Shown one piece after another: positions 1-64,000 of a DNA stretch of 64,000 nt. Source of the DNA: Thiosulfativibrio zosterae (GTDB lineage: Bacteria; Pseudomonadota; Gammaproteobacteria; Thiomicrospirales; Thiomicrospiraceae). Below the pieces are notes generated by a model. That model saw nothing but the letters and a program-made list of their open reading frames with translations, had not been told where the DNA came from and ran no database searches. The stretch lies in NCBI RefSeq assembly GCF_011398155.1, contig NZ_AP021888.1, forward strand, positions 1,781,501 to 1,845,500, in the 5' to 3' direction. Position 1 is the stretch's first letter; each line of letters begins with the position of its first letter. Made by a program: the position numbers and the translations under genes.

Positions 1-61
1 AATCCACCACCATTTTCTCAAGCGTGATGCCGTGTAATGGATTATTTTTTTGTTCAGTCAC
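1..61 (-). CDS. VF530/DUF2132 family protein, N-terminal fragment
   Basis: Only the first 20 codons are in the window; the gene runs off its left edge. Translation from a GTG at 61 gives a peptide containing NNPLHGITLEKMVVD, which resembles the start of the small DNA-binding VF530 (DUF2132) family. The GTG overlaps the end of the upstream pseudouridine synthase gene (stop at 54-56), so the two are probably translationally coupled. The family is a short protein of unknown cellular role. The call rests on a short N-terminal match recalled from memory and is tentative. Confidence 0.5.
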   Translation of the reverse strand, partial: MTEQKNNPLHGITLEKMVVD

Positions 62-809
62 TGAAGTTTTCCTTGTTCGTTGCTGTATTAACTTGGCTTA
101 AAGCCTGCACTTCTGGTGGCGTTAAGCGCCGACTTTGGCCAGGCAGCAAGGAGGCATCTAACTTTACAGGCCCTATTTGCACGCGATGTAATGCCATCAC
201 TCGATTACCTAACCGTTTAAACATGCGTTTGATTTGATGAAAGCGCCCTTCCCACAGGGTCACTTCTGCCAAATTTGGTGCCAAGATTTTTAACTTTGCA
301 GGTCGAGTGGTGACCTGTTCGTAAGTCAAAAAAACACCTTCATTAAAGCCTTGCACCATTTGTTCCGTGAGTGGATTTTGTACCACCACCTGATATACCT
401 TAGGCATTTTATTATGCGGCGCAATCATGGCTTGCGACCAACGCCCGTCATTGGTTAACAATAATAACCCAGAAGAGTGTAAATCTAAACGCCCCACCAA
501 ATGCAAATCTTGGCGTTGCACTACAGAAAGCGCTCTTAGACAATCCACCGCCACAGGATGTTTGGCATCTTGCGTGGCACTTAAAACACCGACGGGTTTA
601 TAGAGCATCCAATAATCTGGCGTTTTTTTAGCTAGAATTTGCCCCTCAACCCTCACTTCGCAAAATTCATCAACCGTTTGCTGAACGGACTGTGCGATTT
701 GGTCATCTACCCAAATCTTGCGCTGCGCCACCAACATTCGCACTTGCGATTTACTGAGTGTCGTTTGCTGACTGATATAGCGATCAAGTCGGGTTTTGTG
801 GCCAGACAA
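54..809 (-). CDS. rsuA: rRNA small-subunit pseudouridine synthase, RsuA family
   Basis: Converts a uridine in 16S rRNA to pseudouridine (RsuA acts on position 516 in E. coli). An N-terminal S4 RNA-binding domain (RLDRYISQQTTLSKSQVR) is followed by the synthase domain with the catalytic-Asp motif GRLDLHSSGLLLLTNDG. The reading frame is open to a TTG at 839, but that codon lies inside the dapB terminator hairpin; a TTG at 809 has GGAG seven bases upstream and starts the protein a few residues before the S4 domain, so it is preferred. RluE/RluB-type relatives are the main alternative because the families are similar; the short length and single S4 domain suit RsuA. Confidence 0.8.
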   Translation of the reverse strand: MSGHKTRLDRYISQQTTLSKSQVRMLVAQRKIWVDDQIAQSVQQTVDEFCEVRVEGQILAKKTPDYWMLYKPVGVLSATQDAKHPVAVDCLRALSVVQRQDLHLVGRLDLHSSGLLLLTNDGRWSQAMIAPHNKMPKVYQVVVQNPLTEQMVQGFNEGVFLTYEQVTTRPAKLKILAPNLAEVTLWEGRFHQIKRMFKRLGNRVMALHRVQIGPVKLDASLLPGQSRRLTPPEVQALSQVNTATNKENFSD

Positions 810-820
810 TTCAAGACTCC

Positions 821-849
821 AAAACAAAAAAGCATCCAAAATGGATGCT
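821..849 (-). terminator. Rho-independent terminator after dapB
   Basis: AGCATCC and GGATGCT form a 7-bp stem with a 5-base loop (831-849). On the minus strand it is followed by a T-rich run interrupted by one G. It lies just after the dapB stop codon, and the other strand also has a short T run. Confidence 0.75.
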
Positions 850-875
850 TTTATTGAGGTTATTACGTTTGTGTT

Positions 876-1685
<810 letters not shown>

Positions 1686-1689
1686 TTAA

Positions 1690-2859
1690 TCAGTTCCAAG
1701 GACCGTCTTTTTTGTCATCGTCTTTTTTATCATCTTCACCTGTGAAGAAAGATTTCACCGAATCAAAAAAACTATGTTCTTTGGGGCTGTGTTGTTTGTG
1801 GTGTTTGCCTTGCAAACTGGCTTCGAATGAACGCAAGATTTCTTTTTGTTCTTCGGTTAATTTTACCGGTGTTTCAATTGACACCTGCACAATCATATCG
1901 CCAACATGCGAGGTGCGCACTGATTTAACACCTTTGCCAGCCAATTTAAAGCGTTGTCCAGACTGAGTACCGGCAGGAATTTTTAAACTGGCTTTGCCAT
2001 TTAAGGTCGGCACATCAATTGCACCGCCTAAGGCTGCGGTTGTGAAAGCCAAGGGCAGTTCACAGTAAAGTGTGTTGCCATCGCGCTCAAAAATCTTGTG
2101 TTGTTTAACGCGAATGCGCACATATAAATCGCCACGAGGTGCGCCTGTTTCGCCAATTTCGCCTTCGCCTTGCAAACGAATACGATCACCATTATCCACG
2201 CCTGCTGGAATTTTAACCGACAAGGTTTTATGGCTATGGGTATAGCCTTCGCCACGACATTTTTTACAAGGCGTTTTAATAATCTTGCCTGCACCGTGAC
2301 AGGTTGGACAGGTGCGTTGCACACTGAAAAAACCTTGTTGCATGCGCACTTGACCTTGACCATGGCAGGTTGGACAAACTTGAACATCTGAACCTTTTTC
2401 GGCACCAGAACCATCACAAGCATCACAGATTTCTTTGGTTGGAATACGAATATCCACCGTTGTGCCAGCCACGGCATCTTCTAATGAAACCTCTAGTTCA
2501 TATTGCAAATCCGCACCCGGTTGTGGGCCGCGTTGACGACCGCCACTGAAGCCGCCGCCAAAAATATCACCAAAGATGTCACCAAAATCCGCGAATCCAC
2601 CACCGCCGCCAAATCCGCCACGACCTGCCGAACCATCAACGCCCGCGTGACCGAATTGGTCATAGGCCTGGCGTTTTTGCGCATCCGACAAAATTTCATA
2701 AGCTTCTGAGGCTTCTTTGAATTTGTTTTCGGCTTCTTTGTTATCTGGATTGCGGTCAGGGTGATAGCGCATTGCCATCTTGCGGTAGGCTTTTTTAATT
2801 TCGGCTTCTGAGGCGGTTTTGGCCACTTCTAGAACTTCGTAATAATCTCTTTTGCTCAT
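1690..2859 (-). CDS. dnaJ: Chaperone protein DnaJ
   Basis: Type I Hsp40 co-chaperone that delivers unfolded clients to DnaK and stimulates its ATPase. The J domain carries the essential HPD (YHPDRNP, near residue 34). A Gly/Phe-rich linker follows (about 75-110), then the zinc domain with four CxxCxGxG repeats ([32 protein letters not shown]) and a C-terminal substrate-binding region. The C-terminus is lysine/aspartate-rich. No sigma-32 promoter is obvious in the 210 bases upstream, so it may depend on read-through past the dnaK terminator or on a weaker promoter. Confidence 0.98.
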
Positions 2860-2934
2860 GGGAATTAATCGCTATTTTTAATCGTTAACATTCAAAATTG
2901 ACCTAAAAACTCACTAAAAAACCCCTAAAAACAA

Positions 2935-2944
2935 CCAGGCCTGG
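2935..2944. repeat. CCAGGCCTGG palindrome, copy 1
   Basis: Perfect copy in the dnaK-dnaJ gap, inside the 14-bp palindrome AACCAGGCCTGGTT with an A-rich left and T-rich right flank. The flanks are nearly identical to those of the copy at 48747. Confidence 0.85.
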
Positions 2945-3010
2945 TTAGTTTTAGCAGACTTTTTGGCTTTGTAAGTCCTTTTTGAATGGTAACTATGGTG
3001 TTAATGGGTT

Positions 3011-3044
3011 AAATAAAAACGGGCAATTCTAAACGAATTGCCCG
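3011..3044 (-). terminator. Rho-independent terminator after dnaK
   Basis: A perfect 10-bp stem (CGGGCAATTC / GAATTGCCCG, 3020-3044) with a 5-base loop is followed on the minus strand by TTTTTATTT. It lies 26 bases past the dnaK stop. Confidence 0.85.
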
Positions 3045-3069
3045 AGGTCTAACAGAATAATCTCAAAGA

Positions 3070-4989
3070 TTATTTCTTGTCATCTTTAACTTCTTCAAAT
3101 TCTGCATCAACGATATCGTCATCTGCTTTTGAAGAGCCTTGTTGTTGTGCACCCGCATTGGCATCAGTTGCTTGTTGTGAATAGGCTTTTTCAGTTACCT
3201 TTTGGCTTGCTGCTGCTAAGGCTTGCGACTTGGCTTCAATATCAGCTTTGTCATCGCCTTTGATAGCGGCTTCTAGGTCTGTAATCGCTTTTTCAATGGC
3301 TTCTTTTTCAGAAGCTTCAACGGCTTCACCTTGCTCAGTCAATAATTTACGCGTACCGTGAATCATTGCATCTGCTTGGTTACGCACTTCAACCAATTCT
3401 TTTAACTTACGATCTTCTTCAGCATGCGCTTCGGCATCTTTTACCATGGCTTCAATTTCTTCTTCAGATAAACCAGAAGACGATTTAATGGTGATGTGTT
3501 GCTCTTTGTTGGTTGCCTTGTCTTTAGCAGACACATTCAAAATACCGTTGGCATCAATGTCAAAGGTTACTTCGATTTGTGGCATACCGCGTGGCGCTGG
3601 TGGAATTTCGTCTAGGTTGAATTGACCTAAAGACTTGTTGCCAGACGCCATCTCGCGCTCACCTTGTAACACATGAATGGTTACCGCAGATTGATTGTCA
3701 TCCGCTGTTGAGAAAGTTTGTGACTTACGCGTTGGGATTGTGGTGTTTTTGTCAATTAACTTAGTCATAACACCACCCATGGTTTCTATCCCTAAAGATA
3801 GCGGTGTTACATCCAACAACAACACATCGTTTACATCACCCGACAATACCCCACCTTGAATCGCAGCACCCATGGCCACCGCTTCATCTGGGTTAACATC
3901 ACGACGAGGCTCTTTACCAAAGAACTCTTTAACACGCGCTTGTACCATAGGCACACGTGTTGAGCCCCCAACCAAAATAACATCATCAATTTCAGAAGCG
4001 GATAAACCAGCATCTTTCAGTGCAATACGGCAAGGTTCGATAGAACGCGCCACTAGGCCTTCAATTAAAGATTCAAACTTAGCACGGGTAATTTTTAAAT
4101 TTAAGTGCTTAGGCCCAGTCGCATCTGCGGTGATGTAAGGCAAGTTAATATCCGTTTGCTCACGTGATGACAATTCGATTTTGGCTTTTTCAGCCGCTTC
4201 GCGTAAACGCTGTAACGCTAAAGGATCTGCCTTTAAGTTAACACCCTGTTCTTTTTTGAATTCTTCTACGAGGTACTCGATGATGACCATGTCAAAATCT
4301 TCACCGCCTAGGAAAGTGTCACCATTGGTAGACAAGACTTCAACTTGCTTTTCACCGTCCATGTCAGCCACTTCGATAATTGAAATATCGAAAGTACCAC
4401 CACCTAAGTCGTAAACCGCAATTTTGCTGTCTACTTTAACTTTATCCATACCATAAGCTAAAGCCGCTGCTGTTGGCTCGTTGATGATACGCTTAACTTC
4501 TAAACCAGCGATCTTACCAGCGTCTTTAGTGGCTTGACGCTGTGAATCGTTGAAGTAAGCAGGAACCGTGATCACCGCTTCAGTCACTTCATAGCCTAAA
4601 TAATCTTCAGCGGTTTTCTTCATTTTCATCAAAGTACGCGCTGAAACTTCTTGTGGTGAAAGTTTCTTACCATTGACTTCAACCCATGCATCGCCGTTAT
4701 CTGCGGCAACGATGTTGTAAGGCACCATGTCTTTGTCTTTGGTCACAACCGCATCTGTGGCACGACGACCAATCAAACGCTTAATTGCAAATAAAGTATT
4801 TTTTGGATTAGTCACTGCTTGACGCTTTGCAGAATCCCCAACCAATACTTCACCATCATTGGTGTAAGCAACGATTGATGGGGTTGTACGCGCGCCTTCA
4901 GCGTTTGGGATAACTTTAACTTCTTTGCCTTCCATGATGGCTACGCAAGAGTTGGTAGTTCCTAAATCGATACCGATAATTTTTGCCAT
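3070..4989 (-). CDS. dnaK: Chaperone protein DnaK (Hsp70)
   Basis: ATP-dependent Hsp70 chaperone working with DnaJ and GrpE. The phosphate-binding loop [13 protein letters not shown] starts at residue 6. The nucleotide-binding domain spans about 1-385, then the substrate-binding beta domain, helical lid and the conserved acidic tail ending [12 protein letters not shown]. The start is the ATG at 4989 ([10 protein letters not shown]), preceded by GGAG; the open frame continues five codons upstream to a TTG. At 639 residues it has the usual length. A sigma-32-like promoter lies upstream at 5035-5062. Confidence 0.99.
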
Positions 4990-5034
4990 TTTTCTATTCT
5001 CCAATTTTGAAATCTGTTTTTTTCGTTAACCCTT

Positions 5035-5062
5035 TAATAAGGTTGTTTTGATGGCTTTCAAG
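5035..5062 (-). promoter_or_regulatory. Sigma-32-like heat-shock promoter of dnaK
   Basis: On the minus strand CTTGAAA (5056-5062) is followed after exactly 13 bases by CCTTATTA (5035-5042). The -35 is a perfect match to the heat-shock consensus; the -10 is a partial match to CCCCATNT. It lies about 46 bases upstream of the dnaK start. Confidence 0.7.
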
Positions 5063-5092
5063 GGTTAATTTAAAATTTATTTAATACTTTGC

Positions 5093-5647
5093 TTACTGAG
5101 CAACAATGACTCGCGCGGGTCTTACCAAACGCTCATTAAGGGTATAACCCTTTTGAATAACATCCACCACCGTATTACTTGCATGGTCTGGTGAAGGAAT
5201 CATTGTTAAGGCTTCATGCAATTTCGGGTCAAATACTTCGCCTTTTGGGTCAATGCGTTCAACATTAAATTCATTTAAAACATCCAGTGTTTGCTTAAAA
5301 GTCATTTCTAACCCTTCACGAATGCTCTCAATACTGGCTTCGGTATTTCTCGCCGCCACTAATCCCATGTCCATCGAATCTAAAACAGGCATGAGCGCAT
5401 TTACAAATTTTTCTAGCGCAAATTTATGAGCACTTTCAATATCGATACGCGTACGGCGTCTTAGGTTTTCCATGTCCGCCAGCGTTCTTAAAGCCAAATC
5501 TTTTTGCGCATCCGCTTCTTTCTTGGCTTCTGCCAACAAAGCCGTTAAGTCATCCGACACCGCTTGTTCGGCTTGTTCTAAGGTTTGTTCCGCATCATCC
5601 ACCGTTGGGATTTGCTCTTCATTCAGTTCAGTTTGTTTATCAGACAC
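5093..5647 (-). CDS. grpE: Nucleotide exchange factor GrpE
   Basis: Exchanges ADP on DnaK. At 184 residues it is of normal length: an acidic N-terminal tail, a long coiled-coil dimerisation helix (about 40-90, including LADMENLRRRTRIDIE) and the C-terminal beta-wing domain ending with the family-typical YTLNERLVRPARVIV. It precedes dnaK on the same strand with 103 bases between, so grpE-dnaK-dnaJ-dapB lie in order. A near-perfect heat-shock promoter stands 39 bases upstream; nadK diverges from the same intergenic region. Confidence 0.98.
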   Translation of the reverse strand: MSDKQTELNEEQIPTVDDAEQTLEQAEQAVSDDLTALLAEAKKEADAQKDLALRTLADMENLRRRTRIDIESAHKFALEKFVNALMPVLDSMDMGLVAARNTEASIESIREGLEMTFKQTLDVLNEFNVERIDPKGEVFDPKLHEALTMIPSPDHASNTVVDVIQKGYTLNERLVRPARVIVAQ

Positions 5648-5685
5648 GGGGTCTCTCCTAGGATGTCAAATTAAAATCTTTGGCT

Positions 5686-5713
5686 TTATGGGGTTAGCAA
5701 TTTTTTTTTCAAG
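5686..5713 (-). promoter_or_regulatory. Sigma-32 heat-shock promoter of grpE
   Basis: The minus strand reads CTTGAAA (5707-5713), 13 bases, then CCCCATAA (5686-5693), an almost exact match to the sigma-32 consensus CTTGAAA-N13-CCCCATNT. The -10 is 39 bases upstream of the grpE start. Confidence 0.88.
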
Positions 5714-5770
5714 TCCTCAAGGGTTAAATAATTTAAAATAAAATGATTCAAACTCAGCAGATTCCTCATT

Positions 5771-6646
5771 ATGTTTAATAACATCGTTATTTATGGCAAA
5801 TACAACGGCATTCAATCTTGGGAGCTGATTGATAAGGCGATTCATTTTTTGCAAAGCCGCCACAAGACTGTTTTTTTGGACGCCTTTTCCTGTGCTGATT
5901 TCCCAATTGACCGCTATGGCGTAAAACTGGTGCATCGTGACGAAGACCTAGACAATATGGATTTGGCTATCGTCGTCGGTGGCGATGGAACTTTATTAGA
6001 TGTGGCGCGCAGCATTGTCACCAAACACATTCCAGTCATTGGCATCAACCTAGGGCGTTTGGGATTTTTAACAGATATCTCACCGAGCGTGATGATTCAA
6101 TCGCTCAGCGACATTATTAATGGCGAATATGACCACGAAAAACGCAATTTACTAGAAGTGACCATTATCAAAAACAATAAGGTGCTCTTTAACCAAGTCG
6201 CCTTTAATGATGTGGTATTACATAAAAACGACTCGCCACGCATGGTCGAGTTTGAAACCTTTATCGACAACCGCTTTCTGTCTAGCCAACGTTCAGATGG
6301 TTTAATTGTGGCCACCCCTACCGGCTCTACCGCTTATGCGCTGTCGGCTGGCGGCCCGATTTTAGACCCCACCATGGATGTATTCAGTTTGGTTTCAATC
6401 AATCCACACACCATGAGTAATCGCCCCTTGGTGATTTCTGGGCAAAGTGAAGTGATGATTCGCCCTCACGAAAACTGCGAAGGCAATGCCAGCATTATCT
6501 GTGATGGTCAGGTGACTTTTCACATCACAGCAGATCACAAAACTTTCATTAAGCGCCATGCCAATTTACTCACCATGATCCACCCTAAAGGTCACGACCA
6601 TTTACAATTGTTACGCGCCAAACTCAATTGGGGACAAAAACTGTAA
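5771..6646 (+). CDS. nadK: NAD kinase
   Basis: Phosphorylates NAD to NADP with ATP in the cytoplasm. The nucleotide-binding GGDGT motif (VVGGDGTLLDVARS) and the second signature, ATPTGSTAYALSAGGPI, are both intact. At 291 residues it has the usual length. It diverges from grpE and is followed by recN on the same strand, the conserved gammaproteobacterial order. Confidence 0.97.
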   Translation: MFNNIVIYGKYNGIQSWELIDKAIHFLQSRHKTVFLDAFSCADFPIDRYGVKLVHRDEDLDNMDLAIVVGGDGTLLDVARSIVTKHIPVIGINLGRLGFLTDISPSVMIQSLSDIINGEYDHEKRNLLEVTIIKNNKVLFNQVAFNDVVLHKNDSPRMVEFETFIDNRFLSSQRSDGLIVATPTGSTAYALSAGGPILDPTMDVFSLVSINPHTMSNRPLVISGQSEVMIRPHENCEGNASIICDGQVTFHITADHKTFIKRHANLLTMIHPKGHDHLQLLRAKLNWGQKL

Positions 6647-6723
6647 CAAATTTCAAACTTGCTTTTCTTTAAGGTAATTATGATAGAATCTTGCGCACAC
6701 TCAACTTAGGCACTGGACACATC

Positions 6724-8403
6724 ATGCTGCAAGAACTCAGTATTCAAAATCTCGCTCTTATTGAAAAACTCACCCTAGAATTTAAAACGGGTTTCACCAC
6801 CTTAACAGGCGAAACCGGTGCGGGTAAATCCATTTTATTAGACGCATTAGGCTTGTGCTTGGGCGAAAGAGCTGACAGCGGACTGGTGCGCTATGGTACG
6901 GATCGCGCGGATGTCACTGCCGACTTTGCCATCCAAAAAGTACCCCATGCCCTTGAATGGCTCAAGCAACAAGAGCTCGATGACGAGGACAATTGTTTAT
7001 TACGCCGCACCGTAACCAGCGAAGGTCGCTCTAAGGCCTACATCAACGGACTGCCCGTGGCGATTGGGCAGCTCAAAGAACTCAGCGCCCTGCTGATTGA
7101 CATACACGGTCAACACGAACACCAAACGCTCTTACACGCCAACCAACAACTTGCGTTATTGGATGCTTACGCGCAACACCCAGACTTGGTCGAAAAATGC
7201 CGTAAAAACTACCAGGCCTGGTCAAAATTAACGCAACATTATCAAAAATTAACCGCTGAACAGAGCGACAAAACCTCCAAAATAGAACTCCTAGAGTTTC
7301 AACTCAAAGAATTCAATAAGGTTTCACCACAAGCGGAAGAATTTGAATTATTGTCTGAGGAACAAAATGCCCTGTCACACGCCCAAGAAATCCAACAAGC
7401 CAGCTTAAATGCTTATGAACTGATTGATGGAGAAGATGGCGTGAGCGAACGCTTGGCCAGAGCAATTGATGAATTAGAGTCGGCGGTAGAATTTCAACCA
7501 CAACTTAAAAACACCTTAACTCAGCTTAACTCATTATTGATAGAAGCCCAAGAAGCCGCTGCAGATTGCCAGCATCAAGGCAACAGCATTGAACTGGACC
7601 CAGAACGCTTACAACAAGTTGAAGAACGCTTGGCAGAGCTGTTTGGCTTGGCCAAAAAATACCACCTTTCGCCCGAAGAATTGGTGGGAAAACACCAACA
7701 ACTGCGCCAAGAACTTGACCTACTCACCGACTCTTCTAACTCACTAGAACACTTGGAAACCGAAATTAAAAACGCTTTCCAAACATTCGAACAATCTGCC
7801 AAAACTTTGAGTGCATCGCGACAAAAATCGGCCAAAATTTTAGCCAAAACCGTCACCGCCTCTATGCACGAACTGGGTATGCCCAACGGTCAATTTGAAA
7901 TAGCAATTACGCCTTTAGAAAAACCGCTGGCAACGGGCAGCGACAGGGTCGAACTTTTGGTGACCGCCAACAAAGGCCAACCTTTGCAACCACTTGCCAA
8001 AGTGGCTTCAGGAGGTGAATTGTCGCGCATCAGTCTAGCTATTCAAGTGGCAAGTGCCGAAGTCGCCAGTTTGCCAACTTTGATTTTTGATGAAGTGGAT
8101 GTCGGCATCGGTGGCGGAATTGCCGAAGTGGTCGGGCAAAAAATGCAAACTCTCGGCAGCCATCGTCAAGTCTTGTCTATCACCCATTTGGCGCAAGTGG
8201 CCGCGCACGGCAATCAACATTACCACATTAGCAAAACCACCGAAAACGACTTAACCTTTACCCAAGTCAACGAACTGAACACCGCAGACCGCATTGAAGA
8301 ACTCGCAAGAATGCTCGGCGGACTCAAAATCACCGAACAAACCCGCAGCCATGCACAAGAAATGCTAGAAACGGCGCAATCCATATCAACAAGCCCGAAT
8401 TAA
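6724..8403 (+). CDS. recN: DNA repair protein RecN
   Basis: SMC-like ATPase acting in double-strand-break repair. The N-terminal Walker A is GETGAGKSILLDALG; a coiled coil (about 150-370) separates it from the C-terminal half with signature KVASGGELSRISLA and Walker B LIFDEVDVGIGG. The start is taken at the ATG at 6724 (MLQELSIQNLALIEKL, the family N-terminus); the frame is open 11 codons further up, but that extension would cover the likely -10 (TATGATAGAAT region). A copy of the CCAGGCCTGG palindrome lies inside the gene at 7212. No clear LexA box was seen. Confidence 0.97.
   Translation: MLQELSIQNLALIEKLTLEFKTGFTTLTGETGAGKSILLDALGLCLGERADSGLVRYGTDRADVTADFAIQKVPHALEWLKQQELDDEDNCLLRRTVTSEGRSKAYINGLPVAIGQLKELSALLIDIHGQHEHQTLLHANQQLALLDAYAQHPDLVEKCRKNYQAWSKLTQHYQKLTAEQSDKTSKIELLEFQLKEFNKVSPQAEEFELLSEEQNALSHAQEIQQASLNAYELIDGEDGVSERLARAIDELESAVEFQPQLKNTLTQLNSLLIEAQEAAADCQHQGNSIELDPERLQQVEERLAELFGLAKKYHLSPEELVGKHQQLRQELDLLTDSSNSLEHLETEIKNAFQTFEQSAKTLSASRQKSAKILAKTVTASMHELGMPNGQFEIAITPLEKPLATGSDRVELLVTANKGQPLQPLAKVASGGELSRISLAIQVASAEVASLPTLIFDEVDVGIGGGIAEVVGQKMQTLGSHRQVLSITHLAQVAAHGNQHYHISKTTENDLTFTQVNELNTADRIEELARMLGGLKITEQTRSHAQEMLETAQSISTSPN
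7212..7221. repeat. CCAGGCCTGG palindrome, copy 2
   Basis: Perfect copy inside recN, read in frame as Gln-Ala-Trp, with the A-rich left flank conserved. Confidence 0.8.
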
Positions 8404-8413
8404 TCGGGCTTTT
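8392..8413 (+). terminator. Terminator of recN
   Basis: AGCCCGA and TCGGGCT form a 7-bp stem whose loop contains the recN stop codon, followed by TTTT. It separates recN from the convergent cytochrome gene. Confidence 0.7.
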
Positions 8414-8432
8414 GCTCAACATCCAACTCAAA

Positions 8433-10187
8433 TCAGTGATGAATCACTGGCGTAGTTACACCCGTCAATTCGCCCTCTGGAACCTCTTGCCAAACCACTT
8501 CGTCCAACGGTTTGACATGCGCATCTCGGCTATAAATATAACTTTGCTCATCCACAATAACCTTGTAAGCCTTATTCAGCTGCAAAGCACGCTCGCGAGA
8601 TGGAATCAAAAGCTCTGCAATATCATCGTGCAATAAGGACAACTGATCTTGCTTAATCGAGCCATCCGAATTCCAAAATTTAGTAATAACTTCATCATTG
8701 TTACGAAATTCATTGGCAGAATGGTTGTTTAACAAATATTCGGTATATTGATAAGTGCCATCTTTAAACTTAGGTTCTTTCAAACCCGCCAAACTTTTTT
8801 GCGTCCAGTGGTACCAACCTTGTTGATAATGCGAAGTATCTAATTTTCGTGGAAAGGCAAAGCTTGAATCGGTGGTAATGCCAATGCCTGAGTGACAACC
8901 CATACAATTGAGCGTTTCTTCAAAATTTTGTGGGCGCAACTTGCCATCAACATTTTCAATAAATCCTTGATAAACCCAACCGACCCCATTGGATAAGCCA
9001 AACTCCGCATCGCCTTTAATTCTTCTTAAACGATCAGGATTCAAATCGCCTTCTTTAATTTCTGATAAGGTCGCATTTTTTAATTGAAAATAGGTGTTCC
9101 AAAAAAGTTTCTTGCCATAACGCAATTCTTTGAGTCTGGGAGATAAAGTAACTTGGCCCTTGTCATCCAAAGCCAAATAACGCACCGAATGCAAAAACTC
9201 TGTGCCTTCTGGATACAAACCTGCCGCAAGATGCAAACTGCCCGCTTCTTGCAAAGATTTTGCTTTACCCACATAAAACATCAATTTATTTTCTAAGGGC
9301 GCCCAGTCATAAACTACTTGCTTAGCCTTATCCAGCTGACCATTTTTATTTAAATCAACACCGTAAATGTTTTCGTCGGTTTCTGGAATGGTAATGTTTT
9401 GTCGTTGAATCATCGCCAAAACAATCGACAGATTCAAATTGTAAACTTCTCGACTGTATTGCCCTTGGCTATCTTGACGCATGGATTCCGGCAAACGAAT
9501 CAACACATCATCGGTGGAACCATTAGTTGGCCAAAAAGTCCCTAAAAAAGGTGAATATGCAAAAGCTCGCCAACCGGTATCTTTTCCAGACGGGTCTTGG
9601 TCATACCCCTCGGAATCAAAATGATAATAACAATCGGGGGTATAACCGTCCCACTTGCCATTACCGTCATAATCCCAGTTTTCGGGTAAGTTCTTTAAAC
9701 GCTCCGCCAGCTCAATCTTGCCATCTCCGGTCAAATAGTTGGTTTTATTAACATAGTTTAAAATGGTATCATCAGATATTGCATTCACTGCGCTCGTGCG
9801 ATCTTTAAATAGATTTGTCCAAGCGTTTTTTTGGGTGGTTGCCCTAAAGCCTGCCACCAACTGAAATTCACTATCGTCAATATAATTGGGTTCTTGTCCC
9901 ACTGTATGACAACTAAAACATGGATTATGCACCTGACCTGCGACATTGGTTTTGGTGTAGCATTGGCTGGGAATATAGGCGTAAGGGTTATTTAATAAAT
10001 CATTGGATTTAAGACTGATACCTAAATCACTTTTAGGAGCAGAACTACGTTTAGCTGAATCTGCGGATAAAGCGTTGTCAATAGGAATAACCGTCTCTTT
10101 TGCGACCTTATCATTATTGCCCTTAAAAGATACTACTAAAATAGCTGCCAATAATGCTAAGCCAGAAAACATGTATATTTTTTTCAT
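8433..10187 (-). CDS. Di-haem c-type cytochrome of unknown function
   Basis: A 584-residue exported protein. An N-terminal hydrophobic segment (residues 4-21) would anchor it or act as a signal peptide. Two haem c motifs are present, CFSCH at 90-94 and CMGCH at 428-432, so it should be matured in the periplasm. Two calcium-loop-like sequences are visible (DYDGNGKWDG about 172-181, DLNKNGQLDK about 278-287). I do not recognise a named family and propose no reaction. It lies on the minus strand downstream of a PhoX-like lipoprotein gene, separated by a terminator; both proteins carry Ca-loop-like motifs. Together they interrupt the usual recN-fur/bamE neighbourhood. Confidence 0.75.
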   Translation of the reverse strand: MKKIYMFSGLALLAAILVVSFKGNNDKVAKETVIPIDNALSADSAKRSSAPKSDLGISLKSNDLLNNPYAYIPSQCYTKTNVAGQVHNPCFSCHTVGQEPNYIDDSEFQLVAGFRATTQKNAWTNLFKDRTSAVNAISDDTILNYVNKTNYLTGDGKIELAERLKNLPENWDYDGNGKWDGYTPDCYYHFDSEGYDQDPSGKDTGWRAFAYSPFLGTFWPTNGSTDDVLIRLPESMRQDSQGQYSREVYNLNLSIVLAMIQRQNITIPETDENIYGVDLNKNGQLDKAKQVVYDWAPLENKLMFYVGKAKSLQEAGSLHLAAGLYPEGTEFLHSVRYLALDDKGQVTLSPRLKELRYGKKLFWNTYFQLKNATLSEIKEGDLNPDRLRRIKGDAEFGLSNGVGWVYQGFIENVDGKLRPQNFEETLNCMGCHSGIGITTDSSFAFPRKLDTSHYQQGWYHWTQKSLAGLKEPKFKDGTYQYTEYLLNNHSANEFRNNDEVITKFWNSDGSIKQDQLSLLHDDIAELLIPSRERALQLNKAYKVIVDEQSYIYSRDAHVKPLDEVVWQEVPEGELTGVTTPVIHH

Positions 10188-10262
10188 TATTTTTCCTAAA
10201 TACTCGTAATATTTTTAAGAAAAACCACTAAGACAATTAGCTTACTTAAAAACACTATTTAC

Positions 10263-10288
10263 AAAAAAGGCGCACTAGGCGCCTTTTT
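10263..10288 (-). terminator. Bidirectional terminator after the PhoX-like gene
   Basis: A stem AGGCGC/GCGCCT with a 5-base loop is flanked by six A on one side and five T on the other, so it can work on both strands. It lies 20 bases past the PhoX-like stop codon. Confidence 0.8.
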
Positions 10289-10307
10289 AGGTTAATAAAC
10301 CAAAGCT

Positions 10308-12203
10308 TTATTTCAACTTACTGAAATTGAAAGGGCCAATAACGCCTGTTTCAGTTTTTGATTCAACGCCAGTTGGACGTACATAAGTTGAAGACACTTC
10401 ACCAAACGGATGTTGAGCCGTATTGGTTAAATAACCAAACCCGTTGATATCCTTGTACCAATAAGAATTGGTCATTTCAGAACCGAATGGACCTGTTGCA
10501 ATACGCTGCATTTTGCCAGTATTGATGTCATATGACCAAACCATATCATTTGGATGCATATCAGTATCTTCACCAATGATTAATGTGCTAGTTCCTTCAA
10601 GGAACGTGACATTATCAGGGTTCGCAATACCATCTACATCACAGGTATTGCCTGACAATGCTGAAGTTGAAGAGTAAGTTGTAGGAATACCTGCAACAAG
10701 ACCTTTCATGTTATAAGCAACATAATCTGAACCAATCGTTGTATCGGTAGCAACGCCTAAACTATAAACAGCACCACAAGAGTTTTTAGTTAATTTGATA
10801 TCATTATTGCCGCCTAGATCATTAGAGGCATTATTGTCTTCCATACCGTTACCAATTTGAGACATAGCAATGTACATCACTTTGCCACTATCGTTAAAGG
10901 TAATACCTTCTTTTTTACGGAACTCAGAGGTTGCGCCTAAAATAGCACCCATGCGGCGAGACTCCAAACGACCTGCTAATGCTTGATCAGCTGCATCAAC
11001 GGTTGAATCGCCATTAATGTCTTTAAGCTTCAAACACTCATTACCCCAAGAAGTATTCACACTTTTGAAACCTGTAGTCAAACCATCTCCAGGTGTAGGG
11101 CACACACCGGAAACTGGCGTTTCAGTATCAAAAATGTCAGCAAATTTAATCGCGTCAGTTCCGGTTGTTTTGTCATTGTCTTTATTCAATAAAGCTTCAA
11201 TTTGAGCATTCGTTGCATGACCTAAACTGATCCAAGTTAAGTAAGCAGCCCCTGCTCCGACATCTGAAGTTTGATTCCATTTTGCAGCATACAAAGTACC
11301 CGCAGAAAGATCACCTGCAGTATCCGCTACAAACATGAACAACATACCGTTAGTTCCATCATCTGTTAAGTAAGTAGTTTTTTGGTCAGGCATGACATAA
11401 GCCAATTCATGCGCAAATCGCCCCATTGAATAATGTTTGGTATATACAGGATTACCAGAAGCATCAACAGAAACCTCTGGAGTCCATCCATAGTAGTAAG
11501 CACTAGACTTGCTATCGTCACCTTTCCAGAAGGCATCAACGGTTGCTTTGTAATACTTATCATCAGCAGAGGAAAGAATGTTACGAGCATTAGGTTCATA
11601 CTCTTCTGAACCTAGGTGAGACTGCCAAGGTGTAGTCATACCCGCACAATGAACCCATCCACCAAAACCTTCCTTTTGACTTACAAATTTAAGCGTATTA
11701 GGGGTAGCTGACAAAGCACCAGTCGATGAATTTTGAGTGACTTCATTCATGTACATAGCGCCAGGCTCACACTCGAACTGTGACACCATATAAATTTTGC
11801 TGTTTTTTTGTAACAATGAAACGTGGTCTAAACCAGAACCAACACCTTCATCTGTACCGTTACAAAGATAAGTTGACCCATCTGAAGCTAAAGCGGGCTG
11901 ATCTTGATAATCCTTTACAACACCAAAGGTTTCGCCGTTATCAGTATCACCCGTTTTCATTAAACGCGTGTAAGAAAGAGTTTGAGATTCACCCGCGATT
12001 TTTACAGCGGTTGTCGTACGAATCACATTTTTCTCTTCTGAAGTGATTGCTGGGGCAACTTCAGTAAAGTCAAGCTGGGTTGAATAGACTTCACCTGTAG
12101 CGCCAACCGCACCATCTTTTCCATCTGCACCACAACCAACCAAAGCTATTGTTGAAGCCGAAACAGCCATTGCCATCGCAATGTTTAATTTTGTAAATTT
12201 CAT
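10308..12203 (-). CDS. PhoX-like (DUF839) lipoprotein
   Basis: A 631-residue exported lipoprotein: signal peptide MKFTKLNIAMAMAVSASTIALVGC with lipobox LVGC, then a short collagen-like GADGKDGAVGATGE. The body has segments typical of the PhoX/DUF839 beta-propeller family (GRFAHELAYVMPDQKTTYLTDD; RRMGAILGATSEFRKKEGI; YIAMSQI). PhoX members are Ca/Fe phosphatases, but catalytic assignment is not possible here. A dockerin/EF-hand-like loop DINGDSTVDAAD is present. The start at 12203 is chosen because it gives a proper lipoprotein signal; the open frame extends 37 codons further upstream without good support. It is monocistronic or leads into the di-haem cytochrome gene. No clear Pho box was seen. 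Confidence 0.75.
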   Translation of the reverse strand: MKFTKLNIAMAMAVSASTIALVGCGADGKDGAVGATGEVYSTQLDFTEVAPAITSEEKNVIRTTTAVKIAGESQTLSYTRLMKTGDTDNGETFGVVKDYQDQPALASDGSTYLCNGTDEGVGSGLDHVSLLQKNSKIYMVSQFECEPGAMYMNEVTQNSSTGALSATPNTLKFVSQKEGFGGWVHCAGMTTPWQSHLGSEEYEPNARNILSSADDKYYKATVDAFWKGDDSKSSAYYYGWTPEVSVDASGNPVYTKHYSMGRFAHELAYVMPDQKTTYLTDDGTNGMLFMFVADTAGDLSAGTLYAAKWNQTSDVGAGAAYLTWISLGHATNAQIEALLNKDNDKTTGTDAIKFADIFDTETPVSGVCPTPGDGLTTGFKSVNTSWGNECLKLKDINGDSTVDAADQALAGRLESRRMGAILGATSEFRKKEGITFNDSGKVMYIAMSQIGNGMEDNNASNDLGGNNDIKLTKNSCGAVYSLGVATDTTIGSDYVAYNMKGLVAGIPTTYSSTSALSGNTCDVDGIANPDNVTFLEGTSTLIIGEDTDMHPNDMVWSYDINTGKMQRIATGPFGSEMTNSYWYKDINGFGYLTNTAQHPFGEVSSTYVRPTGVESKTETGVIGPFNFSKLK

Positions 12204-12345
12204 TGTAGGGTCACCCTTTAGATTTGAAGTTAAAAATAACATTGCAAATATTAGCGACCATTTGTTACGGTTTATTGACTCAAAAATGAAATTAATTTTG
12301 CGGATTTGTGACATCCATACACCCTTTGTGGCTTTGGTTTGAAAA

Positions 12346-12368
12346 CAAAAAAACCAGGTTTCCCTGGC
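12346..12368 (-). terminator. Terminator of fur
   Basis: On the minus strand CCAGG-GAAA-CCTGG, with a stable GAAA tetraloop, is followed by seven T. Confidence 0.75.
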
Positions 12369-12394
12369 TCTTTGATTAGGTTTAATATATTTAC

Positions 12395-12802
12395 TTATTC
12401 TTTACAAGTGCCATAAATCACCAGACTATGCCCTGAAAGCTCATAACCTTTTTCTTTAGCGATTTGTTGAATACGATCTTCGATGATTGGATCCACAAAC
12501 TCTTTGACTCTTCCGGTTTTGACACACACTAAATGATCGTGGTTATCACCGGTATCTAGCTCAAAGGTTGATAAATTATTTTCAAAGTTTAAACGACGCA
12601 CTATCCCAGCTTGTTCAAACTGGGTTAAAACTCTGTAAACCGTTGCTAAACCGACCTCTTCATCTTGTTCCAGCAAAATTTTATAAACATCTTCCGCTGT
12701 TAAATGATGATCTTCATCACCTTGTTGCTCAAGAATCTCTAAAATTTTTAATCTGGGCAAAGTCACCTTTAACCCAACTTTTTTTAATTCAGCACCACTC
12801 AT
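12395..12802 (-). CDS. fur: Ferric uptake regulator Fur
   Basis: Fe(II)-responsive repressor of iron-uptake genes. The winged-helix domain contains LKVTLPRLKILEIL and GLATVYRVLTQFEQAGIV; the metal-binding/dimerisation domain has the regulatory-site HDHLVC segment. Only a single Cys (VCVKTGR) replaces the CxxC often seen, with a second Cys near the C-terminus (GTCKE). The start at 12802 (MSGAELKKVG) fits the family; the frame extends three codons to a GTG. bamE diverges from it, which is the typical gammaproteobacterial arrangement. No strong Fur box was recognised. Confidence 0.95.
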   Translation of the reverse strand: MSGAELKKVGLKVTLPRLKILEILEQQGDEDHHLTAEDVYKILLEQDEEVGLATVYRVLTQFEQAGIVRRLNFENNLSTFELDTGDNHDHLVCVKTGRVKEFVDPIIEDRIQQIAKEKGYELSGHSLVIYGTCKE

Positions 12803-12876
12803 AACAACCACATTCTTGATTAATAATAAAAGGTATAATAAACCAATTTAACACTCAACAAAACTGTTATTACCCT

Positions 12877-13263
12877 ATGCTTTTATCAAAAACCTTTCAG
12901 CTGACTGCCATACTACTTGCCGCTTCCATATTAAATGGTTGCTCTTATCTCAAACCATACAAGGCGCCAATTACGCAAGGCACCATCATCAAACAAGAAC
13001 AGGCTAATCTATTACAAGACGGCTTAACAATGCAGCAGGTGCAATCCATTTTAGGGCCACCTTATGGCAAAGATCCTTTTAACCCTTTGCACTGGGAGTA
13101 TGTTTTTTATACCACGGATAAAGACTACTACCCGAATTCTATTCGCTATTTAGCGTTAAATTTTGACAGTGATTCATACTTAAAGAATTGGGAAATACGC
13201 AGTCAAGAAGTAGAAATAAATACCCATGATGGCTTTATTGACAGACTATTTTTAGAAGATTGA
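12877..13263 (+). CDS. bamE: Outer membrane protein assembly factor BamE
   Basis: Small lipoprotein of the BAM complex on the inner face of the outer membrane. The signal peptide ends in the lipobox ILNGC (Cys about residue 22). The SmpA/OmlA fold signature GLTMQQVQSILGPP and the WEYVFY strand are present. Length 128 residues is normal. It is divergent from fur and convergent with rnfH. Confidence 0.95.
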   Translation: MLLSKTFQLTAILLAASILNGCSYLKPYKAPITQGTIIKQEQANLLQDGLTMQQVQSILGPPYGKDPFNPLHWEYVFYTTDKDYYPNSIRYLALNFDSDSYLKNWEIRSQEVEINTHDGFIDRLFLED

Positions 13264-13276
13264 TTGACAACTATAG

Positions 13277-13579
13277 TTATTTAATCGATTCTTTACGCTC
13301 TTTTTCCACAGAATCTCTGCGGCGTTTGCGCGGATCGATTTTTAAAGGGCGATACACTTCAATTCTATCGCCAGCTTTCAACACGGTTGAGGCTGGCATC
13401 AGTTTGGCAAAAATACCCACTTGCTCGTAGTTTAGATCAGGAATTTCTTTAATAAGCGGTGATAGTAAAACGGCTTGCTCGATAGTACTACCCTCTGGCA
13501 CTTCAAATCCGTACAGATACTGTTTATCCACTAAACCGTAGGCAATTTCAACAAAAATCATTTTAGAATCAGCTTCCAT
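13277..13579 (-). CDS. rnfH: RnfH family (UPF0125) protein
   Basis: Ubiquitin-like-fold small protein of uncertain role; family members often sit beside ratA or rnf genes. MIFVEIAYGL, the segment with TIEQAVLLSPL and a Lys/Arg-rich tail (DPRKRRR) fit the family. The start at 13579 (MEADSK) overlaps the end of ratA by 11 bases; an internal ATG at 13561 is the alternative, and the longer open frame is rejected because it would overlap ratA by nearly 70 bases. It is in an operon with ratA. Confidence 0.88.
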   Translation of the reverse strand: MEADSKMIFVEIAYGLVDKQYLYGFEVPEGSTIEQAVLLSPLIKEIPDLNYEQVGIFAKLMPASTVLKAGDRIEVYRPLKIDPRKRRRDSVEKERKESIK

Positions 13580-14003
13580 AAACTTGCTTCGCTCTTTTGC
13601 AAAAAGAATCAACAAAGGTTGAGGCAATCTGCTCAAAAATTGGTCCTAATGCCATATTGAGTAATCCATTGCTTACCTCAAACTCCACCTCAAACTGTAT
13701 CTTACAAGCCGAGTCATCGAGTTTTTTAAAAGACCACTCGCCCTGTAAATAACTAAAAGGTCCATCGACCAAAGTCATCAAAATCTGCTCCCCAGGAACC
13801 AATTGATTTTGAGTGGTAAAGGTTTTACTCAAACCGGCTTTAGCAATGGTTACACTGGCAGTCATTTGATGATCAGTTTCATTTAAAACTGCAGCTCCGC
13901 CACACCAAGGCAAAAACTCTGGATAGCTTGTAACATCATTCACCAGCAAGTAAACCTGTTGCGCTGAAAAAGGGATCAAGGCAGAACGAACAATTTTTTT
14001 CAT
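13569..14003 (-). CDS. ratA: RatA-like START/COQ10-domain protein
   Basis: 144-residue START-like protein of the RatA/Coq10 family (polyketide_cyc). The N-terminus (RSALIPFSAQQVYLLVNDVTSYPEFLPWC) is diagnostic. In E. coli RatA was reported to interfere with 70S ribosome association, while Coq10 relatives bind ubiquinone; which role applies here cannot be told. It is divergent from smpB and overlaps rnfH, the conserved smpB-ratA-rnfH-bamE neighbourhood. Confidence 0.92.
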   Translation of the reverse strand: MKKIVRSALIPFSAQQVYLLVNDVTSYPEFLPWCGGAAVLNETDHQMTASVTIAKAGLSKTFTTQNQLVPGEQILMTLVDGPFSYLQGEWSFKKLDDSACKIQFEVEFEVSNGLLNMALGPIFEQIASTFVDSFCKRAKQVYGS

Positions 14004-14061
14004 AGGTCAGTCATCACTCGATTGAGTATTTTGTCTTTAAAACGGATATAATCCGCGTATT

Positions 14062-14541
14062 ATGGCAAAGAAAAAACCAAAACAAAACAACTCAAACCAA
14101 ATCGCCCAAAATAAAAAGGCGCGTTTTGACTATTTTATTGAAGCTGATTATCAAGCAGGTTTAGCTTTGGAAGGCTGGGAACTGAAAAGTTTGCGCGCCG
14201 GTAAGGTTCAAATTAGCGAAGCTTACATCATTATCAAAAACCATGAAATTTGGCTTTTTGGTGCTTTGATTACCCCTTTGATTACCGCTTCAACCCACTC
14301 CGTTCATGACCCGCTTCGTCTTCGTAAGTTGCTGATGCATCGCCGAGAAATCGACCGTCTCATGGGCATGATTGACCAAAAAGGCTATACTTTAGTGCCA
14401 TTAAACCTTCACTGGTCAAAAGGCAAAGTAAAGGTTTCTGTGGGATTAGCCAAAGGTAAAAAACTCCATGACAAGCGCGCCACAGAAAAAGAACGCGATT
14501 GGAATCGTGATAAATTGCGAATTTTAAAAGGTGACCATTAA
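14062..14541 (+). CDS. smpB: SsrA-binding protein SmpB
   Basis: Binds tmRNA and takes part in trans-translation on stalled ribosomes. The 159 residues contain the N-terminal [18 protein letters not shown], the [13 protein letters not shown] strand and the basic C-terminal tail ([21 protein letters not shown]) that enters the mRNA channel. Its partner ssrA begins 60 bases downstream. Confidence 0.98.
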
Positions 14542-14601
14542 TAGTCCAATTTAAAAGAGACTATTCAGTTATAATACAAAGCTAAATTTTTACCTACCTC
14601 T

Positions 14602-14958
14602 GGGGCTGCACTTGGTTTCGACGGGGAGTACAAAGTTTAAGATGCATGTCGAGCCTGAATGATGCTCGTTAATCCTTATTTCAATTTGTTATAGTTGCAA
14701 ACGACGATAACTACGCTCTAGCCGCTTAAGCCGGCTAGTGCAGACTAGGACCGTTGTTCGTAGCCCCTAGTCTGTATCGACTTATACGGAATCGTGTTGT
14801 GCATGTGTTTGGATGTACCTCACTAAACTTTACAAACTCGCCGAATGTGATCCCTGCTAGTCGGGTAACAACTTGGTTAAATCAATAGACTAAATAAACA
14901 TGTAGACTTTTAGATGGCGACTTTGCGGACGGCGGTTCGACTCCGCCCAGCTCCACCA
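14602..14958 (+). ncRNA. ssrA: Transfer-messenger RNA (tmRNA, SsrA)
   Basis: The 5' end GGGGCTGCACTTGGTTTCGACGGGG and the 3' end with TTCGACTCC and a terminal CCA form the tRNA-like domain. The tag reading frame starts with a GCA resume codon at 14697 and encodes ANDDNYALAA before TAA at 14727-14729. About 357 bases, a single piece. It follows smpB; a TATAAT at 14570-14575 is a likely -10, leaving a short 5' leader for RNase P. A terminator follows at 14992. Confidence 0.97.
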
Positions 14959-14991
14959 AACACCTTTCCATTGACATCCGGCAGTGGTTTT

Positions 14992-15015
14992 AAAGCCCTT
15001 TTTAAGGGTTTTTTT
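14992..15015 (+). terminator. Terminator of ssrA
   Basis: CCCTT-TTT-AAGGG with a short extension is followed by seven T, 34 bases past the tmRNA CCA end. Confidence 0.75.
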
Positions 15016-15045
15016 ATTGTTTGACTGATAAAAGAAGAACTCAGA

Positions 15046-15537
15046 ATGACTCATCCTACCGAAAACCAAAAATACCTGGTCTCTTGGGACCAATTACACC
15101 GTGACTGCCGCAGTTTAACCAAACAGATTATTGCGATGGATCGTAAATGGGACGGCATTATTGCCATTACCCGTGGCGGCATGATTCCCGCTGCGATTAT
15201 TGCGCGTGAATTGGGGATTCGTTTGGTCGATACCATTTCGGTGCGCACTTATAGCCACCAACAAATCTCTGAACCCGTCATCTTAAATGATGTGTCTGCC
15301 ACCCAAGATGGTGAAAACTTTCTGTTGATTGATGATTTAGTGGATACCGGAAAAACCGCAAAATTTGTGCGTGAAAGATTGCCAAAAGCTTTTTTTGCAA
15401 CGGTTTATGCCAAGCCAGAAGGCAAGCCATTGGTGGATGCATTTATCACCGAAGTGAGCCAAGACACTTGGATTTATTTTCCATGGGACTTGGCGTTAGA
15501 TTATGTTAAACCGCTTTCAAAAACGGCAGACGAATAA
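15046..15537 (+). CDS. gpt: Xanthine-guanine phosphoribosyltransferase
   Basis: Salvages xanthine and guanine to XMP and GMP with PRPP. The PRPP loop [13 protein letters not shown] and the N-terminal [19 protein letters not shown] are intact; the C-terminal [11 protein letters not shown] matches E. coli-type Gpt. Length 163 residues is slightly above E. coli Gpt. It is placed immediately beside the purine-degradation locus, so salvage and breakdown genes adjoin, though it lies on its own strand after the tmRNA. Confidence 0.92.
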
Positions 15538-15560
15538 ACTAACCTTGTTACACAATACAA

Positions 15561-15625
15561 GGGCGAAGGCTTTAGCCTTCTGTTGATTTTTCTAGCAAAC
15601 CTTAGCAGTCTAAAGCCTGCGCCCC
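15561..15625. repeat. REP-like inverted pair A
   Basis: Two palindromic modules: GGGCGAAGGCTTTAGCCTTC (15561-15580) and a partly decayed GCAGTCTAAAGCCTGCGCCCC (15605-15625). The G/C-rich tails point outward, the reverse of the other three pairs. It lies between the convergent gpt and uraD and may fold into a terminator-like structure. Confidence 0.75.
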
Positions 15626-15645
15626 ATAAAGTATTGAGTCAAAAT

Positions 15646-16140
15646 TTAATCCGTGATGAGTTTTTTTACACGGATTTGCGCTATCTTAATTAATTCGTTC
15701 AGAGCAATCGGCCATTCAGCTGCTTCAGTTGACTGAACCCGCACAGCCATCAGCTCTAAAATTTGTGATTTATTCAGCCCTGTCACCGCCACAACAAATG
15801 GAAAACCCATTTTCGTTTCATAAGCCTGATTCAGCGTTTGAAATTGCAACAACTCTTCATCACTTAACTGAGATAAACCCGCTTGCGCTTGTTCAGATTG
15901 TGAAAAACCTGGTTGTGCCTTGCCCACCCCCAATTTAGGGTGCAAACACAAGGCTTGTTTTTGCAATGCTAAAGGCGCACTTTTTAAAGCCAACCCTAAT
16001 TTGTGCTGCATATCCTCAACACTCATAAAGGGTCGAGTTGCCGCTAACTGTGGCAACACCCAATCACAGTGTTCTAATAAAGGCTCGCAAACTGTTACAA
16101 AAGCTTGCAAAGATAGTTGGTTTAATTCAGTCAAAGTCAT
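15646..16140 (-). CDS. uraD: 2-oxo-4-hydroxy-4-carboxy-5-ureidoimidazoline (OHCU) decarboxylase
   Basis: Third step from urate to (S)-allantoin: stereospecific decarboxylation of OHCU. The family features are present: FVTVCEPLLEHCDWV, the catalytic-His segment LCLHPKLGVG, SEQAQAGLSQLSDEE, and GFPFVVAV. Length 164 residues is normal. It is last in the minus-strand urate operon, 9 bases after the ABC permease. Together with PuuD and the HIU hydrolase it completes the urate-to-allantoin sequence. Confidence 0.93.
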   Translation of the reverse strand: MTLTELNQLSLQAFVTVCEPLLEHCDWVLPQLAATRPFMSVEDMQHKLGLALKSAPLALQKQALCLHPKLGVGKAQPGFSQSEQAQAGLSQLSDEELLQFQTLNQAYETKMGFPFVVAVTGLNKSQILELMAVRVQSTEAAEWPIALNELIKIAQIRVKKLITD

Positions 16141-16149
16141 GGCTTACTA

Positions 16150-16932
16150 CTAATTTCTAAACGCCCAACGGGTCATGCGTTTTTCTAAGACCGCAAAAAC
16201 CGTGTACATGGCCAAACCTTCTACCGCTAATACCACCATGCCGGCAAACATTAAGGGCACATCAAAGTTAGCTTGCGCAGATAACATCAAATGTCCAATC
16301 CCTGAATTCGCTGCCACGGTTTCAGCCACCACCGAACCCACAAAGGCTAAGGTAATCGAGATTTTCAAGGCGCCAAAAAAATACGGCAAGGTATTGGGAA
16401 TACCCACTTTAAATAAGATTTGGCGTTTACTGGCTTTTAACGCACGCATCACATCGACCACTTCTGGTTCAAGTGTCGCTAATCCTGTGGACACATTCAC
16501 CACTATGGGAAAAAACGAAATAATCCATGCGGTAATAATCGCAGGGGTTGTGCCTATGCCAAACCACAAAACTAAAATCGGCACTACCGCCACTTTGGGG
16601 ACGGTTTCAAAAGCAATAAACAATGGGTAGAGTGCATTATAAAGGGTTTTAGAGTTCCCAATAATGGCACCCACCGCCACGCCAAATACCACTGAAATCG
16701 CAAAACCGATCACCGTAGTTTTGAGGGTTTGCCAACCATTTTCTAACAAGGCTTCTTCGTAAGTGACTAGCGTTTCAGCAATTTTGAGCGGAGTGGGTAA
16801 GAAATACTCGGGGATATTCGCCCATACGCAAATCAACTGCCAGATTAATAAAGCGCCCACAAAAATACCAATCGGCGCGCCTATTTCAAAAGATTTAGAC
16901 TGCGTTAAGGCTGTCCATCGGGTCTTTTTCAT
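16150..16932 (-). CDS. ABC transporter permease, NitT/TauT (SsuC-like) type
   Basis: A 260-residue inner-membrane permease with about six membrane segments and the EAA-type loop (ALKASKRQILFKVGIPNTLPYFFGALKISI). It overlaps the upstream ATPase gene by ATGA, implying coupled translation. Family members import taurine, sulfonates, nitrate, thiamine precursors or purine-related compounds; position inside the urate operon argues for a purine or ureide substrate, which is inference. Confidence 0.88.
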   Translation of the reverse strand: MKKTRWTALTQSKSFEIGAPIGIFVGALLIWQLICVWANIPEYFLPTPLKIAETLVTYEEALLENGWQTLKTTVIGFAISVVFGVAVGAIIGNSKTLYNALYPLFIAFETVPKVAVVPILVLWFGIGTTPAIITAWIISFFPIVVNVSTGLATLEPEVVDVMRALKASKRQILFKVGIPNTLPYFFGALKISITLAFVGSVVAETVAANSGIGHLMLSAQANFDVPLMFAGMVVLAVEGLAMYTVFAVLEKRMTRWAFRN

Positions 16933-17723
16933 GCGGCCTCCTTAGCGGTTTTAATAAGGCCTCGCAGCTTTTGCACCAGCTTTGAAAACTGCGGTTCATA
17001 GCGCAAATTGATATCTCTGGGGCGTTCAAAACCAACCTTTTCATGATGAATAATCCGACCAGGACGCGATGACATCACATAAATATCATCCGCCAAATAA
17101 GCGGCTTCTTCTAAATCGTGGGTCACCAATAAAACCGTGAATTTTTTATCGGCTTGCAACTCACTCAATAAAATCCACAACTCTTCACGGGTAAAGGCAT
17201 CTAAGGCGCCAAAAGGTTCATCTAAAATCAACAAACTTGGGTCATGCACCAACGCACGACAAATCGAAGCGCGTTGTTGCATGCCCCCCGAGAGCTCCCA
17301 TGGAAAATGATATTCAAAGCCTTTTAAACCCACTTGTTGAATCAGCGCAATGGCTTTATCCACATAGGCCTGTTTGTTTTTGCGATATTTATATTCATAG
17401 TCTGGACTCACCTCAAACGGCAAGAGCACATTGTCTAAAATATTACGCCAAGGCAAGAGTGTGGATTTTTGAAACGCCATCCCCACGCCCGACACTGGCC
17501 CCTTGACCTCACGATTATTCATAAACACATAACCCAGTGTGGGTGCTTGTAAGCCAGATAAAAGTTTCATCATCGTCGACTTACCGCATCCGCTGGGGCC
17601 AACCACCGCAATAAAACTGCCTTCTTCAAAAGACAAATCTACTTGGTGAATGGCCATGTCTTCTAATCGCTCTGATCCGTTATAGCTAAGAGAAACCTTC
17701 TCTAGTTGGATAAAAGCGTTCAT
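16929..17723 (-). CDS. ABC transporter ATP-binding protein, NitT/TauT type
   Basis: Energises the adjacent permease. Walker A GPSGCGKST, signature LSGGMQQRAS, Walker B LLILDEPFGALD and the H-loop VTHDLEEA are intact. The ATG at 17723 (MNAFIQLEK) is preferred to the in-frame TTG at 17726 just after the upstream stop. It is cotranscribed with the binding protein (3-base gap) and the permease (4-base overlap). Confidence 0.92.
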   Translation of the reverse strand: MNAFIQLEKVSLSYNGSERLEDMAIHQVDLSFEEGSFIAVVGPSGCGKSTMMKLLSGLQAPTLGYVFMNNREVKGPVSGVGMAFQKSTLLPWRNILDNVLLPFEVSPDYEYKYRKNKQAYVDKAIALIQQVGLKGFEYHFPWELSGGMQQRASICRALVHDPSLLILDEPFGALDAFTREELWILLSELQADKKFTVLLVTHDLEEAAYLADDIYVMSSRPGRIIHHEKVGFERPRDINLRYEPQFSKLVQKLRGLIKTAKEAA

Positions 17724-17726
17724 CAA

Positions 17727-18740
17727 TTACATCTCTCTGGCTGATTTAGCTGGCAAATAAGCATCGGTAAAAATTGCTTTAGAAGTGGGTTTGTGATGAA
17801 AGTCATAAGTCATCCCAACCTGTTCAATCGCTTCATCCATACGACCATAATCAATACCACCAAATCCATTGGCTTTGACGTTATCGGTTACAACATTGTC
17901 TTTAAGACACATTTTTAAACGCTCGGTTTCAACAGCCTCATTGGCGATTTTGTTGCGTTCCAGCACATACTTAACACTTTCTTCGGGATGTGCGGCGGTG
18001 TATTGCCAACCTTTAATCGTGGCTGCCACAAATCCTTTTACCAAATCAGGATGCGCTTCGGCAAAGGCTGGATTGACTAGCAGAGTATTGCCATAAAGCT
18101 TTAGACCATAGTCTGCCATTAACATGACATGAATGTCTTCTGGCGCCATACCGATTTTTTTAAGGTTTAGGAAAGAGGAAAATGAAAAACCAGCAATGGC
18201 ATCTACGCGTTTTTGCACCAACATAGATTCACGCACCGCAAAACTCACATTATCTATCTTAACTTTAGAGGCATCAATTCCAGCCACTTGGGTAAAGGCT
18301 TTCCACTGGGCATAAGCCCCATCAGGTGCTGGTGCCCCCAGCACTTTACCTTCTAAATCTTTTGGCGTGTTCACACCCGTTTGCTTAGAACCGATAATGG
18401 CAAACGGTGGTTTGTCGTATACCATTAAAATGCCTTGTAAGGGTGAATCAGGGTTTTGATCTTTAAATTTAATCAAAGAGTTGACATCTGCAAACCCAAA
18501 TTCATAAGTGCCCGAGGCTACTTTTGGAATGGCGTCTAAAGAGCCGTTGCCCGAATCAATCGTGACATCCAAGCCTTGTTCTTTGTAAAAACCTTTTTCA
18601 AGCGCCACTAAATAAGCGGCGGCAGGGCCTTCAAATTTCCAATCAAGGGTAAATTTAACAGCGGTATTGGCTAAGGCCGAAAAGCTAGATAAAGAAGTCA
18701 TGCCCACAAAGGCAGCAACAACAAGCGGTTTAAGTTTCAT
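17727..18740 (-). CDS. ABC transporter substrate-binding protein, NMT1/THI5-like
   Basis: A 337-residue periplasmic binding protein: signal peptide ending SFSALA, then the family start VKFTLDWKFEGPAAAYLVALEKGFYKEQGLDV. THI5/NMT1-like proteins bind pyrimidine precursors or other small N-heterocycles. The first gene of the three transporter genes, 83 bases after the allantoinase gene. The ligand may be urate, allantoin or a related ureide, judged from context only. Confidence 0.85.
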   Translation of the reverse strand: MKLKPLVVAAFVGMTSLSSFSALANTAVKFTLDWKFEGPAAAYLVALEKGFYKEQGLDVTIDSGNGSLDAIPKVASGTYEFGFADVNSLIKFKDQNPDSPLQGILMVYDKPPFAIIGSKQTGVNTPKDLEGKVLGAPAPDGAYAQWKAFTQVAGIDASKVKIDNVSFAVRESMLVQKRVDAIAGFSFSSFLNLKKIGMAPEDIHVMLMADYGLKLYGNTLLVNPAFAEAHPDLVKGFVAATIKGWQYTAAHPEESVKYVLERNKIANEAVETERLKMCLKDNVVTDNVKANGFGGIDYGRMDEAIEQVGMTYDFHHKPTSKAIFTDAYLPAKSAREM

Positions 18741-18823
18741 AGTGATCTCCTGATCTGAGTCTTTAAGGGAATTACTTTAAAACTAACGCCGTTGCTAATT
18801 TTAGGGGTTTTTATAAAAGTTGA

Positions 18824-19744
18824 TTAAACTGGATAATGATGTTTCGTCCAATGCTGTGCAATTTGTTCACGAGTGCATAACCAAACTTGCTCATGCGATT
18901 TCACATAGTCCACAAAGCGTTTCAGCGCCAAAAAACGACCAGGCCTGCCGATTAGACGGCAGTGCAGCCCTATTGATAGCATCTTGGGCGCCACCTCACC
19001 TTCGTCATATAAAACATCAAAGGCATCTTTTAAATATTGAAAAAACTGTTCGCCCGAGTTAAATCCCTGAGGTGTGGCAAAGCGCATATCATTCACATCC
19101 AACGTATAGGGCACAATTAGATGGGGCTTTTCATTACCTTTTACCTCACTTTTTACCCAATAGGGTAAATCATCGGCATAAGAATCAGCATCATAGAGTG
19201 GCGTGGTCATTTCTAACAACAAACGGCGTGTGTGCTCACTGTTGCGCCCAATATACCAACCAGCAGGCGCTTTGCCAGTAAGCTGGGTGTGAATCTCCAG
19301 TGCTTTTTGTAAATGTTCGCGCTCCACCGCTTCGGTTTGCTGGGCATAATCAATCCAACGATAGCCGTGACTGGCAATTTCCCAATCAGCATCCAACATG
19401 GCTTGCACCACCTCTAGATTGCGTTGCAACGCCATTGCCACCCCAAACACAGTGACCGGAATTTGCTGTTCGGTAAATAAACGATGCAAACGCCAAAAGC
19501 CTGCTCGACTGCCATATTCGTAAATCGATTCCATATTCATGTGGCGTTGCCCCACCCAAGGACTTGCCCCGACGATTTCTGACAAAAAGGCTTCTGATGC
19601 TGGATCACCATGCAACACACAGTTTTCGCCACCTTCTTCATAGTTCACGACAAACTGCACCGCAATTTTTGCAGCATTGGGCCAAACCGCTTGCGGCGGT
19701 GTTGAACCATAGCCCACTAAATCTCTAGGGTAAACATCTGGCAT
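18824..19744 (-). CDS. puuE: Allantoinase PuuE (polysaccharide-deacetylase fold)
   Basis: Hydrolyses allantoin to allantoate by the metal-independent route. The N-terminus MPDVYPRDLVGYGSTPP and the segments VNYEEGGENCVLHGD, EIASHGYRWIDY and GWYIGRNSEHTRRLL match the PuuE family. The ATG at 19744 has AGGAG six bases upstream; the in-frame TTG two codons earlier is rejected. It follows puuD by 22 bases in the same operon. A near-match (9/10) to the window palindrome lies inside at 18939. Confidence 0.95.
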   Translation of the reverse strand: MPDVYPRDLVGYGSTPPQAVWPNAAKIAVQFVVNYEEGGENCVLHGDPASEAFLSEIVGASPWVGQRHMNMESIYEYGSRAGFWRLHRLFTEQQIPVTVFGVAMALQRNLEVVQAMLDADWEIASHGYRWIDYAQQTEAVEREHLQKALEIHTQLTGKAPAGWYIGRNSEHTRRLLLEMTTPLYDADSYADDLPYWVKSEVKGNEKPHLIVPYTLDVNDMRFATPQGFNSGEQFFQYLKDAFDVLYDEGEVAPKMLSIGLHCRLIGRPGRFLALKRFVDYVKSHEQVWLCTREQIAQHWTKHHYPV

Positions 19745-19766
19745 CGTCAACTCCTTTGACCGATTG

Positions 19767-20954
19767 TTATGGCGCCTTAAATTGCGTAATCCATGCGGCT
19801 AACAAGGCTCTCTCGTCAGGCGTCATCTGCGTTAAATTGCCAATTGGCATGGCATGGGTTGCAATGGTTTGCGCATAAATGGCATCCACCTGCTGTTCAA
19901 TTTTAGCTTGGGTGTCTAGTTCAACCCCCTTCGGGGCAACCTTAAAGGCAAGATCCGTGGGCGCGGCAGCGTGACAAGTGGCACAACGCAGCTCCATAAT
20001 CGGTGCAATTTGCGCAAAGGTTACATTTGAAGTTAATGCCGTAGGCTCGGGGGTTTTAGGAAAGGTTAAATAAGCCAACACCACCATCAGCGACGCAGCC
20101 AAAGGCAACATCCACTGATGAACCTTGCCACGATTTTTTAAATTGAAGTAATGACGCGTCAACACACCAATCAACGAAATTGCCGCCAAAACTAACCAGG
20201 CCTGGTCATTTCCAAAGGTTTGTGGATAGTGTCCGCTGAGCATAATAAACAGCACAGGCAAGGTAAAATAATTATTATGGAAAGAGCGTTGAAAGCCTTT
20301 TTTACCTACACTGCCGTCTGGCACTTGACCAGCTTCCATGGCAGAAACCATTTTTTGTTGTGAGGGAATAATCGAGAAAAAGACATTGGCGACCATGATG
20401 GTACCCACCACGGCACCCATTTGGATGTAGGCGGCTCTAGGGCTAAATACTTGACTGAGCAAATAGGCCTCTAAGGTTAAGGCACCAAACACTATCCAAA
20501 AAACTAGGGCATTATTATGACCAATCGACGATTTACAAAGCTGGTCATAGGCTAACCAACTGATTAATAACGACGCTAAACTAATACTGATGGCTTGAAA
20601 TGCAGTGATGTCAGCGACACTTTTGTCGATGAGATACAAATGCGGGCTGATATAGAAAACCAAAACTAATAATGCAAACCCGCTAATCCAAGTTAAATAG
20701 GCTTCCCATTTAAACCAATGCAAAGTGGTTGGCAGTTTTTCGGGGGCGACTTCGAATTTTTCAACATGATAAAAACCACCGCCATGCACCGCCCACAAAT
20801 CACCCGCCACGCCTTTATTTAAACCGGCCTTGCCACGCTCTAAATTACCTTCTAACCAGTTAAAATAAAAAGAAGCCCCAATCCAAGCGATGCCCACAAT
20901 TAAGTGAATCCATTTGACATTAAGGTTTATCCATTCGAGGATGAGTGCATCCAT
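19767..20954 (-). CDS. puuD: Membrane urate oxidase PuuD with C-terminal cytochrome c
   Basis: Oxidises urate to 5-hydroxyisourate and passes electrons to the respiratory chain. The N-terminal part has about eight membrane segments with conserved histidines (WIHLIVGIAWIGASFYFNWLE, HGGGFYHVEKF, RSFHNNYFTLPV). A C-terminal cytochrome c domain carries CATCH at 324-328. The start at 20954 has GGAG six bases upstream; the open frame extends four codons to a TTG. It is second in the operon after gntR. One palindrome copy lies at 20196. Confidence 0.94.
   Translation of the reverse strand: MDALILEWINLNVKWIHLIVGIAWIGASFYFNWLEGNLERGKAGLNKGVAGDLWAVHGGGFYHVEKFEVAPEKLPTTLHWFKWEAYLTWISGFALLVLVFYISPHLYLIDKSVADITAFQAISISLASLLISWLAYDQLCKSSIGHNNALVFWIVFGALTLEAYLLSQVFSPRAAYIQMGAVVGTIMVANVFFSIIPSQQKMVSAMEAGQVPDGSVGKKGFQRSFHNNYFTLPVLFIMLSGHYPQTFGNDQAWLVLAAISLIGVLTRHYFNLKNRGKVHQWMLPLAASLMVVLAYLTFPKTPEPTALTSNVTFAQIAPIMELRCATCHAAAPTDLAFKVAPKGVELDTQAKIEQQVDAIYAQTIATHAMPIGNLTQMTPDERALLAAWITQFKAP
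20196..20205. repeat. CCAGGCCTGG palindrome, copy 3
   Basis: Perfect copy within puuD, read as Gln-Ala-Trp on the minus strand; the flanks keep the AAAAC-type left arm and TCATTT right arm. Confidence 0.8.
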
Positions 20955-20995
20955 AATCTGCTCCAAAACTGTTAATTTCTAGAGCTTAAAACACT

Positions 20996-21682
20996 CTAGA
21001 CTTCTTTTAACAGTGCATATAAATCGGGTTCTACTTCTTGTTTCTTTAAAAACAAACTTTCTTCAATGTGGCGTAAATGCACATCCATCAGTTTTTCAGC
21101 TTCATCGGGCGTGCCCTCTAAAACCACTTTTACCAAGGCCGAATGGTCCACACAAGCGCAGCCACCCGACCCAGACAAGTTATATTGCGCCACTATTAAA
21201 GAGGTGCGGGCAATCAACTGTTTAGCCATTTCTGCCAAGGGCTGATTTTTTGAGGCCTCGGCAATAAAAAAGTGAAACTCGGTTGACTTTCGCAGTCCTT
21301 TAGCACGGTTACCCGTATCAAAATAGCGATTTTCTTCGCGTACCATGGCTTGCAAAGTTTCTACCTGATAATGGCTGAGTTTGCCAACCACCATGCGAAT
21401 CAAAGCACATTCCACAATGCGACGCGCTTCAAAATATTGCGCCACTTCTTCAGCGGGCGTGGTCACCACACTGGCGCCCACATTGGGTTTAATTTCAACC
21501 ACACCTTCATGCGACAGTCGCAATAAAGCGCGGCGCACCACCGTGCGACTTACCCCAAAAATCTCAGACAAAGGCACTTCAACTAAACGCACCCCAGGCT
21601 GAAGTTTTTGCTCTAGAATGACATCAAATAAACGATCATAAATAATCTGTTCTTGATTTCTAGAACTTTTATTTTTTTCCAT
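20996..21682 (-). CDS. GntR-family (FCD domain) transcriptional regulator of purine catabolism
   Basis: A 228-residue regulator: N-terminal winged helix (LQPGVRLVEVPLSEIFGVSRTVVRRALLRLSHEGVV) and a C-terminal helical FCD ligand domain (EARRIVECALIRMV; ENRYFD; EFHFFIAEAS; HLRHIEESL). The start at 21682 has GGAG seven bases upstream. It heads the urate operon and faces hiuH-xdh. The palindrome ATTGTAYACAAT found upstream of its own operon and of every other purine block here fits a GntR operator, so it is probably a repressor relieved by a purine intermediate. Confidence 0.9.
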   Translation of the reverse strand: MEKNKSSRNQEQIIYDRLFDVILEQKLQPGVRLVEVPLSEIFGVSRTVVRRALLRLSHEGVVEIKPNVGASVVTTPAEEVAQYFEARRIVECALIRMVVGKLSHYQVETLQAMVREENRYFDTGNRAKGLRKSTEFHFFIAEASKNQPLAEMAKQLIARTSLIVAQYNLSGSGGCACVDHSALVKVVLEGTPDEAEKLMDVHLRHIEESLFLKKQEVEPDLYALLKEV

Positions 21683-21755
21683 AAGGACGCTCCTGCTGTT
21701 TGGCAAGGCTTAACATTGTTGCAGAACCACTTCGTCCGTGTAAATGTTAAGTTAG

Positions 21756-21767
21756 ATTGTATACAAT
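21756..21767. promoter_or_regulatory. GntR-type operator, gntR-puuD-puuE side
   Basis: Perfect palindrome ATTGTATACAAT, 74 bases upstream of the gntR start. It would allow autoregulation of the regulator and its operon. Confidence 0.8.
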
Positions 21768-21966
21768 TTATTAAAGGATAGTAAATAATAATTTTGATAA
21801 TTTTAAGATTGCCATTAAAAAACTTTTAGAAAACTAGTCCTAAAATCCAGCTAAACTAAAATAATTTCAAACACTTAAACAGATTATTATTATTTACACA
21901 AACAAACACTTCATTAGGTCTATTTTAAACCTTAGCCCTCTAAAATTCTGACAATTTCTAACTAAA

Positions 21967-21978
21967 ATTGTATTCAAT
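21967..21978. promoter_or_regulatory. GntR-type operator, degenerate middle copy
   Basis: ATTGTATTCAAT, one mismatch to the perfect palindrome, between the two perfect sites of the divergent region. Confidence 0.55.
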
Positions 21979-22030
21979 AACCTCAAAACTTGTTTTTGAC
22001 ATCTCACCGCACTGCAAATAACTGCTTGCG

Positions 22031-22042
22031 ATTGTATACAAT
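22031..22042. promoter_or_regulatory. GntR-type operator in the hiuH-xdh promoter
   Basis: Perfect ATTGTATACAAT lying in the 16-base spacer between the candidate -35 and -10 of the hiuH operon, a position that favours repression. Confidence 0.82.
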
Positions 22043-22093
22043 TTAGATATAATTTTGTTTAACACTCAATTTACTTCTGCCAAAGGAAGTCAC

Positions 22094-22447
22094 ATGACAG
22101 CACTCACCACGCATATTCTTGACACCAGCAGCGGCAAACCCGCCGCTGCCATTATCATTTATCTTTATCAGTTATCGGGTGACCGCAAAACCCTTCTTAC
22201 CCAAACCTACAGCAACCAAGATGGCCGAACCGACCAACCTTTATTGCAAGGAACCGCGTTTGTCGCAGGGCAGTATGAGTTGGTATTTGCGATGGGCGAC
22301 TATTTAAAAGCCAGCCATGCCAACCTACCCGATCCATTATTTTTAGACGACATTGTGATTCGTTTTGGCATTGCCGACCCCAGCCGTCATTATCATGTGC
22401 CACTCCTAGTGTCACCTTTTGGTTACAGCACATATCGAGGGAGTTAG
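22094..22447 (+). CDS. uraH: 5-hydroxyisourate hydrolase (transthyretin-like)
   Basis: Hydrolyses 5-hydroxyisourate to OHCU, the step between PuuD and UraD. At 117 residues it is the usual length. It starts MTALTTHILDTSSGKPA and ends with the diagnostic C-terminal YRGS; the HVPLLVSPFGYSTYRGS stretch is the active-site region. The ATG at 22094 follows AAAGGAAG; the frame is open 13 codons upstream but that part covers the likely transcription start. It is first in the plus-strand operon, 3 bases before xdhA. Confidence 0.95.
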   Translation: MTALTTHILDTSSGKPAAAIIIYLYQLSGDRKTLLTQTYSNQDGRTDQPLLQGTAFVAGQYELVFAMGDYLKASHANLPDPLFLDDIVIRFGIADPSRHYHVPLLVSPFGYSTYRGS

Positions 22448-22450
22448 GTC

Positions 22451-23980
22451 ATGGCACAAGACAACCCAATTTGTTTTTACCTAGGTCAAGAACTCAAAAC
22501 CCTCAGCGAAGTGCCTGCCACCCTCACTGTCTTGAACTATCTGCGTTTGCAAGAAAATGCCATCGGCACCAAAGAAGGCTGCGCAGAAGGCGACTGTGGC
22601 GCTTGCACCGTAGTGTTGGGCGAACTGATTAATGGGCAACTGCAATATAAAGCGGTCAACGCTTGTATTCTGTTTGTGCCCATGCTGGATGGCAAACAAC
22701 TGATCACTGTCGAACATTTAAAATCGTTTAATCAAGGACAACTCCATCCCGTGCAACAATTGTTGGTCGACACCCACGGTTCGCAATGCGGATTTTGTAC
22801 ACCGGGGTTTGTCATGTCAGGTTATGCACTTTACGAAAACACGCGAAAAGCGGGCAAAATTAACGAGGCCTGGTCAAATTTAACAGAACAAACAACCGAT
22901 TTAACCAACACCATCAATAAAGCCTTTGCCGGTAATTTGTGTCGCTGCACGGGTTACGGCCCCATTATTGAAGCGGGTAAACAAATGGTGCAGCACGCCT
23001 TAAATGCCCCGCAAAATGAAAACGCTGAACAAGACAGCATGACCGCTAAGCTGCAAGCCATTCAACCCAGCCACCCAAAACAACAGCACACCGCAACCCA
23101 AACCTTTATTCAACCGCACACCATCACCGACCTCACCCAAGCCTTAGTAGATTTTCCTGAAGCCAAATTGCTGGCCGGCGCCACCGACTTAGGGCTGTGG
23201 GTGACCAAACAACACCGCCATTTGCCAGCGCTCATTTCGGTGAACCAAGTCCCAGAATTGCAACAGATCACCTTGCACACCACGCACCTTGAAATTGGCG
23301 CAGCGGTGACCTACAGTCAAGCCATGCCGGTGTTGTGTCAGTATTTTCCAATGCTGGAACCCTATCTTGAAAGACACAGCTCCACTCAAATTCGCAACTC
23401 TGGCACCATTGTTGGCAATATCGCCAACGGCTCGCCCATAGCCGATATGCCGCCCCCGCTGATGGCATTGGGCGCTACCCTACGTTTGCGCAATGCACAG
23501 GGCGTTCGAGACTTGTTGTTACAAGATTACTTTATTGAATATGGCCGCCAAGGCCTACAAGCTCATGAGTTTATTGAAAGCGTATCGATTCCATGGCTGA
23601 ATTCGGCAGCTTACTTTCAAGTGTATAAAATTTCCAAGCGCTTTGAACAGGACATTTCCAGTGTCAGCGCAGCCTTTTATATTGAGCTCACCGACCAAAA
23701 AGTCAGCCAAGTGCGCCTATGTTTTGGCGGCATGGCGGGTACGCCTAAGCGTGCTGCACTCGCCGAAGCAGCCTTACTCAATCAACCTTGGCAAAACGCC
23801 ACCCTAGACCAAGCCGTCGCTGCTTTGACGCAAGACTTTACGCCTTTAGACGACTTTAGAGCCTCTAAAACTTATCGCATGACCGTAGCGCAAAATCTTT
23901 TACGCAAATTTTTTATTGAAACCCAAACCACAGGTCAACCGCTTAGCCTAACGCATACTGGGGAAATCAAACATGCCTAA
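22451..23980 (+). CDS. xdhA: Xanthine dehydrogenase small subunit (2Fe-2S and FAD)
   Basis: Passes electrons from the molybdenum centre through two 2Fe-2S clusters to FAD. Plant-type cluster EGCAEGDCGACTVV, second cluster CGFCTPGFVMS and NLCRCTGYGPI lie in the first 180 residues; the FAD-binding domain follows (LLAGATDLGLWV; RNSGTIVGNIANGSPIADMPP). At 509 residues it is the fused two-domain type. The stop overlaps xdhB by 8 bases. A near-match (9/10) to the palindrome lies at 22864. Confidence 0.96.
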   Translation: MAQDNPICFYLGQELKTLSEVPATLTVLNYLRLQENAIGTKEGCAEGDCGACTVVLGELINGQLQYKAVNACILFVPMLDGKQLITVEHLKSFNQGQLHPVQQLLVDTHGSQCGFCTPGFVMSGYALYENTRKAGKINEAWSNLTEQTTDLTNTINKAFAGNLCRCTGYGPIIEAGKQMVQHALNAPQNENAEQDSMTAKLQAIQPSHPKQQHTATQTFIQPHTITDLTQALVDFPEAKLLAGATDLGLWVTKQHRHLPALISVNQVPELQQITLHTTHLEIGAAVTYSQAMPVLCQYFPMLEPYLERHSSTQIRNSGTIVGNIANGSPIADMPPPLMALGATLRLRNAQGVRDLLLQDYFIEYGRQGLQAHEFIESVSIPWLNSAAYFQVYKISKRFEQDISSVSAAFYIELTDQKVSQVRLCFGGMAGTPKRAALAEAALLNQPWQNATLDQAVAALTQDFTPLDDFRASKTYRMTVAQNLLRKFFIETQTTGQPLSLTHTGEIKHA

Positions 23981-26309
23981 CACCGCTCAAATCGCCCAAC
24001 TTAAAAGCGGTGTCAAAGCCGCCTTGCAACACGACAGTGCGCTCAAACATGTCAGTGGCGAAGCACTCTATATAGACGACTTGCCCGAGCCCAAAGATTG
24101 TTTACACATTTATATTGCCCAAAGTCAGCACGCCCATGCCAAAGTTACCCAACTCGATGTCAGTGCCGTTAAAACCGCCCCAGGCGTGGTTAAAGTGCTC
24201 ACTGCGCAAGATATTCCCGGCAAAAATGATTTTGGCGCCGTCATCGATGGCGACCCCATTTTTGCTGATGGCTTAGTGGAATATTTAGGGCAATCGCTCT
24301 TTGCGGTAGCGGCCACAGACATAACCTCTGCCAGAGCCGCTGCCAAATTAGCTGTGGTCAACTATGAACCCTTGCCAGCGTTCATTCATGTTAAAGAAGC
24401 TCTCGCCGCTCAATCCTTTGTATTAGATTCCAAAACCTTTTACCGCGGACAGCCAGAAGCCGAGTTGCCTTTGGCCACGTATCGTTTGCAGGGTGAAATC
24501 GAAATTGGTGGCCAAGACCATTTTTATTTGGAATCCAATATTGCCCTCGCGATTCCTGGTGAAGACCAAGATTTAAAAATCTACAGTTCCACGCAACATC
24601 CCACCGAAGTGCAACATTGCTGCGCCAAGGTGCTGGGATTACCCGACCATGCCATTCAAGTTGAAGTGCGCCGAATGGGCGGTGGCTTTGGTGGCAAAGA
24701 ATCGCAACCCGCTTTATTTGCCAGCATTGCCGCCTTGGTGACCCATCACACCGGCAAACCCGCCAAGTTAAGACTGGATCGCGATGATGACATGACCTTA
24801 ACGGGCAAGCGCCATGATTATGTGATTAGCTATGATGTGGGGTTTGACGATACCGGGCGCATCCGTGCGATTCAATTTGAAGCGGCATCTCGTTGTGGCA
24901 TGTCGGCGGATTTATCTGGCTCAATTAACGACCGCACCATGTTTCACTTGGATAATGGCTATTATCTCGACCATGTCAAAATCGTGTCGCACCGTTGCAA
25001 AACTCATACGGTGTCTAATACCGCTTTCCGAGGGTTTGGTGGACCACAAGGCATGGTAGCGATGGAGCGTGTGATTGATGCCATTGCCTACCGTTTGCAA
25101 CAAGACCCACTGATTATTCGCAAACGCAACTATTACGGCAAAACTGAACGCAATGTCACGCCCTATCACATGACCATTACCGACAATATTCTGCCAGAGA
25201 TTACCGCCGAACTCGAAGGCGCATCCAACTACGAACAACGCCGCGCCCAAGTGCTGGCGTTTAACGCACAAAGCCCCTATTTGAAAAAAGGCATTGCTTT
25301 CACGCCGGTCAAGTTTGGAATTTCGTTTACCGCTACTCATCTCAACCAAGCCGGTGCATTGATTCATATTTACAGCGATGGCAGCATAACACTCAATCAC
25401 GGCGGCACTGAAATGGGTCAAGGCCTGTTCACCAAGGTGGCGCAAATTGTGGCTGAAGAATTTCAAGTCGAAACCAGCCAAATCAAAATCACCGCCACCA
25501 CCACTGATAAAGTGCCCAACACATCGCCCACGGCAGCTTCTAGCGGATGCGATTTAAACGGCAAGGCGGCACAAAATGCGGCGATTATTCTTAAAAATCG
25601 CTTAATTGAGTTCGCCGCCAATCACTATCAAGTAACAGCAGCCGACATACATTTCACCCCAGCAGGCGTGCAAATCGGCGCTAGCCTAGTGCCTTTTAAA
25701 ACCCTAGTGCAACAGGCCTATTTTGCGCGGGTTTCTTTATCGACCACCGGCTTTTACAAAACGCCAAAAATTCATTTTGACCCAGCCCAAGGTAAAGGTC
25801 ATCCGTTCTTTTATTTTGCTTATGGTGCGGCGGTGTCCGAAGTCACTATTGACACCTTCACTGGTGAATATAAGGTCGATAGAGTTGATATCGTGCATGA
25901 TTGCGGCGACAGCATCAACCCTGCCCTAGACAGAGGACAGGTGGAAGGTGGGTTTATTCAAGGCATGGGTTGGCTCACCACCGAAGAATTGGTATACGAC
26001 GCCAGCGGCAGACTGCGCACCCATGCGCCCTCTACCTATAAAATTCCAGCCTGCGGTGACCGCCCCAAAATTATGAACATCCATTTGCGCTGCGAAGCCA
26101 ACCCCGAAAATACCGTCTACCGCTCCAAAGCCGTTGGCGAGCCGCCCTTAATGCTGGGCATCAGCGTCTTTAATGCGCTCACCGATGCCGTCGCCAGTGT
26201 CGGCAATTACCAAACTTGCCCCAACCTAAATACCCCAGCCACCCCAGAACGCGTTTTGCTGGCATGCCAAGCGTTGCGAGACACTACAGCGGAGCTAGCC
26301 CATGCTTAA
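23973..26309 (+). CDS. xdhB: Xanthine dehydrogenase molybdopterin-binding subunit
   Basis: Catalytic subunit oxidising hypoxanthine/xanthine to urate. Molybdopterin signatures are intact: DHFYLESNIAL, RMGGGFGGKES, the Arg-containing NTAFRGFGGPQGM and the catalytic-Glu segment AVGEPPLMLG near the C-terminus. At 778 residues it is of normal size. Overlaps with both neighbours show tight coupling in the xdhABC operon. Confidence 0.96.
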   Translation: MPNTAQIAQLKSGVKAALQHDSALKHVSGEALYIDDLPEPKDCLHIYIAQSQHAHAKVTQLDVSAVKTAPGVVKVLTAQDIPGKNDFGAVIDGDPIFADGLVEYLGQSLFAVAATDITSARAAAKLAVVNYEPLPAFIHVKEALAAQSFVLDSKTFYRGQPEAELPLATYRLQGEIEIGGQDHFYLESNIALAIPGEDQDLKIYSSTQHPTEVQHCCAKVLGLPDHAIQVEVRRMGGGFGGKESQPALFASIAALVTHHTGKPAKLRLDRDDDMTLTGKRHDYVISYDVGFDDTGRIRAIQFEAASRCGMSADLSGSINDRTMFHLDNGYYLDHVKIVSHRCKTHTVSNTAFRGFGGPQGMVAMERVIDAIAYRLQQDPLIIRKRNYYGKTERNVTPYHMTITDNILPEITAELEGASNYEQRRAQVLAFNAQSPYLKKGIAFTPVKFGISFTATHLNQAGALIHIYSDGSITLNHGGTEMGQGLFTKVAQIVAEEFQVETSQIKITATTTDKVPNTSPTAASSGCDLNGKAAQNAAIILKNRLIEFAANHYQVTAADIHFTPAGVQIGASLVPFKTLVQQAYFARVSLSTTGFYKTPKIHFDPAQGKGHPFFYFAYGAAVSEVTIDTFTGEYKVDRVDIVHDCGDSINPALDRGQVEGGFIQGMGWLTTEELVYDASGRLRTHAPSTYKIPACGDRPKIMNIHLRCEANPENTVYRSKAVGEPPLMLGISVFNALTDAVASVGNYQTCPNLNTPATPERVLLACQALRDTTAELAHA

Positions 26310-27297
26310 CTGGACACGCCTTGCCACCCTTGCTCAACAAACCGAAATCTTTATGCTGGTGAGCGTAGCCAAGGTACAAGGCTCATCCCCCAGAGAAGTG
26401 GGCGCAAAGATGGCGGTTTTCGCCAACCGAATTGAAGGCACCATTGGCGGCGGACATTTAGAATATGCCGCCATCGAGCAAGCCAAAACCTTGTTAAACC
26501 AAGCACCCGACCATCACATCAGCCTAACCCAAACCCCCTTAACCCCGCGCTTCGACCAATGTTGCGGCGGGCAGGTCACCTTGGTATTTGAAAAAATTAA
26601 TCCAATAACATCACCTTGGTTAAACGATTTGGCAAGGCTTTTAAAGCCATTTTCAGCCGAAAAACCACCCAAATTTAACCAGGCCTGGTTAGTTTTTGAC
26701 CCCATTTCGTTTAAAAAACATATTTCGCAAAGCCCACCGCAACCCGAAAAACACCTTATTATTGAAACCATCCAACCGCATCCGTTTCCAATTATGATTT
26801 TCGGTGCTGGTCATGTAGGTAAGGCGCTGGTGAACCAATTGCAATTTTTAGATGCCAAGGTCACGCTGGTCGATAGTCGTGCTGACCAATTTCCCGAGCA
26901 GCCACCCGCACATATTCAGTGTATCACCACGCAAAACTGGCAAAGCCTGATTGACTCGGCACCCAGCCACACTTACTTTTTAATTCTGACCCACAGCCAT
27001 CAACTGGATTTTGCCTTGACCCAAGCCATTCTGCAAAAAGGACAATTTGCCTATTGCGGTCTGATTGGTTCTAAAACCAAAAAGGTGCGCTTTGAGCGTC
27101 AACTCAGTGCAAATGGCTTAACTCAGCCCCAAATAGCCAGTTTGACCTGCCCCATCGGATTGCACAACATCCCCGGAAAATCGCCCGAAATCTTAGCGAT
27201 TTCTGTGGTGGCACAACTCTTGCAAATTCAAGCGCAAGCCAGCTCACTAAAACCTTCAACCCACAAGGAACTTCGCCATGTCACAGCCCAGCTTTGA
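26302..27297 (+). CDS. xdhC: Xanthine dehydrogenase accessory protein XdhC
   Basis: Binds the molybdenum cofactor, promotes its sulfuration and inserts it into XdhB. N-terminal VAKVQGSSPREVGAKM and QCCGGQVTLVFE belong to the XdhC/CoxI domain; a Rossmann segment MIFGAGHVGKALVNQL starts near residue 166; the C-terminal YCGLIGSKTKKVRF is typical. It overlaps xdhB by 8 and guaD by 20 bases. One palindrome copy lies at 26679. Confidence 0.95.
   Translation: MLNWTRLATLAQQTEIFMLVSVAKVQGSSPREVGAKMAVFANRIEGTIGGGHLEYAAIEQAKTLLNQAPDHHISLTQTPLTPRFDQCCGGQVTLVFEKINPITSPWLNDLARLLKPFSAEKPPKFNQAWLVFDPISFKKHISQSPPQPEKHLIIETIQPHPFPIMIFGAGHVGKALVNQLQFLDAKVTLVDSRADQFPEQPPAHIQCITTQNWQSLIDSAPSHTYFLILTHSHQLDFALTQAILQKGQFAYCGLIGSKTKKVRFERQLSANGLTQPQIASLTCPIGLHNIPGKSPEILAISVVAQLLQIQAQASSLKPSTHKELRHVTAQL
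26679..26688. repeat. CCAGGCCTGG palindrome, copy 4
   Basis: Perfect copy within xdhC, in the full 14-bp AACCAGGCCTGGTT, read as Asn-Gln-Ala-Trp, followed by AGTTTTT. Confidence 0.8.
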
Positions 27298-27769
27298 TGC
27301 CATTCAAAAAAACCTCATGCGCCATGCCATTCAACTGTCGCACGACAAAATGGTGGCCGGATTTGGCGGCCCGTTTGGCGCGGTCATCACCAAAGATGGC
27401 GAAGTGATTGCTGAAGGTTATAATCAAGTCACCTCCAGTAACGACCCTACGGCGCACGCCGAAGTCACCGCCATCCGCGAAGCCTGCAAAAAACTCAATA
27501 CCTTTGATTTAAGCGGCTGTCAAATTTACACCAGCTGCGAACCCTGCCCCATGTGCCTAAGCGCCATTTACTGGGCGCGCCTCGACACCATCTATTACGC
27601 CAACTCGCGCCAAGACGCGGCAGACATAGGGTTTGATGACGAAATGCTCTACAACGAAATTCCCAAACCCATTTTAGAACGCTCTATTCCCACCTATCGA
27701 TTGCTCGAAGACGAGGCCATTCATCCCTTTACTTTATGGAAAAATAAAAGCGACAAAATTCATTATTGA
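27278..27769 (+). CDS. guaD: Guanine deaminase, CMP/dCMP-deaminase fold
   Basis: Deaminates guanine to xanthine. Zinc motif HAEVTAIREACKKL with the catalytic Glu, and SCEPCPMCLSAIYWARL (CxxC), are intact. The C-terminal half (ANSRQDAADIGFDDEMLYNEI) matches the GuaD subfamily of small deaminases such as B. subtilis GuaD. It overlaps xdhC by 20 bases, so the product xanthine feeds the neighbouring dehydrogenase. A second, unrelated amidohydrolase-type guanine/8-oxoguanine deaminase is encoded at 48847. Confidence 0.92.
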   Translation: MSQPSFDAIQKNLMRHAIQLSHDKMVAGFGGPFGAVITKDGEVIAEGYNQVTSSNDPTAHAEVTAIREACKKLNTFDLSGCQIYTSCEPCPMCLSAIYWARLDTIYYANSRQDAADIGFDDEMLYNEIPKPILERSIPTYRLLEDEAIHPFTLWKNKSDKIHY

Positions 27770-27789
27770 TTGTCCAAGAGGATTGCACT

Positions 27790-29346
27790 ATGTCACAGGC
27801 CAGATTACAGCTTGAACAAATCACCAAAGCCTTTCCCGGATGCCTTGCCAACGACCAAGTGCATTTGGCCATTTTACCCGGCGAAATTCATGCACTATTG
27901 GGCGAAAATGGCGCAGGAAAAAGCACCCTCGTTAAAATGATTTACGGCCTACTCAAACCCGACCAAGGCCAAATTTTATGGGAGGGCGAAGCGGTGGATA
28001 TCAGCAGTCCCAAGGTTGCGCGCAGTTTGGGTATTGGCATGGTGTTTCAACATTTTTCGTTATTCGAAGCCCTCACCGTGCTGGAAAATATTGCGGTCGG
28101 TATGGATGGCGATTTTGATTTAAAAACACTTGAAAAGCGCATTAATGAAGTGTCGCAAAACTATGGTTTATTTATTGACCCTAAAATGACCATTCACGAT
28201 TTATCGGTTGGCGAACGCCAACGCGTGGAAATTATTCGCTGTTTATTACAAGCGCCCAAATTGCTGATTATGGACGAACCCACCTCGGTGCTCACCCCAC
28301 AAGAAGTCGATAAATTGTTTGTCACCCTCAAACGCCTGTCGGACGAAGGGGTGTCAATTTTATACATCAGCCATAAGCTAGACGAAATCAAAGCACTCTG
28401 CCACAAAGCCACTATTTTGCGGGGTGGACGCTACATTCAAGAACTCGATCCCACCGCAGAAACTGCCCAAAGTATGGCGCAATTGATGGTCGGCGAAAAA
28501 ATCACGCCCCCAAAACGCACCGCCTCAACGGCATTTGGCAAGGAAGTCATTCGGGTTAAAAATCTATCGCTCAAGTCTTCTCAACCGTTTGGCAACGACA
28601 TTAAAAATGTCAGCTTTATGATTCGCGAAGGTGAAATTTTGGGGGTGGCTGGCATCGCGGGCAATGGCCAAACGGAACTGCTGTCGGCACTCAGTGGCGA
28701 AGCCGATACCGCTGTCGATAGCATAGTGATTCACGGTCGTCCCAGTGGCAATTTACCGACCAATCAACGCCGAATGTTTGGCATGGCTTATGTACCTGAA
28801 GAACGCTTAGGTCATGCGTCTGTCCCCAATAATGCGCTCCATGAAAATGCGTTTTTAAGTGGTTACCAAACCCAAAACTTGCAAAAACTGGGATTCATTA
28901 ATTTCAAAAAACGCAATGAATACGCTCAAATGATTTGCGACAAATACAAAGTTAAACACAGCGGCATTGGTGCAGCAGCTAAGAGTTTGTCGGGCGGGAA
29001 TTTACAAAAATTTATCGTAGGTCGCGAAATCGAACAAGGCCCTAGCCTACTCATCGCCGCGCAACCCACCTGGGGCGTGGATGCGGGTGCCGCCGCGGCG
29101 ATTCATCAATCGATTTTAAATCTGGCCGAAAAAAATAGCGCCGTGTTACTGCTCTCCCAAGATTTGGACGAGTTGTTTGCGGTCTGTGATTCGATTTGCG
29201 TGATTTATGAAGGCACGCTTTCAGCTGCCTACCCGGTCAATCAAATCAGTCGTGAACAAATTGGATTATTGATGGGGGGTGTCACGCCACCCGGTATGTC
29301 CGTCATGGACAATGCGAAATTAGGAGAAGATTATGATGCAGCTTAA
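27790..29346 (+). CDS. BMP-type nucleoside/purine ABC transporter, double ATPase
   Basis: Two fused ABC domains (518 residues) as in the RbsA/YufO-like class. The first has Walker A GENGAGKST, signature LSVGERQRVEI and Walker B LLIMDEPTSVL; the second has a degenerate P-loop (GIAGNGQTELLSALSG) and signature LSGGNLQKFIVGREI. The start at 27790 (MSQARLQLEQ) follows AAGAGG. Works with the two following permeases; the cognate BMP-family binding protein is 17 kb away at 46622. Substrate probably purine bases or nucleosides. Confidence 0.93.
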   Translation: MSQARLQLEQITKAFPGCLANDQVHLAILPGEIHALLGENGAGKSTLVKMIYGLLKPDQGQILWEGEAVDISSPKVARSLGIGMVFQHFSLFEALTVLENIAVGMDGDFDLKTLEKRINEVSQNYGLFIDPKMTIHDLSVGERQRVEIIRCLLQAPKLLIMDEPTSVLTPQEVDKLFVTLKRLSDEGVSILYISHKLDEIKALCHKATILRGGRYIQELDPTAETAQSMAQLMVGEKITPPKRTASTAFGKEVIRVKNLSLKSSQPFGNDIKNVSFMIREGEILGVAGIAGNGQTELLSALSGEADTAVDSIVIHGRPSGNLPTNQRRMFGMAYVPEERLGHASVPNNALHENAFLSGYQTQNLQKLGFINFKKRNEYAQMICDKYKVKHSGIGAAAKSLSGGNLQKFIVGREIEQGPSLLIAAQPTWGVDAGAAAAIHQSILNLAEKNSAVLLLSQDLDELFAVCDSICVIYEGTLSAAYPVNQISREQIGLLMGGVTPPGMSVMDNAKLGEDYDAA

Positions 29347-30415
29347 ACTCGAAGCGCGCAGTATGGCTTCCACCAAAATGACCTATTTATCCCCCATTTT
29401 GGCGGTGGTGCTCACCTTGATTTCTGGCATGATTTTATTTGCCAGCATGGGGCATTCGCCGTTAGAAGGTTTGTATGTATTTTTTGTTGAACCCATTACC
29501 AGCGTTTATGGCTTGGGCGAACTGGCGGTAAAAGCCACGCCACTCATTTTGATTGCCGTGGGATTGGCGATTGGGTTTAAAGCCAATGTTTGGAATATCG
29601 GTGCCGAAGGTCAATTGGTGATGGGCGCGATTGTGGGCGGCGGTTTGGCGTTGTTTTTTCATGAATCCGACAGCGCATGGGTGCTGCCACTGATGCTGAT
29701 AGGCGGCATGCTTGGCGGCATGGCTTGGGCCGCAATTCCTGCGTTTTTGAAAACCCGCTTTAACACCAGCGAAATTCTCACCAGCTTGATGCTCACCTAT
29801 GTCGCTATTTTACTGCTCAACTTTATGGTCAATGGCCCTTATCGTGATCCAACAGGCTACAACTTCCCAGAATCTCGCATGTTTGCCGAATCCGCTTTGT
29901 TGCCTATTTTATTAGAAGGCACACGCTTGAATTTGGGCAGCTTGATTACGCTGCTAATCCTTGCCGCTTTATGGGTAATGCTCTCCAGAACCATAATTGG
30001 TTTTCAAGTGCATGTGGTTGGCCAAGCGCCGAATGCAGCGCAATATGCCGGCTTTAATCACAAAAAGATTGTCTGGTTTACTTTTTTACTGGGCGGTGCT
30101 TTGGCGGGGTTGGCAGGGCTCATGGAAGTGGCAGGGCCAATTGGGCAACTCCTCCCTACCATTTCCCCAGGATACGGCTTTACAGCCATTATCGTCGCCT
30201 TTTTAGGGCGTTTACATCCTGTTGGCATTTTATTGGCGGGCCTGCTCATGGCTTTATCCTACTTGGGTGGCGAAACCGCACAAATCGAAATGGGCTTGCC
30301 GATTGCGCTCACAGGGGTTTTTCAAGGACTATTACTGTTCTTTTTACTGGCCGCCGATGTGCTGATTTTGTACCGCTTAAAACTAACTTTTAAATCCGCT
30401 CAAGGAGTGAACTGA
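29333..30415 (+). CDS. BMP-type ABC transporter permease 1
   Basis: A 360-residue inner-membrane permease of the YufP/NupP class with about nine or ten membrane segments. The conserved NVWNIGAEGQLVMGAIVGG and the GFTAIIVAFLGRLHPVGI segments are family marks. It overlaps the ATPase gene by 14 bases and is preceded by AGGAGA. It pairs with the second permease for import of nucleosides/purines. Confidence 0.92.
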   Translation: MMQLKLEARSMASTKMTYLSPILAVVLTLISGMILFASMGHSPLEGLYVFFVEPITSVYGLGELAVKATPLILIAVGLAIGFKANVWNIGAEGQLVMGAIVGGGLALFFHESDSAWVLPLMLIGGMLGGMAWAAIPAFLKTRFNTSEILTSLMLTYVAILLLNFMVNGPYRDPTGYNFPESRMFAESALLPILLEGTRLNLGSLITLLILAALWVMLSRTIIGFQVHVVGQAPNAAQYAGFNHKKIVWFTFLLGGALAGLAGLMEVAGPIGQLLPTISPGYGFTAIIVAFLGRLHPVGILLAGLLMALSYLGGETAQIEMGLPIALTGVFQGLLLFFLLAADVLILYRLKLTFKSAQGVN

Positions 30416-30416
30416 T

Positions 30417-31343
30417 ATGGACTTTACCCTAGACACCTATTCACTCATCATCGTCACCATCATCGGTGCTGCCACGCCTTTATTATTAGCCGCACTCGGT
30501 GAGCTGATTAACGAAAAAGCTGGTGTGCTTAATTTAGGATTAGAAGGCATGATGATTGTCGGCGCAGTGGTCGCCTTTTTTACGGTCACCAGCACAGGCA
30601 GTGCAATCCTTGGCGTTTTAGCGGCCATTTTATCGGGCATGGCGATGGCTTTGGTATTTAGCTTTTTAACCCTGTCGTTGCAATCCAATCAAGTTGCAAC
30701 CGGTCTGGCACTTACCATTTTTGGCATTGGCTTAAGCTCGTTGATTGGTAAAAGCCTAGTCGGCATTGCCTATGAAGGCTTACCCAAACTGGACATCCCT
30801 TATTTGACCGATTTACCCTTTATTGGCAATGTGTTATTCAGCCATGATATTTTGGTGTATTTCTCTATTTTCATGGTGTTTGCCACCACTTATTTCCTCA
30901 ACAAAACCAAGTCAGGCTTGGTGTTAAGAGCCGTTGGCGAATCGCATGATGCCGCCCATTCCATTGGCTACCCAGTGATTAAAATTCGCTATATGGCCGC
31001 ACTCTATGGTGGCGCTATGAGTGGTTTAGCGGGTGCTTATTTATCACTTTCCTACTCGCCCATGTGGGCCGACAATATGACCGCAGGTCGTGGTTGGATT
31101 GCTTTGGCGCTGGTGGTATTTGCGATGTGGATGCCATCTCGCGTATTGATGGGTGCCTACATGTTCGGTGGCATTACCATCTTGCAACTGCACGGACAAG
31201 GACTGGGCTTGGATGTCCCTTCCGAATTCTTATCCATGCTGCCCTATTTAGCCACCATCGTGGTGCTGGTACTTATCTCAAGACAAGCCCAAAACAACTT
31301 TGCACCCGCCTGTTTGGGCAAACCGTTTTATTCTAGTCACTGA
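30417..31343 (+). CDS. BMP-type ABC transporter permease 2
   Basis: A 308-residue permease of the YufQ/NupQ class; GELINEKAGVLNLGLEGMMIVGAVVAFF is diagnostic and RAVGESHDAAHSIGYPV is the cytoplasmic coupling loop. The start follows the previous stop by one base (TGATATG). Last gene of the plus-strand purine operon; a 7-bp stem-loop without a T run follows at 31369-31386. Confidence 0.92.
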   Translation: MDFTLDTYSLIIVTIIGAATPLLLAALGELINEKAGVLNLGLEGMMIVGAVVAFFTVTSTGSAILGVLAAILSGMAMALVFSFLTLSLQSNQVATGLALTIFGIGLSSLIGKSLVGIAYEGLPKLDIPYLTDLPFIGNVLFSHDILVYFSIFMVFATTYFLNKTKSGLVLRAVGESHDAAHSIGYPVIKIRYMAALYGGAMSGLAGAYLSLSYSPMWADNMTAGRGWIALALVVFAMWMPSRVLMGAYMFGGITILQLHGQGLGLDVPSEFLSMLPYLATIVVLVLISRQAQNNFAPACLGKPFYSSH

Positions 31344-31460
31344 ATCAAGCACTATAATCACTCAAGCTCCCATGCTCCTGCATGGGAATCCCTCAAATTA
31401 GGGTCATCAAAAGCGACCTTAATTCAAAAACCACAAATTTTTTTTTGATTCCAGCTAAAA

Positions 31461-31521
31461 GCAGGCTAAAGCCTGCGCCCCAAAAATGGCAATTTCCATA
31501 GGGGCGAAGGCTTTAGCCTTC
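31461..31521. repeat. REP-like inverted pair B
   Basis: GCAGGCTAAAGCCTGCGCCCC (31461-31481) and GGGGCGAAGGCTTTAGCCTTC (31501-31521), tails facing each other, 19 bases apart. Each module is itself a palindrome able to form a hairpin. Confidence 0.85.
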
Positions 31522-31567
31522 CTGGATTTTTACCCAAGCCTGTCTCCCCTGTTTGAGATTTTCATTT

Positions 31568-32060
31568 TAAGGTCGCTTTTGGGGATTGTATTTCTAAATG
31601 GGACTTCTGCCTCGCGCCCATGTAACTTTTTTGCTTCGCCAAAAAAGTCACCAAAAAAGGCGACCCCACTCATCCAATTCTAGCTCTCTAAGCTTGTCGC
31701 CAGACAGCTGCGAACTCGCTTCGCTCAAACATGCGCAGCTGTTTATCCGGCGCCTTCACTAAGAGGGCTTACGAATTGTCTTCAAGGGGGAAGCTGATCA
31801 TTTCCTGAAAAACCGCAAGCCTTGTCAGAAGGAAACCTTTCTCCCCTTCTCAAAATTTCGTGATGCCCTTTAGCGAAGGGACTGGGAAAAAAATGGCGCT
31901 GTTTGAGCGCAGCGAGTTCGCCATTTTCCAGGCACGAGCTTAGGGGCATAGAAATTTTGAGTGGGTCGGTTTTTTGGTTACTTTTTGGGCGAGCCAAAAA
32001 GTAACAAGGGCGCTAGGCACAAAACATAATTTAGAAATACAAACCCAAAAAGCGACCTTA
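31568..32060. mobile_element. Foldback/MITE-like element with 104-bp inverted ends
   Basis: The outermost 30 bases (31568-31597 and 32031-32060) are inverted repeats matching 28 of 30. Similarity continues inward so that 31568-31671 and 31957-32060 form arms of about 104 bp at roughly 80 percent identity. A second inner inverted repeat of 19 bp (31712-31730 / 31901-31919, one mismatch) and small hairpins fill the centre. No transposase is encoded. The arms contain GTTACTTTTTGG and its complement, which makes secondary hairpins. A target duplication was not identified. Confidence 0.65.
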
Positions 32061-32105
32061 AACAGAAACCTTAAAAGCAGAAAAATAAACCGATGACTAA
32101 TCCCA

Positions 32106-32171
32106 GAAGGCTAAAGCCTTCGCCCCATTAAACTTCGGAACCCAATAACTGGGGCGCAGGCTTTAGCCTGC
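32106..32171. repeat. REP-like inverted pair C
   Basis: GAAGGCTAAAGCCTTCGCCCC (32106-32126) and GGGGCGCAGGCTTTAGCCTGC (32151-32171), tails facing each other, 24 bases apart. As in the other pairs one arm has the GAAGGC stem and the other the GCAGGC stem. Confidence 0.85.
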
Positions 32172-32249
32172 TTTTAAATCCAAATAATTCAATGCCCAAA
32201 ATAAATGCCTAATGAACAACCCGTCTTACGCACTCATCCAAAAAAATAT

Positions 32250-32266
32250 TGCATTAAATTGGTGCA
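32250..32266. promoter_or_regulatory. NtrC-like enhancer site
   Basis: TGCATTAAATTGGTGCA differs from the classical glnA site TGCACTATATTGGTGCA at two positions. It lies about 65-80 bases upstream of the sigma-54 -24 element, a normal enhancer distance. Confidence 0.75.
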
Positions 32267-32327
32267 AATCATAACACAAAGCTCTCAAATAAAACCTATC
32301 CTTATGATTTATAAATGATTTTTGATT

Positions 32328-32343
32328 CGGCACGCCACTTGCT
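32328..32343 (+). promoter_or_regulatory. Sigma-54 promoter of the guanidine operon
   Basis: CGGCACG-CCAC-TTGCT matches the consensus TGGCACG-N4-TTGCW at all but the first and the degenerate last position; GG (32329-32330) and GC (32341-32342) have the obligatory spacing. Transcription would start near 32354, inside the adjoining 28-bp operator. Confidence 0.82.
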
Positions 32344-32370
32344 TATTACAAAATATAAAAATCGTAATAA
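32343..32370. promoter_or_regulatory. 28-bp inverted-repeat operator, guanidine operon
   Basis: TTATTAC-N14-GTAATAA, repeated with the same spacing at 46384. It covers the expected start of transcription and ends 23 bases before the permease ATG. The total length of 28 bp equals that of NikR operators, and a NikR-like gene lies in this operon. Confidence 0.8.
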
Positions 32371-32393
32371 CGCATGATAACAAAGGCAGGATT

Positions 32394-33368
32394 ATGGCTC
32401 TTTTCCCCACCGCTTGGACAACCCCTAGAGCACCATTGGACAATGGTTCGCGCCGCCTGCTGACTTTTACCAGTTTTCTGATTCCACTGTTGTTATGGAG
32501 TTTAGTCAGCTATGTGCCTTTTATTTGGCATCCACAAATGCAAATTACCCAACCCGGTGATGTGAGTTACTTTCGAGAGGGAACTTTGGTTGATAAAGAA
32601 GTGTTTTATCGAGAACTGGCCAAGTTAGAATCCCAAGCACAAGAAAAGACAGTGAATCTTCCACAAGGCAATCCCGCCAACCCTGTTTACCTGCCTGCAC
32701 CCCACGAAGTGGCGATGGCACTTTACACCGCTTTTACCACCGAACCTAAACGCTCCAACGAACCTTGGTTTCATGAAAGTTTAGGGCATTCTATTCAAAT
32801 CATTGCTTGGGGATTTTTCTGGTCAATGGTGTTTGGATTGCCTCTGGGGATTATGGCAGGCACCTATGAGTCGGCTTCCAAAATTGTTGAACCCTTTACC
32901 GAGTTCTTCCGCTATTTACCCGCCCCTGCCTTTGGGGCTTTAGCCGTTGCCATTTTGGGGATTTATGACGCCCCCAAAATTGCCATTATTTTTATCGGTA
33001 CTTTTTTTCAAATGGTGCTCATTACCGCCAACACCACGCGCAAATTTAATCTAGCCATCATAGAAGCTGCCCAAACGCTGGGTTGCAAAGGGTTTTCCTT
33101 AATTCGTCGGGTGATTTTACCCGGCGTTTTGCCAGACCTTTATCGCGATATGCGCATCCTACTTGGTTGGGCATGGACCTATTTAATCGTGTCTGAATTG
33201 ATTGGCGCCAGCTCTGGGATTACTTGGTTTATTACCCAACAAGCGCGCTACAAAAATTTTGACAATGTCTTCGCCGCGATTTTGATTATCGGTATTATCG
33301 GTATCGTGACTGACATAATTTTAGCCAAACTTGGCAAGCGACTTTTCCCTTGGAATAACGGACACTAA
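32394..33368 (+). CDS. ABC transporter permease (probable guanidine uptake)
   Basis: A 324-residue NitT/TauT-type permease. A first membrane segment (about 27-45) is followed by an unusually long extracytoplasmic stretch (about 50-115) before the core of about five segments with the EAA loop (EAAQTLGCKGFSLIRRVILPGVLPDL). The start at 32394 (MALFPTAW) follows AGG; the frame is open upstream to 32322 but that would translate the promoter and operator. First gene of the guanidine operon, 11 bases before the ATPase gene. No binding-protein gene adjoins; the best partner is at 45393. Confidence 0.9.
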   Translation: MALFPTAWTTPRAPLDNGSRRLLTFTSFLIPLLLWSLVSYVPFIWHPQMQITQPGDVSYFREGTLVDKEVFYRELAKLESQAQEKTVNLPQGNPANPVYLPAPHEVAMALYTAFTTEPKRSNEPWFHESLGHSIQIIAWGFFWSMVFGLPLGIMAGTYESASKIVEPFTEFFRYLPAPAFGALAVAILGIYDAPKIAIIFIGTFFQMVLITANTTRKFNLAIIEAAQTLGCKGFSLIRRVILPGVLPDLYRDMRILLGWAWTYLIVSELIGASSGITWFITQQARYKNFDNVFAAILIIGIIGIVTDIILAKLGKRLFPWNNGH

Positions 33369-33379
33369 GAGGTCAAACT

Positions 33380-34300
33380 ATGAATCACCAAACAGACACT
33401 CATCCGTTAACTGGCTTACAAACCCCTGAAATTGCTGATCGTTATCAGCGTATTTTTAAGCGTCCTCTAGCCCTAAAAATTGAAGGTTTGCACAAATCGT
33501 TTGAACACAAAGGTGTGTCGCACAAGGTGCTTAATAACATTGATTTTACGGCTTATAAACGCGAATTTATTTGCGTGGTGGGCCCATCTGGTTGCGGTAA
33601 ATCAACCTTGGCGCGTTTGGTTGCTGGCTTAGAAACTCAAGAGCAAGGCCATATTTTGGTAGATGAGAAACCCGTTACTGAACCCGGCCCAGACCGCGGC
33701 ATGGTGTTTCAAAGTTATTCGCTTTTTCCGTGGATGACGGTCAAACAAAATGTGATGTTTGGGATGACGCAAAACGGCATGTCGAAAAACGCTGCTGAAT
33801 CTGAGGCTTTTCAATGGATTGATTTAGTCGGACTGACTAAATTTGTGGATGCTTATCCCCACCAACTTTCAGGCGGCATGAAACAGCGTGTGGCAATTAT
33901 TCGTGCGCTGGCCACCCAACCGAAGATTTTACTGATGGACGAGCCTTTTGCTGCACTCGACCCGCAAAATCGTTTAAAAATGCAACAGTATTTATTAGAA
34001 ATTTGGCAAAACATCGACATCACCATTTTTTTCATCACTCACGATTTAGATGAAGCCATTTTTTTAGCCGATCGCATTCTGGTGTTAGAAGCCAATCCTG
34101 GGCGCGTGCATGAAGTGATTAATGTGCCTTTAGCGCGCCCTCGCCCCAAGGATGTGCAAGATTCTGAGGCGTTTAAGGCAACCAAAACCTATATAGAAGC
34201 CTTGGTGCATCCGCCAACGCCAGAAGAAACCGACACTGAAGATAAACTCAGCATGGTGCGCCTAGTGCCCATCAATGCGCAAGTACCGGATATTTTTTAA
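33380..34300 (+). CDS. ABC transporter ATP-binding protein (probable guanidine uptake)
   Basis: A 306-residue ATPase: Walker A GPSGCGKSTLARL, signature LSGGMKQRVAI, Walker B ILLMDEPFAALD, H-loop ITHDLDEAIFLADRI. It is longer than usual at both ends (about 30 residues before the ABC core and a 60-residue tail after it). Its stop codon is directly followed by the ATG of the NikR-like gene. Transporters of this type are common beside guanidine/urea carboxylase genes. Confidence 0.92.
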   Translation: MNHQTDTHPLTGLQTPEIADRYQRIFKRPLALKIEGLHKSFEHKGVSHKVLNNIDFTAYKREFICVVGPSGCGKSTLARLVAGLETQEQGHILVDEKPVTEPGPDRGMVFQSYSLFPWMTVKQNVMFGMTQNGMSKNAAESEAFQWIDLVGLTKFVDAYPHQLSGGMKQRVAIIRALATQPKILLMDEPFAALDPQNRLKMQQYLLEIWQNIDITIFFITHDLDEAIFLADRILVLEANPGRVHEVINVPLARPRPKDVQDSEAFKATKTYIEALVHPPTPEETDTEDKLSMVRLVPINAQVPDIF

Positions 34301-34780
34301 ATGACAAACACTCATGCAAATGCTCAATCTAAAGGACTGGTGCGAACCAGTGCCTCTTTGCCAGCGCAGGTGCTTGAAGACCTAGATCAGTTGGTGATTG
34401 ACCGTGGTTTTCCCAACCGCTCGGCTTTGCTGGCTGAAATGATTCAAAAAGAAGTTTCCGCTTTTAGACAAGACTATACTAATGAGATTATGGCCGGCAC
34501 CCTAACCATGGTCTATGAGCACAACACCCCTGGTTTGCAAATTAAACTCAATCAACTCAAACACTTGCATGTGGCCGAGATTATCTCATCTACCCAAGTT
34601 CAGCTGATGGACCAACAAACCCTAGAGGTGATTTTAATGCAAGGAGCAGCGCAAAAACTCAATAGCATTTCGCATGAATTACTGGCAAACCGTGGCGTTA
34701 AAACAGGCAATCTCTACTTAACTAATTCATCCTTACCCCCAATTTATACGCCTGATACTGCTTCACAGGAGACAAAATAA
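34301..34780 (+). CDS. NikR-like ribbon-helix-helix repressor without nickel site
   Basis: A 159-residue regulator with NikR architecture: N-terminal ribbon-helix-helix (LVRTSASLPAQVLEDLDQL; NRSALLAEMIQKEV) and a C-terminal ACT-like ligand domain (VYEHNTPGLQIKLNQLKHLH ... RGVKTGNLYLTN). Aligned with E. coli NikR, the nickel ligands His87, His89 and Cys95 fall at Gln99, Gln101 and Thr107; only the counterpart of His76 (His88) remains. It should therefore sense something other than nickel, guanidine or a product being the obvious candidate. It most likely binds the two TTATTAC-N14-GTAATAA sites. Its gene abuts the ATPase and overlaps the next gene by one base. Confidence 0.82.
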   Translation: MTNTHANAQSKGLVRTSASLPAQVLEDLDQLVIDRGFPNRSALLAEMIQKEVSAFRQDYTNEIMAGTLTMVYEHNTPGLQIKLNQLKHLHVAEIISSTQVQLMDQQTLEVILMQGAAQKLNSISHELLANRGVKTGNLYLTNSSLPPIYTPDTASQETK

Positions 34781-35526
34781 TGAGCGATTTTCCAAAACCC
34801 AAACCCAGTTTTATCTGGTCTGAAATCCTGCCGGGTGGCGCACACTGGTCGGGTGTGATTCGTCGCGGCACCGTGTTGCGCCTCACCGATTTGGAGGGCA
34901 ATGCCAATGTAGCTATGTTAATCAACAATCTCGAAGTCAAAAACGAACGCTACAACATGCCCGATACCCTCAAGGCGCAAAAAACCGCTTTTTTAACCGC
35001 ACCCAATATGTGTTTTAGCGACATGGGGCGTGTGATGTGTTCCATTATTGCCGACACCTGCGGCTGGCACGATACGCTGGGCGGATTATCTAATGCCAGT
35101 TTGGTGCAAAAAAAATATGGCATCAAAACCTATCAGCAAGCCCACAACGACTATTTTAAAAATGCTTACGACAGCTTGCTTAACGAACTCGGCAAATGGG
35201 GGCTCAACGCCAGCGATGTGGTGCCCAATATCAATTGGTTTAGCAAAGTGCGCATTGAAGACTCAGGGCAAATGACTTTTGTGCCCAATCATTCGCAAGC
35301 AGGCAGCACTGTTGATTTGCGCTTTGAAATGGACTGCATTGTCTGCCTGTCTACCGTGCAACACCCGCTTGACCCTAATATTTACTATGCTCCAAAACCA
35401 GTAGAGTTAAGTGTGTCTAAAGCAAACCCCGTATTGGCTGATGACCCCTGCCGCAAACACCGCGCCGAAAATGAACGCGCTTATTACAACACCAAAACTT
35501 ACTACGGAGAAAACCCCAATGAATAA
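34780..35526 (+). CDS. Carboxyguanidine deiminase subunit (DUF1989, UAAP1-like)
   Basis: 248-residue DUF1989 protein, formerly named urea carboxylase-associated protein. Members were shown to form a heteromeric carboxyguanidine deiminase that turns carboxyguanidine into allophanate and ammonia. Family segments seen: [61 protein letters not shown] with a conserved Cys/His cluster, and [13 protein letters not shown] overlap with the repressor gene and an 8-base overlap with the partner subunit. Which of CgdA/CgdB it equals I leave open. Confidence 0.9.
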
Positions 35527-36163
35527 GCAATTTTTTACCGAAAACAGGGTGGTTTACCGAGCAGTGGTGGCGGCTGGCGATCCGTGGATGTATGAAGTTA
35601 AAGCTGGGCAATATTTCCGTATTGTGGATTTAGAAGGCAATCAGGCTGTAGATACCCTGTTTTACAACGCCCAAGACCATTCCGAGCGTTACTCTGCAAC
35701 CGACACCATTCGCGAACAGGGCAATATTTATTTGACCACGGGTTCGGTGCTGCAATCTAATCTCATCAACCCCATGTTAACCATAGTCGATGACACCTGC
35801 GGTCGTCACGACACCATTGGTGGCGCTTGTTCTGCTGAGAGTAACACAGTGCGTTATGCCATTGAAAAACGCTCAATGCATTCCTGTCGCGACTCTTTTT
35901 TAACGGCGCTTGGCAAATGCAGCTGTAATCATGATAAACCCATGACCAAAGCAGACCTTTCCAGCAACATAAACTTTTTTATGAATGTGCCTGTGTCACC
36001 CGATGGCCATTTAGATTTTGACGATGGCATTTCAGCACCCGGGCGTTATGTCGAAATGCAAGCCCATATGGATGTGTTGGTTTTGGTGAGCAATTGCCCA
36101 CAACTCAACAATCCGTGTAATGGCTATAACCCAACCCCTGTTGAAATGATTATCTGGCAGTAA
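35519..36163 (+). CDS. Carboxyguanidine deiminase subunit (DUF1989, UAAP2-like)
   Basis: 214-residue second DUF1989 subunit. It has [39 protein letters not shown] and [14 protein letters not shown], the counterparts of the segments in the first subunit, plus several cysteines ([19 protein letters not shown]). The ATG at 35519 overlaps the upstream stop by 8 bases; the longer open frame is an artefact of the overlap. Only 36 bases separate its stop from the riboswitch. Confidence 0.9.
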
Positions 36164-36199
36164 AATTTAAAACCGCTTTAACAAACGCTTTAACAACCA

Positions 36200-36243
36200 C
36201 TTGGGACGACCCAAGATGCGAACCCACTTCAGAACGGTCTGAA
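36200..36243 (+). promoter_or_regulatory. Guanidine-II riboswitch (mini-ykkC)
   Basis: Two hairpins with the diagnostic ACGR loops: CTTGGG-ACGA-CCCAAG (36200-36215) and TTCAGA-ACGG-TCTGAA (36228-36243), both with perfect 6-bp stems, joined by a 12-base linker. The Shine-Dalgarno AAGGAA (36245-36250) follows hairpin 2 at once, as expected for translational control by loop-loop pairing in the presence of guanidine. It lies inside the operon, between the deiminase and carboxylase genes. Upstream, CGCTTTAACAA is repeated in tandem (36174-36184, 36186-36196). Confidence 0.93.
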
Positions 36244-36255
36244 AAAGGAAACCCC

Positions 36256-39200
36256 ATGTTTAAAAAAGTGCTCATTGCCAATCGTGGCGCCATCGCCACG
36301 CGCATTATCCGTACCTTAAAAAAAATGAACATTCAGTCAGTCGCCCTCGCATCAGACGCCGACCGAGCGTCTTTGCATGTGCAAGCGGCGGATGAAGTTA
36401 TTTTTTTAAAAGGCAATGCGGCTAGTGAAACCTATTTAAATGTGCCACTGATTTTAGAGCATGCCAAAGCCTTAGGGGTGGATGCTGTGCATCCAGGTTA
36501 TGGATTCCTCAGCGAAAACACCTCATTTGCCGAAGCCTGTGAAGCCATCGGCATCACCTTTATCGGTCCAGAGCCCAAACACATTCGCGATTTTGGCCTT
36601 AAACACACCGCCCGCGAACTCGCCATTCAAGCTCAAGTGCCTTTATTGCCCGGCTCGGGCTTGTTGGAATCGATTGAACATGCCAAACAAGAAGCCAATC
36701 GAATTGGTTATCCCGTGATGCTTAAAAGTACCGCTGGCGGCGGTGGCATCGGCATGCAAAAATGTGACGACGAAAAAACCCTTGCCGACACTTTTGAACA
36801 GGTCGCCCGCATGAGCCAAAATGCCTTTGGGCAAAACGGCTTATTTTTAGAGAAGTTTGTGGTCAATGCACGCCATCTCGAAATTCAAATTTTTGGTGAT
36901 GGGCAAGGCAAGGTGGTTTCCTTTGGCGAGCGTGACTGTTCATTACAACGCCGCAATCAAAAGGTGGTGGAAGAAACCCCAGCCTTTGGCGTCGCGCGTT
37001 CACAAATTGCCGAAATGGAAGCTCATGCCATTCGTTTGGGCGAGTTGGTCAACTACAAATCCGCCGGAACCGTGGAATATGTTTACGATGCCGACACTTC
37101 GCAATACTACTTTTTAGAAGTCAACACGCGTTTACAAGTAGAACACGGCATTACCGAAATGGTGAGAGAGGTTGATTTGGTGCAATGGATGGTGCATGTG
37201 GCTTATCACAGTGCTTTCCCAGAAGCTGTCAAGCCAGCCAAAGGTCATGCCATTGAAGTACGCGTCTATGCGGAAGACCCGTTTAAAAACTTCCAACCCA
37301 GCTCGGGCAAACTGACCGGTTGGCAAATGCCATCAAATTGTCGAATCGACACCTGGTGCGACCGTGGCATAGAAGTCAGTTCTTTTTATGACCCGATGTT
37401 GGCCAAAATCATCGTCACCGGACAAGACCGAAAAAGCGCCGTACAGGCTTTGCAAGCGGCTATGAGCAAAACCCGCATTGATGGATTTGAAACCAATATC
37501 GCTTTTTTAGAAGCCCTCAGTGCAGCGCCAGAATTTGTGGCCGCCGAGGGTTTATACACCCAGTTTTTAAACCGTTTTACCCATGCCCCTTACAGTGTTG
37601 AAGTACTTAACCCTGGCACCCATTCTATGCTCGTGAGTTATCCAGGGCGCGTGGGCTATTGGGATATAGGTGTACCACCCTCTGGCCCAATGGATGCCCT
37701 ATCGCATCGTTTGGCCAACCGTTGTTTAAACAACCCTGAAGATGCCGCCACCATTGAAATGACCGTTTCGGGTGTGAGCCTCAGCTTTGACCGTGACACC
37801 ATGATTTGCATCACCGGCGCAGACATTCAGCCGACTCTAGACAAACAACCCATTCCACAAAATGTTGCTGTGCCGGTTAAAGCCGGGCAACAACTCAAGT
37901 CCAAAGTGATTAAATCACTCGGTCAACGCGCTTATTTAGCCATCGCCGGTGGATTTGATGTGCCCGATTATATGCGCAGTAAAACGACTTTTTCTTTGGG
38001 CAAGTTTGGCGGACATGGCGGTCGACTATTGCGTGCGGGCGATGTGTTGCATTTAAGTAAAACCCAGGTACAAACCACCCCCAATGTTTTGCCTGCAGGC
38101 TTGCTCGCCAAACTGCAAAACGAAGTGGAAATTGCGGTGATTTATGGTCCGCAAGGTTGCCCAGATTTTTTCACCGAGCAGGACATAGCGACCTTTTTCG
38201 CCACCCAATGGGAAGTGCATTACAACTCCAGCCGCACGGGGATTCGTTTAATCGGCCCTAAACCCCAATGGGCGAGAAGCTCTGGCGGCGAAGCGGGCTT
38301 GCACCCATCTAATATTCACGACAATCCCTATGCCATAGGTGCCATCGACTTTACCGGGGATATGCCTGTTATTCTGGCGCAAGATGGCCCAAGTTTGGGA
38401 GGGTTTGTGTGCCCAGCCACCATTATCGAAGCCGAACAATGGAAAATGGGACAACTACGCCCTGGCGATAAAATTCGTTTTAAACCCGTATCAACCGAAA
38501 TGGCGGAAGCTGCTTTAAAAGCACAAGAAGCCGCGCTGAATGCCTTAGATGCCAGTGCGTTACTGCCGCTTAGTTTTTTAGCGCACCCAACTGAACAATC
38601 TTGTTTGGCCGTTGAAGTCTCAACCGATGAGCACGAATTTGGTTATAAAATTCGTCGCTCTGGGGACAGTCATGTGTTGTTGGAATATGGCGCCATGGAA
38701 TTGGATTTAGCATTGCGCTTTAGAATTCAAGTCTTGTTTGAACGCTTAAAAACCCTTAAAACTGAAGCCAAAAACAACCAGGCCTGGTCATTTTTAGAGG
38801 ATTTAACGCCAGGAATTCGCTCTTTACAGGTGCATTACGATCCAAAACAAATTTCTCAAGGCGAGATGATAAAACGCTTGGTAATGCTTGAAAAAGAGAT
38901 TGCATCAGCCAAAGACCTAACGGTTAAAAGCCGCATTGTGCGTTTGCCACTGTCTTGGGATGACCCAAGCACCAAATTAGCCATTGAAAAATATATGCAA
39001 TCCGTGCGCCCTGATGCGCCTTGGTGTCCAAGTAATATTGAATTCATTCGCCGCATTAACGGGCTTGACTCTATTGAAGATGTGAAGCGCATTGTGTTTG
39101 ATGCCAAATATTTGGTCATGGGCTTAGGCGATGTTTATCTAGGCGCACCGGTTGCCACGCCTTTAGACCCGCGCCATCGTTTGGTCACCACCAAATACAA

Positions 39201-46621: not shown

Positions 46622-47710
46622 TTATTTAGGCAACTTACCTTCAACCCCTTCCACATACCAGTCCATGCCCAACAAAGCACCATCGGGTAAATGCTCACCC
46701 GCTTTTACCTTAAGCACACCGGCCTGATCTTTTATGGGCCCTTGGAAAGGATGAATAGAGCCATCCTCAATACCTGCTATGGTTTTTTCTGCCATGGCGA
46801 CAACCTCTGGAGGCACGGCATCACTGAAAGGTGCAATACCGACCATGCCAGACTTAATTCCACCCCAAGTGTCTTCAGATTTCCAAGTACCGTCCATCAC
46901 CGCTTTGACTTGGTCAACATAATAGCCACGCCAATTATCAATAATGGCACTCAACTGAGCTTTCGGTGCAAAGGCTTTCATGTCCGAGGCCTGACCTATA
47001 CCATAAACCCCGCGCTGTTCAGCCACTTGCAAGGGCGCAGGCGAATCTGTGTGTTGAAAAACCACATCCACACCCTGGTCAATCAAAGCCTTAGCCGCAT
47101 CGCCTTCTTTACCTGGGTCATACCAAGAGTTCACCCAAACCACTTTGATAGTTGCCTCTGGATTCACCGATTTTAGCCCCAATAAAGTCGCATTAATACC
47201 GCGCACCACTTCTGGAATAGGGAAAGAACCGATATAACCAATCACATTAGATTTAGTCATTTTACCGGCGACTTGCCCCATCACATAACGACCTTCATAA
47301 AAACGCGCACTGTAAACACCGACATTTTTAGCGGTTTTATAACCTGTCGCATGCTCAAATTTGACATTTGGAAATTGCTTAGCCACTTTTAAAGTAGGGT
47401 TCATAAAACCAAACGAAGTGGTAAAAATTAAATCGTGACCTGTTGAGGCAAGCTTACGAATAACGCGCTCAGCATCTGCGCCTTCGGGTACTTTTTCGAC
47501 AAAGGTGGTTTCTACTTTATCGCCAAATTCTTTTTCAACCGCTAATCGCCCTTGGTCATGCTGATAACTCCAGCCATGGTCACCGACTGGCCCAACATAC
47601 ACAAAACCAACCTTAGTCTTATCTTCGGCTTGCGCCAAAGGTGCTGCTAAACCGGCAACGGATAAGGCCAGAGCAGCCACCAAAGGCTTTAAAAATGTTC
47701 TTCTATTCAT
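46622..47710 (-). CDS. BMP-family nucleoside/purine-binding protein
   Basis: A 362-residue basic-membrane-protein (PnrA/Med-like) binding protein. The N-terminus MNRRTFLKPLVAALALSVAGLAAPLAQA carries a twin-arginine-like RRTFLK motif, suggesting Tat export. VGFVYVGPVGDHGWSYQHDQGR and the segment with GVDVVFQHTDSPAPLQVAEQRGVYGIGQ fit the family. ATPase and permeases of the matching transporter are at 27790-31343. It follows the Tsx-like porin gene and is likely cotranscribed with it under the GntR operators. The ATG at 47710 has GGAG six bases upstream. Confidence 0.92.
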   Translation of the reverse strand: MNRRTFLKPLVAALALSVAGLAAPLAQAEDKTKVGFVYVGPVGDHGWSYQHDQGRLAVEKEFGDKVETTFVEKVPEGADAERVIRKLASTGHDLIFTTSFGFMNPTLKVAKQFPNVKFEHATGYKTAKNVGVYSARFYEGRYVMGQVAGKMTKSNVIGYIGSFPIPEVVRGINATLLGLKSVNPEATIKVVWVNSWYDPGKEGDAAKALIDQGVDVVFQHTDSPAPLQVAEQRGVYGIGQASDMKAFAPKAQLSAIIDNWRGYYVDQVKAVMDGTWKSEDTWGGIKSGMVGIAPFSDAVPPEVVAMAEKTIAGIEDGSIHPFQGPIKDQAGVLKVKAGEHLPDGALLGMDWYVEGVEGKLPK

Positions 47711-47767
47711 GTGTTTCTCCACTTTGGCATTTAGAGCGTCTTTAAAATTAAACGCCCATTCAAATGA

Positions 47768-48565
47768 TTAGAAAGTCCACTTAACAGCGGCTTGAGGAAC
47801 ACCTTCATCAATGCCTTTGGAACCATATTTGTTGTGCCAGTAGCTATACTCTACACCCACTGAAACTTTCTTTGGCGCACCAAAAAAGCTACCAACATCC
47901 ATCGTCAAACGAGGTGAAGCAACAATGTTCTCAACTTTATTTACATCTTTTTCTTCAGTGGCGTAATCTAGATAACCTTCAAAAGTCCAACTCGTAGGAC
48001 CTACATTAAAGGGTGACATCCAAACAATGGTGGCTTGTTGACCTGAACCTGTTTTACCTGGCGCAAATTTTGAAGTTGATGTTCTTTGATAAAGTGTAAG
48101 GCTTGCAACCGGAACACCTGGAATATCCAAAGCAAACCCAACACCTGCTAATAATGCATTGGTATTCTGACCCAACTCCCAAGTCCCTGCGATACTAACA
48201 TCCTTAACAAAACCAAATGACATGTCTTTACCGGTCATTTTGCTTAATGAAAGCGATGGTGAGAATTCACCATAAAAACTACTCACACCGTCAGCAGAAG
48301 TGTCATTAAACGCTTTACCAGCAGAATTTGGGTTAGTGACATCAAAGAAGAAAAAGTTAGAACCATATTTCCAACCATCAACATGTTCTAGCGTTAAAAC
48401 TTGTGTATTGAATTTGGTGTCGGCTGGCACATTTTTATAGCCTGCACCATCCAATAACAACATACTAGTCGAACTCCAATCCGCAGCTTGCGCTGATGCG
48501 CCCATTGCCAATCCTGCTACTAACGCTAAACTGCTTACTAAACTTTTTTTCTTAAATGAATTCAT
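47768..48565 (-). CDS. Tsx-like nucleoside-specific outer-membrane channel
   Basis: A 265-residue outer-membrane beta-barrel of the Tsx/OmpK family: signal peptide ending GASAQA, then ADWSSTSMLLLDGAGYK, LEHVDGWKYGSNFFFFDVTN and SFYGEFSPSLSLSK, with a C-terminal aromatic residue (VKWTF) as barrel assembly signal. The ATG at 48565 has GGTGG upstream; the longer open frame runs through the operator at 48605. Probably admits nucleosides or bases for the BMP transporter. Confidence 0.87.
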   Translation of the reverse strand: MNSFKKKSLVSSLALVAGLAMGASAQAADWSSTSMLLLDGAGYKNVPADTKFNTQVLTLEHVDGWKYGSNFFFFDVTNPNSAGKAFNDTSADGVSSFYGEFSPSLSLSKMTGKDMSFGFVKDVSIAGTWELGQNTNALLAGVGFALDIPGVPVASLTLYQRTSTSKFAPGKTGSGQQATIVWMSPFNVGPTSWTFEGYLDYATEEKDVNKVENIVASPRLTMDVGSFFGAPKKVSVGVEYSYWHNKYGSKGIDEGVPQAAVKWTF

Positions 48566-48604
48566 TGTTTGCCACCTTCTTTTGTAAAATTTTATGTAAA
48601 CAAC

Positions 48605-48616
48605 ATTGTACACAAT
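48605..48616. promoter_or_regulatory. GntR-type operator before the porin gene
   Basis: ATTGTACACAAT, 40 bases upstream of the Tsx-like start. Confidence 0.75.
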
Positions 48617-48746
48617 GTATTTAAAACAATTAAGCAATCGTTAGACCAACTTTGTCAAAGTTATGAATAAATTATGACAAAAATATTAACCTGTTGATTT
48701 ATAATGATTTACTCATATTTATGATTAAATTTTGACCTAAAAACAA

Positions 48747-48756
48747 CCAGGCCTGG
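48747..48756. repeat. CCAGGCCTGG palindrome, copy 7
   Basis: Intergenic perfect copy with flanks almost identical to those of copy 1 (CCTAAAAACAA on the left, TTATTTTTA on the right). Confidence 0.85.
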
Positions 48757-48827
48757 TTATTTTTAATGCACTTTTATGGGTTTTTTGCACCATTTAAAAC
48801 AAAATTTTGCACTTTAAATTTTCTAGG

Positions 48828-48839
48828 ATTGTACACAAT
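48828..48839. promoter_or_regulatory. GntR-type operator downstream of the deaminase gene
   Basis: ATTGTACACAAT, 7 bases beyond the deaminase stop codon and 263 bases upstream of the Tsx-like start. Confidence 0.7.
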
Positions 48840-48846
48840 CTGTAAT

Positions 48847-50202
48847 TTAACTGATTAATGAACGCGCGCTTTTGGAATGATTGGCCATCAAGGCACTGAT
48901 ATCTAAGCCCAATAACTGCCCGTCTACAACACGCCATTGCCCAGCAACCATTAAACGGTCTACTGCTTGTGCACCACACATGATTAAAGCCGCCAAAGGA
49001 TCGCCCGCTCCTGAAAAACGCAGTTCATCTAATTTAAACAGTGCCAAGTCTGCTTGTTTGCCCACCGCAATTTCACCAATGTCCGAACGCCCTAAGCAGC
49101 CAGCAGAACCTTGTGTTGCCCAACGCAAGACATCCAAATGGGTTATTTCATCTGCTTGATAACGCAAGCGCCCAATCAATAAGGCCTGGCGTACTTCGTT
49201 AATCATATTCGAACCATCGTTTGACGCTGACCCATCAACCCCTATACCAACCGGACAACCCGACGCTTCTAACTCCAACCCTCGACAGATGCCCGAGGCC
49301 AACACCATATTGGACGATGGACAATGACTAATCCCCACGCCTGCTTGCCCTAAGCGCAACACTTCTGCATCATTAAAATGTATGCCATGCGCCAACCATA
49401 CTCGATTGGAAAGCCAGTTTACTTTTTGCAAATAATCCAATGGGCGTAAGCCAAACATTTTGAGACAAAACGCATTTTCATCTTCGGTTTCCGCTAGATG
49501 GGTATGCAAGCGCACATCAAACTGTTCTGCCATGGCTGCTGATTGCACCATTAAATCTTCTGTGACCGAAAAGGGTGAACAGGGTGCAAGCGCAATGCGT
49601 GTCATCGCGCCATCTTGGCGTTGGTGATAGGTTTTAATCAGGCGTTCGCTGTCATCCAATATAACCTGCTCAGTTTGCACGGTATTTTGGGGCGGTAATC
49701 CCCCTTGTTCCACACCCAAACTCATTGAACCGCGGGTTAAATGGACACGCATCCCCAACTTTTGCGCCGCTGCAATTTGAATATCTATGGCATTTTCTAA
49801 GCCATCGGTAAATACATAATGGTGGTCAGAAGCCGTGGTACAGCCAGATAACATCAATTCGGCCATTGCCAAGGTTGAGGCAATTTCGAGTTGCGCTTGT
49901 TGCAAATTAGCCCACACAGGATACAAGGTTTTTAACCAAGGAAACAAGCGTTTATTGAGCGCTGGCGGATAGGCACGCGTCAGGGTTTGGTAAAAATGGT
50001 GATGAACATTGATAAGCCCAGGCAAAATAACCTGTTCGCTGGCATCAAAAACCTGATAGTTTGGCGTCTTGGGGATTGCGCCCTGCGCAACGAGTTCGAT
50101 AATTTCGCTGCCCAGCACCACCAAACCGCCTCTTGCGTCTTGGTCGTTACCAGTAAAAATGGCTAAGGGGTTTTGAATCCACAGAGGTTGGCTTGAGGAC
50201 AT
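48847..50202 (-). CDS. 8-oxoguanine/guanine deaminase, amidohydrolase family
   Basis: A 451-residue amidohydrolase-superfamily deaminase. Metal ligands appear in INVHHHFYQTLTRA, HTHLAETEDEN, LAHGIHF and GIGVDGSASNDGSNM. The HHHFYQTLTRA form resembles the 8-oxoguanine deaminase subgroup (Pa0142-like), which also acts on guanine and isocytosine. It is monocistronic between two GntR-type operators. With GuaD at 27278 the organism has two unrelated enzymes able to deaminate guanine-type bases. Confidence 0.87.
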   Translation of the reverse strand: MSSSQPLWIQNPLAIFTGNDQDARGGLVVLGSEIIELVAQGAIPKTPNYQVFDASEQVILPGLINVHHHFYQTLTRAYPPALNKRLFPWLKTLYPVWANLQQAQLEIASTLAMAELMLSGCTTASDHHYVFTDGLENAIDIQIAAAQKLGMRVHLTRGSMSLGVEQGGLPPQNTVQTEQVILDDSERLIKTYHQRQDGAMTRIALAPCSPFSVTEDLMVQSAAMAEQFDVRLHTHLAETEDENAFCLKMFGLRPLDYLQKVNWLSNRVWLAHGIHFNDAEVLRLGQAGVGISHCPSSNMVLASGICRGLELEASGCPVGIGVDGSASNDGSNMINEVRQALLIGRLRYQADEITHLDVLRWATQGSAGCLGRSDIGEIAVGKQADLALFKLDELRFSGAGDPLAALIMCGAQAVDRLMVAGQWRVVDGQLLGLDISALMANHSKSARSLIS

Positions 50203-50235
50203 AACGCACTCCGTTGCTTACATTGTAAAATTAAC

Positions 50236-50247
50236 ATTGTATACAAT
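50236..50247. promoter_or_regulatory. GntR-type operator before the deaminase gene
   Basis: Perfect ATTGTATACAAT, 34 bases upstream of the deaminase start codon; a half-site ATTGTA lies nearby at 50222. Confidence 0.8.
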
Positions 50248-50332
50248 CGGCGCAAATGGTTCAGAAAAAAGTGTTTGTAACTCAGTACATAATCAGTCTG
50301 TTTTTTAGGGATATTTTGAGATGTGCTTTTTG

Positions 50333-50394
50333 GCAGGCTAAAGCCTGCGCCCCGAAGTTGTCAGAATTCAACAGAGCGAAGGCTTTAGACTTTT
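50333..50394. repeat. REP-like inverted pair D
   Basis: GCAGGCTAAAGCCTGCGCCCC (50333-50353) and the partly decayed partner AGCGAAGGCTTTAGAC (50375-50390), tails inward. It follows the rraA-like gene and can fold at the 3' end of that transcript. Confidence 0.75.
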
Positions 50395-50410
50395 AAGCGC
50401 TTGGACAAGC

Positions 50411-50923
50411 TCAATGAAAATAGTTTTCAAACTCAGGAAAAGAATGTGGCGTAACCAACAAACCGTCTTCATCCGCATACAAGGTATCGGTTGGCATGAG
50501 GGTCATATCAGCAAAAGTCAGGGGGACATTATGCTGTGCCTCGGTGAGGCGACTGCCTTTTTTAGGATAATGACCCAGCGCCCAAACTCCTAAAGGCAAG
50601 GTTTGCAAAATGGCAGTGTCGCGAATATACCCATTAATGACCACGCCTTTCCAACCATTTTTAACGGCAAGGTCAGCCATTTTGTCGCCCATGACCGCCC
50701 CGATGTCTGCGCCTGCATCCACCACCAAAATGCGTTGTTTGCCGGGCGTACGCAACAGTTCCCAAAACTTGGCGTTGTTTTGGTCAATTTTTAGGGTTTC
50801 AATCACACCCGTCATTCGGGTTAAGCCGCCGTAAGATTTAAAAATGGGTAAGGCAACCTGAATGTCTGCGCCATACTGGTCACAAATATCAGGGGTTCCG
50901 AGGGCATAGATGACATCACTCAT
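50411..50923 (-). CDS. RraA-like protein
   Basis: A 170-residue protein of the RraA/aldolase fold (LVVDAGADIGAVMGDKMADLAVKNGWKGVVINGYIRD; TLYADEDGLLV). Classical RraA inhibits RNase E; other members are class II aldolases of keto acids. The active-site-like D/R pattern (GDKMADLA ... GYIRD) is kept. It overlaps the allantoate amidohydrolase gene by 4 bases, so a role at the end of ureide breakdown is more likely than RNase E control. Confidence 0.8.
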   Translation of the reverse strand: MSDVIYALGTPDICDQYGADIQVALPIFKSYGGLTRMTGVIETLKIDQNNAKFWELLRTPGKQRILVVDAGADIGAVMGDKMADLAVKNGWKGVVINGYIRDTAILQTLPLGVWALGHYPKKGSRLTEAQHNVPLTFADMTLMPTDTLYADEDGLLVTPHSFPEFENYFH

Positions 50924-52158
50924 GGGGTGACTCCTTGTTTTTCAAGATAACAAATGGCCAGTTTATCCAATGCTAACAGCACCGTTTCAACCGCTAAATC
51001 GGCATCTTCGGGTTCAACGGATTCCGCAGGATTATGACTAATGCCGCCTTTGCAACGCACAAAAATCATTCCGATATCGGTGATGGATGCCATATTCATG
51101 GCATCGTGCCCTGCACCGCTGACCAAAGTTTTGACATGCACTTTTTGTTCAGAAATAGACTGTTCAAACAATTGTCTAAAATCCACATGACAAGCTCTGG
51201 CTGGCGCCCAGTGATATTCTTTCCAGTAGATATCCAAACCGCGTTGCATACTGATGGCTTCGCTGGAGTGGAACATTAAATTCATGACTTTTTCACGCAA
51301 GGCATCATCATCACTGCGAATATCCACAGTGAATTCAACCATGCCTGGAATCACATTCACCGCATTCGGATAGGCTTTTATGTGCCCAACCGTCGCAACC
51401 AGCCCATGAATTTGGGCATTTTTTTCGATCATTAAAATAATTTCGGCGGTGGCAGCCAAAGCATCTTGGCGCAACATCATCGGCACGGTGCCGGCATGCC
51501 CAAATTCGCCTTCTACCATCACCTTAAAACGACGCGCCCCAGCAATGGCGCTGACCACACCCACGGGTAAATTTTCAACTTCTAATACAGGGCCTTGTTC
51601 CATGTGCACTTCCCAAAAGCCCAGTAAATTATCTTTGCTGCGGTCGGCTTTAGGATAGTCATGCGGATTTAGCCCACACTCTAATAAAGCTTTTTCTAAG
51701 GTCATGCCTTGGGCATCGGTTAATTCGAGCAAGGCATCTTCCCACTTACCTATGGCCGCACGACTGCCCAACATCGAGGCTTCAAAACGCAAGCCTTCTT
51801 CATCGCCAAACCCCACCACTTCTAAATGAAACGGCAAGGTTTTGCCTGTTTGCACCAAACGCTCGACCACTTCTATACCGGTCACCACCCCCAAAATACC
51901 ATCAAACTTACCCGCATTGGGCACTGTGTCTAAATGGGATCCGATGATTAAGGTTGGCGCATCAGGGTTGGCGCATGCAAAGCGCCCCCATTGATTGCCA
52001 GCCGCATCCACCCAAGTGGTCATGCCCGCTTGTTGCATCCACTCGGCCACCAGCGCCAAACCCTGCATATAAGCGGGAGAAAGATAGATGCGAGTGATGC
52101 TACCGGGCGAATCCGTGATTGTGGCGAGTTGTTCACAGCGCGCGATAACTCGGGACAT
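50920..52158 (-). CDS. allC: Allantoate amidohydrolase (M20 family)
   Basis: Hydrolyses allantoate to ureidoglycine, CO2 and ammonia. The metal-binding segments IIGSHLDTVPNAGKFDGILG, GFGDEEGLRF and HMEQGPVLE plus AIAGARRFKVMVEGEFGHAGTVPM are those of the AllC/HyuC hydantoinase-carbamoylase group. The 412-residue frame starts at 52158, one base after the aminotransferase stop, with AGGGG upstream. N-carbamoyl amino-acid amidohydrolases are close relatives; the neighbouring aminotransferase supports allantoate. Confidence 0.9.
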   Translation of the reverse strand: MSRVIARCEQLATITDSPGSITRIYLSPAYMQGLALVAEWMQQAGMTTWVDAAGNQWGRFACANPDAPTLIIGSHLDTVPNAGKFDGILGVVTGIEVVERLVQTGKTLPFHLEVVGFGDEEGLRFEASMLGSRAAIGKWEDALLELTDAQGMTLEKALLECGLNPHDYPKADRSKDNLLGFWEVHMEQGPVLEVENLPVGVVSAIAGARRFKVMVEGEFGHAGTVPMMLRQDALAATAEIILMIEKNAQIHGLVATVGHIKAYPNAVNVIPGMVEFTVDIRSDDDALREKVMNLMFHSSEAISMQRGLDIYWKEYHWAPARACHVDFRQLFEQSISEQKVHVKTLVSGAGHDAMNMASITDIGMIFVRCKGGISHNPAESVEPEDADLAVETVLLALDKLAICYLEKQGVTP

Positions 52159-52159
52159 A

Positions 52160-53392
52160 TTATTGCCCCTGTCCGTAAACAGCCATGGCACGATCTACCG
52201 CTTCGCCCATCGGCAACTTATGCCCCATGCGACGCAATACATTTTCAAGGGCCGCAAGGGTTACCAAAACCGCATCTTTACGGGCGTTGTATCCCATGGT
52301 GCCAATCCGCCAAATTTTGCCTTTTAAGGGACCAAACGAAGTGCCGATTTCAATACCAAAATCCAATAACATAGCAGTGCGAACCGCTTCACCTGGAATT
52401 CCCTCCGGAATATAAACGCCCAAGACATTGGTCATTTTATGGTCTTGGTCACCAAATAATTTTAAATTTAAGCCTTCTGCACCGGCACGCATGGCATCGC
52501 CATTGAGTTGATGACGCGTGATGCAAGCATCCAGCCCTTCTTGCAACACAATTCGGGCACATTCACGGGCGCAATAGAGCATGGAACTGGCTTCAGTATG
52601 GTGATTTAAACGCTCTTCGCCCCAGTAATCCAAAATCATCGGAATATCAAAATAGTTAGAGCGAATGATTTGCCCTGCACTGTCTTGATGATGCGCATCC
52701 CGAATACCCGCTTCAACATGCTGACGCTTACGCACCACTTCAACATAACGCTCACTAAAAGTCACCGGCGCACTCCCCGAAGGACCACCCAAACATTTTT
52801 GCAAGCCAACCGACACCGCATCCAAGCCCCAAGCATCAGTTTTAAAAGGGTTACCAGCAATTGAAGCGGTTGCGTCAGAATAAAATAGCACACCATAGCG
52901 TTGGCAAATTGCGCCTAATTCTTCTAGGGGTTGCAGCATGGTGGTGGAGGTATCGCCTTGCACCACCGCCAACATTTTGGGCTGTACTTTTTTAATAGCT
53001 TCTTCAATTTGCTCTGGCTTAAAGACTTCACCCCAAGGCATTTCAATGGTGTGCACCTCTGCGCCACAACGATGCGCGATTTCGGTGAGTAAATGCCCAA
53101 AGCGTCCAAACACTGGCACCAAAACCTTATCGCCAGGCTCAATCGCCGACACCAAAACGGCTTCAATCCCAGCGCGCGATGTGCCATCGATTAAAATCGT
53201 CCATTGATTTTGGGTTTCAAACACCTGACGATACAACGCCATGGTTTCGTTCATGTAATGCGTCATGGCAGGATCATATTGCCCAACCAGTTGTGCAGAC
53301 ATCGCACGCAACACTCTAGGGTCGGCGTTAATCGGACCCGGCCCCATCAGTAATCTGGCAGGCGGATTAATTTGATCGAAAATTTCAGACAT
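52160..53392 (-). CDS. pucG: (S)-ureidoglycine-glyoxylate aminotransferase
   Basis: A 410-residue class V aminotransferase that moves the amino group of ureidoglycine to glyoxylate, giving oxalurate and glycine. It has RLLMGPGPINADPRVL, TSRAGIEAVL, the PLP-lysine segment SVGLQKCLGGPSG, and GIEIGTSFGPLKGKIWRIGTMG near the C-terminus. The start at 53392 (MSEIFDQ) has GGAG six bases upstream. Alanine-glyoxylate and serine-glyoxylate aminotransferases look alike; the allantoate amidohydrolase directly downstream decides for PucG/HpxJ-like function. Confidence 0.88.
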   Translation of the reverse strand: MSEIFDQINPPARLLMGPGPINADPRVLRAMSAQLVGQYDPAMTHYMNETMALYRQVFETQNQWTILIDGTSRAGIEAVLVSAIEPGDKVLVPVFGRFGHLLTEIAHRCGAEVHTIEMPWGEVFKPEQIEEAIKKVQPKMLAVVQGDTSTTMLQPLEELGAICQRYGVLFYSDATASIAGNPFKTDAWGLDAVSVGLQKCLGGPSGSAPVTFSERYVEVVRKRQHVEAGIRDAHHQDSAGQIIRSNYFDIPMILDYWGEERLNHHTEASSMLYCARECARIVLQEGLDACITRHQLNGDAMRAGAEGLNLKLFGDQDHKMTNVLGVYIPEGIPGEAVRTAMLLDFGIEIGTSFGPLKGKIWRIGTMGYNARKDAVLVTLAALENVLRRMGHKLPMGEAVDRAMAVYGQGQ

Positions 53393-53418
53393 TTTATACT
53401 CCATGATTGTGCCCCGCC

Positions 53419-54234
53419 TTAAACGCCAAGGGCTTGTAAAAACATACGCACGCCAGTGATTCCTAAGACGATTGCAAACACTTTCTTTAAAGTTTGAGCG
53501 GGTAACTTTTGCCCCAACTTAACGCCCAAGGGCGCAAATAAAACGGTTAAAGGCACTATGGCCAAAAAGCTTGGCAGGTTAACCAACCCAAAACTGCCCA
53601 AAGGGGCATTGGGCGGAGTTTGCCCCAACACAAACATCACCAAGGCACCTGGCAAGGCGATAATCAATCCAAAAGCCGCTGCCGTGCCCACGGCACGATG
53701 CGCCACCAATCCAAATTTTGATAACAGCGGTACGCCAATCGTGCCGCCGCCTATGCCGGCCATCACCGACAAACCGCCCAAGGCAGTGGCGCTGCTGCGT
53801 TGAATGCCAAGACTTGGCAAACGGGCATGAGCATTGGTTTGATGCAAGAACATCCTTACTGCAACACTCATGGCAATCAACGCAAACAAGCCAATAAAAA
53901 TTGGGCTTTGAATTTGCGACACCAAAACACTGCCTAAAAATACGCCAAACAACATAAAAATTAACCAGGCCTGGGTGATTTCCCAGTCCACATTGCCCTT
54001 TTTATGATGCGCGCGTATCGATGAAATCGAGGTAGGTATAATGGTTGCCAAGGAGGTGCCCGTAGCCAAACTCATGGCATCCGCAGGGGTCATACCAAGA
54101 TTTTGAAATATAAAATACATCACCGGCACGATCACAATACCGCCGCCCACACCGAGCAATCCAGCCAGCAATCCAGCCACTATGCCAGTGCCCATTAAAG
54201 ACAGCAAAAATGGCCAATAATTGAAAAGTTCCAA
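53419..54234 (-). CDS. TSUP-family (TauE/SafE) membrane transporter
   Basis: A 271-residue inner-membrane protein with about eight segments; GLLAGLLGVGGGIVIVPVMYF and GGLSVMAGIGGGTIGVPLL are the two internal repeats of the family. It probably starts at a TTG at 54234, one base after the preceding stop, with AGGAGG eight bases upstream. The family moves small anions such as sulfoacetate or sulfite; here oxalate, oxamate or a similar end product is possible by context only. Confidence 0.85.
   Translation of the reverse strand: MELFNYWPFLLSLMGTGIVAGLLAGLLGVGGGIVIVPVMYFIFQNLGMTPADAMSLATGTSLATIIPTSISSIRAHHKKGNVDWEITQAWLIFMLFGVFLGSVLVSQIQSPIFIGLFALIAMSVAVRMFLHQTNAHARLPSLGIQRSSATALGGLSVMAGIGGGTIGVPLLSKFGLVAHRAVGTAAAFGLIIALPGALVMFVLGQTPPNAPLGSFGLVNLPSFLAIVPLTVLFAPLGVKLGQKLPAQTLKKVFAIVLGITGVRMFLQALGV
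53965..53974. repeat. CCAGGCCTGG palindrome, copy 8
   Basis: Perfect copy in the TSUP transporter gene, read on the minus strand as Gln-Ala-Trp, within AAATTAACCAGGCCTGGG. Confidence 0.8.
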
Positions 54235-54235
54235 C

Positions 54236-55816
54236 TTACGCCCCTCCTTCAATGATTAAGGCAGCGCCATCACTGCGAGGGTCGGTGGCGGCACTGACAT
54301 CACCATCTGGGAATAAAACAACCGCTCCGGCGTGTCCCATTTTTTCGGTTTGTTGTGGCAAGACTTGAAGCTCATGCCCCATACTTTGCAATGTTTGCCC
54401 GATGCGACTCGCCAAAGTCGGTTCCATTTTTAAATCGTGCTGTTGATCACCCCAAGTGCGCCCCAGCAACCAGCGGTCTTCGGCAATGGCTTGATTAAGC
54501 GATAGGTGCTGATAAGCATAGCGACTGTAAACCGCCGCTTGAGTTTGCGGCTGTCCTTCGCCCCCCATAGTGCCGTAGACCATTCTGCGTCCATCTTTGA
54601 AAACACACATCGCTGGATTCAGGGTATGAAACGGCTTCATGCGAGGCGCTAAGGCATTGCGACTTTTGGGGTCTAGGCTAAAGCTAGTACCCCGATTATT
54701 CCAGACTAAACCAAACTCTGGAATCACTACGCCCGAACCAAATTCCCAATAAATACTTTGAATATAGCTGACCATCACCCCTTGGGCATCCACACAACCC
54801 ATCCAAACAGTATCGCCATGCGCTGGGGTGTGCGGCCAAGGCAAAGCCTGGTCTGCGCTGATATTGGTCAAACAAGTTTGCAATTGCGCTTCGCTCAACC
54901 ACGACTGCAAATCAGCTGTCAGTCGGCTGGGGTCGGTAATCACGGCATCTCGAATTAAAAACGCTTGTTTAGTACATTCCACCAAATGATGAACCTGTTG
55001 CGCTTCGCTCCAATCGGGTTGCACCAAACGGTCATATAACGCCAAGATGAGCAAAGAGGCCAAGCCTTGCGTTGGTGCGCCCACATTGTAAAGCGTGCCT
55101 AAAGCGGTATCCGCACTGAGCACAGGCATCTCTTGCGCATGATAGGCATTTAAGTCTTCTGTTGTAATCGGGCTGCCAACTTGGCTTAGCACTGCGCCTA
55201 TTTTTTGAGCAATGCCACCGCGGTAAAAATCGTCCAATCCCTGAGTAGCCAATTGATTTAACAGATCACCGAGTGCAGCATTTTGAAAACGTTCGCCTGC
55301 CACCAACGGACGACCTTCTGGCGCAAAACAGGCCGCAAACCCTGGAACCTCTTTAAGGGTTTCAAAGGTTAAGCGGCTCGCTGCAGCCAAACTGTCGGTG
55401 ACTTCAATGCCTTGCTTAGCCAAATCCATTGCGGTTTGCAACACTTGATTTATGGGCAAATTCTCAAACCCAAAATCGACCATTTTGTGACGCGCCAATT
55501 GCCAACCGCTCACTGCGCCTGCCATCGTCAAGGCAGCTTTCGGACCACGTGCGGGAATGGCTTCTAACCCATCATACAAACTGACATCCGCCGCTTGTGC
55601 GGCCCAACCCGAGGCATCTAAAGCAAATGGCGCTTGACCTGGCACTTGCACCAGCCAAAACCCATCGCCCCCCAAACTGTTCATGTGCGGATAAGCCACA
55701 GCAACCGTCGCAGCCGCAGCTACCATGGCATCTACCGCATTGCCCCCCTGTTCCAAAATCGCCAAACCGGCTTGGGTTGCTTGATAATGCGGTGCGGTAA
55801 AGGCAATCTTAGCCAT
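54236..55816 (-). CDS. Gamma-glutamyltransferase-like Ntn hydrolase, probable oxamate amidohydrolase
   Basis: A 526-residue proenzyme of the GGT superfamily, without signal peptide and so cytoplasmic, unlike true periplasmic GGT. The self-processing nucleophile is Thr336 in HGDTVWMG; later GTMGGEGQPQTQA and TDPRSDGAALI close the family pattern. Klebsiella HpxW, a member with the same GDTVWMG, is an oxamate amidohydrolase. The aminotransferase, allantoate amidohydrolase and amidase in the same operon fit that function. The start at 55816 (MAKIAFTAPH) has GGAG and overlaps the amidase by 8 bases. Confidence 0.82.
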   Translation of the reverse strand: MAKIAFTAPHYQATQAGLAILEQGGNAVDAMVAAAATVAVAYPHMNSLGGDGFWLVQVPGQAPFALDASGWAAQAADVSLYDGLEAIPARGPKAALTMAGAVSGWQLARHKMVDFGFENLPINQVLQTAMDLAKQGIEVTDSLAAASRLTFETLKEVPGFAACFAPEGRPLVAGERFQNAALGDLLNQLATQGLDDFYRGGIAQKIGAVLSQVGSPITTEDLNAYHAQEMPVLSADTALGTLYNVGAPTQGLASLLILALYDRLVQPDWSEAQQVHHLVECTKQAFLIRDAVITDPSRLTADLQSWLSEAQLQTCLTNISADQALPWPHTPAHGDTVWMGCVDAQGVMVSYIQSIYWEFGSGVVIPEFGLVWNNRGTSFSLDPKSRNALAPRMKPFHTLNPAMCVFKDGRRMVYGTMGGEGQPQTQAAVYSRYAYQHLSLNQAIAEDRWLLGRTWGDQQHDLKMEPTLASRIGQTLQSMGHELQVLPQQTEKMGHAGAVVLFPDGDVSAATDPRSDGAALIIEGGA

Positions 55817-57011
55817 GCCATTTCTCCAAAAATTGAGTTGCCAAGGCAATCAGTTGACAATCAGACTGGGGCGCACCAAACAGTGACATACCCCAAGGTG
55901 CGCCCTGGTCTACCAAAATCGGTAAATGCAGTTGTGGGCGTTGCGTCAGCCCAGCTAGAGCGGTTAAACCCATTAATAAATTACGGTAACTCGCCAAATC
56001 CTCAGCGCTAGAATTGAGCAAAGGCGCTGCACCCGGTGTGGTTGGCAAGAGTGCTACATGCGACGGCGTGGGTAACCAAGCATTCATTTGAGCTTGAATG
56101 CTGGCTTGATCACATCTGGCTTGTTGTTGCTGTGCCTCAGTAATTGTGCTGCACCAGTCAAACCTTTCAGCAATGTCGGAGGCAAACACGGGGCGCGTTT
56201 TTTCAATCCACTCACCATGCACCTGCCAAGCGGCGTAGCCTTGTAAAGTACGATAGGTTTGGCTTGCAAAGGTTAAAAATTCTTGGGTTAATACCACTTC
56301 ATCCGTTAAATCAACCCTTGGCAAACAGCTCTGCCAGCTGGATGTCAACTTAGATTCATTGGGCCATAAAATGCCATCTTGCAATTCTGGTTTAAAATAA
56401 ACCAATTGCTGAGGTGTGCTATTGAAACGTTCAACCAAGGTGTCTTTAAAAATCACTTGCGCCACTGCACTCAGCGTTGCTAAATCGCGCGTTAACCAGC
56501 CCACCGTATCAAACTCGGGTGCCAGTGCCACCATGTTATCCATGGCAATCATGCCATGAGTCGGGCGCAGCCCAAACAAGCCGTTATAACTGGCCGGAAC
56601 ACGCACCGAACCGCCGGTGTCAGTGCCCAGCCCGATATCCACCAGTCCACAACTGACCGCCGCCGCCGAACCACTACTGGAACCACCGGGAATGCGCTCG
56701 GGTGCAGCAAAGTTGGTTGGGGTTCCATAATGGTAGTTAATACCATTCAAACTATAAGCCAGTTCATCGGTTAAGGTTTTGCAGACCAACTGCGCACCTG
56801 CATTCAAGAGTTTATTAACACTTGAAGCCGTTGCTTTGGGAATAGAATGAGTTTCGAGCCAATGCGGGTTGCCAGCAGAGGTAGGGAAACCTGCGATATC
56901 AAATAAATCTTTAACGCCCAGTTTAAAACCACTCAATGCCCCAGCCGCCTGAGACTCAGTGACTTTAAAGTGACTTTGCAGATCTTGAAATACGCCCCTT
57001 GAAACATTCAT
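55809..57011 (-). CDS. Amidase-signature hydrolase (HpxX-like)
   Basis: A 400-residue amidase. The triad is seen as Lys in GVKDLFDIAG, cis-Ser in GGSSSGSAAAV and nucleophile Ser in TDTGGSVRVPAS. It is paired with the oxamate amidohydrolase-like gene as HpxX is with HpxW in Klebsiella, whose function in purine use is not settled. Oxalurate or another ureide amide is a possible substrate. First gene of the six-gene minus-strand operon; ATG at 57011 chosen over the in-frame GTG at 57026. Confidence 0.83.
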   Translation of the reverse strand: MNVSRGVFQDLQSHFKVTESQAAGALSGFKLGVKDLFDIAGFPTSAGNPHWLETHSIPKATASSVNKLLNAGAQLVCKTLTDELAYSLNGINYHYGTPTNFAAPERIPGGSSSGSAAAVSCGLVDIGLGTDTGGSVRVPASYNGLFGLRPTHGMIAMDNMVALAPEFDTVGWLTRDLATLSAVAQVIFKDTLVERFNSTPQQLVYFKPELQDGILWPNESKLTSSWQSCLPRVDLTDEVVLTQEFLTFASQTYRTLQGYAAWQVHGEWIEKTRPVFASDIAERFDWCSTITEAQQQQARCDQASIQAQMNAWLPTPSHVALLPTTPGAAPLLNSSAEDLASYRNLLMGLTALAGLTQRPQLHLPILVDQGAPWGMSLFGAPQSDCQLIALATQFLEKWHG

Positions 57012-57051
57012 TAACTGAATTCCCACAACTAGATTTTAAAATGTAGACACA

Positions 57052-57063
57052 ATTGTACACAAT
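57052..57063. promoter_or_regulatory. GntR-type operator before the amidase operon
   Basis: ATTGTACACAAT, 41 bases upstream of the amidase start, bringing the ureide-breakdown operon under the same control as the urate genes. Confidence 0.78.
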
Positions 57064-57152
57064 TTGTTAATTTATTTGAAACAATAATTTTTTAAGGCAT
57101 GGGCAATTTGAATTGTGACGACTTTATAAACATGAAAAATAAGCCTTAAAAC

Positions 57153-57220
57153 AAAAAAAGCCCCTAATTTTGACCAGCACCCTGAAGGGCATAAAGCTTG
57201 GTTAAAATTAGGGGCTTTTT
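57153..57220 (-). terminator. Long bidirectional terminator after the SlyD-like gene
   Basis: AAAAAGCCCCTAATTTTGACCA (left) pairs with TGGTTAAAATTAGGGGCTTTTT (right) over about 20 bp with a 20-odd-base loop. A/T runs at both ends make it work in both directions; 24 bases past the SlyD-like stop. Confidence 0.85.
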
Positions 57221-57244
57221 AAAGCTTTTAGAAGGCTAAATTAA

Positions 57245-57670
57245 TTAGGCAACTTCGAGCACTTCGATTTTGTAATCTAGGGTTTTGTCAGCCAATGGAT
57301 GATTGCCATCTAGGAAAACTTTATCGCCATCAATTTCGGTAATCACAAACTCAATGGTTTCACCGTCTGGGTCTTCCGTTTCAACCACTTCACCCACTTT
57401 TAACTCAACACTGTCGTCAAAGTTATCCGCTTCTGCATACACCACTAAATCTTCCGTTCTCACGCCATAGCCGTCTTCTGGAGAAATGGTCACACGCGCA
57501 GTAAATCCAGGCTCTTCACCCTCTAAGAATTCCTCTAGGCCGGAGATCAATTCACCTTCGCCGTGAACATAATGAACCGGTTCTCCGCCAAAAGTAGAAT
57601 CGATTAACTCGCCTTTTTCATCTCTTAATTCATAATGAAAAGTGACTTCACACCCTTTTTTAATTTTCAT
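57245..57670 (-). CDS. FKBP-type peptidyl-prolyl isomerase, SlyD/FkpB-like
   Basis: A 141-residue cytoplasmic PPIase/chaperone. FKBP halves (VTFHYELRDEKGELIDSTFGGEPVHYVHGEGELISGLEEFLEG and GNHPLADKTLDYKIEVLEV) enclose the insert-in-flap domain (about 70-120) typical of SlyD. The His-rich metal-binding tail of E. coli SlyD is absent, so nickel handling is doubtful. It diverges from dnaQ. Confidence 0.92.
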   Translation of the reverse strand: MKIKKGCEVTFHYELRDEKGELIDSTFGGEPVHYVHGEGELISGLEEFLEGEEPGFTARVTISPEDGYGVRTEDLVVYAEADNFDDSVELKVGEVVETEDPDGETIEFVITEIDGDKVFLDGNHPLADKTLDYKIEVLEVA

Positions 57671-57728
57671 TTTCTGATTCCTAAATCATTTAAAATAACA
57701 GCACTATTCTAACTGATGGATTAAGTTC

Positions 57729-58430
57729 ATGCGTCAAATTATTCTGGACACCGAAACAACAGGATTCAACCCTTTAACGGGCGATAAAATCATTGAAATC
57801 GGAGCTGTTGAACTGATTAAACGCCGCTTGACCGGTAATAATTACCACCAGTATATTCAACCCGAAAGAGAAGTTCCGCCGGATGCCATTGCGGTGCACG
57901 GCATTACCGATGCCTTTTTGAAGGATAAGCCCATCTTTAAAGATGTGGTTGAAGATTTTATGAATTATGTGGCGGGCGCAGAACTCATTATTCATAACGC
58001 ACCTTTCGATGTTGGTTTTATCAATGCAGAGTTAGCGCAATTACCCAAAAACCCTTGGGGCAAAATTGAAGACCATTGCACCATTACCGACAGTTTAAAA
58101 ATGGCTCGCAAGGCCTTTCCTGGGCAGCGCGCTTCTTTGGATGCTTTGTGTAAGCGTTTGGGCATTGATAATTCCAACCGAACCCTACACGGCGCTCTAC
58201 TAGACTCTGAAATCTTGGCAGATGTTTATTTGATGATGACCGGCGGCCAGACAGATTTAATGCTGGCCAGCGCCTTTGAAAATGCGTCGGATAAACAAAC
58301 CCGCAATGTTTCTTTACAAAAAAATCGCCATTCATTAAAAGTGATTCGTGCTACGGCAGAAGAGTTGGAAATGCATCACAATAAGCTGGCGGAAATTTCA
58401 AAAAAATTTGGCGCTACCTTAAACTGGTAA
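57729..58430 (+). CDS. dnaQ: DNA polymerase III epsilon subunit (proofreading exonuclease)
   Basis: A 233-residue 3'-5' exonuclease of the replicative polymerase. ExoI RQIILDTETTGF, ExoII NAPFDVGF and ExoIII with HGALLDSEILADVYL contain the metal-binding acidic residues; the C-terminal tail binds the alpha subunit. In most relatives rnhA is its divergent neighbour; here a diguanylate cyclase gene and an IS lie in between. Confidence 0.97.
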   Translation: MRQIILDTETTGFNPLTGDKIIEIGAVELIKRRLTGNNYHQYIQPEREVPPDAIAVHGITDAFLKDKPIFKDVVEDFMNYVAGAELIIHNAPFDVGFINAELAQLPKNPWGKIEDHCTITDSLKMARKAFPGQRASLDALCKRLGIDNSNRTLHGALLDSEILADVYLMMTGGQTDLMLASAFENASDKQTRNVSLQKNRHSLKVIRATAEELEMHHNKLAEISKKFGATLNW

Positions 58431-58541
58431 CAAACTGAAAACGAATTTTTTGACTTTTAACTTGGCTAATTCAACCCTTCAGTGCTTGCAAACCGTTATA
58501 ATATTACTCATTAAAATTATGTAGAAGTTGCTTAACTGCCC

Positions 58542-59798
58542 ATGAATACCATTTCTTTAGTTGATGACAAAAATGCGTTCTTAAATTATTTATCGCAAAT
58601 GGCATCGGTCAATGATTTATCTAAAGCGGCCATTGATTTTCTGATTCCATTGCTTAACGCCCGCCATGGCAGCTTGTACATTAATAACCCCTTCACTGAA
58701 AAAAATAAGCTCATTTATCAGACAAATGCGCATAAACCTCGTCCCATGCCAGCACCTAAGTCGTTTGCCATCTTATATGAAAATGGACAGGCCATTATTC
58801 CGCTAATGGATGACCAAACTCTCTTGGGCTACATGGTTTTTGAGGGCTTGCAAGAAGATCAACAACCCTTGCCGGGATTAGAAATCATCAAATTTACCCT
58901 GCCCTTTCTAGCCCTCAAAATGAAAGGTTTATTGGATAAAGAAACCCTAGAACATAAATTACGCGTGATTAACCAACACCAACTCAGTTATGAGCTTTCG
59001 CCCGATGGGTATTTGGTAGATATCAGCTGCGCTTTGGCGAATGCATTAGGTTATGAGCGACATGAACTCATCGGCAAACTACCCAACTTTTTAAATACCC
59101 ATGACAATGATGATGCGAATGCCATGGAAGCACAAATCTTTAAAAAAGATGGTAGCCAAATTTGGGTAAAAACCGACATAGTGCCAGCCAAAGACATTTG
59201 GGGCGACGACTCTGGACGCAAAATTTGTTTTCAACAAAACATCTCACGAGAAAAGCAAATTGAAGAAATGGCCATCAGAGATGACTTAACCAAACTTTAT
59301 AATCGCCGCTTCTTTAACCAAGTGTTTGCCAAACAAATTGATAACGCCATACGCAATCACAACTATTTGGCTTTTATGATTATCGACATCGATAATTTCA
59401 AAAAATATAACGACACCTACGGACACCAAGAAGGAGATCGCGTTTTAGCGTTGGTCGCCAAAACCATCGCAAGCGCTTACAAACGCAAAGGCGATTATAG
59501 CTTTAGATTGGGTGGAGAAGAGTTTGGGGTGATTTGTAATGTTACTCACCCAGAAGACGCTGAAGTGCTGGCTAATTATTGTCGCAATGCCATTTTAGAA
59601 CTCGCGATTCCGCACACCGGCAACCCTGATTTTAAATTAGTAACCATTTCAACAGGCCTGGTCATTATTGATGGCGCAAACCTGTTAGATGCGAATGAAA
59701 TCTATAAAACCGCAGACATTGCTTTGTATGAGGCCAAATCCTCTGGGCGTAACTGCGTAAAAGTCGCAGGCCAAGAAGATGATATTGAGCTCTTTTAG
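58542..59798 (+). CDS. PAS-GGDEF diguanylate cyclase
   Basis: A 418-residue soluble sensor enzyme making cyclic di-GMP. The N-terminal 130 residues look GAF-like but are not clearly assignable; a PAS domain follows (about 145-240, YELSPDGYLVDISCALANALGYERHELIGKLP), then the GGDEF domain (about 250-415) with DDLTKLYNRRFF and the active-site RLGGEEFG. An intact inhibitory I-site RKGD stands five residues before GGEEF, so product inhibition is expected. A TATAAT at about 58498 is a plausible -10. No membrane segment is seen. Confidence 0.92.
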   Translation: MNTISLVDDKNAFLNYLSQMASVNDLSKAAIDFLIPLLNARHGSLYINNPFTEKNKLIYQTNAHKPRPMPAPKSFAILYENGQAIIPLMDDQTLLGYMVFEGLQEDQQPLPGLEIIKFTLPFLALKMKGLLDKETLEHKLRVINQHQLSYELSPDGYLVDISCALANALGYERHELIGKLPNFLNTHDNDDANAMEAQIFKKDGSQIWVKTDIVPAKDIWGDDSGRKICFQQNISREKQIEEMAIRDDLTKLYNRRFFNQVFAKQIDNAIRNHNYLAFMIIDIDNFKKYNDTYGHQEGDRVLALVAKTIASAYKRKGDYSFRLGGEEFGVICNVTHPEDAEVLANYCRNAILELAIPHTGNPDFKLVTISTGLVIIDGANLLDANEIYKTADIALYEAKSSGRNCVKVAGQEDDIELF

Positions 59799-59838
59799 GT
59801 CTTTGCGACTTTATTGGTACACCAAACTTTAAAAAACA

Positions 59839-59845
59839 TCTAAGC
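59839..59845. repeat. Target-site duplication, left copy
   Basis: TCTAAGC directly before the IS left end; the same 7 bases follow the right end at 61043-61049. Confidence 0.8.
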
Positions 59846-61042
59846 TGTAGAAATTCAGACTTCATCTGACAGTTCCCCGTTTTTTATGAGTGTCTGTCAG
59901 TTTAAGTTTAAGCTACGAACTTTTCAGCCCATATCTTTTTGCCATCTTCCAATGTTTCCATTGGTGTTCTTCCACAACACATTTTACCTTGATGAGTTCT
60001 GTGATGGTTGTAAAAATGAATCCACTCATCCAGGTCCGTTTGAAGTTGTTCAATTGATGTGTAAATCTTTTTGCGGAAAGTGATTTGGTAAAACTCCTGC
60101 AAAATGGTTTTGTGAAAGCGCTCACAAATGCCATTGGTTTGCGGTGATTTGACTTTGGTTTTAGTGTGCTCAATATCATTTAGCGCCAAGTATAATTGAT
60201 AATCGTGCTGCTCCGCTTTACCACAATACTCAGTGCCACGGTCAGTCAGGATTCTGAGCATGGGCAGTTCGTGTTGCTCAAAAAATGGTAGCACTCGATC
60301 ATTAAGGGTATCTGCCGCTGTTATCGGTGTTTTGGTGGCATAAAGCTTAGCAAACGCTACTTTTGAGTAGGTATCGACAAAGGTTTGTTGATAGATTCTG
60401 CCAACACCTTTTAAGGTGCCAACATAGAAGGTATCTTGCGAACCCAAGTACCCTGGATGGGCAGTATCAATTTCACCGCTGACTTCATCGTCATGCTTTT
60501 TCTTTTCAAGGGCTACGACCTGCGCTTCGGTCAGAATAATGCCGTCGTTGGCAACCTTGTCTTCTAAAGCTTTTAAACGGTCTTTGAAGTTAGCCAGTTC
60601 ATTTCTGATCCAGATACTGCGCACGCCACTAGATGAAACGAATATACCGAGTTTTCTGAGTTCATTGCTTGCTCTAAGTTGACCGTAAGCAGGATAGTCA
60701 ATCGCATATTGAATAACGGCTTGTTCAGTTACTTCATCTACTCGGTTTTTAAGGTTGGGTTTCCGGCGGGTTTTATCGATTAGAGCATCAACACCACCGT
60801 CATCAACGGCAGCTTTATAACGATAGAAAGTATCTCGAGATAAGCCCATTACTTTGCAGGCTTTTGAAACATTGCCAAGTTCTTCTGCAAGATTGAGTAA
60901 TCCGACTTTATGTTTGATGATTTTTTGATTAGTATTAATCATGTGAGTTTCCTTTGTTTTGATTTTGATTAGACACCTAATATCAAAACGGGAAACTTGC
61001 TCTTTTTCAAGAGCAGTGTCAGATGAAGTCGTGACTTTTACA
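59846..61042. mobile_element. IS481-family insertion sequence, complete
   Basis: 1197 bp. The ends start TGTA...: 26-bp terminal inverted repeats at 59846-59871 and 61017-61042 match at 21 of 26, the inner 14 (GACTTCATCTGACA) being identical. One transposase gene fills the element. A 7-bp target duplication flanks it, so the insertion looks recent and intact. It lies between the diguanylate cyclase gene and rnhA and breaks no gene. Confidence 0.9.
59908..60942 (-). CDS. IS481-family transposase
   Basis: A 344-residue DDE transposase: N-terminal helix-turn-helix (GNVSKACKVMGLSRDTFYRYKAA) and rve integrase core with the catalytic residues in TFVDTYSKVAFAKL (Asp), LTDRGTEYCG (Asp) and TNGICERFHKT (Glu). 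Frame uninterrupted, so it should be active. The length and the HTH-plus-rve arrangement suit IS481 (ISPfr5-like or related) better than IS3, which needs two frames. Confidence 0.9.
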   Translation of the reverse strand: MINTNQKIIKHKVGLLNLAEELGNVSKACKVMGLSRDTFYRYKAAVDDGGVDALIDKTRRKPNLKNRVDEVTEQAVIQYAIDYPAYGQLRASNELRKLGIFVSSSGVRSIWIRNELANFKDRLKALEDKVANDGIILTEAQVVALEKKKHDDEVSGEIDTAHPGYLGSQDTFYVGTLKGVGRIYQQTFVDTYSKVAFAKLYATKTPITAADTLNDRVLPFFEQHELPMLRILTDRGTEYCGKAEQHDYQLYLALNDIEHTKTKVKSPQTNGICERFHKTILQEFYQITFRKKIYTSIEQLQTDLDEWIHFYNHHRTHQGKMCCGRTPMETLEDGKKIWAEKFVA

Positions 61043-61049
61043 TCTAAGC
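61043..61049. repeat. Target-site duplication, right copy
   Basis: TCTAAGC directly after the IS right end. Confidence 0.8.
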
Positions 61050-61064
61050 TTTTTTAGCACTAAC

Positions 61065-61505
61065 CTAAGGCTTTAATTGCTGTGCTTCATCCATGGCTTG
61101 ATTGGCTAACTCATCAACCCTTTCGTTTTCTGCATGACCGGCATGGCCTTTAACCCAAGCCCACTCAACTTGATGCTTTTGCACTGCCGCATCCAATCTT
61201 TGCCATAACTCTTTGTTTTTAACGGGTTGTTTGGCGGCAGTTTTCCATTGATTTTTCTTCCAATTAGCAATCCACTGAGTAATGCCGTTTTTGACATATT
61301 GAGAATCGGTGGTAATTCTCACCTGACATGGGCGAGTTAAAGCCTCTAAGCCTTGAATGGCCGCCATTAATTCCATTTGGTTATTGGTGGCTTCTAATGC
61401 ATAGCCTTTAAGCTCTTTTTCAATCTGACCAAAGCGTAATAAAGCTCCCCAGCCACCCACACCAGGGTTGCCACGACAACCGCCATCTGTAAAAATTTCT
61501 ACCAT
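61065..61505 (-). CDS. rnhA: Ribonuclease HI
   Basis: Degrades RNA in RNA-DNA hybrids. The catalytic residues appear in [13 protein letters not shown] (Asp), [10 protein letters not shown] (Glu), ITTDSQYV (Asp) and the C-terminal NERVDELAN (Asp); the handle region ([20 protein letters not shown]) is present. The 146-residue length is normal; ATG at 61505 or the GTG one codon earlier starts it. It follows the methyltransferase gene by 9 bases, as in E. coli yafS-rnhA. Confidence 0.97.
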
Positions 61506-61514
61506 CACGCGCTT

Positions 61515-62303
61515 TTAACCCTTTTTCATTTTCGCATTTTTCATGGGCGCAGCCGGTTCTTGTCTTGAAGCCGCAGAAACGCTTTTACCCACTTTTCTAA
61601 CACGCATCCAGTCTGATAACTTCCAGTTAAGCCCCACAGGCGTTGGGGAACTGATGCGCTTTTTAGCCATAATCGCATAAACATTGCCTGTTTCTAAACC
61701 CACAAAAGACATGGCTTGACCAAAACGCCGCGCTATTTTGCCGGAAGGTTTTGAGTTTGCCAAACAGGTTGTCGCACTAAAACCTATCCATTCAATGTCA
61801 TAACCCAACAATCTTAACCAGTCGACAATGCGTGCCGGAGATATCAAATTGGCCTGTTTAAACATGGCTCTGTTTTGACCCACTTTTTGCATGAAAACCG
61901 CGCAGCCTATAGGGTTAAAACCTGTAATCAGAACTTTACCCTCAGCAATCAGTAAATCGTCAATTTGCCTTAACAAATGGTAAGGATCTTCAACGGTTTC
62001 CAAGGTATGCGGCAAAAAAACCATATCAACCGAATCGTTGCGAATGGGTAGATAATTTAGGTCGGCCACGATATAGGCATCAAAAAAATCTTCAACAATC
62101 GAGTCATCCACTAAAATTTTTTGAGTTAAGCGGCAAGAATCCAATAAAGGACGCCAACTGGTTAACCCAATTTGCAGCACATACAACCCAAAGGATTTAC
62201 GCAAGGCAAAGTCAATCAGACTTTTTTCATCCCGTAATAATCCCTGGCAGGTTTCAGTTTGATAAAGTCGCATTAAAAACTGTTGAAAGTGCTTGTATAT
62301 CAT
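61515..62303 (-). CDS. SAM-dependent methyltransferase, YafS-like
   Basis: A 262-residue class I methyltransferase. The glycine-rich SAM loop is weak (LYVLQIGLTSWRP), as in YafS-type proteins; DLNYLPIRNDSVDMVFLPHTLETVEDPYHLLRQ and LLIAEGKVLITGFNPIG are the recognisable methyltransferase-11 segments. It sits between gloB (divergent) and rnhA, the place of E. coli yafS. Substrate unknown. Confidence 0.87.
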   Translation of the reverse strand: MIYKHFQQFLMRLYQTETCQGLLRDEKSLIDFALRKSFGLYVLQIGLTSWRPLLDSCRLTQKILVDDSIVEDFFDAYIVADLNYLPIRNDSVDMVFLPHTLETVEDPYHLLRQIDDLLIAEGKVLITGFNPIGCAVFMQKVGQNRAMFKQANLISPARIVDWLRLLGYDIEWIGFSATTCLANSKPSGKIARRFGQAMSFVGLETGNVYAIMAKKRISSPTPVGLNWKLSDWMRVRKVGKSVSAASRQEPAAPMKNAKMKKG

Positions 62304-62373
62304 GATTTATCGCAATTATTTAACTTGATATTTGCTAGAATATTGACCGATTATAACAACTTAAGAACCCTAC

Positions 62374-63162
62374 ATGAAAATCATTGGTCTTCCCGCTCTG
62401 GTTGGCAGTTACGATAACTATATCTGGCTACTTGTCAAACAAGAAATGGTTTGGGTGATTGACCCTGGGCAAGCACAGCCGGTTCTTAACTATTTAGCAA
62501 GCCACTCGCTAAATTTAGCGGGTATTTTAATTACCCACTATCATCACGACCATGTTGATGGCATTGCCGAACTCAAAAAACAATTTCCTGCCGCTAGGGT
62601 TTATGGCCCGCAAAAAACACCTAATAACCTGATTGAGCAGCGTCTTGTAGACGGGGATGAGGTTAGCCTGTTTGATGATTATCATCTTAAGGTGATCGAA
62701 ACACCAGGTCATACTTACGACCATATTGCTTATTATAATCAGCAAGACTTATTTTGTGGCGACACCCTCTTTGGCGCGGGATGCGGACGACAATTTGATG
62801 GGGGTTATGATGCCTTTGCCAAATCTTTGTTGAAACTTCGCGCCCTACCCGATGGTTTAAATTTTTATTCTGCCCATGAATATACCCTAAGCAATTTAAA
62901 GTTTGCCCAGTTTGCCGACCCATCGAATGTCGACCTGCAAAACCGCATCGCGACAACACACATTGAATATCCGCAGCCCCTAGTCGCACCGCAATCGACA
63001 TTAAAACTCGAAAAAGCAACTAATCCATTTTTGCGTTTCGATCAGTTGCCGATTCAAGAAACTTTATTGGCTCGCGGCGCCCAAAACACCCCAGAAAGTC
63101 TTTTTAAAACCTTAAGAGACTGGAAAGATCACATAGACCAAAAAGGCTATCCAGCAAAATGA
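62374..63162 (+). CDS. gloB: Hydroxyacylglutathione hydrolase (glyoxalase II)
   Basis: Hydrolyses S-lactoylglutathione to lactate and glutathione in methylglyoxal detoxification. The MBL-fold dinuclear metal motif THYHHDHVDG, later ETPGHTYDHIAY, FCGDTLFGAGCGR and the C-terminal substrate-binding part (YSAHEYTLSNLKFA; NPFLRFD) are all typical. 262 residues, full length. It overlaps the MltD gene by ATGA. Confidence 0.96.
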   Translation: MKIIGLPALVGSYDNYIWLLVKQEMVWVIDPGQAQPVLNYLASHSLNLAGILITHYHHDHVDGIAELKKQFPAARVYGPQKTPNNLIEQRLVDGDEVSLFDDYHLKVIETPGHTYDHIAYYNQQDLFCGDTLFGAGCGRQFDGGYDAFAKSLLKLRALPDGLNFYSAHEYTLSNLKFAQFADPSNVDLQNRIATTHIEYPQPLVAPQSTLKLEKATNPFLRFDQLPIQETLLARGAQNTPESLFKTLRDWKDHIDQKGYPAK

Positions 63163-64000
63163 TATACCGCTTTATTTCCAAGACCACTTTCGACCAAATT
63201 TGGCCAACCAAAGCAAAATGGGTTATTTTGTCTTGCAGCCTGACTTTGTTGTCGGCTTGCCAAACTGTGCCAACCCAAACCGCGCAAAATGCAATCTCCG
63301 AACCAACCCTGACCACTGATGAATCTCCTAAACTGCCTATTTTGGACTTAGAAATTCACAATGCAGAATCTGACATACCTGAAGACCTTGCTTTAAGGGT
63401 TTTGCAAAACACCCAGCAAAATCTTAATTTATTGGCCGACACGACACCTGAAGAACCCTTATCGATTTTTGTTAAGCCAACTGAGGGCGCTAAAGATCTT
63501 TGGCCAGTATTGTCTGAACGTTTTTTTATTACGCCCGCTAATACTCATAACTTTCAGGACTATTTAAACTATTACACCAAAAACCCTAATTATCTCACCC
63601 GCATTTCAGATAGAGCACGGCCTTATTTGTATTTTATTTTGCAAGAAGTCAAAAGTCGTCAAATGCCCTACGAAGTGGCTTTATTACCGGTGGTTGAAAG
63701 TGGTTTTCAACCCTATGCCAAGTCTTATCAAAGCGCTGCCGGACTTTGGCAGTTTATGCCCAATACAGGTGAAATGTTTGGGCTAGAACGCAACTGGTGG
63801 TATGACGGTCGTCAAGACATACATCGCAGTACTGAAGCCGCTTTAAATTACTTGCAACAACTCTATGTACAAAACGAATACGACTGGCTTTTGGCCCTAG
63901 CCTCTTATAATGCTGGTTATGGCAATGTGCTTAAGGCAAAACGACTTTACTTAAATAAAAACCCGAATGGGGATGCCAATTTTTGGAACATTCGTAAATA
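63159..64000 (+). CDS. mltD: Membrane-bound lytic murein transglycosylase D, 5' part
   Basis: Runs off the right edge of the window; 280 codons are present. The ATG at 63159 overlaps the gloB stop. The signal region ends in a lipobox (TLLSAC, Cys about 34), so the product should be an outer-membrane lipoprotein. The SLT domain starts near residue 165, with the catalytic Glu in LLPVVESGFQPYAKS, followed by AAGLWQFMPNTGEMFGL and ALASYNAGYGNV. LysM repeats expected at the C-terminus would lie outside the window. Confidence 0.93.
   Translation, partial: MIYRFISKTTFDQIWPTKAKWVILSCSLTLLSACQTVPTQTAQNAISEPTLTTDESPKLPILDLEIHNAESDIPEDLALRVLQNTQQNLNLLADTTPEEPLSIFVKPTEGAKDLWPVLSERFFITPANTHNFQDYLNYYTKNPNYLTRISDRARPYLYFILQEVKSRQMPYEVALLPVVESGFQPYAKSYQSAAGLWQFMPNTGEMFGLERNWWYDGRQDIHRSTEAALNYLQQLYVQNEYDWLLALASYNAGYGNVLKAKRLYLNKNPNGDANFWNIRK

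Follow-up and report, generated by a model that had tools for sequence, protein, structure and literature searches.

A regulatory gene in the guanidine operon of Thiosulfativibrio zosterae, located within a 64-kb stretch of DNA (64,000 nucleotides, hereafter the window), probably encodes a NikR-derived, non-nickel repressor of guanidine import and assimilation, with guanidine or a close derivative as its effector. Based on comparative sequence analysis, the assignment of a predicted operator and regulon to this protein is well supported; the regulator is a member of the NikR superfamily by descent, and judged by the ligands and the predicted regulon it is not a NikR.

Pfam recognises an RHH_1 domain (PF01402) at residues 15-50 of the protein (24.3 bits, cut-off 20.5) and NikR_C (PF08753) at residues 65-140 (71.5 bits, cut-off 22), and its best solved relative is the NikR of P. 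horikoshii (2bj1; E = 1e-22, residues 13-143). The protein is a full-length NikR homologue and shares its two-domain architecture, from end to end, with the NikRs of E. coli, H. pylori and P. horikoshii. A predicted structure computed from five input sequences, a low-confidence model with a mean pLDDT of 47.5, has an order of helices and strands that fits NikR. Under each of the five NCBIfam NikR models the protein scores below the cut-off (94.9/105, 71.8/111, 71.4/119, 67.5/83 and 61.8/175 bits). It is the sole NikR_C protein in the T. zosterae genome. Arg15 in the DNA-contact strand is common to NikR and the regulator, whereas Ser17 stands at a DNA-contact position where NikR has Thr.

In NikR, nickel is bound by His87, His89 and Cys95 from one subunit and by His76 from the next (PMC7055735). 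Alignments with 2bj1 and with E. coli NikR place Q99, Q101 and T107 of the regulator at E. coli His87, His89 and Cys95, exactly the replacements that had been proposed from hand alignment, and three of the four nickel ligands are therefore gone. The accompanying claim that the nickel ligands were lost holds for these three but overlooked the fourth: His76 survives as His88, and His62 is likewise retained as His74. All five residues (Q99, Q101, T107, H88 and H74) are invariant in a family alignment of 28 homologous loci. The ligand set reads HQQT in 24/24 family sequences, as against HHHC in all 44 ordinary NikRs compared; the regulator thus has no Cys, and in T. zosterae it also has no equivalents of His87 and His89.

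In a maximum-likelihood tree, 42 sequences of the regulator type are monophyletic with respect to 45 NikRs (support 100/99), and a model of this clade scores its members at 179 bits or more and ordinary NikRs at 135 bits or less. The nickel Cys is missing throughout (Thr in 32 members, Ser in 7, Ile in 2, Val in 1), His88 is lost in 15 of the 42, and the remaining three ligand positions read HQQ, HHH, HNN, YNN, YHN, QHQ, AHF and others. Since the ligands vary freely while operator and neighbourhood stay constant, the metal site does not seem to be the conserved function of the clade. Residues of the old nickel site differ by subclade (QQT, NNT, HHT, HFS), and a conserved guanidine pocket is not evident there. 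Elsewhere in the C-terminal domain, Q114, G115, I95, L112 and the P146 tail are invariant in every clade member, and the conserved Gln114 and the C-terminal PPI(H/Y) tail set the regulator apart from NikR. The suggestion that the protein might define a NikR branch is thus supported by a clade without the Cys, with a predicted operator of its own and confined to operons of the guanidine type or to the transporter and creatininase-GlnT modules belonging to them.

Within the family sample of 62 genomes, in which Hydrogenovibrio and Thiomicrorhabdus are named relatives, a NikR_C protein was found in 24, always of the regulator type. UAAP1, which marks the operon, occurs in precisely these 24 genomes, with one copy truncated where a contig ends, and the remaining 38 have no match above the cut-off. 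A separate nickel NikR in the family was considered and rejected, each of these genomes having one NikR_C protein, which always belongs to the regulator clade. At class level, all nine clade genomes fall among the 29 gammaproteobacterial genomes with UAAP1, and searches of class and phylum yielded further members from gammaproteobacteria and sphingomonads.

The genes and control elements of the T. zosterae locus are listed in the table. The ATPase gene ends at 34300 and the regulator gene begins at 34301, while the stop codon of the latter shares one base (34780) with the following ATG; the zero-base and one-base junctions that had been reported are both present. The label of a guanidine operon likewise stands, given Asp698 of the carboxylase and the guanidine-II-like tandem hairpins ahead of the carboxylase gene. 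In the alignment, Asp698 occupies the position of Asn1330 of the K. lactis urea carboxylase, it is Asp in the relatives as well, and Asp versus Asn at this position is reported to separate guanidine from urea carboxylases (PMC12186494, PMC11410670). Nearly all clade members have the cluster [SBP]-permease-ATPase-regulator-UAAP1-UAAP2-carboxylase-allophanate hydrolase, in which SBP denotes a substrate-binding protein, and the orphan SBP gene of T. zosterae is homologous to the SBP gene heading the operon in other genera. Genes for a creatininase-family enzyme and a type III glutamine synthetase are added in some clusters, and three loci (L068, L103, L110) have this part with no guanidine carboxylase nearby. 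The creatininase-family enzyme (PF02633) and the type III glutamine synthetase were seen in the predicted regulon of these three and of L063, L065, L067 and L107; the module possibly represents a second route or substrate. Genes for an 8-oxoguanine deaminase, a BMP-type binding protein and a BMP-type ABC transporter also lie near the operon (46625-50202, minus strand; 27766-31343, plus strand) and possibly mark an island for purine and nitrogen scavenging. The long gap upstream of the operon contains copies of an inverted element (aaggctaaagcctt) at 31454-31540 and 32097-32183.

Genes and predicted control elements of the guanidine operon and the orphan SBP gene in the T. zosterae window
Feature	Position	Strand	Basis
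NtrC-like inverted site TGCATTAAATTGGTGCA (weak)	32250..32266	.	read from sequence; half-sites in some relatives
Sigma-54 type promoter GGCACGCCACTTGC (GG-N10-GC), abuts operator 1	32329..32342	+	offset conserved in relatives
Predicted operator 1, TTATTAC-N14-GTAATAA, 28-bp dyad at operon promoter	32343..32370	.	conserved in family operons
ABC transporter permease (BPD_transp_1)	32394..33368	+	Pfam; conserved gene order
ABC transporter ATPase	33380..34300	+	Pfam
NikR-derived regulator without nickel ligands, RHH + NikR_C, 159 aa	34301..34780	+	Pfam, PDB 2bj1, ligand columns, tree
UAAP1 (DUF1989), carboxyguanidine deiminase subunit	34780..35526	+	TIGR03425, 349 bits, over cut-off
UAAP2 (DUF1989), carboxyguanidine deiminase subunit	35519..36163	+	TIGR03424, 354 bits, over cut-off
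Guanidine-II (mini-ykkC)-like tandem hairpins, ACGA + ACGG loops, 12 bases before carboxylase ATG	36200..36243	+	hairpin scan, fold
Guanidine carboxylase (annotated urea carboxylase), Asp698	36256..39885	+	TIGR02712, 1766 bits; Asp vs K. lactis Asn
Allophanate hydrolase	39882..41678	+	TIGR02713, 748 bits
Orphan SBP, putative urea/guanidine ABC	45393..46370	-	TIGR03427 best NCBIfam match, 164 bits, under cut-off
Predicted operator 2, identical dyad, 13 bases upstream of SBP ATG	46384..46411	.	window + genome scan

The dyad that we regard as the operator was derived from the upstream regions of nine family operons and then tested on data outside that set. All 19 family operons have it, one with a mismatch. 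Two exact copies exist in the window, the second 12 kb away at the SBP gene on the opposite strand, and a scan for exact matches in the whole 2.65-Mb genome returned only these two. Control of nickel genes had been named in advance as an observation that would speak against the proposal; none of the nickel genes in the T. zosterae genome has an exact predicted operator site, both such sites standing at the guanidine operon and the SBP gene. Twenty cases were fetched from related genomes, and in 18 of them a second site was seen at an SBP gene or at creatininase-GlnT genes; the second-site matches in L154 and L166 adjoin unrelated genes and were taken as chance, and a match in L054 was rejected, being inside a coding sequence. 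Beyond the family, the dyad was found in 16 of 19 other clade loci: distant members with 32-46% protein identity have the same dyad with its 14-base spacer before the first gene, and so do GC-rich clade genomes, where fewer than 0.005 copies per locus are expected. None of 19 control loci governed by a guanidine-I riboswitch contains it. Additional predicted sites were seen in L104, L105, L106 and L108, and in two sphingomonads (L059, site 3840; L061, site 3829) an additional operator faces a divergent TonB-dependent receptor gene, which suggests a guanidine-regulated outer-membrane receptor.

The predicted operator also retains the form of a NikR site. The operator of E. coli NikR is GTATGA-N16-TCATAC (PMC7055735), and the dyads beside ordinary nikR genes (L058, L090, L093, L099) read GTATGAT-N14-ATCATAC or GTATGAC-N14-GTCATAC; they share with the dyad of the regulator the 28-bp geometry of 7-bp arms and a 14-bp spacer. 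NikR, too, acts at a transporter promoter. The half-sites differ by one base, GTATGAC in NikR versus GTATTAC in the regulator clade. The only clade member with Thr17 (L082, locus L110) has an unchanged NikR operator, GTATGAC-N14-GTCATAC, while the other 41 have Ser17 and, where an operator is recognisable, its GTATTAC or GTAATAC form. Residue 17 therefore covaries with the operator base, judging from one clade member and the ordinary NikRs, which ties the protein to the dyad.

In 15 of 19 family operons the sigma-54 core, GG-N10-GC, precedes the operator by a constant 15 bases; in other gammaproteobacteria the offset is usually 21-22 bases. The preliminary description had called the protein a repressor, and the layout of the promoter argues in the same direction, because the predicted operator extends over the region of the sigma-54 promoter in which the start site lies. 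Further upstream is the inverted site TGCATTAAATTGGTGCA, which weakly resembles an NtrC site. Nitrogen control by NtrC and sigma-54 combined with substrate control by the regulator would be the most economical scheme.

The distribution of guanidine riboswitches bears indirectly on the effector. Rfam finds no guanidine-I riboswitch (ykkC, RF00442) in the window or in the T. zosterae genome. In other bacteria this riboswitch heads the same transporter/carboxylase operon as the predicted site of the regulator, probably in response to the same signal, but it acts as RNA in the leader rather than as protein at the promoter, and the two are nearly mutually exclusive. Among the 29 gammaproteobacterial genomes with UAAP1, guanidine-I was found in 19 of 20 without the regulator gene and in 0 of 8 with it; the ninth genome with the regulator gene (G272) has it at a different locus, which is on a separate contig and contains no regulator gene. 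A later, independent sample of alphaproteobacteria gave 8/9 and 0/2, respectively. Combined, these are 27/29 versus 0/10, with a Fisher p of about 1e-7 that is inflated by relatedness. Two families (f124 and f127) contain one genome of either arrangement, and in Acinetobacter (L060) operator and guanidine-I stand in tandem before UAAP1, so that the two are not strictly exclusive.

The guanidine-II riboswitch (mini-ykkC, RF01068) also belongs to this operon; it lies directly ahead of the carboxylase gene, affects the downstream genes only, and occurs both with and without the regulator gene. Perfect 6-bp ACGR hairpins exist exactly twice on both strands of the window (36200-36215 and 36228-36243; 0.15 expected), and the tandem folds at -14.6 kcal/mol. 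Rfam does not list these hairpins in the window at the gathering threshold or at E <= 5, and it calls guanidine-II over threshold at the equivalent place in L063, L066 and L067. Tandem ACGR hairpins are left uncalled in several relatives too, so that a subgroup in the T. zosterae family may escape the Rfam model. Two further guanidine-II riboswitches lie downstream of the allophanate hydrolase gene (L005, 15592-15638; L072, 16229-16275).

A mechanism can be proposed along the following lines. As a tetramer like NikR, the regulator would have a C-terminal ACT-like core carrying two ribbon-helix-helix heads, bind the 28-bp dyads at the operon promoter and at the SBP gene, and presumably block transcription of both. 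NtrC and sigma-54 would report the need for nitrogen and the regulator the substrate. Once inside the cell, guanidine or one of its close derivatives would bind to the C-terminal domain and free the DNA. The regulator would in this way do at the DNA level the job performed elsewhere at the same operon by the guanidine-I riboswitch, while the guanidine-II-like element would still gate the carboxylase and hydrolase genes. Since the regulator stands in for the guanidine-I riboswitch at the operon head, we infer that the effector is most likely guanidine or one of its close derivatives. A more tentative proposal, with the balance leaning slightly against it, is that the protein is a guanidine sensor: guanidinium, bound at or close to the old nickel site with its Gln, Asn or His in place of the ligands, would release the repressor from DNA.

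The same repressor and regulon might respond to another effector, such as carboxyguanidine, allophanate, urea, another guanidino compound or cyclic amide (creatinine, for example), or a nitrogen signal in the form of glutamine or ammonium. We regard this as possible but doubtful: creatininase-like and type III glutamine synthetase genes do belong to the regulon of several genomes, and because three clade members have no guanidine carboxylase nearby the range of effectors may extend beyond guanidine, yet the regulator is exchanged at this operon for the guanidine-I riboswitch, which suggests that both respond to one signal, and nitrogen status already seems to be conveyed through the sigma-54 promoter. 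Riboswitch replacement and regulon content thus favour guanidine, and allophanate, named beside it in the preliminary description, is without specific support. It is improbable that the protein has no effector and merely damps the operon as a constitutive autoregulator. Decay of the ligand site, differing between subclades, would fit such a role, as would the operator that Acinetobacter has at the regulator gene itself (L060, site 6826), but the C-terminal domain is strongly conserved and the replacement of a riboswitch implies sensing.

A metal sensor, for nickel or another metal, acting through His88, His74 and the Gln and Thr side chains is very unlikely in our view. The two His are invariant in the T. 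zosterae family, and a few clade members have H-H-H at the three ligand positions; nevertheless, the Cys has disappeared from the whole clade and the other ligands have turned into Q, N, F, Y, A, V or S with operator and regulon unchanged, and in T. zosterae both exact predicted sites flank guanidine genes only, whereas NikR stands at nickel genes. It would be most surprising, finally, if the dyad were the site of a different regulator and the NikR-like protein acted elsewhere, since the dyad co-occurs with the clade and avoids the riboswitch-controlled loci, has NikR geometry, and changes its base together with residue 17.

Our literature search, which most subscription papers lay outside, found no published description of the regulator clade and nothing joining NikR with urea carboxylase and guanidine; texts containing both NikR and guanidine were unrelated by title, and a match for urea carboxylase with ribbon-helix-helix was unrelated as well. 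A review from 2025 counts riboswitches as the sole guanidine receptors known besides transporters and enzymes, and anticipates guanidine-binding transcription factors (PMC12186494). The clade described here offers a concrete candidate for such a factor, together with a predicted operator, a predicted regulon and a control set; should the protein indeed sense guanidine, no other protein regulator with this property would be known before it. An apparent metalloregulator appears to have changed its class of ligand while keeping the geometry of its operator, and the shift in DNA recognition can be traced to one residue and one base. RNA switch and protein switch appear to have been naturally exchanged at one operon; should guanidinium indeed occupy the former nickel site, NikR would have undergone a switch from metal to organic ligand and, at the same time, a protein would have taken the place of a riboswitch.
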